Origin: Rhizophagus irregularis | Taxonomy: Eukaryota > Glomeromycota > Glomeromycetes > Glomerales > Glomeraceae | NCBI RefSeq assembly: GCF_026210795.1 | Contig: NC_089451.1 | Span: 1,286,001 to 1,350,000 of the forward strand | Direction of reading: 5' to 3' | Length of the DNA stretch: 64,000 nt | Shown: piece by piece, positions 1 through 64,000 of the stretch | Layout of the letters: each line of letters begins with the position of its first letter | Position numbering within the stretch: the first letter of the stretch is position 1 | Notes under the pieces: model-generated | Database searches by the model: none | Told to the model about the DNA's origin: nothing | What the model saw: the letters and a program-made list of their open reading frames with translations, nothing else | Made by a program: the position numbers and the translations under genes

Positions 1-560
1 CATTACAATAAATGTCCCTTCGGACATGTCCTCAAGAAATATATTCCGATTTTCAATTAGCTCCTGTCCTATATGAAGGTTAATTAGCCTCATTACACTT
101 TTTCACTGAAAATCAAGCAAAATACAACTCACATATGGTTAACGAAAAAAATTACAAATTTCTCCTCAAAAGTATCATGCACTTTTTGTAGTTTATTAAT
201 GTTTTCCTTTGTTTGATTTAGGTTCCAAACAATAATTTCATCAAGAAATGCTTTTACATTAGATTCAAAACTGTGCGTCTTCAATGTCTTTAATCATCTG
301 TTCTATAACATTTTCTTCTAACGTCCTCAAAAATCCATTTCTGCTATTAAAGAAAATTACATCAAAATATTCCGGCCTTTTTGGTATACCGGTCTCTTGA
401 TAGTTGATATTTCGAGAGACTTTGCCGGATGTTTATACCATTCACAACCATGCATAGTTTGCGTCTCCGACTATCGTTTGTATTGCGTCAAATTCGTCTT
501 CATTATCAGATCAACAATAAAAGGGTTGGGTTCGGTTGATTGATTTTTAGGACTATAATG
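1..560 (-). pseudogene. Degenerate coding remnant running off the left edge
   Basis: I do not recognise this gene. On the minus strand several stretches read like protein but sit in different frames. The segment nearest the left edge stays open to base 1. One around 120-260 reads KAFLDEIIVWNLNQTKENIN; another around 270-420 includes KRPEYFDVIFF. They are separated by stops or frame changes, with no convincing intron borders between all of them. The pattern fits an old, frame-damaged gene or a multi-exon gene whose small introns I cannot place. Codon composition differs from the AT-only DNA to the right. No domain can be named. Confidence 0.35.
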
Positions 561-626
561 TTTTTCATCACTCTCGGTCGTACTCTGCTTTTGTGGATAA
601 AAAAAAAGATCAGTAAATTTTCTAAA

Positions 627-896
627 TTATAGCACGCTCACTTTTTTGAACATTAATTTATGTTTACTGATCTTCCACTCCTTTAAGTCCTGAAGTAGAG
701 TAGCAACTTTTTTTGCCAGTCTTGAAGTTGGTTTCAAAGCACGTTTTAAAATTTTTAACTCCACTGCAAGGGAATTGTGAGATTGGCGTATAGTTTCATT
801 CGAATTGCTCATGTAATAATTGTCCCATGATTCTATCTCCCAAAAAGAGAAATTTCTCGTCCAGAAATCTAATTTAGAACGCGTGTTAAAGTAATC
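627..896 (-). CDS. C-terminal exon of an unrecognised repeated gene family (copy A)
   Basis: The open stretch ends with a TAA at 627-629 and a basic C-terminus ending KLMFKKVSVL. Upstream the frame opens after a TAA at 897-899. A conserved GTAAGT donor lies just upstream (minus strand, about 938), after a short exon-like segment containing IGIPRTVISK, which resembles a helix-turn-helix. The exon, the intron start and the downstream sequence are all homologous to copy B on the plus strand near 4660-5345. The shared sequence includes the words WDNYY, QSH.SL and LMFKKV.VL. Function is unknown; a transposon-derived DNA-binding protein is possible. The frame is intact here and broken in copy B, so this is the better-preserved member. 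Confidence 0.4.
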   Translation of the reverse strand, partial: DYFNTRSKLDFWTRNFSFWEIESWDNYYMSNSNETIRQSHNSLAVELKILKRALKPTSRLAKKVATLLQDLKEWKISKHKLMFKKVSVL

Positions 897-999
897 TTAT
901 TATAGTAAATGTAAGCCTTGTCAAAGAATGAATACTTACCCGGGTGCATGGTTTTGGATATTACAGTTCGAGGAATTCCAATTTTTGATATATTTTGGC

Positions 1000-3900
1000 A
1001 TGTTGTAGAAAATTAATTTTTTCTTTTGTAGAGATATGTCAAAATATGTGAAATAATTCTGAAACGTATCATTAATTTTTTTTAAAAAAATAATAATGAA
1101 CAAATATAAAGAAAATAATGGTAGAATAAATCGTGAGAAAGGAATATAGATTATTTAAAATATATTTTTTATTGTCATTTAATCAGTTTGAAGAATATTT
1201 CAAAATCTTGTTAACCAAGAAAAACAAAAATTCGATCGATGGATGCAGCAGTTGGCCTAATACATATGGATCAGTGTACATGAATCCGAATTTTAAGTTT
1301 CTTAAAAAAAAACTAATGAGATATATCATTGTTCATTAAAAATCGCAGGACGTAAAAATATTAAGAACGTAGATGATAAATGTATATTTTAGCTATTAAT
1401 CATTTTCTCGCAAATTAGATTATTAATCATAATATTTATTCATTTGTAATTGAAATACGAACATTTGTCCAGAGTTTAACTAAAACAGGAAATAAATGAT
1501 AATTAAAAACTATTAATTAGGATTTTATTCCCAAGTTTCTTGATTGATTTTTTTCTTAAAAAAAAAATACGTTTTTTACCCGTAAGGGTGTAAAAATTAT
1601 TTAACGATCATCAGGTTGTACAGGATGTAATTGTACTAATTAATAAATAAATATGTTTAGCTCAAAAACTTAAAATATATTCATATGGGCCGATCCGACA
1701 TTTCATTAATTAATGATCAGGTGATATAATTAAGGAAATTTGTGATGATCTGCAAATAAAATAAACTTAGATAAGCTTTCTACAAAAAAACAATATGGTG
1801 GGGAATCGTCGGAATCGTTTTCCTATTGGATGTTGTTAAATATGTGACATGTTAAAGTTAGTATAATGTGCTCTATTTTTATAACATTATTTGCACATTA
1901 TTACGTTTATTAAGGCATTTTAAACAGCAGTTTACGCTGTAAAACTTTTTTTAAATATATTAATAGGTTTATTTTTATTTTTTAGGCATTATTGTTTAAT
2001 AATTATTGTAATTATTGTATATTATATGTATTTATATAATAAACAGCATATTTTTAATGGTTTTATTACATAAAGAAGCGTTCGAAATATTTTTTTGATT
2101 TTTTTTCGCTTGTTACACTAATTTCGATTGGTTCGATATTGTCACACTTATTCTCATGTGACATTTGGTTGGTAAGTCGGATTAGCCCATATGTAGTAAT
2201 TCAAAAAATAAACGTTAGGTAAATAAAGTTATTTTACATCATTGTAATATAATATAATAAAAAAAAAATACAAAATTTAGTATGGAATTATCAAAAAAGA
2301 AATCCGAAGAACAACCATGGAAGCATAAATTAATAATGATACAGTATGTAATGTAGAATGGTTTATCTCTTAACATTTAAATTATTTTGTGGATTAGTTT
2401 TCAAGGTACCAATTAAGCAATACTGATTACCAAAGAATTTTGACTTACAGTAGTATCTATTGAAGAATTTTAATTAATAAAATCATCCAATTTGGAGATT
2501 TCAATAATTTAACGATTTTATTTTAATGTTGCTTAAAATAAATAAATATAAAATGCAATTATTAATAACATGATAGAAAAAAAATTAATATTTTTGAGCC
2601 TCTCAAAAACAATACTTTTAACATTATTATACCATGAGTATGTTGATATGACGCTAAAAAAAAATTTGTTAATTCATTAATTTGATATGATTCTCCCGCT
2701 CTTTGGTTAAAAAAAAAGACAAACTTACTTTTTATAATCCATAGGCCTTGAATGCTCATTTAATGCTTGAGTTGAGTAAGGATTATATATACGAATGATT
2801 ATTAATAAGCTTTGGAATTTCTGTCGTTGAAATCTAAAAGAATTTCCGTCATAATTAATAAGTAAAAGATGCTATCATATAAATATCGTAAAATATTCTT
2901 TGAAATTCGAAAATATTACATATTTTTTTCTTCTTACCTATTTTCTGGTAAAATCTATTTTAAGCCAAGTTTCAACTACTGTATATTTCCTTCGCATTAT
3001 CATTATTTGTTATCATATTTTCTAAAAAAACAATTGAATTATTATTAATTCTATAAGAATCAAAAAACAGTTTAACAGAGAAGATAAACTCCGGGAACTA
3101 TATTCGCAATAATTTGAAATTTTTTACATGAAAACAATTTTCAAATTAAAAACAAAAGAAAAAATATAAAATTTAAATTAAATAAATTCATATCATTTCA
3201 CTACCACAAATCAAAATTCCTTCTCTTGTTTCGGAATTTTCAGGTTTTTCCTTTGCCGACTAATTATGCAAGTTCAGAAGAGAATATAGTAGATTTTTAA
3301 TATTATTTTTCGTAATGATAATTTTTGTGTAAGCAATCAATTATCATGAGATCAAAAATGATCAATTTTTACAAAATTTATCATTGATGCACGAGAAAAT
3401 ATAACCAAATTTGTATAAGAATTATTCACTGCATTCAAGCTGTTGCAACAAAAAAAAAAGGACAATTTGGAAGAAATGTTGAATGTAATACAGGAGAATT
3501 AAAAAGTTGGTTTAATATAACTTCTGAAAAGAGCACCGGTGATGAGAAAATTTTTTATTTGTTTCGGTAAGAGATCGTTCCTAAAAAAAGAACACAAGCT
3601 ATTATAGGTATACGATCTTATAATATATTTCTCATTAATTGTAACTATGTAAACAACCCACTTTTTTTTATTTGTTTTATTAAATTAAAAGTTTTTGGAT
3701 TATTATTATAAAGAAATTATCGAATATCAAATAACTAAAAAAAATTACTTATTAACGAACTTAGAGTTTATAATAAGAGTCATGATAAATTATGAGATAT
3801 AGTAAATGTCATTTTTTTTTATTTTTATTTTTATGCAACAGAAAGAACCAAACGGTAGTATCAATTACACGGACATATAGTAAATGTCATTTTTTACCTT

Positions 3901-4550
3901 AACTTTAAATACATGTAAGTAAACAAAACACGTGCTGTCTTTTTTTTTATAGATAAATAAATTCATAATGCGCACGTGATTAATACGTATGACTCATCAT
4001 GATTTAAGTTATACATATTTAGATAATTTAAATAGCCACTTTTTTCTCTTTATTCTCTTTAACTCCTCTCTCTCCTTTCTCATCCCTTTTCGCTTTTCTT
4101 TACAACCAACTTTACATCATATTTTAAAACCGTAGGTACGATCAACTCCACATTTAAAAACTGCTAAAAGCTAAAACCATACTTAAACAAATTTTTAAAT
4201 AAAGTTGATGTGTTTATTGCTCGGTCAAAACGTTTTCCGACGGAGTCATTAATAATTATGAATTAATAATCATTTTTTTTTTTGCACCCACTTTTTGTTG
4301 GCACGATTTTTAGATGATGAAATAGGGATCAGGCACTTGAAAAAAAACTGTCTCCCTGAGATACAGTAAATATAAACAACGCGATCTAGTCAATCACGTA
4401 ATCGGTGATAAACATCAGCACCGCGGAGATGCCCTTTATGTCATAATTTTAAGTCGTGACTCAGACTCAGTTAGAGGTAGCTAAACAAGAGTTTATTCTG
4501 TTTATTCTAGTACATATATAAAACACTCTTTCACGATCGCGTATATTTGT
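1000..4550. other. AT-rich intergenic DNA, no gene seen
   Basis: Long A and T runs and only short open frames, none with recognisable domains or convincing splice structure. Short CT-rich and TATA-like stretches at about 4030-4130 and 4510-4520 could be promoter sequence for the candidate exon that follows. Confidence 0.5.
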
Positions 4551-4613
4551 TTTTGTTGTATCACTGTAAATTTAGATTAAAAGAAACCAAAGAAAAAAAA
4601 AAATTTTTTTTTA

Positions 4614-4966
4614 TGATGTCCCGTAAGGTAGAATATCGCAAACAGTCTCGTCTAAAACTAAACATCATGGTAAGTATTTCATTCTTTGACAAGGTTTACA
4701 GATTTAATATATCTAAGAATACTCTAACACTGTTCTAAATTAGAATACTGGTCTAAATCCTCATCTCCTTGGGAAATAAATCATGGGATAACTACTACCT
4801 CAAAAGTTTGAAAGTGGCCATATTTCAGTCTCATAGTTCCCTCGTAGATAAATTAAAAATTTTTAAACCATGTACTAAAGTTGAAACTTTCAAATCACAT
4901 TTTAAGGATTGAAAGGTCAGTAAATCTAAATTATCTAAATTAATGTTCAAAAAAGTGGGTGTGCTA
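4614..4966 (+). pseudogene. Frame-damaged copy B of the LMFKKV-ending gene family
   Basis: A short candidate first exon (ATG ATG at 4614; MMSRKVEYRKQSRLKLNIM) ends at 4669 directly before GTAAGT. The intron start and the following sequence are homologous to copy A at 570-960 on the opposite strand. The second part reads in two frames: KLEY then, after a frame change, SWDNYY and QSHSSLVDKLKIF. It contains an in-frame TGA near 4908 and ends [10 protein letters not shown] at 4966, where homology is interrupted by an inserted repeat; it resumes at about 5322. A TATA-like stretch at about 4512 and a purine-rich leader precede the ATG. Function unknown. Confidence 0.4.
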
Positions 4967-5322
<356 letters not shown>

Positions 5323-5344
5323 ATAATTTAGGAAGTTTACTGAT

Positions 5345-6600
<1,256 letters not shown>

Positions 6601-6609
6601 TCAATTTTA

Positions 6610-7400
6610 AATGAAAAAAAATCTTAGTTCTCAAACAATTATGCCTTTGGTTTTTTAATAAAAAAACCTAGATAATTATATATATATATATTATTAAAAA
6701 AAAATAGAATCTGTTCTAATGTATTCTTTTTTTAATTATTTAGATTACTCTATCTATTTATTTTATAAAAAGAATCTTAGATAATTATTTGGGAAAAATT
6801 CTCATATTTAAATAAAATGATAATCTGTTTTATTGTATTTTTTTTGATTGTTTAGATTATTTAAAAAAATCTTTCATAACTGTATGTTGATATGACTTTT
6901 GACAAAAAAAAAAAGATCTCAAATTAATTATAATTATACCTTTTATTTATTTAATAAAAAAATCTTAGATAATTATTTATTATTAATTTTAAGAAAAAAA
7001 TTCAGATCTCAAATTAATTATAATTATACCTTTTATTAATTTAATAAAGAAAATCTTAGATAGTTTTATATTGTTAATTTTAAGAAAAGAATTCTCATAT
7101 TTAATAAAAAAATAATCTATTTTATTGTGTTCATTTTTAATTGTTTAATTAAAATTATTGAAAAAATCTTTCATAACTGTATATTGATCATTTTAGTATG
7201 ACTTTAACAAAAAAAAAAGATCTCATACAATTATAATAATTGACTTTTGTTTTATTTAAATAAATAATACAGTATCTTAGATAAGATTTATCATTATTTT
7301 GCAGATAAAAATTCTCATATTTAATAAAAAAAAATCTATCCTATTGTACTTTTTAATTATTCAAATCAACTATCATAAATTTTTTAATCAATATTTTATT
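6610..7400. repeat. Degenerate tandem repeat, ~240-bp unit, about four copies
   Basis: The same ordered words recur: AGATCTCAAATTAATTATAA, ATCTTAGATAATTAT, TTCTCATATTTAATAAAA, AATCTGTTTTATTGTATT and ATCTTTCATAACTGTA. Copies start near 6615, 6760, 6910 and 7200. Very AT-rich, no coding potential. Confidence 0.55.
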
Positions 7401-8138
7401 TTTACTATTTTTACTCATTTTCTTTATTAGTGAAAAATTAAATTTTGATCTAATGGTTTAGTAAAGGATTTATATTTGATATATACATGATTATGCTGAT
7501 CATTTTTCTATAATATTAATAAAGCATTGGATTACAAATTTTTTAAAAAAAGAGAACTTATGCTATCTTTTTTTGGTTTAGTTAAACTGGAATTGTAAGA
7601 ATAATATACTATTATTTAATTACCTAATTTAGTTAATAAAGATTATATAAATTAATTGTATATTGAAAAAAAAGTTATGATTATTTTTGGCATAATTGAT
7701 GGTCATTCTAGCCTAATTTTATGATGAAAAAAAATCTTAGATTTTTTTTAAAAAAAAAAATACAATAATAATAATAAATTACAATTGTTTTTAGTTAACA
7801 CTAACTTATTGAAGATAGTTTAAAATTACTATATATTCCATAATTTTTACAAAAAGAAAAATACTATATGGACACAGATGGTAAGGGTTAGTGTTTTGAT
7901 CCGGATAAAATCTTAAATATTTTAAATGAGATTATTGCCGAAAAAAGATTGTAAATCTCAGCTCTGAATAGACTATAATTTCGACCAGAATATTTAATAT
8001 ATTATGAATCAAAAAATTGGTAATTCTGATAGTTCCATCCTGAATTAACCGAAATGGATACCGGATAAAAACCGGATAAAACCGCTTCAGATCCAAACAC
8101 TAGTAAGGGTGGGCCGACAATATTGAACTGTACGACAT

Positions 8139-8163
8139 GTATATATATATATATATATATATG
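8139..8163. repeat. (AT)n microsatellite
   Basis: Uninterrupted AT dinucleotide run seen directly. Confidence 0.8.
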
Positions 8164-8447
8164 TAGAAGATTTGTCTCTGAGTAATTTCCTTTTTAGGAT
8201 GCCAATTCTCTATATTTAGTACTGATTTACTAATTATTTACTAATTATGTAATATATTTTTTATTGTCTCACATTTGAACTTTTCCTTTTTTATATTTAA
8301 ATCAATTAACAAATCTTTTAGTGGTGTAACAAGATAAATCTAAACAAATTCTGAATTTTGTGAATGATTTAAGAATAATAGTAAAATTACAATAATAATA
8401 ATGATGTTAGTGACAACAGATATGGGTTTAATTCATTTAATGCTAAA

Positions 8448-9190
8448 TTTTCTAAGGAAGCTGAAAAAATTATTTTATACGGAAGTTTCATAAGTTATAT
8501 GATTGAAGATTTGGCTCAACTAATAATTCAAGTAAATGTGTAAAATGAGGTTTGAAAAGTTGAGAAAGGACCCAGAAATATATATATAGGGGTCAGGTGA
8601 TGCAAAAAATTTTACTATGAGCTGTACGCATTTTTCAGGGCCAGAATTATGATAATGTCAGTACGTTACTATAATAGGAAATAAAATTCTGACTGGCATT
8701 ACCAAAATATCTAAAAAAGGAAAGATTTTCATGATTTTTTTAGTTCAAAATACATGAACTCTAACCTGACCCTTATATATATATTTCTGGGTCCTGTTGA
8801 GATACATTACACGATTTGATTATTGTACTTTTATTTTTTTTTAATTTTTTAGGTTCTCTATTTTAAAAGAACAATTGCTTAGAATATAACTTTTTACTTT
8901 CATTAATTAGTAATGATTTTATTATAATTATAGATATTTATGAATATTGATTTGAAATTTATCATCGTGTACAAAGAAATTGTAAGAATGAAAATAGTAG
9001 CAATAATTCAACTAAATTAGGTGAAGACTTATCAGAAACTACATTAGAAATAATACCAACTAATTCAATTCATATTGTTGATAAGGAAATAGCAAAAAAA
9101 ATGATGACATTGAGAAAGATGATATAACCAACATTAATGAAATTTCTCCAGTTAAAGAAATTATAAATTATGAACAAGAATACAAATGAA
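8448..9190 (+). pseudogene. Broken multi-exon gene with a MITE in its intron
   Basis: An exon at about 8448-8538 reads KEAEKIILYGSFISYMIED and ends QLIIQ, followed by a GTAAAT donor. The next acceptor (T-rich tract then AG) is at about 8848-8851, followed by VLYFKRTIA and an in-frame TAG. A later exon at about 8960-9190 reads LGEDLSETTLEIIPTNSIHI, then shifts frame into DDIEKDDITNINEISPVKEI and ends at TGA. The phrase YGSFISYMIEDLAQLIIQ resembles membrane-proximal segments of large fungal membrane proteins, but I cannot name a family. A 229-bp MITE (8567-8795) lies within the first intron. The TAG and the frameshift argue for a pseudogene. Confidence 0.4.
8567..8795. mobile_element. MITE with ~30-bp inverted ends and 7-8-bp target duplication
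   Basis: Ends AGGACCCAGAAATATATATA and its reverse complement, almost perfect for about 30 bp. GTTGAGA occurs immediately outside both ends (8559-8565 and 8796-8802). The interior carries the word GGGCCAGAATTATGATAAT. A diverged relative is at about 57510-57665. Too short to encode a transposase. Confidence 0.75.
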
Positions 9191-9424
9191 AATTCTGAGT
9201 AATATATTTAAAGATCAGAATATCCAATCAACTTGAAGAATCCAGCTGCAACCTGAAGAAAAAGGCAAAAAGCAATATTTTATCATTATAAACTAAAATT
9301 GTTAATATATTTTGTTGGTTACCATTATTTTATTTTTAACATGATGTATAATATTAAATTTATTTGTTTATTACTGATTTACATGTTTATTATATGCAGT
9401 AGCAATTTATTATTTCTTAAATAG

Positions 9425-10217
9425 TTTAATTGCTAATTCGGTTAAGATCAGCAGTGTCCTACTATGTAAAATTGGGGAAATTGGTGCAAATAATAAAAAT
9501 AATTATCATATGATCTAATAATCCAATTTTGATGAACTTTTTTTTGTTCTGTAAGTCTGGATTACCTTTATAAAATAAAAATAATTTCATTGAAATTGGA
9601 CCATTAGGTTGTGAGATAATCACAAAAACATATTTTACTGACAACGATCAGATTCCATTAATAACAAAGCAGACAATTATCTCCTGATTCAGTGATCCAA
9701 TTTCGATAAACTTTTTTTTGTTATTTAGATCTCAATAATCTCTACATAATAAAAAAATTTTGTCAAAATTGGGCCTCTAGATCGTGAGATAATTGCGAAA
9801 ACATATTTTGCCAGACGATTTTTAGATTCATGATATGGCAAAATATATCTTTGTGATTATCTTCCGATCTAGCAGTCCAATATTGACAAACTTTTTTTTA
9901 TTGTGAAGAAGAGGTTAAGACCTAAAAGACAAAAAAAAAATTATTGAAATTGGATCACTGAATTAGGAATTAATTCTTTTTTTATGATTTACTAAAATTT
10001 AGTCATAATAATAATATGAAATACTTTTTCACGATTTTCTTATAATTTAGTATTTCAATTTCAATAAATTTTTTATTTTATTGAGGAAATCAAGATCTAT
10101 AAAACAAAAAAAAGTTCATTGAAATTGGATCATTGGATCAAGAGATAATTATTTTCTTTTTTTGCCCCGATTTTACATAGTAAGACACTGCTGATCTTAA
10201 CCGAATTAGCAATTAAA
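9425..10217. mobile_element. Inverted-repeat element with TTAA at both ends
   Basis: About 53-bp terminal inverted repeats: AATTGCTAATTCGGTTAAGA at 9428 and its complement ending at 10214, with few mismatches. The inside is made of several further copies of a unit around CCAATTT(C/T)GATAAACTTTTTTT, in both orientations, with GAGATAATT arms, so the element can fold extensively. TTAA sits at each end, as in piggyBac-type insertion, but this could be chance in such AT-rich DNA. No transposase frame. Confidence 0.6.
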
Positions 10218-13000
10218 AAGAACATTAACCACTGGTCAAGATTATTCCAATTTGCATTAGCACTTTGCGCTCTAGAATTTTTTAAAGATCGATCGGCTTT
10301 AGATCCTAATTTAGCCTAAAGTTAGCTGAATAGGTAATAATGATTAGGTGAATGATGATTTCTAAACTTTATATGAATAAAAAATATGATATTGATTGTT
10401 GCAATGATTATTAAGTGATATGATATTTTTAAGCTTACAATAATAAATATTTGCATTTCAACTTCCTTGCCCATCAACTTTCTGTGATCAATTTTGTTGT
10501 GAAAAAAAAAATAAAAAGTTATATACAAATAAAATTATTACCAAAATCAACTAGTACAACTTCCAATTCTTTGATTCCATTTGAAAGATATTAATTAAAA
10601 ATGTTTACCTAAAAAATTGGAATCTTGTAAATCATCATAGATAAGTTTTGGGCGGTAAAAGAGAATTACCAGTTCCAAGGGTAAGGGAAGAAATTTTCAT
10701 CTTTCCCCTTTTATTGAAACTGTAAAATAATACAACTATCATTTTTTCATAAATAGATGTGTATTTGATGAAGTTGAAACCAAATAAACATGCTTGAAAA
10801 AAAAAGATGACGGATAACCAAGATGGGGGAAAGTATGTGGCAGTAAAATAAAGATGCAAAGATTTTTGTTTTACGAATTATTAAACCATTTGAGAGAGAA
10901 ATACTGTATATGTATTGAAAATGCTTTTTCATAAGAACATAAAAATATGTGTTCTTGCTTTTATTAAGAAAGTCTCTCCAAATATACAAACTCATATCTA
11001 ACCCAAAGCCTCACAGTTTCATTCCATAACATAATGAATAATATCTATGCAAAGGTAGTTTATCAAAAGAAGATGAATGAATATTTCTTATTTTGTTTTT
11101 CCATTGCATCAATTGATATATTTGATATATTTCTACAGACGATCATATCTATTCATTATAACTTTCATGTTTACATGACAAAAAGAAGTATGTAACATTT
11201 TTGGAAATATTTGTAAATATTCATTGATATTTCAATTATTTTAATTTGTTAAAGAGCATAAATTATCTTTTCTTTATCTCTTATTTACAGTAAAATTTGA
11301 TGAAATTATTAAAATTCCCAATGCCTTTGCACCATACTAATCTATATGTCTTATTTCCGTTGAACAAAACAATCTTATAAAGCAAATCCAGTGATCCTGT
11401 ACAATTGGATGTCCAATGTTCAATTTGCCAATGAATATTATCTAAATCCAACACTGACTTTATAACGAATCTAATAAATTCTGAGAATTAAATGATAATT
11501 ATGATAATTTCACCATTATTTCACCATTATTAAAAAATCAATTAAAGTGATTCAAATTATTGAACAAAAATTAATTTAATAACACAACAATTGTAATATA
11601 ACAATTGTAAGTCAACCATTGTAAGTTCAGAGCAAAAAATATTGTTTTTTACTGTGGAACATGGTATTTTTTTTAGTAAATCAAGCAAATTATTTATAGT
11701 TCAATCTTATATGGCATTTTTTCAATTAAAAAAGCCAAGATTTTCTGCGCAAAAAGAAGAATATATATATATTAAATAACTTGATTTTAAGAAAAATGCG
11801 AAAAAAAAATATCTTTTGTAAAAAGTTTCACATATGTCAAACACTTATTAGTATCATCTAGAGAAAACAAGACTTGAAAAAAAACTCCATTTTCTTTTAA
11901 TAAGCAAATAAATGATATTTTATATTTATATTAGTTCATGGAAGGAAAATTTAAATTCGTGACTAAAAAAAAATTGGAAAGAAATAATTTTTAAATTCAT
12001 CTGGAATGGAGCTTTAACCCATGGCCTTAAGGTTCCCAAAACTTTTATTATTATGCTATATAAACTTGTAAAAGTAAAAATTACAAATGGATAAAAGCAA
12101 AGTCTCTTAATTTTCACTAAACCTTCACTATTCTGAAGTCATATTTGTGTTCCCTGAAAGAGTCTTAATGTCACCAACATATCCTATAACATTGATAAAA
12201 TTATATTTTCAACTCTGTATTATATCAAAATAGTAATGAAAAAAGTGATGGTAACATGTTCATAGAATATGCAGTTGATCTAAATAAAGAAAGGTACTGT
12301 ACTATTGAACCAAAAAATATGAACAATTGGGTTGGCATGGTATCCTACTCTTTGTTATAACTAAATGTTGTTCTTACACAAATTTCTTGCAGGGCATCTA
12401 TAAATTAAAGGGATGGTTAGCTTTCGCTAAGTACTCTACTTAAGAATTTTGTCCCGCCATCTGGTAGGTGACGTGAGGCAGTATCCTTCTAAAGTATCAA
12501 GTAGCAGTAAGCTACAAGTATCTGTTTGAAAGAACTTACAAAAACACAGCTTTAGGTTATTGCGTCCTTTCACTGACATCTCTCCTAGACACTGAGAAGA
12601 TCTTATTCGTATCTCAGCCAGGTCCGTCAGTTAACAGAGTTATCATAGATAGACCTGCCAGCTCACAAGGTTGCCATAACTTCCTTGATCATTGCATCCA
12701 CTTGTTCACCATATATATATATATCACCAGAAACGAGGGTAACGCAGGCAAAGCCCACTCTCTTTAGCTTTACAAAAACAGTTCGACATACCTTTAATAT
12801 TGAAATTTGAAACCCAAAATATTTTGGAAAGGAATGTCTGGTCATTGTTTTTTTTTTAATAAATTAATAATAAAGAAGACGTGTTCTTGAGAGAGAGTGG
12901 GAAAAAGCTAAGCCCGATAAGAAGCACTTGAATATTGCCTTTCGGCTTGAAAGTATTTCCCTCTTTTTTTGTTGTAAAGTAAATAATATATAAAACCTAT
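10218..13000. other. AT-rich intergenic DNA
   Basis: No gene I can support. A slightly less AT-rich block at 12400-12850 contains a minus-strand open frame at 12663-12845 (GFACVTLVSGDIYIYGEQVD) that could be an exon remnant. Short local duplications occur near 11515 and 11585. Confidence 0.4.
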
Positions 13001-13004
13001 AAAA

Positions 13005-13455
13005 ACAAAGTGAAATATTGTAAAAAATATATTGCGAAAATATTGTAAATTATTGCAAAAAAAGCAAAAAAAAAATATTGTAAAAAGTAAAAATATCGCG
13101 TAAAATATTGCAAAAAAAAGAAAAAAAAGTAAAAAAAAATTATTGTAAAAAAATATTGCAAAAAAAGTAAAATATTGTGTAAAAAAATATTGCGAAAAAA
13201 AGTAAAAATATTGTAGAAAAATTATTGTGAAAAAAAAGTAAAAAAAAAGAAAAATATCGCGTAAAATATTGCAAAAAAAGTAAAAAAAGTAAGAAAAAAA
13301 ATTAAAAAAATAAACTATCGCGAAAAATAAATATTGTAAAAATATTGCGAAAAAAAGTAAAAATATTGTAGAAAAAATATTGCAAATATTGAAATAAGTA
13401 AAAATATCGTGAAAAATGTTTTTTTAAAAAAGTAAAAAAAAAGTAAAATATTGTT
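13005..13455. repeat. A-rich minisatellite, AAAAATATTGCGAAAAAAAGT-like unit
   Basis: Irregular head-to-tail repetition of AATATTG(C/T)(A/G)AAAAAA followed by GTAAAA, with occasional ATCGCG variants, for about 450 bp. No coding potential. Confidence 0.7.
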
Positions 13456-13739
13456 TTTTGGGAGTATATTTATGTAATATGAGTAATGTTTCTTCTAAAT
13501 TATACGATTAGTCATGACTCATTGACTTATGAGTCATGACTAATATATATTATAACATATTACTATTTAATAACCGTTACTTACTTAATACGAGATATGA
13601 ATAATTTTTTTTGCGATTTTTCCCATAATTCAAGTACCATCATTTTGACTGCGGTTTGCTGAAGTGGTAACAACAATCAGAAATACGAAAAAAAGAAATA
13701 AATATATTACTTATTACAATCATTAACCACTCTATTTAA

Positions 13740-14068
13740 CAGTGTTGGCCAGTGACCCAAATGACCTCAAATGACTCAAATGACTAGTCACGTGTCATTT
13801 GGGTCATTTCAACATTAAATGGCAAATGACCTAGTCATTTAAAAATTACATTATAATTCTGGCCAGAATTATTCATACAATTTCACTATTTCATGGATAA
13901 AATTTTCACAAGTTCATAATTCTGGCCGGTATTATTATCTTGGCCTGAATTATAAAGCATTAATTTTAAATGACTCAAATGACAAATGACCCAAATGACT
14001 AGGTCATTCGAAGGTCATTTGGGGGTCATCTCAAAATGGGCAAATGACCTAGTCATTTGCCATCACTG
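13740..14068. mobile_element. Non-autonomous hAT-like MITE
   Basis: Begins CAGTGTTGGCC and ends with the complement of CAGTGATGGCAAATGACT. The flanks are CTCTATTTAA on the left and CTCTATTA on the right, an imperfect ~8-bp duplication. The interior is filled with both orientations of CAAATGACC and TGACTAGTCA-type words. Terminal sequence and duplication size fit hAT (inference). Confidence 0.65.
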
Positions 14069-14078
14069 CTCTATTATG

Positions 14079-14472
14079 TAGGGATTGGAACCGTCCAAAA
14101 AAACCTTAACCGGTTAAAAACCGGTTAACCAAGGGTCTTAACCGGTTAATAACCGGTTAATATTAAAAATATTTTAAAAACTTTTTTTACTGCAAATTGT
14201 ACCAATTTTTGATTTTACTTGCATATTTAGTTATAGGAAGACTATATATCACTAAAATTATTATAAATAAATAGAAAAAAATTCGGCATTAAAACTTCAA
14301 GTTTAGGAACACGTGGCCGCAATTTACATATCTCTGGGCCGCATTATATAAATCTGACTAGGATTATGATAAATATAGTTTTAACCGGTTAACCGATTTT
14401 CAAAATCCTTTAACCGGTTAACCGTCTTAACCGGTTAATTAACCGGTTAACATTAACTGATTCCAATCCCTA
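14079..14472. mobile_element. Non-autonomous hAT-like MITE with AACCGGTT palindromes
   Basis: Ends TAGGGATTGGAA and TTCCAATCCCTA, with a perfect 8-bp duplication CTATTATG at 14071-14078 and 14473-14480. Each subterminal region has four to five copies of TTAACCGGTTAA. The element lies 10 bp from the preceding MITE. Confidence 0.85.
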
Positions 14473-14480
14473 CTATTATG

Positions 14481-15300
14481 ACTATTTTTTATATTTTGTC
14501 TACTTTGCGAAATTTTAAATGATTTTTCTGTTTGTGTAACAATATTGAGCGAGTTTATTTTATATTGATGAAAGAAAGAAAAGGAAATGAGATTTATTTT
14601 AAATTATTAAAACTTGTTAATATATAAAAGTCCGTCGAAATTAATTATAGATTGCCGATCACTTTGTATCGTTCGGCAATTAAATCTATTTTTCCATGTG
14701 CTATTACGTAATTCTAATTTTTGTATATTAATTAAATTTGAAAAAAAATTCCTTCTAATGGTAAATAAGATTATAGGCATGTTTTATTTTTTTTATCCAT
14801 TAACGCAAACAACCATAAGTGATATCATTGAAATATAGCCCGAAAAAAATAAAAATCAATGAAAATTTCTAATTTTAGTTAAATCCTCGGAGAAAAATGG
14901 TGATAAAAAATTTGCCATAACAATGTAAAAATGTATTGTATCAGAAATAATACGACCCGAAGAAAAACAAATAATCGTGGTCATTCCTTCTATTTTTGGT
15001 TAAAACCTTCCAAAAATTTACTGCGCACATCAAAAAATAATTGTAGACAAATAAAATGACTACAGTATTCGGTAGAGGTGTGTCGGTCGTTACACGCCTG
15101 TATTTTCATACGTTAAAAATAGCATAAGATCGGATCTTTGTTTTTGATTCTCACGTTTTCCCCAAAAAAATTTAAAGCTCGTCTGTTATAAATTGTACCA
15201 AAATGAAATTGGTACTAGCAAATTAATTAATTAAGCTGAACATTTTTAATAAATAGCGGCCGTTAAGTCGTAACTTAAGAAGAAATTAATGATTTCTTAA
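14481..15300. other. Intergenic, no gene seen
   Basis: AT-rich; the open frame at 14614-14838 has no supporting features. At 15309 a short plus-strand frame MFLESLPRDIIGYIIF runs into the 3' end of the LINE; it resembles the start of an F-box. Confidence 0.4.
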
Positions 15301-15346
15301 TAGATTATGTTCTTAGAATCACTACCTCGTGATATTATCGGATACA

Positions 15347-17931
15347 TCATCTTCTAATGATGATATCGCTGTTTAAAATTTTAAGCGCATCTAAAATCCA
15401 GTTGTTTTTCCTTTTACTAGTATTTGATATTTCGCCTGGACATTTCGAAGTCCAAATTTTGTTTTGCTCTTGGGTCATTTTTATTTTGAATATTATTTTT
15501 AGTTTTTCATTACCATTTGCCTGGTAATTTAAGTTTTTGCACAACATTTCTATTTGAAGATCGTATATGTGTTTAGCGCCTAATAAATCTTTTTCGTAAA
15601 TTATGAAATTAGGAGTTGACTTCGCTAAACCTGCTCTTTTCTTTATTATTGCATTGATCCTTGTCATCATTTTGTTGCATTCGTCTTTTGTCAGAACGAT
15701 TGCCGCCAATTGATATTCTATCCTTGGCATAATTACGATATTCCATACAGCGATAATCTGCTTTTCGTTCAATCTTTTCCAATTGAATATATTACATGCG
15801 CTGTTTATTATTGTAGTTATTTTTTTCTTATATATGGCTCTTTTATTATCGTGTCGAAAGAAAATTCCCAAGTATCTATTTCCTTCCTCATTGTTGACTT
15901 TTTTTATTTTTTCTCCTTCGATGACTAAATCATTGATCTTATTATTTATTTTTATGAGCTCGTATTTCGATATATTTGCCTTGATATCGTTAATCTTAAA
16001 GAACTGATGACATATATCTATCATTTTTCCTAATTGTTATTTGTTTTGACTAATTAATGTTGTGTCGTCCATAAATGCTGTGACGTTTATTGATATTTCT
16101 AATAATTCTTTTTTGTTATTTCCTTTATCAAATATTTTTTCCTCATGTAAGCTGTAACCCGTCTCTTCTTTTATTTCGTTTAATCTACATAAAAGCGCGT
16201 CATAAAAAATTCTCCAGAGTATTGGCGACCACACTTCGCCTTGGTCTATACCGTCTTCTACCTGATAACTTTCTGTTAGTTCGTTATTGACTAAAATCTT
16301 ATTTGATCTATTTAATGATATATCCATTACTAAGTTTATAAAACTTTTTGGCAATTTTATTCGTTCTAAACTTTTCTTTAACATTGTCGTGTTAACTGAA
16401 TCGTAGGCCTTGGATATGTCCATTAAAAGTATCCAAGCTTCTTTTTTGTAATTGTTAGCGTCTTCTATTATTGCTTGGATTATTTTAATCGGCTCTAACA
16501 TACTTTCATTTTTAAGTGCCGCAAAATTTGTGTTCGTCAATATTTGTTCTTTCGTTAAAATTTCGTTTAGCCTATTCACCAAAATTTTAAACCATATTTT
16601 CCTGGCTGTTTCTAGTAGAACTATCGGCCTCGTTAAACTTAGTTCTTGATTCCAATTGGATCTTGTAGTTTTATTGATCGGATAGATTATGCCTTTTTTC
16701 CATTCATCGAGTACATTTTCTTTGGACATGCTTTCATTGATAATTTCTAATAATATTTTCCTTGTCAGTATCTTGCTTTTCTTCCAAAAGTCGTATGGTA
16801 TACCACTTTGTCCTGGCGCTTTGTTTGTTTTTAAATTACTTAAAACTAAATCTAGTTCGTCCATTTCTATCGGATCCATTAAATTTTTATAAATTTCTTC
16901 GTTCACGTCTTCTTTAGGGCTATAAATCTCTCGCCATTCATGATTGAAATCTATTTCGTCCAGGTCTATTTCTCTTTTCCTCGTCCATCCTTTATAATGA
17001 TTTGTTACTATTTCTTTGATTACTTCTTGGTCTTTTTCGATCGTGATTTTATCTTTTTCTTTTATTATTAAGCTTGACATGTTAATTTTTCCTCTTTTCT
17101 TCTCTAAGATTCTATTTATCATTTTTCCTATATCTTCTTCTAAGTATAACTCTCTTTTCCTTATGTTAACTTCTATTTTTAGATTCATTATCTTTTCGTA
17201 AGTTTTTCTCATAATATCTTTTCTAGTCTTTGTTCTTTCTATTAATTCTTTTCTAAAATCGTATTTTCTTAATTTGTCTATTGTGATGCTGTATTTACTT
17301 CGTATTTCTATCCTGTCGTGGATTTTAATCAGATTTCTAATTTTAATTGCATTGAATTTTCCTGTGTCGCTCGTTCCCCATTCTTCTATTTCGATATATT
17401 TGTTGAATTCTTTAAAAGTGTATTCATATTGTTCTGAAGTTCTGTTTCTCCATAAACTCGTTATTACTTTGTCAACTATTTTCCTTATACCATGTTCGAT
17501 GTTATCTATTTTCTCCATGGTTTCATATTCATCTATTAAATTTTCGAGTTTTTCTTCGTTCGTTCTTTCTTCTTCTGGAATTGTTTTGTTATTCTTTCTT
17601 TCGTTTCTTATTGTCTTTATTTCTGCCAATCTTGTTTTTTTCTCCTTTCCGATTATCTCTACTATTTTGTCCCAAATTTGTTCTCTGTTTATTTGTTTTA
17701 TCATATTTCCATCTAAATTTTCTAGCTTTTGTTCCACTTTTTCCGTTATTATGTTCCAGTCGTCTTGCTCGAATTTTATGTGTCTTGATTCTTTTCTTAT
17801 TTTTCTAATGTGATCTAATCTATTTCTTTCAAGTGGTTCTTTTATCTTCATTTTGATCGTCAGTGCTTTGTGATCTGTCTCGAAGTCCTCTATATCCATT
17901 ATCTCATAACTTATAATTTCTTCAAGAACGC
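15347..17931 (-). pseudogene. LINE ORF2, 3' part: endonuclease end, reverse transcriptase and C-terminus
   Basis: This is the downstream half of a non-LTR retrotransposon polyprotein. The last endonuclease motif TDHKAL is near 17870. RT motifs follow in order: NKAPGQSGIPYDFW (~16800), motif A MDISKAYDSV (~16420), motif B GIDQGEVWSP (~16240) and motif C AFMDDTTLIS (~16060). One TAA at 16037-16039 interrupts the frame just after motif C. The same frame resumes (QLGKMIDICHQFF) and runs 225 codons to a stop at 15347. Upstream the frame is cut at 17931 by the 10.8-kb element; the rest of ORF2 continues in the same frame at 28707 and above. Apart from the insertion and one stop, ORF2 is intact, so it decayed recently. 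It would nick target DNA and prime reverse transcription. Confidence 0.85.
17928..17931. repeat. Left target site duplication ACGC
   Basis: ACGC directly before TGAGATCC; the matching ACGC follows the right end at 28703-28706. Removing the element and one copy joins GAAG of the upstream LINE half to GCGTTCTTGAA in frame. Confidence 0.85.
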
Positions 17932-18067
17932 TGAGATCCCCCAATTCCCCCTGTCATCAATTTACAAGGTTGCCACATCGAACGGGCATTCTCATGGTCA
18001 AACGAACGAATGCCCGTTCGATGTGGCAACCTTGTAAATTGATGACAGGGGGAATTGGGGGATCTCA
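17932..18067. repeat. 136-bp perfect palindrome at the left terminus
   Basis: Arms 17932-17991 and 18008-18067 are exact reverse complements (60 of 60). The 16-nt loop is TCATGGTCAAACGAAC. The palindrome starts TG and ends CA. Two bases after it, TGGTGCATGCTCCGAGA could be a primer binding site for a tRNA 3' end; the CTCGG implied in the complementary tRNA fits a T-stem. The right terminus has only one arm plus the loop sequence. Confidence 0.9.
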
Positions 18068-19702
18068 TATGGTGCATGCTCCGAGAAAGGAAATGATCAT
18101 CATCACATGATTATTATTAACATGAAAATTTAATTTCGTTAGTAAGTCACTGATAGGTATTATTAATCAATATTTTATTTTTAGAATTTATTTTTAGATT
18201 TCAGGTTTTGACGAGTTCAAAAGGAACCAATAAATCAATGAGGATTTAACGAGTTAAAAACTTGAAAAGGCGAAAGATTGGAGTTTGGAGTTGTGCAAGT
18301 AATCACTTAATCGATAGAAAGCACAAGAATGTTTCTTTCGGGAATAAAGTACCTGAGAAATTTCATAAGGAGATGTGGAAGTTAAAGATGGATTTTAGAA
18401 TAAAGATTAATAATGGAGAACACCAATGTATTATCCGGGGTTCATCTGTGTGGTATGGGTTACCTCTGAGTTTGGATTTTGGATAAATGCTCGAAATTGG
18501 AAAATTTTTATTCTTCGACATTAAAGATTATAACGTATGGGTTACGTCAAATCTGGATACCCAGCTCAATAACACGTGAATTGCTTTGGGGACGGGGAAT
18601 GAAAATTGTAAAGACACCTACTATCAAGAAACATTGGATGGATAAAATGGGACAAACCTGTAAACTATCATGCTTTGACCGAAGGGTAAAAGATAGAGAT
18701 AAGCTCAGTATAGGTCCACCAATTTAAGAAAGTTGGTTTAGATGAGTTTTATGGATAGCAGATGACTTTCGAAACTGGATTTCAGAAGATTAGATTCACC
18801 CGTTAAGAGACGAGTCGGCCAACGAAGGAGGAAAAGACGGATATGTTGTATTGTTACAGGTCCTAGACTACATTTCAGATGAGGGTTCCTGGTGTAGTGT
18901 TCTAGTTCACGCTTTCATTACAATGTTCCGTTAAAAGAAGATAACAGAGAAGGATATTTACACATTAACGAGCCGTATAATGAACATTACGTGCAGTATT
19001 TAATAATAGAGTAAAATTTGAAAAAGAACATTTATTTAAAAAAGAATATTTATTTGAAAAAGAACATTTATTTAAAAAAGAATATTTATTTGGAAAAAGA
19101 ACATTTATTTGAAAAGAAGGACATTTATCTGAAAAGAACGACATTTTATGCGTTATAGATTAATTTATATAGTATAGAATATATAGAGCAAGAAGGATTT
19201 ATGTGGACGATAAGAAAGATTGGAAATTCGCAAACCTTAAAACTCCAAAATTTTCATAAAGTTTGTGATATGTGAAATTATGGATCTTGGTGACAAAAAA
19301 GTGTGACAAAAAGATGTGACAAAAAGATGTGACAAAAAGAGGTGATAAGTGAAATTAGGAATTACGGTGACAAAAAGATGTGACATGTAAAATTAGGGAT
19401 ATCGGTGATAAAAGATAAATTTTAGGGCGCAGTAAAAACCTCCGCAGCCTGAGGAGATCGTGGACTTAGAAAAATTTTTGAAACTTTAAGGCGCAGCAAA
19501 AATTAATAGTAAAATATGGCATAGTGAATATATAGAACCGAAAGATGGAATTTAAAGATTGGAAGAAGTAATCTATTCAAAGATAAAAGAATGTTTAGAA
19601 GATCAAAAATAGAAATGATAAGAGCGAAATATATATATATAGAGAGAGGAGTCCGATTGAAATTCTGGATGGATATTCATAGCAATTTAACTAAAGCATA
19701 CA
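18068..19702 (+). other. 5' leader of the element with two short tandem repeats
   Basis: No frame longer than 82 codons and nothing recognisable. Tandem repeats: GAACATTTATTTAAAAAA/GAATATTTATTTGAAAAA units at about 19018-19150, and GTGACAAAAAGAT units at about 19295-19340 with a weaker return at 19368. GGCGCAG occurs twice (19425 and 19490). A TATATATATAGAGA stretch at about 19629 lies 70 bp before the gag ATG. No sequence here matches the 3' LTR-like region as a direct repeat, by eye. Confidence 0.5.
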
Positions 19703-22700
19703 ATGGAATGGTACCATCAATGGGAAAGCGAATATAGAACACATAAAGAGGAACACGAATTAGGAACGGAAGAATTGGACGAATGTTTAAATTGTGAATT
19801 ATGTTATCCAATAGTAGATGAACCAATAGTATTCAAGAAATTTTGGGATGCATTATTTAAATTTGAAGATGCAATAATAATATATAATGATGTAACAATT
19901 AAGGGAGTATTAGATTTATTAAGTATGAATAATTCAGAAAGAGAAGATACAATACATAAAGGGAAATGTAGAGACATAATGGATAGAATAACGGAATCAA
20001 TAAGATATAGAATACAACCAAAAATGAAAGAAAGGGGATTACGAACAATTATATTAGTAATTGTAAGAGATTGTATTGAAAGAAATCTGGGGAATGAAGT
20101 ATTTGATAGATTAATTGGGAATCCTGAATTAATAGAACACAAATATATTTTGGAAGATTGGGATGTTGAAAGAAGGTTTGAGAAATTTTGGCAATGGTAT
20201 AGAATCACATCAAAAGAAATTGGACCATTACGAGTAAAGACAGGAGCAACAGAGACGTTTAGGGAGTTACTATATGAAGAAGAAGGAATAGCTATGAATG
20301 AGGAGAAAGTAAAGGAACTAATGTCCAAAATAGAATATGAGAACATACATATAGAAAATGTTCACGAATATCACAAGAATATGATGCAAAAGATAATAAG
20401 AATATTTATAGATACTAGGGGATTTACAAAAGAACCAGAAGATTCAGAAAGTGAAGATAGTCCAGCAAGTTACGAATTGGAAAATGATTCCGAGGAAGAA
20501 TTAGAGATAATAATAGGAGATAAATCATGGAAATTTAGTGAATTAAGAAGAAGGTCAAATGTTATGGATGAAGATCAACTGAGGTACATTTGGAAGATAG
20601 GAATAAAGTTGATGATAGAAATGGATATATTGGTAACGAGAATATTTATGGATAAAATTCAAGAGATAGAGGAATTGGATGAAAGGGAAAAAGAATTGAG
20701 GATAAAAGAATGGTTAGAAAAAGAAACAATAAGATGTGAAAAATGTGGTAATAGAAGGTTCGAAATGGACGAAGCGGATAGCGAATGCGGGGAATGTGTT
20801 AAAGAAGCGCAGAAGAATGAACAAGATGAGCTAATAGAATTAAGAAACAACTTAGAAAAATTGGGATATGAAATAGATGTGTCAGAAATTCAAAGAATGA
20901 AGAGTTTTGGGATAAATAATCGAATAATAGTAACTAAAGAATTTGTGGAAGAATATATGGAAATGATAGATTTGGAAGATAAAGAATTAAGAAAAGAAAT
21001 TCATAAGTGGTTGAACAAGAATACAACTTGGTGCGAAAGATGCGAAATAAGATGGATGAATGATATGTTTAGATTAGGATGGATGGATGATATGTCTAGA
21101 GTAAGAGGAATGGTATGCAAAGATTGTGAAGAAGAAAATATCGATGAAATTGATGATCGGGTAAAAAGATTACAGAAGATTTTTGAAGATATTGGAACAA
21201 TAATAACTGAAGAAGAATTGTTGAGATTAACTAGTATGGGATATACAGATGGAGAAATTTTAGATAAAGAATTCATTGAAATCTTTCAAGAAAATAAAGA
21301 TGAGTCGGAAAAAGAATTGAAGAAAAAATTAGATAAGTTGTTGAAAGAACAAGCGGGAATAATAGATAGTGAAGAAAGTGGTGAAAGAAGCGATAATGAA
21401 GAATCAGAAGAAGATAATACAGATGATTCAGAAAAGATTGGAGAAATACTAAGTCCGGATGAAAGATGGGATGAAGATATTGAAAATTTTAACGAAGAAG
21501 AGTTTGAAGATGAAGTTGAAAATGTTATAAATAGAGGGGATAGCGACTTAAGTCAAAACTCAGATACGAATAGTTCATTGAATATTAAAAATTCTGACAA
21601 CGAAAGTGAATTATCTGATTACAATTTACGAGATTTATTCCAAGAGAATATATTAAATATGGCAACTGAGAACCAAATAAAAAGAGTAATAGAGAATGCT
21701 TTAGGTTATCCAGCTAATACTTTGAACGCAGCAGTAGGAGCAGGAGGAAGTTTGATAGAAAGGATCGAAAATGCAGGGAATGAAGCAGGAGGAACAATTA
21801 GTATACCACTCTTTTATGGAAGAGAAGATGAAGATGTTACCGATTGGGTTAGACAATTCGAGGTAGCATTTGCAGCAGTCGGAAAAGCAGCGGGAGCTAA
21901 TGGCGTAAGACAAGCGGTATACGCAGCAGCACATTTAAGAGGGGCAGCAGCACAATGGTATAATGAAATGAAAGAAGTAAATGCGGGTCACTTAGTGAAT
22001 TGGGCAGATGCAGATAATGATAATGATTTAAAGCATAGAATAAAAAGGAGATTTACCAGAGAGGATGTTAGAAGAAAGAAAATGCTAGAATTAAGAAAAA
22101 CTCGACAGGAAGTAGATGAAAGTGTTGAGGAATACACAAGAAGATTTAGACAAATATTAAGAATAGCAACTAGGGGACATGCCTTAGCAGATGAATATCA
22201 AGTAGATTTTTATATCGAAGGATTAGAACCAACAATAGGGTATCAAGTTAGAAGACAGAATCCAGGGAACTTAAATGGGGCAATAGAAATAGCAGTAAGA
22301 GAAGAAGGTGCAAAGGACGAATTTATTAGGAAAGCAATAGGACAGCCAATTAGTACAAGGATAGACACCGGAAAAGATGATAATAGACAGAATATGTTCG
22401 CAAAACCATTGAACGAAAATTATGAGGACGAATTAGCTGAAATGCTTAAAGAAAAGGCGAAAATTAGTAAATTAGAAAGAATGGTAGCAAATATGGAGAG
22501 AAGATTAAATGACGATAATAGGAATAGGTATCGACCAAATATGGGAAGGAGATTAAATAATGGTAATAGGAATAGTTATCAACCAAATCAGAATAGGGTA
22601 CCAACGTGTTTCGGATGTAATAGAGTGGGGCATTACAGGAATAATTGTCCCGAAGGAAGGAATGCAAGAGTAAATATGATAGACGAATATGATGATCAAG

Positions 22701-23296
22701 AAGAATATTATTATGATGAATATGGATACGAGGAACCACAATATAACGGAATATATTACACACAAGGCTATTATGATGATTATGAAGATGGAGAATTAAA
22801 TTATCATAATGAATTATACGCAAAAGATGACGCAGTAAAAGGAAGAAGACAATCAAGAAGAACGAGTCCAATAGTGGGATATAAAAATAATAATGAAGAG
22901 GGAAATTTACAAGAAGAATTAAGGGAAGCAGGAAATAGAATGGATGATAGAGAAATACCAAGTGGTACAACGGCACCAAGTTATATACCTGAACGAACAG
23001 AACAAAACGGGGGTAGACCAATAGGACCAAAAGGAATGAGATGGAGTAATAAAAGGCAAGCTTATTACGACCCAACAGAAGGATTAAGAAAATGGAGAGA
23101 AGCAGGAGGACCAACAAAGCCCAGGGAGTATGGACCAAGATTAACTGACGGAATACCACCTTATGATATTGTGGAAGACGTGAAAAATTGTAGAGCGAAT
23201 ATAACATATGGACAATTAATAAATGGAAATGCTAAGTATCATAAACAATTAAGAGAAGGAACATATAGACCAAGAAGTATAAATGAGAAAAATTGA
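19703..23296 (+). CDS. gag: Gag polyprotein with a long zinc-ribbon N-terminal extension
   Basis: Encodes the particle protein that packages element RNA. It is 1197 codons from an ATG, far longer than usual Ty3 gags. A retrotransposon gag domain starts near residue 700 (LFYGREDEDVTDWVRQFEVA) and ends near 870. A CCHC knuckle has C969, C972, H977 and C982. A conserved IVEDVKNCRANITYGQLI tail precedes the stop. The first ~650 residues are unusual: CxxCxxC at 28-34, then repeated units of acidic helices ending in CxxC ribbons (C345/C348 with C362/C365; C444/C447 with C472/C475). A third unit lacks the ribbon, and a very acidic stretch follows (~560-640). Ends in TGA followed by CTA, in frame with the protease, so readthrough is likely. 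The extension may be an added domain or an ancient fusion. Confidence 0.85.
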   Translation: MEWYHQWESEYRTHKEEHELGTEELDECLNCELCYPIVDEPIVFKKFWDALFKFEDAIIIYNDVTIKGVLDLLSMNNSEREDTIHKGKCRDIMDRITESIRYRIQPKMKERGLRTIILVIVRDCIERNLGNEVFDRLIGNPELIEHKYILEDWDVERRFEKFWQWYRITSKEIGPLRVKTGATETFRELLYEEEGIAMNEEKVKELMSKIEYENIHIENVHEYHKNMMQKIIRIFIDTRGFTKEPEDSESEDSPASYELENDSEEELEIIIGDKSWKFSELRRRSNVMDEDQLRYIWKIGIKLMIEMDILVTRIFMDKIQEIEELDEREKELRIKEWLEKETIRCEKCGNRRFEMDEADSECGECVKEAQKNEQDELIELRNNLEKLGYEIDVSEIQRMKSFGINNRIIVTKEFVEEYMEMIDLEDKELRKEIHKWLNKNTTWCERCEIRWMNDMFRLGWMDDMSRVRGMVCKDCEEENIDEIDDRVKRLQKIFEDIGTIITEEELLRLTSMGYTDGEILDKEFIEIFQENKDESEKELKKKLDKLLKEQAGIIDSEESGERSDNEESEEDNTDDSEKIGEILSPDERWDEDIENFNEEEFEDEVENVINRGDSDLSQNSDTNSSLNIKNSDNESELSDYNLRDLFQENILNMATENQIKRVIENALGYPANTLNAAVGAGGSLIERIENAGNEAGGTISIPLFYGREDEDVTDWVRQFEVAFAAVGKAAGANGVRQAVYAAAHLRGAAAQWYNEMKEVNAGHLVNWADADNDNDLKHRIKRRFTREDVRRKKMLELRKTRQEVDESVEEYTRRFRQILRIATRGHALADEYQVDFYIEGLEPTIGYQVRRQNPGNLNGAIEIAVREEGAKDEFIRKAIGQPISTRIDTGKDDNRQNMFAKPLNENYEDELAEMLKEKAKISKLERMVANMERRLNDDNRNRYRPNMGRRLNNGNRNSYQPNQNRVPTCFGCNRVGHYRNNCPEGRNARVNMIDEYDDQEEYYYDEYGYEEPQYNGIYYTQGYYDDYEDGELNYHNELYAKDDAVKGRRQSRRTSPIVGYKNNNEEGNLQEELREAGNRMDDREIPSGTTAPSYIPERTEQNGGRPIGPKGMRWSNKRQAYYDPTEGLRKWREAGGPTKPREYGPRLTDGIPPYDIVEDVKNCRANITYGQLINGNAKYHKQLREGTYRPRSINEKN

Positions 23297-23299
23297 CTA
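23294..23299 (+). promoter_or_regulatory. Leaky stop context UGA-CUA between gag and protease
   Basis: The gag stop TGA is followed directly by CTA, the classic eukaryotic readthrough context. The downstream protease is in the same frame and its ATG comes only six codons later, at 23315. Confidence 0.6.
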
Positions 23300-23809
23300 C
23301 ACTCGGTGGGAACTATGAAAGATGAAGAAAAAAGAACTACAGCAATGAGAACAGAATTAGAAGTTGAAGATCAATTAGTGAATGTAATAATAGATACCGG
23401 AGCAGCAGTAAGCGTGATAACGGATAAATTAAGAAGAAGATTGAATATACCTATATTTGGAAAAAGTAAATTTAGATGTACAATAGCAAATGGGCAAAAG
23501 ATAGCAGCGTTAGGAAAGGCAAATATAACTTTAAGATACAAAGATGAATTAGAAATACTAAAAGAAGTCGAAGTAATCGATTCAGAAGAAGAGGATCTAA
23601 TTTTGGGAAATGACATATGGAAGTTGTATAATGCAAAAATAAATTTTGAAGATCATACCTTAAGAATAGAAAAACAGGGAGAAATAATAACGATCCCAGT
23701 AGGATATGAAAGAAAAGCAATATATGAAAGCGAAGAGAGTGAGGACGATGAAGAATATGAAAGTAACGATGAGGGAGAGGTATTCAAAATGCACCAGAAT
23801 TTTAAATAG
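23297..23809 (+). CDS. Retropepsin-type aspartic protease
   Basis: Processes the polyprotein. The catalytic triad is IIDTGAAVSVITDKL; counting from the GTG at 23306, D30-T31-G32. The flap region follows (TIANGQKIAALG), and the ILGNDIW motif near residues 97-103 is the usual C-terminal hydrophobic-Gly signature. The frame is the same as gag, so it is probably made as a gag-protease readthrough product; independent starts would be GTG at 23306 or ATG at 23315. The C-terminus is acidic (EESEDDEEYESND). It ends with TAG at 23807-23809, again in the same frame as the RT that follows, so either a second readthrough event or a nonsense mutation separates it from pol. Confidence 0.85.
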   Translation, partial: LHSVGTMKDEEKRTTAMRTELEVEDQLVNVIIDTGAAVSVITDKLRRRLNIPIFGKSKFRCTIANGQKIAALGKANITLRYKDELEILKEVEVIDSEEEDLILGNDIWKLYNAKINFEDHTLRIEKQGEIITIPVGYERKAIYESEESEDDEEYESNDEGEVFKMHQNFK

Positions 23810-25924
23810 AGAGTCTTGGCTCTGAAGAGAGAGACGGAAAAGATGCTCGAACCAAGTGAAAAATTTATGCAAAAATTAAGTATAGGGAAAGTAGAAGAAC
23901 CAATTTGGGAAAATATGGTAAAATTATTATTAGAATACCAAGATATTTTGGAATATGACAAAGAAATAGAAGGGAGAACAAAAGCGGCGCAACATGAGAT
24001 AAAAATAAAAGATGGAGTAGAACCGATAAAACAAAGAAGATACAAGGAAACAGACGAAAAGGCAAAATTTATAAGCGAAGAAGTAGATAAGTTATTAAGA
24101 CAAGGAAGGATAAGAAAATCAAAAAGTCCGTGGAGTTCACCGGTTACATTAGCAGGAAAGAAAACGGGAAAATATAGATTCTGTATTGATTACAGAAAGT
24201 TAAACAAGATAACTATAATGGATAGTTTTCCTTTACCAAGAATGGATGAATTGTTAGACAAATATAGAAAAGCAAAATGGTTTTCAAGCATAGATTTAGC
24301 AGCAGGATTTAATCAAGTAGAAATGAAAGAAGAAGACAAAGAAAAAACAGCATTTGTATGTTCAAAGGGATTATTTGAGTATAATGTAATGCCATTCGGT
24401 TTAACGAACGCACCAGCAACATTTCAAAGATTAATGGATGAAATATTAGAAGAATACATAAATGATTTTGTGGTAGTATATATCGATGATATTATGATAT
24501 ATTCGGAAAATTTAGAAGACCATATGGAACATGTGGAAAAAGTATTAAAGAAGTTACAGGAGAATAATTTAATAATAAAATTAAAGAAATGTAGATTTTT
24601 GGAAAGAAATATAGAATTTTTAGGACATATAGTAGGAAATGATGGATTAAGGCCAGACGATAAAAAGATAGAAAAGATAAAAGAAATGAAGGCACCAACA
24701 ACGGTGAAAGAAGTAAGATCATTTTTAGGACTTTGTTCATATTACAGAAAATTCGTGAAGAATTTTTCAAAGATAGCAAGACCAATAAGTGATTTAAGAA
24801 AGAAGGGAATACCTTTCATTTGGGGAAGAGAGCAACAAGAAGCGTTCGAAAAGTTGAAAGAAAAGTTAATACAATATCCAATATTGCGACATCCAGATTG
24901 GAAGAAAGAATTTTTATTAATAACAGATGCATCAGGGAAAGGATTAGGTGCAGTATTAAGTCAAAAAGATGAAAAAGGAAAAGAAGTAGTAATAGCATAC
25001 GCAAGTAGAAGTTTATTACCAGCAGAAGAAAATTATCCGATAACAGAATTGGAATGTTTAGGAATAGTTTGGGGAATTCAACATTTTCATAAATATTTAA
25101 TCGATAGAAAATTTAAAGTAATAACAGATCACAGTGCATTAAAAGGATTAATGAATGCAAAAATACCAAAAGGAAAAAGAGCAAGATGGGTAATGGAATT
25201 ACAGCAATATAATTTTGAAGTAATACATAGATCGGGAAAAGAAAACACGAACGCCGACGCATTAAGTAGATTATTAAAGATAGTAGAAGATCAACCAGAA
25301 ATAGTAATAATCGACGGAGTAGATGGATTAGGAAAAACAAGTATAGTGCAAAATTTAATTGGAGAATGGGAAAAACAAGGATTAAAAGTAAGATTCAATA
25401 CTTATAAAAGAAGAAGAAAAGACAAAGATGAATTTTATGAATCAAAGATGGATACAGAATGGAAATTCAGAAAAGAAGTAGTGGAACAAATAAATAGAAG
25501 AATGTTAGAATATGATGAAGATACAGATATAATAATTTTAGACAAATCACCATATTGTGAATATTATTATCAAAAGACGAAAAGTTTTGACAGAGGATTA
25601 ATTACTCCGCATGGAAATCATGAGATGGAAAAAGAAATATTCAGATTGAAAGAAACAATAGATAAATCAATAGTGATATTTTTAGAAAAAGATGGCAATG
25701 TATGTTGGGAAAATTACATTGGGAGAGAAACAAAGAAAACGGAAAAATCATCATATCCAACATTAAAGAAGGATGAATATTTGGACATGGTTAAGATGTT
25801 TGAAGAAAATCAGAGTGTGTACAAAGATACCAAAAGATACAGTCGAGTAAAAGTTAAAAATGACAATAGTAGTTGGAGAAAAGTATTTAAAGAGGTGGAA
25901 AAATGGAGAAAAGTACAGAATTAA
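23810..25924 (+). CDS. pol: Reverse transcriptase-RNase H fused to a thymidylate-kinase-like domain
   Basis: Open from the codon after TAG; there is no ATG at the start (TTG at 23816 is used for numbering). The RT has FCIDYRKLNKIT, FSSIDLAAGFNQVEM (D160), FGLTNAPATFQRLMD, and YIDDIMIYSEN (D224, D225). RNase H has LLITDASGKGLGAVL (D371), TELECLGIVWG, VITDHSALKGL and NTNADALSR. After a short linker comes an unrelated P-loop domain from about residue 492: GVDGLGKTS (501-509), then DKSPYCEYYYQ (576-586), and a basic GRETKKTEKSS segment like a LID. This order matches the dTMP kinase/deoxynucleoside kinase fold (inference from motifs). Ends with TAA at 25922-25924. A host-derived kinase at the RNase H-integrase junction is not a standard Ty3 arrangement. 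Confidence 0.85.
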   Translation, partial: RVLALKRETEKMLEPSEKFMQKLSIGKVEEPIWENMVKLLLEYQDILEYDKEIEGRTKAAQHEIKIKDGVEPIKQRRYKETDEKAKFISEEVDKLLRQGRIRKSKSPWSSPVTLAGKKTGKYRFCIDYRKLNKITIMDSFPLPRMDELLDKYRKAKWFSSIDLAAGFNQVEMKEEDKEKTAFVCSKGLFEYNVMPFGLTNAPATFQRLMDEILEEYINDFVVVYIDDIMIYSENLEDHMEHVEKVLKKLQENNLIIKLKKCRFLERNIEFLGHIVGNDGLRPDDKKIEKIKEMKAPTTVKEVRSFLGLCSYYRKFVKNFSKIARPISDLRKKGIPFIWGREQQEAFEKLKEKLIQYPILRHPDWKKEFLLITDASGKGLGAVLSQKDEKGKEVVIAYASRSLLPAEENYPITELECLGIVWGIQHFHKYLIDRKFKVITDHSALKGLMNAKIPKGKRARWVMELQQYNFEVIHRSGKENTNADALSRLLKIVEDQPEIVIIDGVDGLGKTSIVQNLIGEWEKQGLKVRFNTYKRRRKDKDEFYESKMDTEWKFRKEVVEQINRRMLEYDEDTDIIILDKSPYCEYYYQKTKSFDRGLITPHGNHEMEKEIFRLKETIDKSIVIFLEKDGNVCWENYIGRETKKTEKSSYPTLKKDEYLDMVKMFEENQSVYKDTKRYSRVKVKNDNSSWRKVFKEVEKWRKVQN

Positions 25925-25927
25925 AAT

Positions 25928-26186
25928 ATGGAACAAATAATAAAAACAACGGATTCAGAAATAGAAGCATCAATTGAAGCATTAAGAAATATTCAAGAAG
26001 AAATTATCAAATTAAAGGATAAAAACAGGAAGTTAGGTAACATAAAATTGACGATTGGAACGAAAGGGAAGAATCATCAATTAAAGAAATACAGGAGGAG
26101 ATAATAAAAATAGAGATAGCCATAGGTAGAACGGAAATATACAAAGAAATATTATGGAAGAAAATAATTACAAAAGAATAATTGAC
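25928..26186 (+). pseudogene. Short coiled-coil frame between pol and integrase
   Basis: An ATG three bases after the pol stop opens MEQIIKTTDSEIEASIEALR, rich in heptad-like I/L/E/K. After about 38 codons the helical character moves to another frame (EEIIKIEIAIGRTEIYKEIL), which reaches a TAA overlapping the start of the integrase frame. This suggests a small coiled-coil protein of about 85-90 residues with a single-base indel, or a translational shift. The near-overlap of pol stop and ATG could allow reinitiation. Function unknown; a spacer or multimerisation role is possible. Confidence 0.4.
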
Positions 26187-27380
26187 AATATCGAAAAAGA
26201 AAATAAGTATGAATTGAAAGAGGGAATTTTATATAGAGTAAAAGGACAAAACAAATTTAGAGTAATCAGGGATTATGAATACGAGGGATTAATGTACATG
26301 ATGCACGATAACGAATTATCAGGACATTTTGGGATAGAAGCGACATTAGATAGAATAAAAGAAAATTATTGGTGGAAAAATATGAAAGAAGATGTAGAAG
26401 AATATGTAAGAACGTGTTGGAATTGTCAAATGAGAGGAAAACCAAGAGGAAAGAACGAATTAATACCAATAAGAATAAATGAACCATTCGAAATGATTGG
26501 GATAGATATAGTTGGACCATTAAAAGAGACGGAAAAGGGAAATAAGTATATTGTAGTAGCAATGGATTATTTTACGAAATGGCCCGAGGCCGCACCACTA
26601 AAAGAAGCTACAGCGAAAGAAGTGGTAGAATTTATTTGGAGAGACATAATTTGTAGACATGGATGTCCAAAGAAAATAATTAGCGATAGAGGGACTCACT
26701 TTAACAATAAAATGATGGAGGAATTAGTAGAAAGATGTGGGATAAATCATAGATTAAGTACACCATATAGGCCACAAACAAATGGTTTGGTCGAAAGATT
26801 CAATAAAACTTTATGCGAAGGATTAGCCAAATTAGGAGAAGAAAACTGGGATAAACATATACCATCCGTATTATTTGCATACAGAACAAAGAAGCAATCG
26901 TCAACAAGAATTAAACCTTTTTATGCAACATACGGAAGGAGAGCGAAATTACCATTAGACAAAGATGAAAACAAGATAACATTAGCTGATAGAGTAAAAA
27001 TACTAATTGAGAAGCTACCAGTAATAAGAAGAAAAATAAAAGAGAACGTGGAAGAAGCTCAAGAAAAACAAAAACAACAACATGACAAAAGAGGAATTAG
27101 GAAACCTAAATTTGAAATAGGAGAAAAAGTATTATTATACGAAGCGTGGAGAGAAAAACAATGGTCTGGAAAATTACAGAACAAATGGAAAGGACCATAT
27201 TTAATTCACGAAGAATTTGGAAATGGGGCATATAAACTCAAAGAATTGGATGGAAGAATACTAAAGACTCCACAAAATGGAGAATGGTTAAAGAAATTTT
27301 ATGATCGAGGGAGATTTACACCAAAAATAGTAATTAAAGGAAAAGAGGTATTCGATAAGACCCGAGTTCGATTCGATTAA
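26154..27380 (+). CDS. Ty3-type integrase
   Basis: Inserts element cDNA into DNA. N-terminal HHCC zinc domain: H51, H58, C88 and C91 (CWNC). Catalytic core DDE: D118 in GIDIVGPL, D178 in IISDRGTHFNN and E214 in RPQTNGLVERFN; D178 and E214 are spaced by the canonical 35 residues. A GPY/F-like module (KWKGPYLIHEEF) lies near the C-terminus; I see no chromodomain. The frame differs from RT and an in-frame TAG precedes the ATG, so in this copy the integrase is not part of the RT polyprotein. It needs its own start or a frameshift product. The 408-codon length is normal for the domain. Confidence 0.9.
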   Translation: MEENNYKRIIDNIEKENKYELKEGILYRVKGQNKFRVIRDYEYEGLMYMMHDNELSGHFGIEATLDRIKENYWWKNMKEDVEEYVRTCWNCQMRGKPRGKNELIPIRINEPFEMIGIDIVGPLKETEKGNKYIVVAMDYFTKWPEAAPLKEATAKEVVEFIWRDIICRHGCPKKIISDRGTHFNNKMMEELVERCGINHRLSTPYRPQTNGLVERFNKTLCEGLAKLGEENWDKHIPSVLFAYRTKKQSSTRIKPFYATYGRRAKLPLDKDENKITLADRVKILIEKLPVIRRKIKENVEEAQEKQKQQHDKRGIRKPKFEIGEKVLLYEAWREKQWSGKLQNKWKGPYLIHEEFGNGAYKLKELDGRILKTPQNGEWLKKFYDRGRFTPKIVIKGKEVFDKTRVRFD

Positions 27381-27411
27381 AATTATTATGAACGAGACCC
27401 GAGTTCGATTC
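27359..27411 (+). repeat. Direct repeat of GACCCGAGTTCGATT at the integrase stop
   Basis: Copies at 27359 and 27396; the first encodes the last integrase residues. Probably a small duplication. Confidence 0.6.
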
Positions 27412-27442
27412 TTTTAAAGTTATTTGTGAGGTCACAAATAGC

Positions 27443-28621
27443 GAAGAGGGGGATAATGTAAACGGCCGAACATCAAGTACGAAAAGAAGATAAAATTCAA
27501 CCGCCAAATGTAAATTATCAAGTATTAAGAACGAACAAATTAATCATGGATTGGCGTGGATGGATAAATAATTAGCCGAAAAGGATAAACATTTAAGAAG
27601 AGTAATGATCTACATGATGTAATATTTATTGAATGATTGACAAAGAACCAATAGGATAAATAGAGTCGATCATTTGCGGCTTAGCGATCTTTAATAATAA
27701 GAACGATTAGAAAGAATAATTATAAGCCACGAAAGATAGATTATAGGCAAAACACACAAAGTGGATTAAAAGAACATATAAAATAATTTCGGAAAGATTA
27801 AAGAACACAAAATAATATAAAAGATAATATGAAAAGATGGCATAAAGATGGAATATAAAAGATAACATATTAAAAAGAACATATATAAAAGATAACACAG
27901 CCACAAAAGATGAATTATATCTTTACGACATAATATTTGAAAGATTGTTTTAAAGAAAAGATAGCACAGCCATAAAAGATGGGTTATAAATTATTTCTTT
28001 ACGATGTAATATTTGAATAATAGAAAAGATAATATATAGAATAATATATAAGATAGCATATTAAAAGATAGCGTATTTAAAATATAGATAGTATATTAGA
28101 AAGATAGTTCAAAGATAATATGTAAAGAATATAAAAGATAGTATATAGATAGAATAGAAAGTAGCATAAAAATTGTATATATAGAGAACGGAATTCAAGG
28201 TAATTCCTTAGTTCGCATCCACAGAACTCAATAAAATATAAGTTTCATTTAATTATTCGTTAATGAAGTTTAATATTAATTAAAGGTAATAGGTTCGCCC
28301 TAAACTTTAATTAATGTTGGATTAATTAATTTTTAATCAATGAAATTTTAAGAAGATTTAAATATATGTTTTGAAAAGTGATAATTCGTAGCGAGAGCTA
28401 TTGAATTTTGAAATTAAAGGTAAAAGTGGATATAATTTGAGGAAAGAGGAGTACATTTTATTTTATATCGTTTAATGTTTTATATTACTAACGCTATTTA
28501 TTTTGTGAACCAAGAATGTTGTCGTTATATGTTGTATATGTTGTTGTATGTCGTTGTTAATCATGTTGTTAATTAATTGCTCACTCGTTTAATTGTTCGT
28601 TCGTTCGTTTGTTTGTTCGCT
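27443..28621 (+). promoter_or_regulatory. 3' non-coding region resembling one LTR (polypurine tract, TATA, poly(A) signal)
   Basis: The purine tract GAAGAGGGGGA (27443-27453) precedes TGTAAACGGCCGAAC, as at the start of a 3' LTR. Further on, TATATATAG at about 28176 and AATAAA at 28230 are spaced like the promoter and poly(A) signal of an LTR. I cannot find the matching 5' copy at the left end. The middle (about 27780-28160) is degenerate AAAGATA(A/G)CATAT-type repetition. CGTT/GTTC tetranucleotide repetition fills 28580-28626, up to the right TIR. Confidence 0.5.
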
Positions 28622-28702
28622 CATTCGTTCGTTTGACCATGAGAATGCCCGTTCGATGTGGCAACCTTGTAAATTGATGACAGGGGGAATTGGGGGATCT
28701 CA
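28622..28702. repeat. Right terminal inverted repeat, 81 bp
   Basis: Exact reverse complement of 17932-18012. Its inner part is the inverted loop sequence GTTCGTTTGACCATGA, its outer part the 60-bp arm ending GGGGGATCTCA. The LINE frame reads into it by chance and stops at 28621. Confidence 0.9.
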
Positions 28703-28706
28703 ACGC
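28703..28706. repeat. Right target site duplication ACGC
   Basis: Matches 17928-17931; see the element entry. Confidence 0.85.
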
Positions 28707-29400
28707 CTTCGCTTAAGAAAATAAAATCTATTCTGGACGAATATTCTCCACTCCTCCAGGTATCTAGCATATCTTTCTCCGCCGTCAGACATTCGTGAAC
28801 ATCTTGTAAGCCATGTTGTTTTATTGTCGCTGTCAGTGGTCTTTTCTTTTTCTTTTTTTTGTCATTGGCTGATTCGTTAAAATCTCCCAGAATTATCATT
28901 TCGTATTCTAGATTTATGGCCTCGTTCATCCATTTAGCTATTTTTGTTTCTATCAAGGTGGTTGTTGGTTTGTCATCATTTGGGTTATATATACCTATTA
29001 TTCGAATGTTCTTTTGGTTTCCTCTGAATAAAATGTCTAATTTAATCACGTGACCGTCTATTTTTTCTATCGCGTATCTTCTATCGTTAATTTCTTTCCT
29101 TAGTAAAATTATGAGCCCATTTTTTGTATTTTCATTGTTGTAGCTACTATTAATGCATTCGTAATCTTTCCAGTCGCTATATATATGTTTACCTTTTGAT
29201 TCTTTGAGTTTAGTTTCGCTGATTATTGCTATATCCCATTTTTCTTTTCCCAAAAAATTCCTTATTTCTCCTTGTTTTTTTATATCATTCATTCCCCTTA
29301 CATTTATACAACCTATTTTAATATTGTTATTTTTTATTTTTTGTTCATTTTCCCATTTTTTTCCTTTTTTATTTTTTGAATTTTTTCCATTTTCCTTCTT
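28707..29400 (-). pseudogene. LINE ORF2, 5' part: apurinic-type endonuclease domain
   Basis: Endonuclease/exonuclease/phosphatase fold that nicks target DNA for LINE integration. Motifs in order on the minus strand: KIGCINVRG (~29310), AIISETKL (~29225), IIGIYNPND (~28990), MIILGDFNE (~28885) and SRIDFIFLSEG (~28725). The frame then enters the inserted element's TIR. The final motif of the domain (TDHKAL) is 10.8 kb away, at 17870. Removing the insertion joins the two parts in frame, so the domain was complete before the event. Upstream of about 29400 the same frame is a low-complexity threonine-rich reading that overlaps ORF1; it is probably not protein. Confidence 0.85.
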
Positions 29401-29461
29401 TGCGCTTTGCGTTATTTTTCCTTTTCCTGGCTCTTCCAGAGCCTTATTACTTTCTCTTTGG

Positions 29462-30773
29462 TTAATATTGTCCGAAATATTGGTGTCGTCCTGCTCCTGC
29501 TCTTCTTTCATATTGGTCTCTCTGTTGATATCTATTGTTGTATCCATTGCTTCTTCTATTTCCATTTCTGTCGTTGTCGTAATCGTCGTCTCCTCCGTTG
29601 TGGTTGTTGTAGTAGTTGTCATTGTTGTTGTAGTGTCTATCTTGTTGATCGTATTGGTCGTGTTGTTTGGTGTTATTGTATCGATTTCTTCTTCTTCCAA
29701 ACTCATTTTTGTCAGTTCTTTTATTAAATCTTGGGTTGTGTCCTCTTCCGTCTCCATTATATCCATTTCCATTATATCTTCCGAAGTAATTATTTCTTTG
29801 TCTATTATTGTTTCCTTTCTGTTGTCGAAAAAAATTTCCTTCGTCGTCGTATCTGCCTCTATTGGGTTGTGTGTTGTCATTCCAATTGTTCCTTCTCGCA
29901 TTTCTTTCATCATTATCTCTTGAGTTGTTGAAATAACAATCTGCCGTTTTGTGATTTGTTTTCTTGCAGGTGTTGCATCTGTCATTGTTGTAATTTCTGT
30001 TATTTTGCATTTCTCAAAAGTTTCTATTAAATCCCCTATATCCTTTTCAAAAATTGTCATTTCTTCCGTCATCGGTCCAAAAAAACCACGTAAATATTTG
30101 TTCTCCTATTTTTATTTTCTTGCTAGTGGCTCTTTTTCTTTCTTCTTTATTGTTAAAATACGTGATGAGTTTGTATGTTCCGTTTTTGTTATCGTTAAGC
30201 TTATACCAATATCTTGCTCCTGCGTCCTTCAATTGTTTGGTGAATTCTGTTTCATCGATTTCAAATGGGATGTCGATTATGTTTGCACTAATTCTTCCCC
30301 ATTGGTTAATCACGTTATTTTTGTAGTTCTCCGGTGCTACTTTGATTAGTCTTCCATTTACTAAAATTCCCCAAGTATTCATTAGTTTTTCTTCCGTGCA
30401 TTTTATCCTCATTACTATTCTCATGTTGACTATTCCTCGTATCTTATCTTTTGTTTTGATGTCTATTATTTTCCCTAATTTCTTCTCTAGTTCTTTCATC
30501 ACTTCGTCTATATCTGTATGTTTTTCGTCTATGCCTGTTATAGACATTGTGATGTCTTTGTTTAATTTGTTTAACCAGTCTAGATCTTTGAACTGTCCTA
30601 TGCCGGCTATAACTCTTCCGTCTTTTATAAAGTTGTTTTTGGCTGTTTCGGTGAAAAATCCTACATATGTGTATTCGTTACCATGTCTTGTTATTTTCCC
30701 TAATGTGTTCACGTGATATTCTAGTAGTTTATTAGAGTTAATTATTTCGATTATTGATTGGTCTGTTATTTTT
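29462..30773 (-). pseudogene. LINE ORF1 with CCHC zinc knuckle, two homopolymer frameshifts
   Basis: RNA-binding protein of the LINE. The N-terminal 220+ residues (from about 30773; no ATG found, GTG at 30712) are basic and have an RRM-like look: YVGFFTETAKNNFIKDGRVI, then GARYWYKLNDNKNGTYKLIT. At a T7 run near 30085 the protein continues in the next frame (GPMTEEMTIFEKDIGDLIET). Near 30010 it shifts again into MQNNRNYNNDRCNTCKK. A CX2CX4HX4C knuckle, CNTCKKTNHKTADC, is at about 29930-29975, followed by an Asn/Arg-rich tail ending at 29462. Two shifts in homopolymer tracts indicate decay, sequencing error, or less likely programmed shifts. The LINE 5' end is near 30775. Confidence 0.75.
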
Positions 30774-30775
30774 CA

Positions 30776-31740
30776 TGGATTATGTATGATGTAAAGAATA
30801 TTTATGCAATGTTTTAGACTTCTGTCATGCATATTCATCTTCTGGCATCAATTTTTAGTGCGATTATTCATTTTATTCCAATTGGAAATTCCAGATAATG
30901 ATGTACCTTCAAATTTTACTTATAAATTTATTTTATTTCAACCTTTATATGTAATTTTTTTTTTTAATCAAATCCAAGCATTAAGCCGTGGTCCGTGAAA
31001 GATCGGCACAGAGAAAATTTGCCGATCATATCATCGTAGAGTAAAGAGACAATAACTTTACTCTCTAGAATATAGTGTTACAATTTTTTTTATATTTTTT
31101 AAAATAAAGTGACCCATAGACTCCCGGTTAAATGATCATTGCAAAGTATATTCTTTTTTGGTAGTGATATACGGTACATGAAAACTTTGCCTGCGAACTT
31201 AGATTTTAGACTATAAGATCCAAGGAATAAATAAATCTAAGAGTATTACGCCTACTCTTCTTCCTTATGAATTGATGGCCTTTGTATATATATATATATA
31301 TATATATTTTTTCTTCATAAAAAAAAATTTTAACGCATGTTACGCAAATTACGATTTTTTAAAAAATATTTACACGATTCTTTATGCATGTTACGCAAAA
31401 AAAAAAATTTACATAAAATTTATCAAATTAAAAAAAAAAACTGATAAAAAATAAAAATTTTTTTTCGTATTTTTCTTTTTTCGTTACTAATAATAAATAA
31501 CTTCATACAAATATTGTTGGACGAAATAAAAAAAAAACTGGATTAAATATATATAATTGTTTCTCAACTTTTATTTGGCCGTTCAAATTTCCATAAATGT
31601 ATAAACATAAAGGTTATCAGTTGATGTAAATTCAGTAAATGAATGATCAGATGATGTGGCTATAATACAAATATATTACGTTACCAAGTAGAAAATATTG
31701 ATTGTATAGTATATTAAACTGTGTGGAATCCTATCGAATT
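30776..31740. other. Intergenic, no gene seen
   Basis: AT-rich. Two small hairpins lie together at about 31001-31070: GATCGGCA with TGCCGATC, and AGAGTAAAG with CTTTACTCT. An (AT)n run is at 31284-31310. Short open frames here have no support. Confidence 0.5.
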
Positions 31741-31749
31741 ATAATCGAA

Positions 31750-34600
31750 GACTTACTAACCCACTACAATTTCCCGGCATTACTCGCCTACACTACAAAA
31801 CACCTTCCATCAAAAAGAATATCAGTTTACTATTATCGACTGTAGAACGAATGGACTATCTCGTAGGATCACAATCAATAATCAGGCGACCTAAGGGAAA
31901 ACAATAGAACAAGTCAATAATCCATACTCGATTAGCATCATTTATAGATGCTATTATTATTCCCACATGAAAAACCTTTGGAACAAACATTTTTAACGCC
32001 TAGAAAACGAACGCTCATTTTGGTTCCTTGTAATGGCTCATGGAATATCACCGAGGTTTACAAATGTGTTCAAACAACAAACATTATTTCCCTATACCCT
32101 ATAAAAAAATTGGATACGTTTTTTATAAAGTTTTTATACGATTTTTTTTCCTTAGAAATAACGTATCATAATAGGATACGGAAAAATGCACAATTCCGTA
32201 TCACCAAAAATATGGTTTGGATACGGAATTTGCACGGGATTAATATGGAATTTACATGATTTGATCACTGATTTTATCACGAAATTTATACGATTTGGTC
32301 ACTGAATTTACTATTTGTATTACAGTTTACTATAATTGTATTTACATAAATCTAATTTCACTTTATTAAATTAAATAAAAAATAAAAAATAAACAAAGTA
32401 CAAATACATTATGAAAATTCCCTCTTTATTAAAACCACCTATTGCAACCTAAATTATCTATAAGTTCAGGTTCATTTGGAGTCAAACAACCTAAAAGAAC
32501 AAAAAAAAAGATTGGAAACAAAACCCCCCATCTGCAATCGTCCAAGTCACCAAAGGTCAGCATTCCTACAAAAAAAGAAAGAGAACTCCAGAATGTCTGA
32601 CCTACATAAAAGAAAAGAATTATGAGGCGTCTAATGAAAAAGAAACCAAAACAACAAAATAAATCCAAAACTGACCTACAAAAAAAGAAGACTCTGAAGC
32701 AACAAAACTGAAACAACCTACAAAAAGAAAAGAATCTGAACCCAACATACAAAAAAACAAAAAAAATTTGAACTGACCTAAAAAAAGAAAAAAAATCCCG
32801 AATCATCCTACAAAAAGAAAAGGACTCCCAAACTGATCTACAAAAAAAAAAAAGAAACTGAATATTCTCACAAAAAAAATCTGCTGGCCTATGAAATTAA
32901 AAAGAAGAAAGGGGAATAAAGAATAAACCAAAAAAAATATTTTTTTAAAAAGAGGAAATAGAAATAGAAAGAAGAAATTTTTTTTAAAAAAAAAGAAGAG
33001 TGGGAATAAAAGAAAAAATTTTTTTTCAAAGGAGAGATGACGAAAAAAAAATTTTTTTAAAGTGAGGTACGAAAAAAAAAATTATTTTTAAAAGGGGGTG
33101 ACGAAGAAAGAAGAAAAATTTAGAAAAAATAACAAAAATAAGACGAGAAAAAGAAAGGAAAGGAAAGACAGAAAGGAAGATCGGAAGATCAAACTCATCA
33201 AAGTAAGGGTTTATATAAAAAACAAAAAACGTATCATAACAAAACAATAAACAATCATGTGATCTCGTGTTATGATACGGAATTTTTGTAAAATTATCTT
33301 CTAAAAATATTAAGTTTAAAAATTCCGTATACATTCCGCATGATTAATTTTTTCCGTATACATTTCTTATACATTAGTTTTTTAAAAAAATGTTCAAAAA
33401 TGAATTACTTATTAAATATACGGAATTTGTATACGGAATCTATAGAAACGTACATAAAATGTATACAAAACGTATCCTTTCCGTATACATATTTTTTATA
33501 GGGATATATAACAACAGTTAGATGTTATTCCTACCCCTATACCTACTTCAAATACAACCGTTCGCCCTTTAAAAAATCTAAACATTGACCCATCATCACC
33601 TTTTATATACCAAAATTTTTATTAGGAAATTTGGATAATATTGATCTTTTATTACAATTAGCTTATTCTTTTGTTTCTCATTTTTATTTTATATTTTATA
33701 CAGATGGCTCCTACCGCATGAAGACAAATTATTTAAGGAACACCACCATGGGTTTCGCTTGGGCTGAGAACTCGTCATCAATAAAAGCCAAAACTTATGC
33801 TATTCTCACTGCATTATTAATGTACCCAAACGACTGTGATGTAACTGTTTTACTTATTCGCAAAATGTAACATCTACTTTCCACAAAATTAATTCTTTAA
33901 TGACCCTGATATGGTCTTCAATTGGCCCCATTGATCGTGACTTGCGAAAATTCACTTACAACATGAGCGACTCTATTATATATAGTGACTTTTTAAACAA
34001 CAATCCACTTCGGCAAATTATTTTCAAACTTCAACGTCAATGACATTAATTGGTCACTTGGCTTAAGGATAATCCAAAAAATGAAATTTGTGGAGATATC
34101 AAGACATCGCGTGATGCTTTTCAAACTTAAAAATTTTGACCAAATTTTTACCATGTGGAGTTATTTTACAGAGACACTATGCTGACATATTTCCCTCCAA
34201 CCCAATTTAATGCCCGGTCTATCGTTCTACAGAGGACGCCAATTTCCATTTGGATTTTGCTGTACATCTTCCTTTTTAAACAATACACTTCAACGGTCAC
34301 CAATTAATTTTACACGATCTTATCATCAAATATTCATCTAAAGCCTCAATTACCTATTTTTACCTGAGGAATTAAAGAACATGAATTTTTTTACAAATAT
34401 ACGAGGAAATTTTCGTCTACAAAATCGGCCCCGACTGCTTCTTCACAATCTCCTTCATCCTGTACCGCTCGTTCAACGCCCTTTGTACTCTAATGGATGG
34501 TATTGGTGTCCTCTAATTATTTACATGCGAGTGGATGGACTTCATTTTTATCTGAATTTAATTATAGTATAGATTTTCTAGTAGCAAATGAACAATTTAT
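31750..34600 (+). pseudogene. LINE-derived RNase H pseudogene split by a TIR element
   Basis: Protein-like segments on the plus strand flank a 1.4-kb insert. Upstream, 31950-32090 reads PHEKPLEQTFLTPRKRTLIL. Downstream, 33580-33900 reads SSPFIYQNF, then a type-1 RNase H start (FYTDGSY with the DGS motif, TTMGFAWAEN, and IKAKTYAILTALLMYPNDCD where Glu is usual). Further segments to about 34600 (IGPIDRDLRKFTYNMSDSII, CGDIKTSRDAFQ) alternate frames and stops. This resembles the C-terminal RNase H and tail of fungal non-LTR elements that have become dispersed gene families (inference). It is clearly inactive: frameshifts, stops and the insert at 32097-33503. Confidence 0.6.
32097..33503. mobile_element. 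1.4-kb TIR element, ends CCCTATAAAAA
   Basis: Starts CCCTATAAAAAAATTGG and ends TTTTTTATAGGG, with ATA on both outer sides. Subterminal regions share GGATACG and TATACGGAATT words in both orientations. The interior 32540-32880 is a degenerate ~40-bp tandem repeat around CCTACAAAAAGAAAAG; 32930-33130 is A/G-rich. No transposase. It interrupts the RNase H pseudogene. A miniature relative with the same terminal word is at 41934-42013. Confidence 0.7.
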
Positions 34601-35980
34601 AGATTTTTTTTTCCTTTTTTTCATCTTTTTACAATCTAGATAAATTTATTTTTATTTTTTCTCATTTGAATTATGGAACTGGTTATGTCTAATCATCCGT
34701 GGGAAAAATTAGGCGGGACGACTCTCTCGGGGTTGGGATTGTTACATATAGGTAGTTTAGTGTAGCTATTGTAAAGTTATCAATTCTAAAATTTGTAACG
34801 CCCCTGTTTCTGTCTTCATAAAAAAGTAATTTAAGTTGCTAACATGAATGTTTAAGTAGTATGTGTCATTATTTATGATGGTTTCCGGTATTATGAAGTT
34901 ATAAGAAAAGTAAACCGATGGCAGCAAGCGATCAAGGAACTCAAGGAAATACTCAAAAAAAAAAGACAGGACCATTTCTTAGAGATAAGCTAGATAATAT
35001 GTACAAGACCACATCCGGTAAAATAATGAAAGTGAATGATAATTAAATGTTAGATTTTGGAACGATGCAAAGAAGAAGAGAAGGAGAAAATTGTATATAT
35101 AAGCAGAGAAAATATTTTATTAGAAGTATTTTATAAATTAAACGATGAGTTCATATTAAGATTTTCAAAAAGATCTAAATGAAGAAGTTGAAAATGATAA
35201 TAACAAACGTTTAAAAAATTAGGTTAATCTAGATAATTATTTTGTATATAGTTTAACACTATTTTTTTTTTTTAACTAAATAATGTTATATGTCAGTTTT
35301 TATGTGCTTAAAAATAAGCGGTATATGACTATATGTAGTGTAAGCAGAAGGATTGGTAGGGTCGGAAATTAACAGGATCGGCGTAAATCTTATACACTTT
35401 AATTTCGTTATTCATTGTTTATATTTGGTTAGTTTAATCCCTTACTTGCGTCTGATCGTATAGGCTATTTTGGAGAGCTATACCATATTCGCATTTGATC
35501 GGATTTATGTTAGATTTACATTGAGTTAATTAAATTAGTATAAGAAATAACACGAAAAATAAAGTGTATATGAGTTTTATTAATTAATTTTATTAATGAT
35601 TTTTATAAGGACTGTTCTAAAACTACTTTTTCTAATGCGCATTTACACTGCCTTTTTATAACAATTTCTACTATATAAAAAAATATCTAATTTATGCTAC
35701 ATATGCTATATATGCTATATATGTTATATATACTATTTATGCTATATATACTATTTATTCTATATATACTATATGTTCTATATATACCATATATTCTATA
35801 TATCGGACATACATAACATATCGAACATGTCAATATCTCCTACATTGATCGGCATCACGGGTCCAGTTATATCACGTGATTACTACGTGACATTTTACTG
35901 CGTAACAATACCAATAGTTTTATAAAATAAGATGAAATAGGTCTTAAGTGATAAAATTTAACAAAATCGTAACCGCAGTT
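34601..35980. other. Intergenic with TATATGCTA-type microsatellite
   Basis: No gene supported. At 35694-35806 there is a run of TATATGCTATATATACTATTT-like units. Confidence 0.5.
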
Positions 35981-35983
35981 TAA

Positions 35984-36547
35984 TCAATCATTGAAATCAA
36001 AAAATTTCTTTAACAAAATCATAAAAATTATAAATATAAATGGAGCAACTATATTAAAAAAAAATAATTTACGATGATGATCCCAAAATTCTCCATGATC
36101 ATCATCTTCGTATTCGTCCAAAGAACTCCTAATCCAATCAATATCATGATCTGCAATTGAATAATCATCATTTGAGAAATTTGAGAAGGTAGAAGTAGAA
36201 GTTGATGTATCATAACCACTACTCGTGGTTTCACTAGAAATAGATTCATCACTTTCTCCATCTTACTCATCATTAATACATAAAAATGTCTGTTCATGGT
36301 TATTTAAATAATAATATTTATTTTTTAATTTGGTATAAAAAATATCTTGTAATGCTTTTAAATTATTAACATATTCAATATCTTCCAAAGAAGGAGAATA
36401 TAATGTTCGAGCGTAAGATTCGGTGATTTTGAATGATATCTCTTTAGATAATTGAGCACGAGCAAATCTATAACAACGATCAAATTCAAATTTTGATAAT
36501 GTAACATATCGATTTCTTTGAGTAATATTTCTAGTTAAAATCGTCAT
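35984..36547 (-). CDS. Unrecognised acidic protein with C-terminal membrane helix, internal TAA
   Basis: ATG at 36547 opens MTILTRNITQRNRYVTLSK, with a helical middle (FDRCYRFARAQLSKEISF), to a TAA near 36264. The same frame then continues without another stop for about 90 codons. It is serine- and acid-rich (DESISSETTSSGYDTSTSTS), then LDEYEDDDHGEFWDHH, and ends in a hydrophobic segment (NIVAPFIFIIFMILL) and TGA at 35984. The continuation is clearly protein-like, so the TAA looks like a recent nonsense mutation, readthrough, or part of a missed splice event: a GTAAGA overlaps the stop and a TTGCAG lies 116 nt on, but splicing there breaks the frame. A tail-anchored membrane location is inferred from the C-terminal helix. 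Family unknown. Confidence 0.5.
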
Positions 36548-37389
36548 TATGATACATTTAAGGAATGTAAAAAATAATTATTCGCGAGTTTGACGTAAAA
36601 TAACAAATATTTCATCTATAATAAAACTATGTCTGTATTCTCGTTCTATATATTATCCAAAGAACAATTTGTCATTCTAATCACGTTTATCATGATCCAT
36701 TAATATTTTTACATTGCATAAATTAATATGCAATTTGCCAATACATAATATACTTGCTGCATTGGTGAAAACGACAAAAAAAAAATAATATAATTTTTTT
36801 TTTCTCTTTTCTTTTCCTTCTTTTCCTAAAAAATGTAAAAAAAAAATTTTATTAATAATACTAAACAAAATCGCGTGATATGTTGCCCCTTTTTGTGCAT
36901 CATTACATCATTGGTATGATTGGTGTGACAAGAGATCTTATTAGACTATTTACGTCTTTTTCATTGTATGTTGATTTGTACCCGGTGACAAATAACGGGT
37001 GACAAATAAGGTTTGGACCACCAAAAAAATCAGATAATTAGTGTTTTTGAACTCGAGCTTGCACGTGATAAGTGACTCGTAAATATCACCCTTCCTAATA
37101 TAGTTGTGATCGACACTTAAAAAATGTCGGAGTTTATACTTTATCGTATTACGTCATAAAAAAGTTTATTTATGTTACAGATTATTAATATTGTTTTTAA
37201 AAAATCATTGAAGTTTCCTTTTATAAATTTTTATACAAAAAGCTTTTTTATTATAAGGATTAAAAAGGAATGTGTTACCGTTTTCTCCTTAAATAAATTA
37301 ATTCTTATAACTGCGTGACAATTTACTTTGTAAATGGTTTCAAAAATTATACTTTAATTTTTTATTTCCATTATTAAATAATAACTTGC
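36548..37389. other. Intergenic, probable promoter side of the kinase gene
   Basis: AT-rich; no gene seen. The minus-strand open frame at 36677-36868 is A/T-run driven. Confidence 0.4.
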
Positions 37390-40300
37390 ATGGATGAAAT
37401 TTATAGTAAAAGGGCAATCATAAACCATTTAAGAGAGAAATATTGGACAAGTGGAAATAAACAAATTGATTCTTTCATTCAAGAAAATCAATTACACGCA
37501 TCAGACAATATAATATTCGAGTGGATATCATTTGATCAACTTAAATTCGTTAAAGAAATAGGACATGGATTTTCTACAGCAGTATGGAAGGATGGGCCAT
37601 TATATTATAATTTTAATAAGAAAAAATGGAAGAGAAGATCGAATAAAAAAGTTATCTTAAAATATTTATGTGATCCACAAAATATTTTTGATAAATTATT
37701 GACAAAGGTATGAAATATTTTTTAAATATTTTTTTTTTAAAGAAATCAATATATATTGTATACTAAGAATATAATCTTTTAAAATTTTTTTTTATTTTTA
37801 ATAGGTGAAATTGTATTTACTAAAAAATAAATTCTTAAATAAGGTATTTAAATTTGGAAAATAAAAATTTGTGTGCACCGCAACCCTTCATTTTTATATG
37901 GTAAATTTGTCGATCATTAATTATCCCATGACTTTATTAAAATCCCGATTTTTTTAAATATTCGTGTCGCAACGCTTACGTACATAATATAGAGCCTTAA
38001 AAATTTATTTACTATGCGTATTTTGTTTATTTTACAACTTTACTTAATGAGTCATGAAGGGTTTAGAATGTCATTTTTGACTTTCATATATAATATATCT
38101 ATGGGGGTGCGCACAAATTTTAAATTTATTTGATAAATTTGAGTTTTAAATATGGTTTCTTTATATATATTAATTGTTGTATCTATACATCACAGATTAA
38201 ATCAGAAGGAATTAGTTATGGAATATCTCAGAATCCAGATACAAAAAATTTTATTTTCGTTTTTCACGAAAATTATTTTGAAAGAGATTTTAATTATTGT
38301 GAAAAATGTGGTGAAGAATATACAAACGAAATATTTAAATGGTGTAAACCATGTCATATCATTCATTTAAAAAATGATTTTACCAATTGGGCCAGTGGAA
38401 ATGAAAAAATTGATTATTTCATTCTAAAAAATCAATTAAAAATTGATGATCCATTGGACATAGTATTTGAATGGATACCATATAATCAATTTAATAAAAT
38501 TAAAGAAATAGGAAATGGAGTTTCCACAGCAATTTGGAAGGATGGTCTTTTAAGGCATAATAAAAGGAGCTTAAATGAAAAAGTTGTTTTAAAATATTTA
38601 CGTAATTCACAAAATATTTCTAATGAAACGTTGAACGAGGTATGAAATACTTTGTAAAATTAAAATTTTTTTTTTTAATCAATTTTCTAATAAATATTTT
38701 ATAATTCAATAGGTCAAGTTAGAAGGTATCAGCATTGGATTATCTCAAAATCCGGATACAAAAGATTACGTTCTTGTTCATAATAAACAATATTTTGAAA
38801 AATATTGTGAAAAATGTGGCAATGAGTATACTGACGAAATATATAAATGGTGTAAGCCATGTCAAGTAAATTTGTTGAATAATCTTATTAACAAGATTGA
38901 TGAAAATAAACAAATTTATAATTTCATACTTAAAGAGCAATTAAAAATCAATAGCCCAGATGATTTTGTATTTGAATGGATACCGTACGTTCAATTCAAT
39001 TGTATCGAAGAAGTAAGAAAAGGTTTTACCACAGCAGTATGGAAGAATGGTTTATTAAAATATAATAGACATTCAAAGAAGTATGAGAGGAAACCAAACG
39101 AAAAGGTCGCTTTAAAGTATTTGTATAACTTAAAAAGTAACTCTTATGAATATATAAATAAGGTATAATTAAATTAATTTTTAAAATAATTTTTTTAAAA
39201 AATATAATTATTAATATTTTATCGTTTGTCAGATTAAATCAGAAGATATTAGTTATGGAATATCCCAAGATCCGGAGACAAAAGAATATATTTTGATTTT
39301 TCATGGAGATTATTTTAAGAAATGTTGCGAAAACTGTGGTGAAAAATACCATAATTCCTTTGAAATTGAAAATAAACGGTGTAAATCATGTCAACACCAT
39401 GAAAATGAAAAAATCAATGATTTTATACAAGAGCAGCAACTGAAAGTTAATTATGATTCTGGTGGTTCCGGTATATTATTTGAATGGATACCATATAATC
39501 AGTTTCATGATATTAAAAAAATAGGTAAAGGTGGATTTTCCACGGTATATTCAGCAATATGGAAGAATGGTCCGTTACACTATAATTTCAATAAAAATAA
39601 ATTATGGAAGAAGGGACCATTACATTATAGTTTTAACAAAAATAAATGGTGGATGAGAGAATCAAATAAAAAAGTCGCTCTAAAATGTATCTATAACTCA
39701 CAAATATTAATCGATGAATTCCTTAATGAGGTATGATTATTAAAATTTAGATATTTTAACATATGAATATAATATTTTTTTAATATATTGACATATGAAT
39801 ATATATTCTTCTTATAGGCTAAAACACATTTGGCATATACAAACCAAGGTTTTGGTAACATTCTTAAAATATATGGAATATCTCAGAACCCGGATACAGA
39901 AGAATTTATCATGGTTCTAGAATATGCAGAAGGTGGAAACTTTAACGAATATTTATGTAAAAATTACAATACACTTGATTGGTTAAATAGAATTATAATA
40001 TTAATGAATGTTATTAAGGGCCTTAAGGAGATTCATCATAAACAGATGGTCCATCGTGACTTTCACACGAAGAATATATTGTTTAAGCATAAGCATATAG
40101 AATATATCAATATATGCATTTCTGATATGGGACTATGTGGAGAAGTTGGTGATATTGATGAAACAAAAATTTATGGGGTTATGCCTTATGTAGCACCGGA
40201 AGTGTTAAGAGGGCAACCTTTTACTCAAGCAGCAGATATATATAGCTTTGGAATGATTATGTATTTTGTAGCAACCGGAAGACAACCTTTTGCTGATTAT

Positions 40301-40702
40301 GCTCATGACGAATTTTTTGCATCGTTAGACATATGTTATGGGATTAGACCTGAAATAAATGAGCCAAAGGCACCAAAATGTTATATTGACTTAATGAAAA
40401 GGTGTTGGGACTCGAACCCAGAGAATAGGCCAACTGCTATCGAAATAGAAAATTTTATTTTACTATTTTATAATTCATATGTATCTGATGAATTAAAATA
40501 TAAATTTGTTACTAAAATTGAAAGTAATCAACAATTTGAGATCGAAAAGCAATTTAAAGAAGCAGAAGAATATAGAAAAGCAAACCCCTTGTCTTTTAAA
40601 AATATCAAGCTAACTACACATTCTCAAATTATTTGTACATCTCAACCCTTTACAAATGGTCTTCCATATACTAAATCTGAATGTTTAAGCTGCGCAATCT
40701 AA
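37390..40702 (+). CDS. TKL/Sel1-type protein kinase gene with four tandem N-lobe modules
   Basis: Proposed exons: 37390-37707, 37805-37843 (uncertain), 38196-38639, 38713-39162, 39233-39730 and 39818-40702. All introns are GT-AG and all junctions phase 0. Exons 3-5 each begin with ISYGISQNPDTK-like hinge sequence, then have a CxxC...CxxC segment (CEKCGEEY with WCKPC), then a kinase N-lobe (FEWIPYNQF, glycine loop, AIWK, KVxLKYL). The first exon carries the N-lobe only. Glycine loops degrade: IGHGFSTAVW, IGNGVSTAIW, VRKGFTTAVW; only the fourth is complete (IGKGGFSTVYSAIW). The last exon has the catalytic lobe: HRDFHTKN (~40052), SDMGLC replacing DFG (~40120), YVAPEVLRG (~40187), then KEAEEYRKANPL. 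Probably a Ser/Thr or dual-specificity kinase in signalling (family inference). It arose by exon-unit duplication. Confidence 0.8.
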
Positions 40703-42330
40703 TTACTATATATCATCTAACTATTATGAACATTTATATTTTAACTGATTTTTATTGGTTAAGCATCGCATTATTTTTATTTATTTTTTTTTGTACTTTC
40801 GCTTTATATTTTGTAATTTTTTAGTTATTATTTTTGTATTTATATTCTTTATATATATTTTTTACTTCATATTTTATTGTAATTACAAATATTTTTACTT
40901 CTCGTGTATTTATAATTTTTTACTTATTTTTTTTTATACTTAATTTTATTTAATTCGTAGTTATTATGATAAATTAACAAAAACATTCACAAAAAACGAA
41001 ATGGTCGTTCGCATAATCACATCATTAAATAAAGTCCAGAAATATAAAAATATTATGTTTAATATGTTCAAATTATTAAAAGATGATTTATTTAATCTCA
41101 TAATAATTTACTTTTTTTATTTTCTACAGATAAATTATTTATCTTACCATTAGTTTATCTTTAAATGGGAAAAAACTAATTTAGTGTATTTTTTTTAATG
41201 TTATTTTAATGTTTTAATATCCAGATACCGATGATAAATATTATGAACAAAAAAATCAATCGAATTTTTTCTTTATCGTAAAAAAATATATATAAATATA
41301 TTGTAAACTCTTACATTTACCTTTAATAAGTAAAATAATGTCATCATCGGATAACTTTTATATCCAAGATGATATGTATTACGATATAAATTAAAAGAAA
41401 TGCGCTTTCGTGCAAAAAAAATATATCCGAGAGGTCTATGATCATCAGCATTCTATCGAAAAAAATAAATAAATAAATTATTTTTATAATACCGGTTTAG
41501 GATAATTTGCAAAAGGAAATTATCACTATTGTAAATGATGATATTACATTTTTAGTTCTAAACTTTTAACCTTTATTTTTGTTTCTTATTTAGTATTTAA
41601 ACTTTTATTTAGTTTTAGTTTAGCTTTTTTTTATTTTTTTTATCTTTTATATTTGCATTGGTTCACCAGTTTTATGCATATGTCCCATAGTGTGAATTTT
41701 TAAAATAATTCTCTTAGCCAAAAGAGTTACTGCATACTGTTTTTTTTTTCGCTCATTAGAAAAGTTTGTATAATAAAGAACACGAAATTCCAAAAAATAA
41801 ATTTTTTATTAATAACGAAGCCCGTAAAATTAATTATCATTTTCTCCTGAGTGCCGAACAATCACTTAAGATATTAAAGAATATCCGATATATAAGGAAT
41901 GCTAATTATAATTTAGTACTTTTTCCGCTCTATCTATAAAAAAAAGAATGTCCGGAAATGTCCGGATGCCCCAGTATCCAGAAAGTGTCTTGCCGGACAT
42001 TCTTTTTATAGGGTCTTACTTATCTTCAGATTGATAGTCAGGAAGTTAGAATTTAAAAAAAAAATATTAAAATAGCAGAATAAGAAAAAAAGTATATTAT
42101 AAATTTATTTATACAGTACATTAGAAGAATTAATCCAGCATTCCGGAATAATCATATATTATAAACTTAATTTACATGTTTTTCAATAATTTTTAATTAT
42201 ATTATACAGTATAATAAATACTTAAAAAAAGTATTCATATACTTATTTTACTTTATTTATTATCTTGAAACAAATATTTAATCTAAGGGAAAAAAAAATA
42301 TCTTTCAGGTAAACTATTGTAGAGTAATGG
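40703..42330. other. Intergenic, no gene seen
   Basis: AT-rich, apart from the MITE at 41934-42013. The open frame at 40755-40943 is T-run driven. Confidence 0.5.
41934..42013. mobile_element. 80-bp fold-back MITE
   Basis: CTATAAAAAAAAGAATGTCC and the complement ATTCTTTTTATAGGG form arms of about 20 bp; a second ATGTCCGG lies inside. The terminal word matches the 1.4-kb element at 32097. Confidence 0.7.
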
Positions 42331-42371
42331 TTAAATAACGCAGTTATAAAGAAAAGGAATACGTCAGCGTT

Positions 42372-42720
42372 ATGTTACTTATCATGTATGGAATTATAGT
42401 GTCTAAATCTCTTTGCAGGCACTTTTTTCAAGTCCGTATAACTCGAGATTTTTCCTTAGATCTCAGGACCTTATGGCAATACGGCATGTATAAAATTATT
42501 GATGGTATTTTAGATCCATGTATGGTTTATAAAATTAACTTATTTTTGGTCAAAATGGTTCAAATTAAATCATTTAAAATTTGAATTAGCTGGAAATTTA
42601 TGGTACGTTCCTCCGAAGATGTGGGACTTCTTCAAACACTATCTTTATAATTTGCATATCATATCACATGACGAGATATTAACCGATTTTAGCATTATTA
42701 AATTTCTCCTGTTGATTGTA
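42372..42720 (+). pseudogene. Unrecognised coding-like stretch
   Basis: A 70-codon frame (42372-42584) with RHFFQVRITRDFSLDLRTLW is followed, in another frame, by NLWYVPPKMWDFFKHYLYNL up to about 42715, before GTAAG. Amino-acid composition is protein-like in both, so this may be a frame-damaged exon pair. No family recognised. Confidence 0.3.
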
Positions 42721-43321
42721 AGTTTACAATAATAATGTCTCATTGTCTCATACAAATATGTAAATTATTACATCTTTATTATATCTTTGTATCACAATTA
42801 AAATAAATAATAATCAGTTTATCGTGAGAGTTTCTTCTAAATAGATATATATATAGAAGTATATAATATTATTTACATTTTAGTATTTTAATTTTTTTGT
42901 CAAGCTTAAACATGAATTCTTATTTTACCAGTTTTTCCTTCTTTGCGCAGTATATATTTTCACGGTTCTAACGAGAAAATACTGATTTTAACTCATATTT
43001 TATCAAATATCTTTTTCAAGTTCCAAACTACGTGTTTCTTTATTCGTCATTTTGCTTTTTAATGGCATACTATTTGAATCTCAATTTTCGAAGGGGACGA
43101 GTAAGTATAATCTATTTTTTTAATGTCATATTGCAACTTCTACAAATAATAATATTCTAATTTTATTCAACAGGTTTTAAATAATTTGCCATAATGGTAA
43201 GTGTAAAAAACTTGTTTTCATCTGTTCAATTTATTACAAAATGATTTTTTAATTTTTATTATTTCTATCCAACTCGCATAAAAAAAATAAATTGAATAAA
43301 TCTATATAAGACTATTGAAGC

Positions 43322-43449
43322 AGATGCTGGATAATGATTTTAATGATGAGTTCTTATCGACTGATCCAGCGATACATTGTATTGATCCTTTAAGATTTTT
43401 GGCAAAGAGGGAATTAATTAGTTGTCCTTGGAAAATACAGAAGTAATGA
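43322..43449 (+). CDS. Candidate small exon, unknown product
   Basis: After AAGCAG, the frame MLDNDFNDEFLSTDPAIHCI continues as DPLRFLAKRELISCPWKIQK and ends at TAA (about 43447). A preceding GTAAGT at about 43199 follows GCCATAATG, so an upstream exon is possible. The residues look protein-like but no family is recognised. Confidence 0.3.
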
Positions 43450-45090
43450 TATTTTGGATTATCAGCAACATAAGAAAAATAAAATTCGGGTTTTATTTTT
43501 TTTTGTTTTATTAATTTTACATAATGATTACTTTAAAATGTTTCACTAAGGTTATTGTACATATATAGTAAGTTTTAATTTCAGCCGATAATAGTACTTA
43601 AATATAATAAATCTAATAACTAATACTTCGCAATTTTTTTCCTCTAAAAAAAATCAGCATTTCCATTAATAAAATATGCAATAAAAATAGAAAGAAATAA
43701 GCAAAAAATAATACTATAACAAGGAAAATGGAATTATTTTTTACGAAATAGCACCAAATAAATAAGCAACATTTTCGTAAAATTAAAATAAAGGAACAAA
43801 CAAAATAAATAAGTATACTATCCACGGATCATATGTAACCTGGCAACAAATCGGGCTACCATTTTTTCATGGGTTGTTTATTAAACGAATCGCGGGAATG
43901 ATTTATTTATATCATTTGATTATATTAATTTGACCTTTTCATACTTCATACTTGTATAAAAATGAATAAAGATTTGCTACTATTTCACTAAATTGAATCT
44001 GAAAAAAATAAATTTTCATTTTTATGATTAAAAATTTTAGAGTACGAATATTTATATTATATATATATAAACTATTTTTACTCTGGATATCATATTATTT
44101 ATTATAAATGCAATTGATAATAATAAATTACTTTATATTGATTATATAAAATTATTTAAAATAGAAAATTATTATTTTTCAAATTCATCATTGGATCATT
44201 AAAAGCAATTTCTTCTTCAAGGGTAGAGTGTATTACGTTATACTGCATATGTCATTTTTTTGATTCGTTACAATTAAAACTCTCAATATGTTTTTAAAAC
44301 CGCTTAAAAATATTCGTTAGAAAGCCTGGGGTTCTGTCTTTTAAATGAACTTTAAAAAGACATAGTACAAATAAAGTTTATTACGTTATTAATATTAAGT
44401 TGTGAATCATCTATAAAACCTAACTTACGAAACTTTATAAAATAATTAAGTGTTCTCTAATAATTAAATAGCGAAAGAATTTATTCTAGATACATCTTTT
44501 CATTACTCATAAACTTATTAAAATCCTTTTAAAAGGATTAAAGGTTGAATTGAAATTTTTTTTTGCTACAAACTTTTTAATTTTGTTTATTTTCTTTTTC
44601 TTTCTTTCTTGTATTACTTTCAAAAATCAATCTCACACCCGATCCCAACAGGGCTTGGTCAAATCGAAAATGATATATTTGCATTGTATCATTATATTAA
44701 ATAATTTTTATTACGTTCATAGATCATCCATATATTGATGTGAATTACCACCATTGATTAAACATGCATTTTCACGAATAATATTCAGTTTGGCATACAA
44801 ATTTTATTATGTAATATAAATTGTTATATCATCCACTTAACAAAGATAAATTATCTGTCTTTGTACTAATGGAAGATTGGAACAGAGACCCTTACTATAT
44901 TCGGATCCCATAAGTTGGTCTTTTACTAAATGTTATACCCTCATGGTAATGATATAGAATAAATAGTTTATTTGAGATAGTAATTATTAGGTTTATATGA
45001 AATGTAATTGAATGTCTCTTTACAGTGATCACTTTGTTTCTTTAGATGATGGCCTACAAATACAATATCAATGTATTGTACTACTTTTCA
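43450..45090. other. AT-rich intergenic DNA, no gene seen
   Basis: Only short frames in homopolymer-rich DNA. Confidence 0.5.
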
Positions 45091-45097
45091 CCCATAA

Positions 45098-45330
45098 TCA
45101 AAGTAGCTTATCTACAAGGAAAAGGTTGATGAGCATATTAGTTTTTGTCTGAGCATCATTATTGTGCGAAACGGCCATTATGGAATACCTTGAGTCCTTG
45201 ACAATTATTGGAGGATAATAACATGTCTCATTACTTATTATGACATAATTTTTCATTAAGAAAGGACACTTGAATATGCACTTATGTGATGTGAAATATT
45301 CTTTCAGCACCACAAATTCTTTGCATGAAA
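45098..45330 (-). CDS. Candidate C-terminal exon, unknown product
   Basis: Minus-strand frame opening without an ATG (CKEFVVLKEYFTSHKC) and containing FKCPFLMKNYVIISNETCYY and PPIIVKDSRYSIMAVSHNND. It ends LFLVDKLL and TGA at 45098. Composition is strongly protein-like compared with its surroundings, so it is probably the last exon of a gene whose upstream part I cannot see, or a fragment. Family unknown. Confidence 0.35.
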
Positions 45331-45916
45331 TAAATTTTATTAAAAGAATTATTTAAACTTGACATGTTAAAAAAAGCTTCGCGTTATCATCAATATTAGG
45401 TGAGCGATAATAATATGACGTAAATTTAAGAAAAAAGAAATTTCTTAAATTTTTGAAAATTAAAATTCTATCTTATAAATAATTTATCAATATGAAGCAA
45501 GTATAACAATAAGTAAATTAAAAAAAAAAATTTTATTTGAAGTTAGGGTATTACTTCATAGCCCCTCTGTTGAATAAAATGAGATTATTATTTGTGTAGA
45601 AGTCATAATATGCCATTAAAATGTAGATTTATACTTACTTTTTTTCCTACTCCGTAGATACTGTAATACAATACTTGACAAAAAATCATTACTAAAGAAA
45701 AAATCACATAAATTTCTACTTTTTCATTTTCTGGTGCTTGAAAAGAAATTTGGTAAATATGAGTCAATATAGGTATTTATAATGTACTGTATAATGTATA
45801 CTAAAACTTTTAACTTACCAATAGCAAATGCGTATATGAAAGTGGTCGATAGAACTAGCAAGTTAATTAAATAAACAAAGTAAATGTGCATTTTCAAAAG
45901 ATTTTTATGTATTGAA

Positions 45917-46165
45917 TTAATAACAAATAAAGAAAATAAAATTTGAGTTTGCAGGTTGTATTAATAGTATGACAAAATAAATTCGTACTATATCAATTGC
46001 GTTTGCGCGACCAAACTTTGGAATGGTATTTTTTGTTACACGAATTAGTACATTTGGCGCAGTAGGATTTAGACGTAAAACATTAAAAAAATTTTTATTT
46101 GATTTTACTAATACAATAATTTGATAAATACTTCTTTTAAGCCAAAATACAATAAATATGATCAT
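45917..46165 (-). CDS. Candidate small membrane-type protein
   Basis: The ATG-started 82-codon frame begins with a hydrophobic segment (IIFIVFWLKRSIYQIIVLV) and continues SNKNFFNVLRLNPTAPNVLI, KFGRANAIDIVRIYFVILLI, then TAA. Two hydrophobic segments suggest membrane association. No family recognised and no homologue seen in the window; could be an exon of a larger gene. Confidence 0.3.
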   Translation of the reverse strand: MIIFIVFWLKRSIYQIIVLVKSNKNFFNVLRLNPTAPNVLIRVTKNTIPKFGRANAIDIVRIYFVILLIQPANSNFIFFICY

Positions 46166-46445
46166 TAGTAATATTGATAATGTTCGTCATGGATCTCACT
46201 TTATAGGATTTAAAGTTTAAAAATTGAAAGTAAATGTTTAATAATATGAGCCTTAATAATACATATTAATATTACTGTGCAGGTGAAAAAATGGGTTTTT
46301 TGCATGTTGAGCTTCACAAATAGACTTATTATTTAGTCAAGTGATGGTCTATCAGGTATTACAAAATAGTTTTTGGCAACGAAAATTATGAAATCATTCA
46401 AATTATATCCGCAGAGCCTTAATGCGATTGTGGATGCTTCTAAGA

Positions 46446-46516
46446 GAAAAAATAAATATTAGCAGGAACATAAGCCCTTTAGGGCGATGTAGATGCTAGC
46501 TAATATTTATTTTTTC
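46446..46516. mobile_element. Short fold-back repeat
   Basis: Perfect 18-bp arms GAAAAAATAAATATTAGC at 46446-46463 and the complement at 46499-46516; 35-nt loop. Confidence 0.65.
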
Positions 46517-46798
46517 GACCATTCTCTATTGTATGCTATTATATGAGGCAAATACGAAAGTAGGAGTTGCGGTGCACCCAAAGGATGAGAAGCAACTGGT
46601 AAGCAAAACATGAAAAAAAATAATGTAATATAAATGCATATATATTGGGTTCCGGAAACATCTCCAGAACATTCCCGGAACCGATCCAAAACTGTACCAG
46701 AATTCCTTACTCCCTACCTGCTCTCTACCCTATTCCTATCCTTCAAGCTTCGGGCATAGTGCTGGTGAATGTGCAGCCAGAATTTTTGCAAGCTTATG

Positions 46799-46999
46799 CT
46801 AAAGATAAATTCTCAAAAATGGTACTTGCCTGCATGTTTTTTTACAAGCATCATATGCAGAGGAAGTCAACTTACTGCAATCTATACAGGGAACTCGTCT
46901 AGGAGAATTACAATGAACTTTGCACCCATCAGGCCGATAGCACCCTTCATTGCAAACAGCGCCACTTCGTAGAATATAAGAGCAATGATAAATCCCATA
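46799..46999 (-). CDS. Candidate exon of a cysteine-rich peptide
   Basis: A 66-codon open stretch, without its own Met, carries nine cysteines: CNEGCYRPDGCKVHC, then VPCIDCSKL and ACKKTCRQV. It ends at TAG and is preceded by TACTAG, which can act as a splice acceptor. Other frames of this block are open too, because it is less AT-rich, so coding on this strand is uncertain. If real it could be a secreted cysteine-rich peptide, but I find no signal-peptide exon. Confidence 0.25.
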   Translation of the reverse strand, partial: YGIYHCSYILRSGAVCNEGCYRPDGCKVHCNSPRRVPCIDCSKLTSSAYDACKKTCRQVPFLRIYL

Positions 47000-47094
47000 C
47001 TAGTAAGTTCTTTTGAATAAATGTCTAACTCTAATTATCTGAATAAATAATTTTATTTTAAACTGTTTTCTAACTATATATCCTTTGGGAAAAA

Positions 47095-47755
47095 ATGAGC
47101 GGAATTCTTGGTAGCATAACTGGCATATTAGGAAGTTTATTTGGAAATCTCATACAAAGCTGGGAAGACCTGACTCCACAACCACGGAACCACCTGAGTT
47201 ACCCGAAACTTTTGAGTCACCAGAACCAGAAGATTCGGAGGAAGAGAAAAGCAGCTATGAGACTACCGATGAAGGAGGAGATATAGCAGAATTAATTCTG
47301 ATAATGAGTCTGATAATGAGTCCGAACCTGAAGATCCTAAAATAGTTAGAAGTAGGGTGTCCAGGATGGATTGTCGTTATGACCCAAAAATCGCATGTAA
47401 TTTTCACGATTGAGCTGAAATTAACGTAATTTTGGCCCAATTCCTAAAGCCGTAGGTGCCATAATTTTAGCCAGAATTATTTTGTCCAGAATTTCTGCAA
47501 AATCATAATCACAAGGTTATCCAGCCATCCAATAAAACGTGAATCGTGAAATTTTATCAAAATCGTGACAACTCCAAAATTGTGATAAAATTGATAGAAG
47601 AATTAGCTCCGAAAATGTTAGTAGAAATTAGAGTGTTGATCATGCTATTATTCCAGAAAATTACCCTATAGAGCAGATCCTTTAGCCACGTTTGAGGACA
47701 TCGAAGACCAAATTAGTGAAGTTTATAGAAGAGAGTTGGAGGCATTAGAATAAAG
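47095..47755 (+). pseudogene. Degenerate acidic coding region, possibly gag-like
   Basis: ATG at 47095 gives MSGILGSITGILGSLFGNLI, then frame changes reveal EPPELPETFESPEPEDSEEE and NSDNESDNESEPEDPKIVRS. A non-coding interruption of about 250 bp (47385-47640) contains CCAGAATTATTTT-type repeat words. Protein-like sequence returns as FEDIEDQISEVYRRELEALE at about 47690-47752. A hydrophobic start followed by acidic repeats and a helical end recalls some retroelement gag genes, but this is weak. Several indels make it a pseudogene. Confidence 0.35.
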
Positions 47756-47759
47756 ATAG

Positions 47760-49020
47760 TCTATATAGCCCATATGAGTCGAATTATACAAGGTAGCCAA
47801 ATAAAAGTGAAATATTAGTTATTATTCGTCAAGGATTGAATGGACTAAACAGTCTCACGTCAATACGGTGAAATCTTAGATAAAATAGATGAAATGGAGC
47901 GTAATCGACATTATTAATGTCTTGAAGAATTCCCAGGGAAGAAGGAATCCAAATATTCCTGGAAGTCCATTACGTCCTAAAAATTTGGGTATTCTGTAAG
48001 TTAAGAGTTTTGCTAAGAAATTCTTGTTAAAAAATTTATGGGCTAGCTATTCCTAGAAAAAAAAATGCCCAGAAAGTTGCACAAATTTATGTGCGAATGC
48101 TTGCCAAAATATTTATTGCATCTATTAATAATGTATTAGTTTGTTCCATTTTGTTTGAGAAATCAATATCTGAGTGGTCTCTTTGAAACGCACCTCTTCT
48201 GTTTGCGTTGCTTTATCCACTTTGTTTGAAAAATCTGGTTTGTGTCCCAGTATCCATGCTGTATATATATAAACTTTGCCGTTTCTTTTTTTGATCATAT
48301 CTTTCAATTTCATGTCTTAAGAGTGTCTATATACTTAAACACTTCCATGCCTCATTTATTATTGTTGATGGGCAGCTATTTAAGGAGACCTGAATACTTT
48401 TCATGAAAAGAAGGCCGGATTTCTTCATATAAGTCAATAATTAATCTCTTCGATGTCTGCCATTTAGTAACTAACGAAGTTACTACACTTAATCTATGTA
48501 ATGTTCAAGTGTTTTAATGAAGTACAACATGCCGATCGGCTTTATAAGGAAGGTAAATCTGAGAGTTAGTATAATGAGCACAATAAAGAAATGCATGCGG
48601 ATCTGATATGTGAAAATACGCTCATATAATTTGGCAAAACAATATTCTGGTCAGAAGAAAACCGTTGCATTATTCACTGGTCGAAGTGGGATGATTTGCA
48701 TGAAGTTTATTGCCCATAAATAGCTTATACATTTGTTGATCTCAATTACGCTTAAGAAATCTCCATCAAATTTAATTTATAGATTGAAACGGGTAAAATT
48801 TATTGTAAATTTTATGATTTTAAAACTAATTCGCTAATTATAATGTATAAATTCTAAATAAATTTTAATTAAATTTAATATCAATGTTTATTACGCATAT
48901 AATAGCTTGAAATTTACTTGAAATATGATATTAAATTTGCAACAAGCCATTTACTTACTATTATTGAAATTTTGCTATACTAAAACAAAATTTATATCAT
49001 TACAAAATTACAAAAAAAAG
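47760..49020. other. Intergenic, one short minus-strand frame
   Basis: The frame at 48125-48313 (minus) reads MKLKDMIKKRNGKVYIYTAW and GHKPDFSNKVDKATQT. It is protein-like with an ATG, but I do not recognise it. The rest shows no gene. Confidence 0.35.
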
Positions 49021-49614
49021 CAAAGAGATAATCATAAACTTCGTAGCCACGCTCAATTAAGGCAATGTATTACTAGACCTTTGCTAAAGATGACTTTAGC
49101 AAGGCTTTCTTTGTGAAATTAAAAGAAATTTCATACACTTTGCCAGCTGGTGAGAAAGCTTATGACCTCTAATAATCTCAAGTCAATTTATATTAAAAAA
49201 TCTAGAATGTTTGTGAGAAATATAATTAATGTTATATTATTATATTTGCTATTTGTGTCATTTTGTGATGGTTAAGTTGAACATGTACCAAGCATCAAAA
49301 ACCATAATTGCAGTTTATTATTTTGAAGAGTATAAAAGAAAATGTAAAGAAAATTAAAAAAATAGTTTATTTGTGATTAAAAATAGTTAAAATAGTTAAA
49401 ATAGTTTAATGTGTTATATCAATCCTTAAAATGGAATCAGTTCCTATTTTACTATCTACATAAAAATTAATGTCATGTGTATCACATGATATAATAACTG
49501 ATAGGCGCAGTTCAATGACGGATAATCTTTCTTTAAAAAAAAAGTTTGTTCTTTCCCATAATTCCTTTCCTTCTTTCTCCTTCATTAATTTGTTTTTTCA
49601 CAACAATAACATCA

Positions 49615-51260
49615 ATGAGCTATTGGTATGAACAACTGACAAAAATTAAAGGAAATGAACAAATGCCTCCAATGGCTCAAAGTTGAGGTTCAACTGAGAA
49701 CGAACTGAACATTTTTGCAAATAGTGCTCTCTTAGGTGATTTCTTTTTTATTTTTATCATTTTTTGAATTTTTTTTTTGTTTTATCGTTATTTACTATAA
49801 TTTTCTTTTTTTTTCTTTTTATTTTTCATAAAATGTTTTACAAGCCTATGATAGCTGGACTTGAAGAAAACAAAAGTAAAAATTATACTTTACAAATTTT
49901 CGGTAGGTAATGTTCTCTGACGGGACTTTTTGGACAGTAAGTAAAATTTTTGGGAAAGAATTTCACCATTAATTATGAGGAACATATTAAATTTCCTTTT
50001 TTTTATTTTTTTGTAGGTAATGACTTGTCTGTGGAAGACTTTTGGATGGTGAGTTATTTCTTTTGAGAGGAATTCGTCATTTATCTGTAAGAAATGTCTG
50101 ACGCTTCTTTTTTTAATCTTTATAGATTCTGTATTTCCAGAATTTGGTAAGCTATTTGAATTCAGAATTGACTTTAAGAAACCTATTTTAAAAGAATTTT
50201 ATTAATGAAATTTTTCTTTTTTTATTTTTTAGCCTTATGGTACTTTGGATTAGAGGTCTGCATTGACTACTATTTTACAACCCGGCCCGCACTTGGAAAT
50301 TAACATAAAGTGCCCAGCCCGGCCTGGCCCAGACTTAAAATATCAAAAACCTGGCTGGACCGGACCCGGACTTTTATTATATTATTTTGTTGTAAAAACA
50401 AAAAAATTGGCCAACTTAATTTTGGCCAGTTTAATTTCAGCCGGAATTAAGACGATTTTGGCCAGAATTACGAAAATCCGGGTTTGACAAAGATTCATGT
50501 ACCGGCCCGAACCCAGCCTGGGTGAATTTTGAAGAAAATTTGCCGGCTCAAACCCAGATCCGGGTCCAGGCCAGGTTAGGATTTCCAGGTTCTGGGTCCC
50601 ATTTGCAGACCTCTACTTTGGATCTTTGAAGCAGAATTTTGTTAATGAAAGATGAAGTTTTTTCTCTTATTTTAACGTGAATTTTTTTGACACATGGACT
50701 TCTGGTAATTCTTTTTTTAAAGTTCTTTTTTTTTAAATTTAAAAAAAGGGAAAGTGATTTTTAAATTATTTTTAATGAATTCAGTTTTTTAGATGGCTTC
50801 ATTTGGATCTTTAGACATGTAAGTTATAGTGTACTTTTTTTTTATATTCTTAAACTTTTTTTTTAATATAATATTAACCTAACAACTTCATTTTCGTTCT
50901 TATTTGGATAAGTCTTCAGCTCTTTGGAGGTTGATTTCGGTAAGATATTTTTTTTCATTGACATTAAAAAATGATTACTAACTTTTTTTTCTTTTATAGA
51001 TGACTTGCTCTTTGGTATCCAGAGATATTTTTGAACATGGATTTCGTAAGTTCAATTTTTTTCTTTAATTTTTCTTTTAACAAAGAATGATCACAAATAT
51101 TCATCATCTTTCTTTTTTTAGATGGTTGGTTCTTTGACTCTTTAAACACGTGAAAACTTGGTGAGATTTGTTTCTAATTATGCATTTCAATGAAATGTTT
51201 TTACTAACATTTCAATTTTCTTTTTTTTAGATGGTCTAGGTCTCTGAATCAAATGTTTAG
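49615..51260 (+). CDS. Array of short splice-site-bounded exon-like units
   Basis: A CT-rich leader precedes ATG 49615 (MSYWYEQLTKIKGNEQMPPM). This frame meets a TGA near 49684 and continues as GSTENELNIFANSALL to a GTGATT donor at 49736. Then short segments follow, each after a T-rich AG and before a GTAAG/GTGAG: 49907-49936, 50017-50048, 50126-50146, about 50233-50640 (interrupted by a MITE), 50793-50818, 50913-50939, 51000-51045, 51122-51160, and one from 51231. Several resemble each other (ATGGCTTCATTTGGATC, ATGACTTGCTCTTTGGTATC, ATGGTTGGTTCTTTGACTC), so exon-intron units appear tandemly duplicated. Not all segments are multiples of three. This could be a repeat-type effector gene, its pseudogene, or mere repetition of a splice-like sequence. 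Confidence 0.35.
50251..50615. mobile_element. Non-autonomous hAT MITE inside a mini-exon
   Basis: TAGAGGTCTGCA and TGCAGACCTCTA ends, with 8-bp duplication CTTTGGAT at 50243-50250 and 50616-50623. GC-rich subterminal CCCGGCCCG words are typical of some hAT MITEs. It also holds GGCCAGAATTA words. Confidence 0.9.
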
Positions 51261-51289
51261 GGATCTTGTAGAAAAGAACACTAGTCGAA

Positions 51290-53645
51290 CGATGTCAAAT
51301 CGGGGATCAATCAGGTGACCGAATTCCACCTGATTGGTCCCTATTTTTTTAAAAATTTTCATCAATCGGTAAACCCAATTGCTGCCAAAAGATGGCGCAA
51401 AAGGAGGATACTCGGGTACCAATCGGGATATTCAATAGAGTATAATCGGGTATTAATAGTTACCAATAGGATATTTACTGGATATTTACTATTTGACATA
51501 TCAGTATACCGATTGATAACTTTTTGATAAATTTATAACAATAAGAAATCTGCCGATTGCATACATTTTTATTTAAATTTATTTGATATTTTACAATAAT
51601 TACATTTAATAATTTAAATTTATTAATTATTAAAAATACAAAATTAGAAATACTACTAATACTGAAATTTTATCTGGAATCCGGTATCCAGGTTGGAGCA
51701 AATTCCCTACAAAAGAAATAAAAAAACATTAAAGAAAGTTTTTTAAAAAAAGTTTCAAAAGTTAAAACTTACTTATAGGATTTCAGTATATACATCTATC
51801 AGAGCCGATTCCCTATAATAGAATAATAAAAAAATGTTTATTACCATTTTTTTAATAGTTTCAAAAAAAAATTTCTGAAACTTATTACTTATGGGATTCT
51901 ATGGGATTCGTTATACCGATTCCCTATAATAGAATTAAAAAAAAAACGTTAGTTAACATTTTTTTAAAAGTTTCGAAAAATATTTTCAAAACTTATCTAT
52001 AGGATTCGTTATAACTAATTCCCTATAAAAGAATTAAAAAAAAAATGTTAACGTTTTTTTAATAGTTTCGAAAAAATATTTTTTGAAACTTACTTATGGG
52101 ATTCGTTATACCGATTCCCTATAATAGAATTAAAAAAAAAAATGTTAGTTAACGTTTTTTTAAAAGTTTCAAAAAAATATTTTTCGAAACTTATCTATGG
52201 GATTCGTTATAACCAATTCCCTATAATAGAATAATAAAAAAACGTTAGTTAACGTTTTTTTAATAGTTTCGAAAAATAATTTTTGAAACTTACCTATGGG
52301 ATTCGTTATAACCGATTCCCTATAATAGTGTATTAGAAAAAAAATGTTAAAAATATTTTTTAATAGTTTCGAAAAATTATTTTTCGAAACTTACCTATGG
52401 GATTCGTCCCTATAATTGAATATTAAAAAAAACGTTTTAAAAAAACGTTAAAACGTTTTTTAATAGTTTCGAAAAATTATTTCGAAACTTACCTATGGGA
52501 TTCGTCCCTATAATTGAATATTTAAAAAAAACGGTTTAAAAAAACGTTAAAACGTTTTTTAATAGTTTCGAAAAATTATTTTTCAAAACTAACATATGGG
52601 ATTCGTTATAACCGATTCCCTATATTTGAATAATAAAAAAAAACGTTAAAAACGTTTTTTAATAGTTTCAAAAAATTATTTTTCGAAACTAACCTATGGG
52701 ATTCGTTGTAACCGATTCCCTATAATAGTGTATTAAAAAAAAAACGTTAAAAACGTTTTTTAATAGTTTCGAAAAAGAATTTTTTGAAACTCACCTATGG
52801 GATTCGTTATAACCGATTCCCTACAATTGAATAATAATAAAAAAAGAGTTTCAAAAAATTATTTTTCAAAACTCACCTATGGGATTCGTTATAACCAATT
52901 GTATATTAAAAAAAAAGAGTTTTGAAAATTTTTTTCGAAACTCACCTATGGGATTCATTATAACCGATTTCCTATAATTGAATATTAAAAAAAAGTGAGT
53001 TTCGAAAAATTATTTTTCGAAACTCACCTATGGGATTCATTATAACCGATTCCCTACAATTGAATATTAAAAAAAAAAGTGAGTTTCAAAAAATTATTTT
53101 TTGAAACTCACCTATGGGATTCATTATAACCGAAAAATGTTAAAAAAAAATGTTAAAAATCGTTTATTAATATCTTCAAATAAATGGTTTTTTCAGTTTA
53201 ATAAAGTTTCGAAAGTAAAATATTTGAAACTTTTGTGGGATTCTGGTATCCAAATCGGAACCAATTTCTTAAAAAAAAAAATTTTTTTAAAAGTTTCAAA
53301 AGTAAATGTTTGAAAAAAATGTTAAAGATAGTATGAAATAGTTTAAACTTTTTTTTAAGTTTCAAAAGTAAATGTTCGAAAAAAATGTTAGTGTAAATTT
53401 CAATAGTATAAAATAGTTTAATTTTAGTTAAAGAAAAATAGTTTATCAATAGTCTAATTGAAACAATAGAAATCAATCGGTAAATTTAAACTGAACGATA
53501 GTTATCAATCGGGTATTAACCTGATTGATACCCGATTGAAGTGTACACCAATTTCTAACTATTGAATAAATCAGGTGACCGATCAAAAAAAAAGTTACCA
53601 ATCGGGTAGGTACCCGATTGGTCAGCGTTTTACCTGTGGAAATTT
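51290..53645. repeat. Satellite array, ~100-bp unit, with CCAATCGGGTA-rich flanks
   Basis: About 14 copies of a unit containing CTATGGGATTCGTTATAACC, GATTCCCTATAAT, an A-run, AACGTT...AACGTTTTTTTAATAG and the palindrome GTTTCGAAAAATTATTTTTCGAAAC-like arms, from about 51660 to 53250. Spacing is near 100 bp for most copies and 70-80 bp in the last third. Both borders carry CAGGTGACCGA and several CCAATCGGGTA words in both orientations, so the array may lie inside a DNA element. No coding potential. Confidence 0.75.
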
Positions 53646-53799
53646 GAGGTTAGAGATCATAGGCTTTCTCACCAGCTGGTAAAGTGTATGAAATTTCTTT
53701 TAATTCACAAAGAAAGCCTTGCTAAAGTATTCTTTAGTGTAGGTCTAGTAATACATTGCCTTAATTGAGCATGGCTATGAAGTTTATGATTCTTAAATA

Positions 53800-54430
53800 G
53801 AAGTGAAGTTTCATTATAATATACATAAAATTTATAATAATTTATTGTATTTATTGTTAATATTTTAGCTACATATTTGCAAATATGAGTGAAATTTCAT
53901 TAACATTTCTTATATCATAAAAAATTTCTGCTTAATGTATTATAAGTTTAAATGATATATAAAGAAGGTTTTATCACAATTTAAAATACATTTATATAAT
54001 AGAAACTTGTAAATTTCAAATGACATAAACACTTCATGGAAATTGGACAAGTTTACAACAAATTTCCTTAATATACACTTTAATTGGAATTAATTGAAAT
54101 TACTGGTAAATCAATTTGAAATGTGACGTGTATATAAAATTTCTCTAGTGTAAATGTATTGCACATCCTCCTACTTCAGCCAGTGATTGCTAACCGGATT
54201 TGCGCTAAATTCCATCTAATTTGTAAGGGTAAGCAAATGATCCCAAATATCCATTTTATTACATACTAGTACTACATTTCATTTCGCATATATCCCAAAC
54301 ACGTGTAGCAAATTTATCTTAGAATTTTTTCTAAAGTATTTATTACATGATGGATACAAGACAACTGCAAAAATACTTTATTATTTATAAACTGTAAATA
54401 ATAATAAAAATTTTGTTTTTATGAGCATAT
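53800..54430. other. Intergenic, no gene seen
   Basis: AT-rich spacer between the right inverted repeat and the Crinkler-type pseudogene. Confidence 0.5.
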
Positions 54431-54439
54431 TAGTGGACT

Positions 54440-56313
54440 AAACGAATGGTTATTGCTTCCAAGATTTGCAATATCGAGCTGTGACCCTTCTTTCCACAAT
54501 TATAACATTTTCTATCATCATATTTCCAAGTACTATCTGACATTACGGCTCCTAATGGCATTAAAATCTGATCCAGGATCAATTATCAAATCCATCTTTG
54601 GTCCAATAGAGCTTATATCAATCCCTAAAACATATTGGTTAATATGATATTTCCATTTATATTGTTCCTGGATATCACCAACAAAATCCTGTTTTTGAAA
54701 CTGATTGAATAAAACAGTTGGCACAACATAATATAGGTTGATTCTATTTGTCGATAATTTACTGTCAAGTTTTTTCAAACCAGCAACATTAGTATTATGG
54801 TTCAAAGAAGTGGTCATTTGGAAGAGGGAACTTGGAGCAATTATTGCGTCTATCGATGGAAAATTTACCTCATATGGTTGGTAGTATTTTCCATTTTCGA
54901 TCTCATTAACATCAAAAAACATATATGTTCGGTAATGTTCCATTCTGTGGATTTATCCTGTAAGTTCCTTCCACCTTGGTATCTAAAGATCAAACCTTAA
55001 AAACTCCTCCATTTCGTAATAGTCTGAGAGCCACTTCTTCAAATAAATTACCAAAAACTTGATTACTTTTGCCAAATTTTAGGGCTACATTCATTTCACT
55101 AATCAATCTATATCTCAAAAGTTTTGAAGTTACCTTCTCTCCCACATAACGGGAGGCAAATTTTATAATTTTTTCTGAATATAAGGGATATTCAGTTCTA
55201 TCCTCTAGAGGGTTCGTGACAATGTGTACAAGCTTGTGGCTTGTATCTTCCTGAGTATCACCTTCACCAATATACTTAATTATGTCTTCAGTACATATGC
55301 TGATCGCATTATCAAGCTTTTTTTGTTCAGTTTTGTCATTAGCATTTTCCAGGATGAACCGAGGTATTCCTCCCCATTTTAAGTATAAGTCCATAACCTG
55401 TTTTTTATCAAGATCATTGAAGAGCTTTTCCCTGCATTTATTGATCTCTTCAAACTTCCACACTGGCATATATCGCACCAGCTTCTTCCCCCATTTGTCA
55501 AAGTCCTTATAATGACTCTTCTCTGGTGAAGAAACAACAATGGTCTTTGCATCATATTCTGTTGGATGTTGTCCATCAACAATGTACCACACTTCTGGAT
55601 CATCCAAATATTCTTTAAACGCAAACATAGTTTCACTATACAAGACTCGTTCTTCACCAAAAAGGGCCGGGTTCTTGTTTGCTTTATGGTATATTACTGT
55701 TTTTTTTAGTTTTGAAAGGATATGTAATAAGAATATGTTTTGCCAATCCCTGGATTGCCAGTAATTCGCACTCTTTTTATTTTATCATCAAGAATAACGC
55801 TTTTCAAATCATCATAGCATTCACGGATAAACAGATAGGGTTCTTTACTATCAGGTAGATAGAGAAAATTATCAACAATACTTGCGTTTTTTAAGTCTTT
55901 CCAGAATTTTTCAAGTTTTCTATCTTTACAAATGTTACTTTGTACTGCATAATAGGAAATAAATATGTGAGAAATATTTAATAATGCACTTCACATTTTT
56001 GTTGACTAATCATTACGATGCAAAGGCTTACCTTGATGTTTATCTAAATTGGATTAAGACCAAAAAAGGCAATGTTAGTTAATGGACAAGAAACTGACAT
56101 GTCATGACCAATTACTACGGCACAAAGGCTTACCTCTTAGTTTGTACTCTCTTTTGTACTCTCTCAAGAATTCAACTTTCTCCTCATCCTTTGTGATTGA
56201 TGAAAGAACTTCTTCCACTTTTGTTGTGTCTTTGTCAATAAAAAAAATGTGTAGCTCAGTTTTTTCTTCACTAGTAAAGTAAGCTTGTCAATATTAGTAA
56301 AGATAGAAGACAT
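54440..56313 (-). pseudogene. Crinkler/RHS-type P-loop NTPase pseudogene
   Basis: The first exon (56134-56313) starts at ATG with MSSIFTNIDKLT and, after a one-base shift, EEKTELHIFFIDKDTTKVEE. A 12-nt exon (56032-56043) follows between two GTAAGC...AG introns. A long exon from 55944 comes next: YLPDSKEPYLFIRECYDD, Walker A ITGNPGIGKTY (~55735), WYIVDGQHPTEYDAKTIVVS, MPVWKFEEINKCREKLF and LYLKWGGIPRFIL. This order is typical of the CRN/RHS NTPase families of AM fungi and other eukaryotes. Lesions: a one-base shift in exon 1, a shift right after Walker A, TGA where the frame should continue near 54992, and another shift near 54945. The last part (YQPYEVNFPSIDAIIAPSSL, VPTVLFNQF) is followed by a CCHC knuckle remnant (CYNCGKKGH, ~54490). 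Inactive copy. Confidence 0.7.
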
Positions 56314-56329
56314 TTTTTTTTATTTTATG

Positions 56330-57500
56330 AGTTGAGGAAAAAAAGTAATAGATAAGAGTCATAAGACTTTAAAAAGAAAAAATGAGGTTTATATATAGTT
56401 TAAGGTTAACTTGTATTAAGTATGACATGTCTTAAATCTGATTAAACTTTTATTATAAGGACGTGTTTTGTAAGTGAAGTTCTTTATACTGATCTTTTAT
56501 ACTGATCTTACTGATCTTACTGATGTATCAATTATTTTGATAAGAAATAATTATAAAATTTGAGTCATCGTGAATATTGTATTTATTATATATTGGATTC
56601 ACCCAATACGTTACATGATATGACTTAATTTTTTTACATCATAAAAAAATAGATGTGCGAAACTTTATTATTTTTGACTTTATTATTTTCAAAATATATG
56701 AAATATTTCTATTAACCAATTTGTTTCTATTGCTACTATGGTGCAAGTAAACTATATTTAACAATAAAATTGTAGTACTAAAAAATCTTATAAAATTTTA
56801 AAAAATAAATTTTAAAGAAAATAAACTGGTAGTTTTATTCTTCAAGACAAGTACTATCAAATTACCAGTCAGATTTTTGAAAAAAGATCTGTATAAAAAG
56901 TTATAGATGTTTAAAACTAACCAATTTTTATATGATCGGCTTAAATTTGAAACAAATTGAATCACATGTGCCCTATCTTATTGGTCAAAAATTTTTATAA
57001 TTCAGGCCGAAATTATGATATTTCAATGCTGGCCCGAATTATCACATTCATTTGATCATGAGAAAATTCCTTTAACAATGAGAAAACCTTCTGATTCATG
57101 AGAAAATCATCACATGTTAATAAGAAAATTTCAATCTGACTTTACTGATGCCACATAAAACAAAATAACAACAACAAGTTAGTAAGATACCTAGAAAAAA
57201 AGGTCGTTATATATTACAATCAAATATGAAGAGTTTCAATGAATAAAATTTTCGTTTTGACATAAAATATTATGTACGAAACAGTGTAACATATAAAAAT
57301 TCTTGTTTTTTATTGGACAATGTCTGATCACGTGATATGAAACTTGCGCCAGAAAATTGAAACATCATCACGTGATTGTCAAGTATAGTTGCACCATAGT
57401 AACTACAGCTCCACACTCTAATAATCTATCCTGCCAATATTTTCGCCTCACTTGTTTCACTCCTGCCCACATAGTCTAGTACCGAAGAATAGAAATACCA
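56330..57500. other. Intergenic, no gene seen
   Basis: AT-rich. CAGGCCGAAATTATGATA and GGCCCGAATTATC words occur near 57005-57045. Confidence 0.5.
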
Positions 57501-57509
57501 ACCCTGAGT

Positions 57510-57665
57510 TATATATATATAGGTCAGGGAGGTCGGCACACATTTACTATTAGCTCTATGCATTTCTTCAGGACTGGCACTATGTAATGCTGATCGGCAT
57601 TATTCACAAATGGAAGTGAACTACACAATTTTGAAATAATCAGGACTTGACCTTGCAATATATAG
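57510..57665. mobile_element. Diverged relative of the 8567 MITE
   Basis: TATATATATAGGTCAGG followed by ATTTACTATTAGCTCTATGCATTTCTTCAGG-like order parallels the first half of the 8567-8795 MITE. The right end TTGACCTTGCAATATATAG is a weak partner. Boundaries approximate. Confidence 0.45.
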
Positions 57666-58938
57666 CTTGGATTCTGAAATACAAAATACTGTATGTGTTG
57701 CCTAATGGCTTTTGTATCATATTATGCCAAACATGGTACTTATATTTTGATTGCCAGAAAATTTATTTGATTTTTTGCTCCATATGTTTGTTAAGGTATG
57801 TGAGGTGCCGATATATAATAAAAAAGGTATTAAATCTGCTTTGAGCATCTGGGAAAATCAATTATCATCGTGATGTCACGTTTCAAGAAGTTAGCCGAAC
57901 AATAAAACAACTTATTATTACTTTATTATATTTTGCGAAAAAATATAGATCATTTGTTAGGAATATTAACGATGTAAATATTGGTAAGTTTAGTTTTATT
58001 AGTTTACTTTTATTTTTGTAAAACAGCTAAAAGGATTTATTAACTGGGCCAGCTCCTTTTTATATAATCCCTAGAATTGATTTGGAAATATTCTTTTTGA
58101 GGAAAATTACGTTATTATCCTTAATTTATCAATAACGCTATCCCGTTTGTAAGAAAATCATCAAGGGAAAATCATTTAATCTGCATAAAACATTAATTTA
58201 TGCTAGAACTTTTCAGAAAATTTTTATCAATAAATGTGAAAAATAAATACATATTGGGTCTTAACCAGTGGTACATGAGAAATTTCTATTCTATGACTGC
58301 AGATTAATTATTTGCTATCCCAAACCTCTGTTGACCTTACCCTTTTTATTTTCCTCTCTGTGTACATCAAGAGTTAACTAAGTTCAACTTCTGCGCCTCC
58401 TCCAATAACCATGCAATATACCAAGAACTTTTTCTACCTTAGCATGCAAATTCTCATTTTTATACACAACGCTAAGATCGTAGAGTTCACATACTTTCAG
58501 AAAGGTTTAGAAATTGAATGGTTTTGATAGCATCTCAATGAGTGCAGTAAATTTAAGGTTGTTTTTTGACATGAATATTTCACAGAGATCTTGATTGCTA
58601 TATATCAAATATCTATCAGTATTATTCATGAGGTTTTAGTACTGCTCTATCATTTCAAGCACTGGCAAACTGTACTTTTCATAAGAGTCACAGTTTCAAC
58701 ATTCACTGACCACTTAGATGACTTCCATGCCATTTTGGGCTAATGATGACATTGAAGCTTTTGTATATATCGCAATAGATGTTTAGTTAGAAAAAATTTT
58801 CCCAGTCAACTTCTTTCACTAGTTTATACATACTATAGACGGTGTTAACCGATTCGGTATATTGAATAGATTAACTATGATTTGCAGTCAGGGAGATTAA
58901 GTACATTTAACTATGACTGAAATCCAATCAAACAGGAC

Positions 58939-60200
58939 TAGTGTTCCAATCTGATTAGCCGCTATCCAGATTTTTTGACGGATATCCGGATATTGGTGGT
59001 TATACGGATAACGGATAAGTTAACGGATCAGATCACACGGATGACGGATAATAATGGATCGGATTTCTCGGATGACGGATAATAACGGATTCATCCGACG
59101 GATATCCGACAAATCTAATTTATAATGATTCGGATCCGCCAAATCACGTGATGTTACACAAATTTCCAAAAAAGGAAATTTTGATTTCTGTGAAAATTGG
59201 GAATTCTTGTTGTACAAAGATCCAAAAAAGGAAATTCCAGTGCCGATCAGTTAATGCCGGCTGTAATTATATCTTATACAAATTTTAATGGTATTAATGG
59301 ATAATCCGGATAATCCTTAATTGCCGATCCACGAATGAATCGGACCTAGTGATCGGCAAAATCAAATCTCCACTTCCAAAAAAAGTAAAGTCGGTCAATT
59401 TTTAGCCAAACCAATTAAATTTTTTTTTAAAAAAAACTTAGAGATTAAATCTATTTTGTAAAAATATAAATTTAAGTATTTCAAAACTCAAAATTTTGCG
59501 AATTGCTTTTAAATATCATCAATTAGCGAAATTTTAGTAAAAATTATTTATCATTTTTTTTTCTAATAAAAGTACTAGCAAGAAGTCTCAAAATTCACAC
59601 ATATATACTTTGGACGTATATTAATAGAATATTAAAAAAAAAATGATATAATAAATGTAAAAATATTTCCTACTTTAAGGTTAACTAACAATAATCCATT
59701 TTCCCATTTTTAATGCTTATATGAAACTTTTATAAATCAATCTTTAGGAATTTAAAAATGGTAATTTTATCTTAAAATATAAGTTCTGAACATATTTAAA
59801 GCATTTATTTTCAAATTATTAAGTGAAAAAATTTTTCGGTTTTGTGTCGATGGTTACACAAATTACGAATTGAAGAAATTTAAAGTTTATTGGTGAAAGT
59901 TTGACTTTTTTAAGAGCTATTTTTGATACTTTAATAAAATAAAGCAAATGTCAAAGTTTTTTCATTAAAAATTTCAATCTATTCGATTAAAAATTGGTGG
60001 ATATCCCTATATTGGAAATGCAGATTTAAGGGGTGGTCCGATTGGTACATGGATTACTAATTAAGGATAATCCGGATGATCCGGATGATACTTATGCGGA
60101 TATTCTGGATGACGGATTTCTAATCGGATCGGATAAACGAATGGCGGATTCTAATCGGATCGGATAAAATGGTGACGGATATCCTCGGATTGGAACACTA
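58939..60200. mobile_element. Non-autonomous hAT element, 1,262 bp
   Basis: Ends TAGTGTTCCAATC and GATTGGAACACTA, with perfect 8-bp duplication AACAGGAC at 58931-58938 and 60201-60208. Both subterminal regions are full of GGATAACGGAT and ATCGGATCGGAT words. No transposase frame. Confidence 0.9.
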
Positions 60201-60349
60201 AACAGGACACGCTTAAAATAGGAAGTTCGTTTATAGTGTAAAAGGTTATACTTTATTATAGAACTTTATAATTACAAGAATAAGAACTAAAGGAACTAAG
60301 AACTTAAATTATAATGAAGGAAAATACCAACGTTATTTATATAAAAGTT

Positions 60350-60530
60350 ACTACATATAAAGATATAATAAATATAATAGATATATATAAGAAATATAAT
60401 TAATATAATAAATATAACTAATATAATAAATATAATAAATATAATAAATAAATTAAATATAATAAATAAAATAATTATATCGATTATATTAAATATAATT
60501 AATATAATAAATATAATAGAAATAATAGGC
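60350..60530. repeat. AATATAATAAAT microsatellite
   Basis: Repeated ATATAATAA(A/C) units for about 170 bp, seen directly. Confidence 0.7.
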
Positions 60531-61360
60531 TAAGTAGGCTGCGGCTAGGTTGGCTTGGCACAGTTGGGTACAGTAGATTCTAATTTTCCACATGATCTTC
60601 TGGTGTAGTAAGTTGTAACTCTACATGTGACTAGGGGTAACAACAGACTTTTGAGTAATGTCTCCAATGAGATGATATGGCCAAGTAATTCCTGTTCACG
60701 ATTTGAAATAAAGGATGTCACAGGCGGTTTGACTGGAACATGAATACTCTTCTTAGGCGGGTTCTTGGCGGCCAGTAGTCTCCTATATTATTTATTGCAA
60801 GAAGTTCGTCTTAATCCTAGAGTGAGAGATTGTTGTGATTGCCAGAGATTTCCACTTTCCATAGTTTGAGCTTGTCTGCAGAAAATTATCAAACTCTGGT
60901 GACTTTTCACCCTTACAACAAGACTATTCCCATCATTATTGACAAAGAAGGTGTTCACAGTATTATTTCCTTTGACAAAACATAGTAAAGTAATAGACAT
61001 GTTTTTGGCTTATATAGTACTTTTTGTGAAATTTCATTGATGCAACCAATGTATGTGTGGATAAGAGTAAAAAAGAATTTTATTTGCAAAAAAAATACCA
61101 AAGCCTAGTATATCTGCTGTGTGATCAGCCATTATGTCATTGCGCAAATTATTTCTGGGCAAAAAATATCTGATCTGACCTGATGATTATGCAAAGCGCA
61201 TTTGACCTACTCTGGATTTGTTTGATCAGACTGCTCAGATCAGATTCCTTCTGAGTGCTATGAAGATGAGTGATGTAGGGTCAAGGAGATGTGTAGATTG
61301 TGTAATGTATGGTTTCCTATGTGATAGTTTACATAAGTGATAAATAACATAACTAGTATT

Positions 61361-61740
61361 CTACATAAGCCAAGCCAGCTCATGAACTTTTAAGCTGAGC
61401 CAAGCCGAGCTAAACCAAGCTGCAGTTATAGCTTGGCTTGGTACTGGCTTAGCTCGATTTATTGAAAATTAAAACTAAAGTTTCAAAATGTGATAACTTC
61501 GCCAATATTGCTCCAAATTTAATGAATTTACTACCGTTCGATTCCTCTTGATGAGAAGAATTTAATGGTAGTAATATCAGTAAATTTAGAGCAATATTGG
61601 CGAAGTTGTCACATATTGAAATTTTAGTTATAATAAATTTTATATGATTTTGAAAATGAACTAGCTTGTGAGCTTTTGGAACAAGCCAAGCTGAGCCAAG
61701 CTGAGCTAGCCCTTGGTTCAGCTCAAGCTGGCTCATGTAG
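61361..61740. mobile_element. 380-bp fold-back MITE
   Basis: Ends CTACATAAGCCA and the complement of CTACATGAGCCA, with AGCCAAGC-type words in both subterminal regions. The centre is a second inverted repeat (ACTTCGCCAATATTGCTC and GAGCAATATTGGCGAAGT). No clear target duplication. Confidence 0.65.
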
Positions 61741-61928
61741 AGCTTTAAACATGATGGGCCAAACACGTGATTTGGAGTGGGCCAAAATGCTATTCATTAA
61801 ATGTATGTGTTTCACACCCTTATTTTACACACTGTTACACATTGCTAAATATCACCATGCACTACACAGGTGGTCTACCTACACCACTGGTATTCATCTT
61901 ACCGATTCTGAGTTCCTTCTAGATCTTA

Positions 61929-62270
61929 TTACCAGATTACTACACCTTCGGGCTTGTAAATCTTCTTTTTTGATGGCACATAATCTGAATTGGATTTTTC
62001 GGATGTCTCTGTCTCAAAATCAGATAAAGTCTTGGGTTTAAATGGATACTTGCAAAATGGTACAAAGTCACCATAGATTTCTATCCCATCTTTTTGTATG
62101 TCAATTTTTGCTTCACGTAGCCATAGCCATGGTAAACCTAATATGAGTTCAGTTTTTGGCTTTTTAACAATCTCAAAATCATTTAAAATTTTGTCCACCA
62201 GATACTAATCTATCTTTTCCCTTATATTGGAAAGATAAATTAGGCATCCTATAGTACCTAACAAGTTTTT
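61929..62270 (-). pseudogene. Retroelement aspartic-protease remnant
   Basis: Minus-strand text LSFQYKGKDRLVSGG (~62250-62205) changes frame into NDFEIVKKPKTELILGLPWL and EAKIDIQKDGIEI, the C-terminal half of a retropepsin-like domain (ILG followed by WL and a KID strand). A lysine- and acid-rich tail follows, ending IYKPEGVVIW at 61929. The catalytic DTG half is not visible, so this is a fragment of a gag-pol-type gene. The frame change confirms decay. Confidence 0.5.
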
Positions 62271-62339
62271 TACTCTTTGTTTTTATTATGCTTACCATAT
62301 TTTTTTCCAAGCTTATTGGCTAAGCTTTTCCTAATTTTA

Positions 62340-63149
62340 TTTATACTGAAAGATGTCAATTAATGCCTTGACTGCATAGTGTCAGTACCCATCTTTCATT
62401 GCTTTCCAACATGCTTCTTGGTGTCTTATTTTATTAGAAAAGGCCAAATTTTGCATTTTACATATGTCATTTTTATGGTGTTTTCTATAACTATATATTT
62501 TTTCACACTAGAAAAAAACAAATAAGCAACTGTATATCTGATGTTTCACATGGCTAAATAGAAAGTTAATAGTTTTGTCACTCCTGCTCATTTCATTAAA
62601 TTTAAACTTTATTTTTGGGTATAAGTTTTGAAAATCATTTAATCCCTAATTACTATCATTTCCAAACTATATCAGGAGATTATATGAGGTGAATATTAAT
62701 ATATAGTGTCAAATATGTATTATACCTGGAAATTTATACTCCGTAAAAATCTATAAATATACAATTTTGCATAATTTACACTTAAAACAGGGTATATCTT
62801 TAAAAGTGGCATATAATATTCAAATTTGTTTTGTAAAAAATTTTTCAAGTTTAACTTGTGATATAATTGAAACAGAGCTTATAATATTATTTTTATACAT
62901 ATAAAGTATGATATCTTCAGTTGTATTATATATATTTTGAAATTTTGTTCAATTACAAACCAATTTATTATGTAAAAAAATTACATATTACTCTATAATC
63001 GGTGTTGAACAAACTATTTATCATGAAGTATACAAATGTTATAATTTCAAATATAATATAGGAAATAAATACCATTTAAGCAATAAACTAATGTAAGATA
63101 ATTTAAAATTTAAATAATTTGATAAATGAAAAAAAAAATAGACCAAAAT
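62340..63149. other. Intergenic, no gene seen
   Basis: AT-rich 3' flank of the kinase gene. Confidence 0.5.
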
Positions 63150-64000
63150 TTAACTAAAATCAGTAATTTCTACTGAATTATTATACATATTATCATCACA
63201 TTTTACCAAACTATCATCACCTACACCTTTATCATCTTCTGGAAGATCTCCTGTAAAAGGATTAAGCAATCGAGATGTATAAATAGCTTGTGGATGTGTA
63301 GTTTTAATTAATAAGGGGTTTGCTTTTCTATATTCATCTGCTTCTTTAAATTGCTTTTCAATTTCATAGTGTTGTTGTTCTTTTTTAACTTTCATGTTAA
63401 GTTTAAATTCTGATGCATCTAGCATATATGAGTAACGAAATAAGCAAATTAATTCTTCTATTTTAGTAGCATCTGGTCTATTCTTTGGATTTGAATTCCA
63501 ACAACTTTTCATTAAGTCAATGTAGCATTTTGGTGCTTTTGACTTATCTATTTCAGGTCTAATTCCATTACATATATTTAATGCTAAAAGATTATCATGA
63601 GCATGATCAGCAAAAGGTTGTCTTCCAGTTGCTATAAAATACATAATCATTGCAAAGCTATATATATCTGCTGCTTGAGTATAATTTTTACCTTTTAACA
63701 CCTCAGGAGCTACATAAGGCATAACTCCATAAATTTTTGTTTCATCAATATTACCAACCTCTCCACATAGTCCCATATCAGATATATATGTATCATTATA
63801 TTTAATATATTTGAATAATATATTTCCTATATGAAAATCACGATGAACCATCCGCTTTTGATGAATTTCTTTAAGACCTCTAATAATATCAATTAATATT
63901 TGAAGTCTATTTAACCAATTAAATTTTTTGTAATTTCTGTATAAATAATCATTAAAATTTCCACCTTCTGCATATTCAAGAACTATAACATAATTTTCTG
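63150..64000 (-). CDS. TKL-type protein kinase, catalytic lobe (partial, runs off the right edge)
   Basis: The frame is open from the right edge (ENYVIVLEYAEGGNFNDYLY) to TGA at 63150. Motifs: GLKEIHQKRMVHRDFHIGN (HRD, ~63840), SDMGLCGEVG in place of DFG (~63780), VMPYVAPEVLKGK (~63710), ADIYSFAMIMYFIATGRQPF, and CWNSNPKNRPDATKIEELI. The C-terminal tail (KEADEYRKANPLLI, then an acidic end) parallels the kinase at 39818-40702. The two are clearly paralogues, and both end with a linker typical of AM-fungal kinase expansions. The N-lobe and upstream exons lie outside the window. Probably a signalling kinase; substrate unknown. Confidence 0.85.
   Translation of the reverse strand, partial: ENYVIVLEYAEGGNFNDYLYRNYKKFNWLNRLQILIDIIRGLKEIHQKRMVHRDFHIGNILFKYIKYNDTYISDMGLCGEVGNIDETKIYGVMPYVAPEVLKGKNYTQAADIYSFAMIMYFIATGRQPFADHAHDNLLALNICNGIRPEIDKSKAPKCYIDLMKSCWNSNPKNRPDATKIEELICLFRYSYMLDASEFKLNMKVKKEQQHYEIEKQFKEADEYRKANPLLIKTTHPQAIYTSRLLNPFTGDLPEDDKGVGDDSLVKCDDNMYNNSVEITDFS

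Follow-up and report, generated by a model that had tools for sequence, protein, structure and literature searches.

A putative nucleotide kinase within the pol of Ty3/gypsy retrotransposons of Rhizophagus irregularis

The pol of a Ty3/gypsy element in the arbuscular mycorrhizal fungus Rhizophagus irregularis probably includes a captured and retained nucleotide kinase of the thymidylate kinase (TMK)/deoxynucleoside kinase (dNK) fold, placed between RNase H and integrase. Most likely it phosphorylates dTMP, and would thereby let the element supply itself; we put the probability of this reading at roughly 0.6. The case for retention of the kinase in the element is strong.

The window analysed here is a stretch of 64,000 nucleotides (G000:C23:1286001-1350000) of a genome of 146.7 Mb in 32 contigs, called below the element's own genome. 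At about 17.9-28.7 kb it holds a Ty3/gypsy LTR retrotransposon (Table 1). As in other Ty3/gypsy elements (Metaviridae), gag, aspartic protease, reverse transcriptase (RT), RNase H and integrase follow one another in that order, the LTRs run from TG to CA, and there is a candidate 4-bp target-site duplication, ACGC, at 17928-17931 and again at 28703-28706. The AT content of the element is about 70%. Unlike the usual Ty3/gypsy plan, it has the extra kinase and a long N-terminal extension of gag, and in the window copy gag, protease and pol lie in one frame, split by a single TGA (23294-23296) and a single TAG (23807-23809). This layout looks as if the stops were read through; the protease-RT junction of lineages B and C, defined below, is different and often lies in another frame. 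The gag extension comprises some 700 residues ahead of the capsid domain (19691-21800), appears acidic by eye and is partly conserved in other lineages, where tblastn matches it from residue 313 on. The gag CCHC knuckle scores under Pfam's cut-off.

Table 1 Features of the element and of its kinase domain (positions in the window).
Feature	Position	Strand	Remarks
Inverted copy of the last ~80 nt of the LTR, left end (fold-back)	17932..18013	-	17932-18012 equals 28702-28622 at 100%, minus strand
5' LTR remnant (last 60 nt)	18008..18067	+	100% identity to 28643-28702
5' untranslated region	18068..19690	+	starts with candidate primer-binding site TGGTGCATGCTCCGAG
gag frame: long N-terminal extension, Retrotrans_gag/Ty3_capsid, CCHC knuckle	19691..23296	+	ends in TGA
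Aspartic protease frame	23297..23809	+	gag/pol reading frame, ends in TAG
Reverse transcriptase and RNase H	23810..25285	+	Pfam RVT_1 3.8e-45, RT_RNaseH 2.9e-37
TMK/dNK-fold P-loop kinase domain (predicted), 212 residues and TAA stop	25286..25924	+	
Walker A GVDGLGKTS, domain residues 11-19	25316..25342	+	
DKSPYCEYYYQ, residues 86-96	25541..25573	+	spacing of the TMK motif DRYxxSxxAYQ
LID-like basic stretch RETKKTEKSSY, residues 147-157	25724..25756	+	putative LID, from its position
Integrase frame: H2C2 zinc finger, rve core	26130..27380	+	reading frame other than that of pol
3' LTR, TG...CA, 1246 nt	27457..28702	+	from comparison with LTRs of other copies

Only the 3' LTR is complete in the window copy; LTR pairs exist at other copies, for example C7:5292782-5293954 with 5301963-5303141. 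Presumed 5' LTRs elsewhere match from query base 7-8 (27456-27457) and 3' LTRs from base 1, which places the start of the 3' LTR. The putative primer-binding site also occurs in other copies, and on C29 and C2 it lies 62 nt after a full LTR match. The left end (17928-18067) is a fold-back, in which an inverted LTR end stands ahead of the 60-nt remnant of the 5' LTR, and ACGC flanks both ends of the element; it looks as if a cDNA whose U5 end formed a hairpin had integrated. Beside the right end, a LINE-type endonuclease-like frame was recognised by eye on the minus strand (28621-30105); a LINE may have been the insertion site of the gypsy copy. Elsewhere in the genome, at G000:C11:4643594-4656385, LTR matches recur every 5.81 kb with a kinase in both gaps, forming tandem elements with shared LTRs.

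An open frame of 704 codons (23810-25924) runs without a stop from RT-RNase H through the kinase motifs to the TAA at 25922-25924. The first-pass annotation had read one uninterrupted passage from the RNase H motif NADALSR (25250-25270) through GVDGLGKTS to DKSPYC, and this is borne out; its domain start, 25290, was about right for a domain that we find at 25286-25921. The matches in the own genome, the homologous proteins, purifying selection and a confident predicted fold, all described below, show that the kinase frame is no chance frame.

Twenty related loci were fetched, selected for holding a kinase. RT-RNase H is present in 19 of them and integrase in all 20, in the order RT-RNase H, kinase, integrase, and gag and protease are present and unbroken wherever the fetched stretch extends to them. 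In lineage A, which includes the window copy, RT-RNase H and kinase share one frame and integrase lies in another; in lineage B the single frame holds RT-RNase H, a linker of about 75-80 residues and the kinase; in lineage C kinase and integrase form one 600-residue frame apart from RT-RNase H. The kinase had been described as fused behind RNase H, which holds for A and B but not for C, where it is fused ahead of integrase. Excluding the swapped subfamily introduced next, identity between A, B and C is 62-70% in RT-RNase H, 54-65% in the kinase and 53-63% in integrase.

Trees of the three domains, each of 15 rows, recover the same A, B and C apart from a single strong conflict: L021, L022 and L046 go with B by RT (100/99) and by integrase (100/99), and with A by kinase (100/99). 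In blocks of 30 codons, the identity between L022 and the window copy is 57-82% in RT-RNase H, 82-92% in the kinase and 54-76% in integrase, the corresponding values against L024 being 78-91%, 64-80% and 61-88%. From this tree conflict and identity profile it follows that the kinase domain alone was exchanged; the kinase has moved as a module between two lineages, giving the swapped subfamily.

In the RT tree the 15 kinase-side rows, two of which (P0130 and P0137) hold only a partial kinase, split from the gypsies L056-L058 at 100/100. The kinase-bearing elements form one clade relative to these three outgroup elements, which come from the own genome, include the near-identical L056 and L057, and are taken as kinase-free from their absence among the kinase matches listed. 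The simplest history, we infer, is one acquisition before the A/B/C split followed by vertical inheritance and occasional domain exchange. An RNase H search of the own genome finds many further gypsy places outside the listed kinase matches; the share of kinase-free gypsies cannot be read from the 20 loci because these were chosen for their kinase.

The kinase domain has at least 151 matches in the own genome, 150 of them listed. By eye, 130 of the listed matches cover 190 or more of the 212 residues, and 102 of these are stop-free. Another 18 have one stop and all belong to the 84-86% subfamily; in the four copies of it that were checked (L021, L046, L048 and L049) the stop site is residue 211, the natural end. 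The remaining 10 are broken or ambiguous. The motifs are close to invariant. In an alignment of homologues (143 rows from 137 entries, window included, with counts that differ by position) we find K17 in 110/112 rows, D86 in 116/119, K87 and Y90 each in 119/119, Y95 in 118/118 and Q96 in 116/120; within the LID-like stretch, R147 is kept in 111/113, E148 in 110/113 and K151 in 105/113. The own-genome alignment (50 rows from 45 distinct places, among them the window) keeps K17 in 48/49 rows and D86, K87, Y90 and R147 in all 50. The first-pass annotation had named conservation of Walker A and LID across copies as a check and random decay as what would speak against a domain; the Walker A lysine and the LID-like arginine are conserved, and most of the near full-length listed matches are stop-free.

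We estimated dN/dS by the method of Nei and Gojobori; each value pools the pairs of its set, and the ranges come from bootstrapping codons. Among A copies, a set in which L006, L008, L009 and L010 are identical, it is 0.073 for the kinase (0.039-0.118; 20 rows), 0.036 for RT-RNase H (16 rows) and 0.105 for integrase (18 rows). The seven distinct B loci give 0.098 (0.065-0.145), 0.124 and 0.140, and the five C loci 0.156 (0.091-0.252), 0.031 and 0.088, respectively. The kinase thus takes the middle rank of the three domains in A, the lowest in B and the highest in C; its weaker constraint in C counts against our reading. Between lineages (7 loci) the values are 0.156 (0.099-0.216), 0.165 and 0.214, and are rough because synonymous sites are near saturation. 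Purifying selection acts on the kinase in A, in B, in C and between lineages, with dN/dS well under 1; for the five loci of the swapped subfamily the kinase estimate, 0.33 (0.14-1.09), comes from too few changes to be decisive.

The domain is predicted with high confidence (pLDDT 92.8, pTM 0.89) to have the NMP-kinase type of fold on which the first-pass annotation had staked its reading. The model has the fold of TMKs, which is common to dNKs, and equally that of dNKs. All of the best 50 VIA structure matches are TMKs, dCK/dGK, the cytidine kinase AbmG or Giardia dAK, and dNK structures score equal to TMK structures; the best 50 Foldseek matches are mostly TMKs and dNKs and also include adenylate kinases, YorR, BSU20280 and NadR. 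The profile search that had been proposed against Thymidylate_kin (PF02223) fell short, with 16.3 bits for the window domain against a curated cut-off of 27. Two relatives pass this cut-off, P0069 with 27.4 bits and L054 with 27.7; the latter is the one kinase of the element family among the four places that PF02223 finds in the own genome. For 12 family members the best E is 2.9e-7 for AAA_28 (11 of 12) and 9.5e-6 for Thymidylate_kin (12 of 12). With weak matches filtered out, the dNK family PF01712 is neither one of the 11 families reported for the window domain nor one of the best 25 of 51 families for the 12 members. With hhalign the domain scores 91.5% against bacterial TMKs, where only the P-loop region is confidently aligned, 94.1% over 141 columns against a mixed TMK/dNK set, 10.2% against a single true dNK and 37.3% against adenylate kinase; this comparison fails to separate TMK from dNK, as the 'dNK' set of six contains TMK-like rows. 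Identification through the sequences of solved structures was rejected, the best profile match being the P-loop region of FtsY (E 0.0026) and the best single-sequence match reaching E 0.02.

The motifs also bear on the substrate. Type II TMKs have no basic residue in the P-loop, and the domain has GxxGxGK[ST] with an acid at loop position 3 (D13 in 103/109 homologue rows). The TMK motif DR[YH]xxSxxAYQ appears in altered form as DKSPY[CS]EY[YF]YQ: its Arg is Lys in 119/119 homologue rows, while the spacing, Asp, Tyr and Gln are kept, and the spacing D-[KR]-x3-[SC]-x3-Y-Q is common to the domain and 8/8 bacterial TMKs examined. A TMK or dNK identity, as originally suggested, is partly supported: by predicted fold and motif spacing, but not by the Pfam TMK cut-off or the motif's Arg. 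Compared with bacterial-type TMKs (PF02223; S. aureus, Aquifex, Thermus, M. tuberculosis), the putative element kinase differs in these two points and in being fused to RNase H or integrase. It also appears to differ from dNKs (PF01712; human dCK/dGK, Giardia dAK) in the P-loop and in the loop after strand 2. These have a catalytic Glu, the general base, after strand 2, plus an ERS motif; the domain reads DKS at its motif and FNTFKRRR in the loop, a strongly basic stretch in which no dNK Glu is recognisable and which would suit a phosphate-bearing acceptor. Together, the P-loop acid, the basic KRRR loop and the TMK spacing predict a dNMP kinase, with dTMP as the first candidate.

Against dTMP stand the Lys in place of the motif's Arg, the equal scores of dNK structures and the missed Pfam cut-off, and DKSPY-[SC]-E-Y also resembles the dNK motif ERSxYS. 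A salvage kinase acting on thymidine or other deoxynucleosides is nevertheless unlikely given the GxDGxGK P-loop with its acid at the TMK position, the basic loop that lacks a recognisable Glu base, and the TMK-like distance to Y-Q. We regard it as improbable, too, that the substrate is no DNA precursor at all, such as nicotinamide riboside, a signalling nucleotide or a nucleic-acid end, with a role in host manipulation or in RNA or cDNA processing. NadR, YorR and adenylate kinases among the best Foldseek matches, and an AAA_28 match better than that of the TMK family, point that way, as does the NUDIX carried by some relatives, a domain common to NAD, cap and dNTP metabolism; the best VIA matches, all TMKs or nucleoside kinases, and the adjacency of the domain to RT-RNase H in lineages A and B point away from it.

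That the domain is no longer an enzyme and serves as a structural spacer, a tether or neutral baggage seems very improbable. Walker A is lost in some copies (GPDGTEKS in L032, GVNGTGET in L040), many fragments occur among the listed own-genome matches, and the upper limit of dN/dS in the swapped subfamily is compatible with neutrality; L032 and L040, however, are also broken in RT or integrase, lineages that have diverged widely keep the catalytic Lys, Asp and Arg almost without change, and dN/dS stays well below 1 within A, B and C and between them. Retroelements do capture host genes, as described in the available part of PMC4299795, but a recent capture confined to the window copy, like an assembly artefact, is refuted by the spread over species records: the kinase occurs in many copies on many contigs and in R. 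clarus, R. diaphanus, Glomus cerebriforme and other records. A TMK-like gene of the host (C13:3242213-3242981) reads GCDKAGKST and DRYAYSGVSY, unlike the GVDGLGKT and DKSPYCEYYYQ of the element, and was rejected as the source of such a capture.

Our A1 profile finds 93 homologous proteins at E <= 0.01 (7,999 candidates scored) and the full-length B query finds 36; among the former, P0009 of R. irregularis matches at 97% identity. The named sources are R. irregularis, R. clarus, R. diaphanus and Glomus cerebriforme, all of them Glomeraceae; the remaining homologues are presumed to be mostly metagenomic. IMG/VR, searched with A2 and with the NUDIX-kinase P0095, yields no confirmed relative, nor do 50,697 phage records, and the single match in a prokaryote collection of 84,980 species is weak (26% over residues 3-84). 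On these searches we rejected a sequence-based assignment to a virus or prokaryote as donor, and beyond Glomeraceae and the presumed metagenomic sources the viral, phage and prokaryote collections searched hold no convincing sequence relative.

Some relatives differ in context. A NUDIX domain is fused ahead of the family kinase in P0084, P0095, P0096, P0100 and P0101, which speaks for nucleotide metabolism; in P0084 it passes the Pfam cut-off (NUDIX, 5.5e-8) and the kinase part is 35% identical to that of the window, and the 115 own-genome matches listed for P0084 all stop short of its NUDIX part. L054 (G000:C6:4452986-4456141) is a kinase copy in decay, and the flanking 1.5 kb or so on each side contain nothing that matches RT, RNase H or integrase significantly. 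Related to it are P0024, P0044 and P0049, frames of about 263 residues that begin with Met and are perhaps stand-alone kinase genes. At L052 (G000:C24:3288271-3288729), downstream of an HMG-box-like region seen by eye, a TMK-like stretch with the degenerate P-loop GCEDTNTT may be an inactive TMK paralogue.

We propose the following route for the dTMP-kinase reading. The kinase would be translated within Pol and probably cut free by the protease, and would stay with the reverse transcriptase in or near the virus-like particle, its position in pol suggesting delivery together with RT. There it would phosphorylate a deoxynucleoside monophosphate; dTMP, which would yield dTDP, is the likeliest, and the nucleoside-diphosphate kinase of the host would complete the step to the triphosphate, dTTP. 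The resulting dNTP supply could favour reverse transcription of the AT-rich element outside S phase, and the kinase would be a functional counterpart of the dUTPase of other retroelements.

Such dUTPases are described, in the available parts of PMC5408684 and PMC6431247, from the bdelloid elements Juno, Vesta and TelKA, from basidiomycete and planarian elements and from some retroviruses, at several places of pol. Like them, the element carries within pol a predicted enzyme of thymine-nucleotide metabolism; unlike them, as far as those parts go, it has a P-loop kinase and no pyrophosphatase, so that fold, metabolic step and position in pol differ. Other enzyme domains carried by LTR elements, again from partial texts, are an AlkB-type m6A demethylase in orchid Ty3/gypsy (PMC9289625), a GDSL esterase in rotifer elements (PMC5408684) and the protein kinase Src captured by Rous sarcoma virus (PMC4299795), none of which is a nucleotide kinase. 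The word 'kinase' is missing from the main text of the accessory-domain papers searched, e.g. PMC5408684, PMC6431247 and PMC9289625; the kinases named in the accessible parts of the R. irregularis transposon papers PMC11075540 and PMC8647823 are protein kinases, and a term search of PMC10640383 gave no match. In the literature searched, with subscription papers and preprints outside its scope, we found no LTR element described as carrying a nucleotide kinase, the closest cases, from partial texts, being dUTPase, AlkB, GDSL and captured host genes; the remark of the first-pass annotation that dUTPases are known in retroelements and a kinase is not standard agrees with this. What is already known is accessory nucleotide-metabolism enzymes in retroelements; what appears to be new, judging from sequence, is a nucleotide kinase in an LTR element.

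Outside S phase, dNTP supply limits reverse transcription, and hosts drain dNTPs (SAMHD1). The known element-borne answer, dUTPase, excludes uracil; a kinase that makes precursors, if true, is another kind of answer, and one that selection maintains in a diverged clade. The presence of the kinase in all three lineages, its swap between two of them, its place on either side of the frame break and its NUDIX-joined relatives suggest a wider reading, which we hold tentatively and at somewhat less than even odds: the clade may provision itself, with an exchangeable pol cassette that makes, and perhaps cleans, its own dNTPs and so permits copying in dNTP-poor, non-dividing hyphae or spores. Several database proteins labelled 'thymidylate kinase' are transposon domains, and the question is opened whether retroelement particles carry their own dNTP synthesis.
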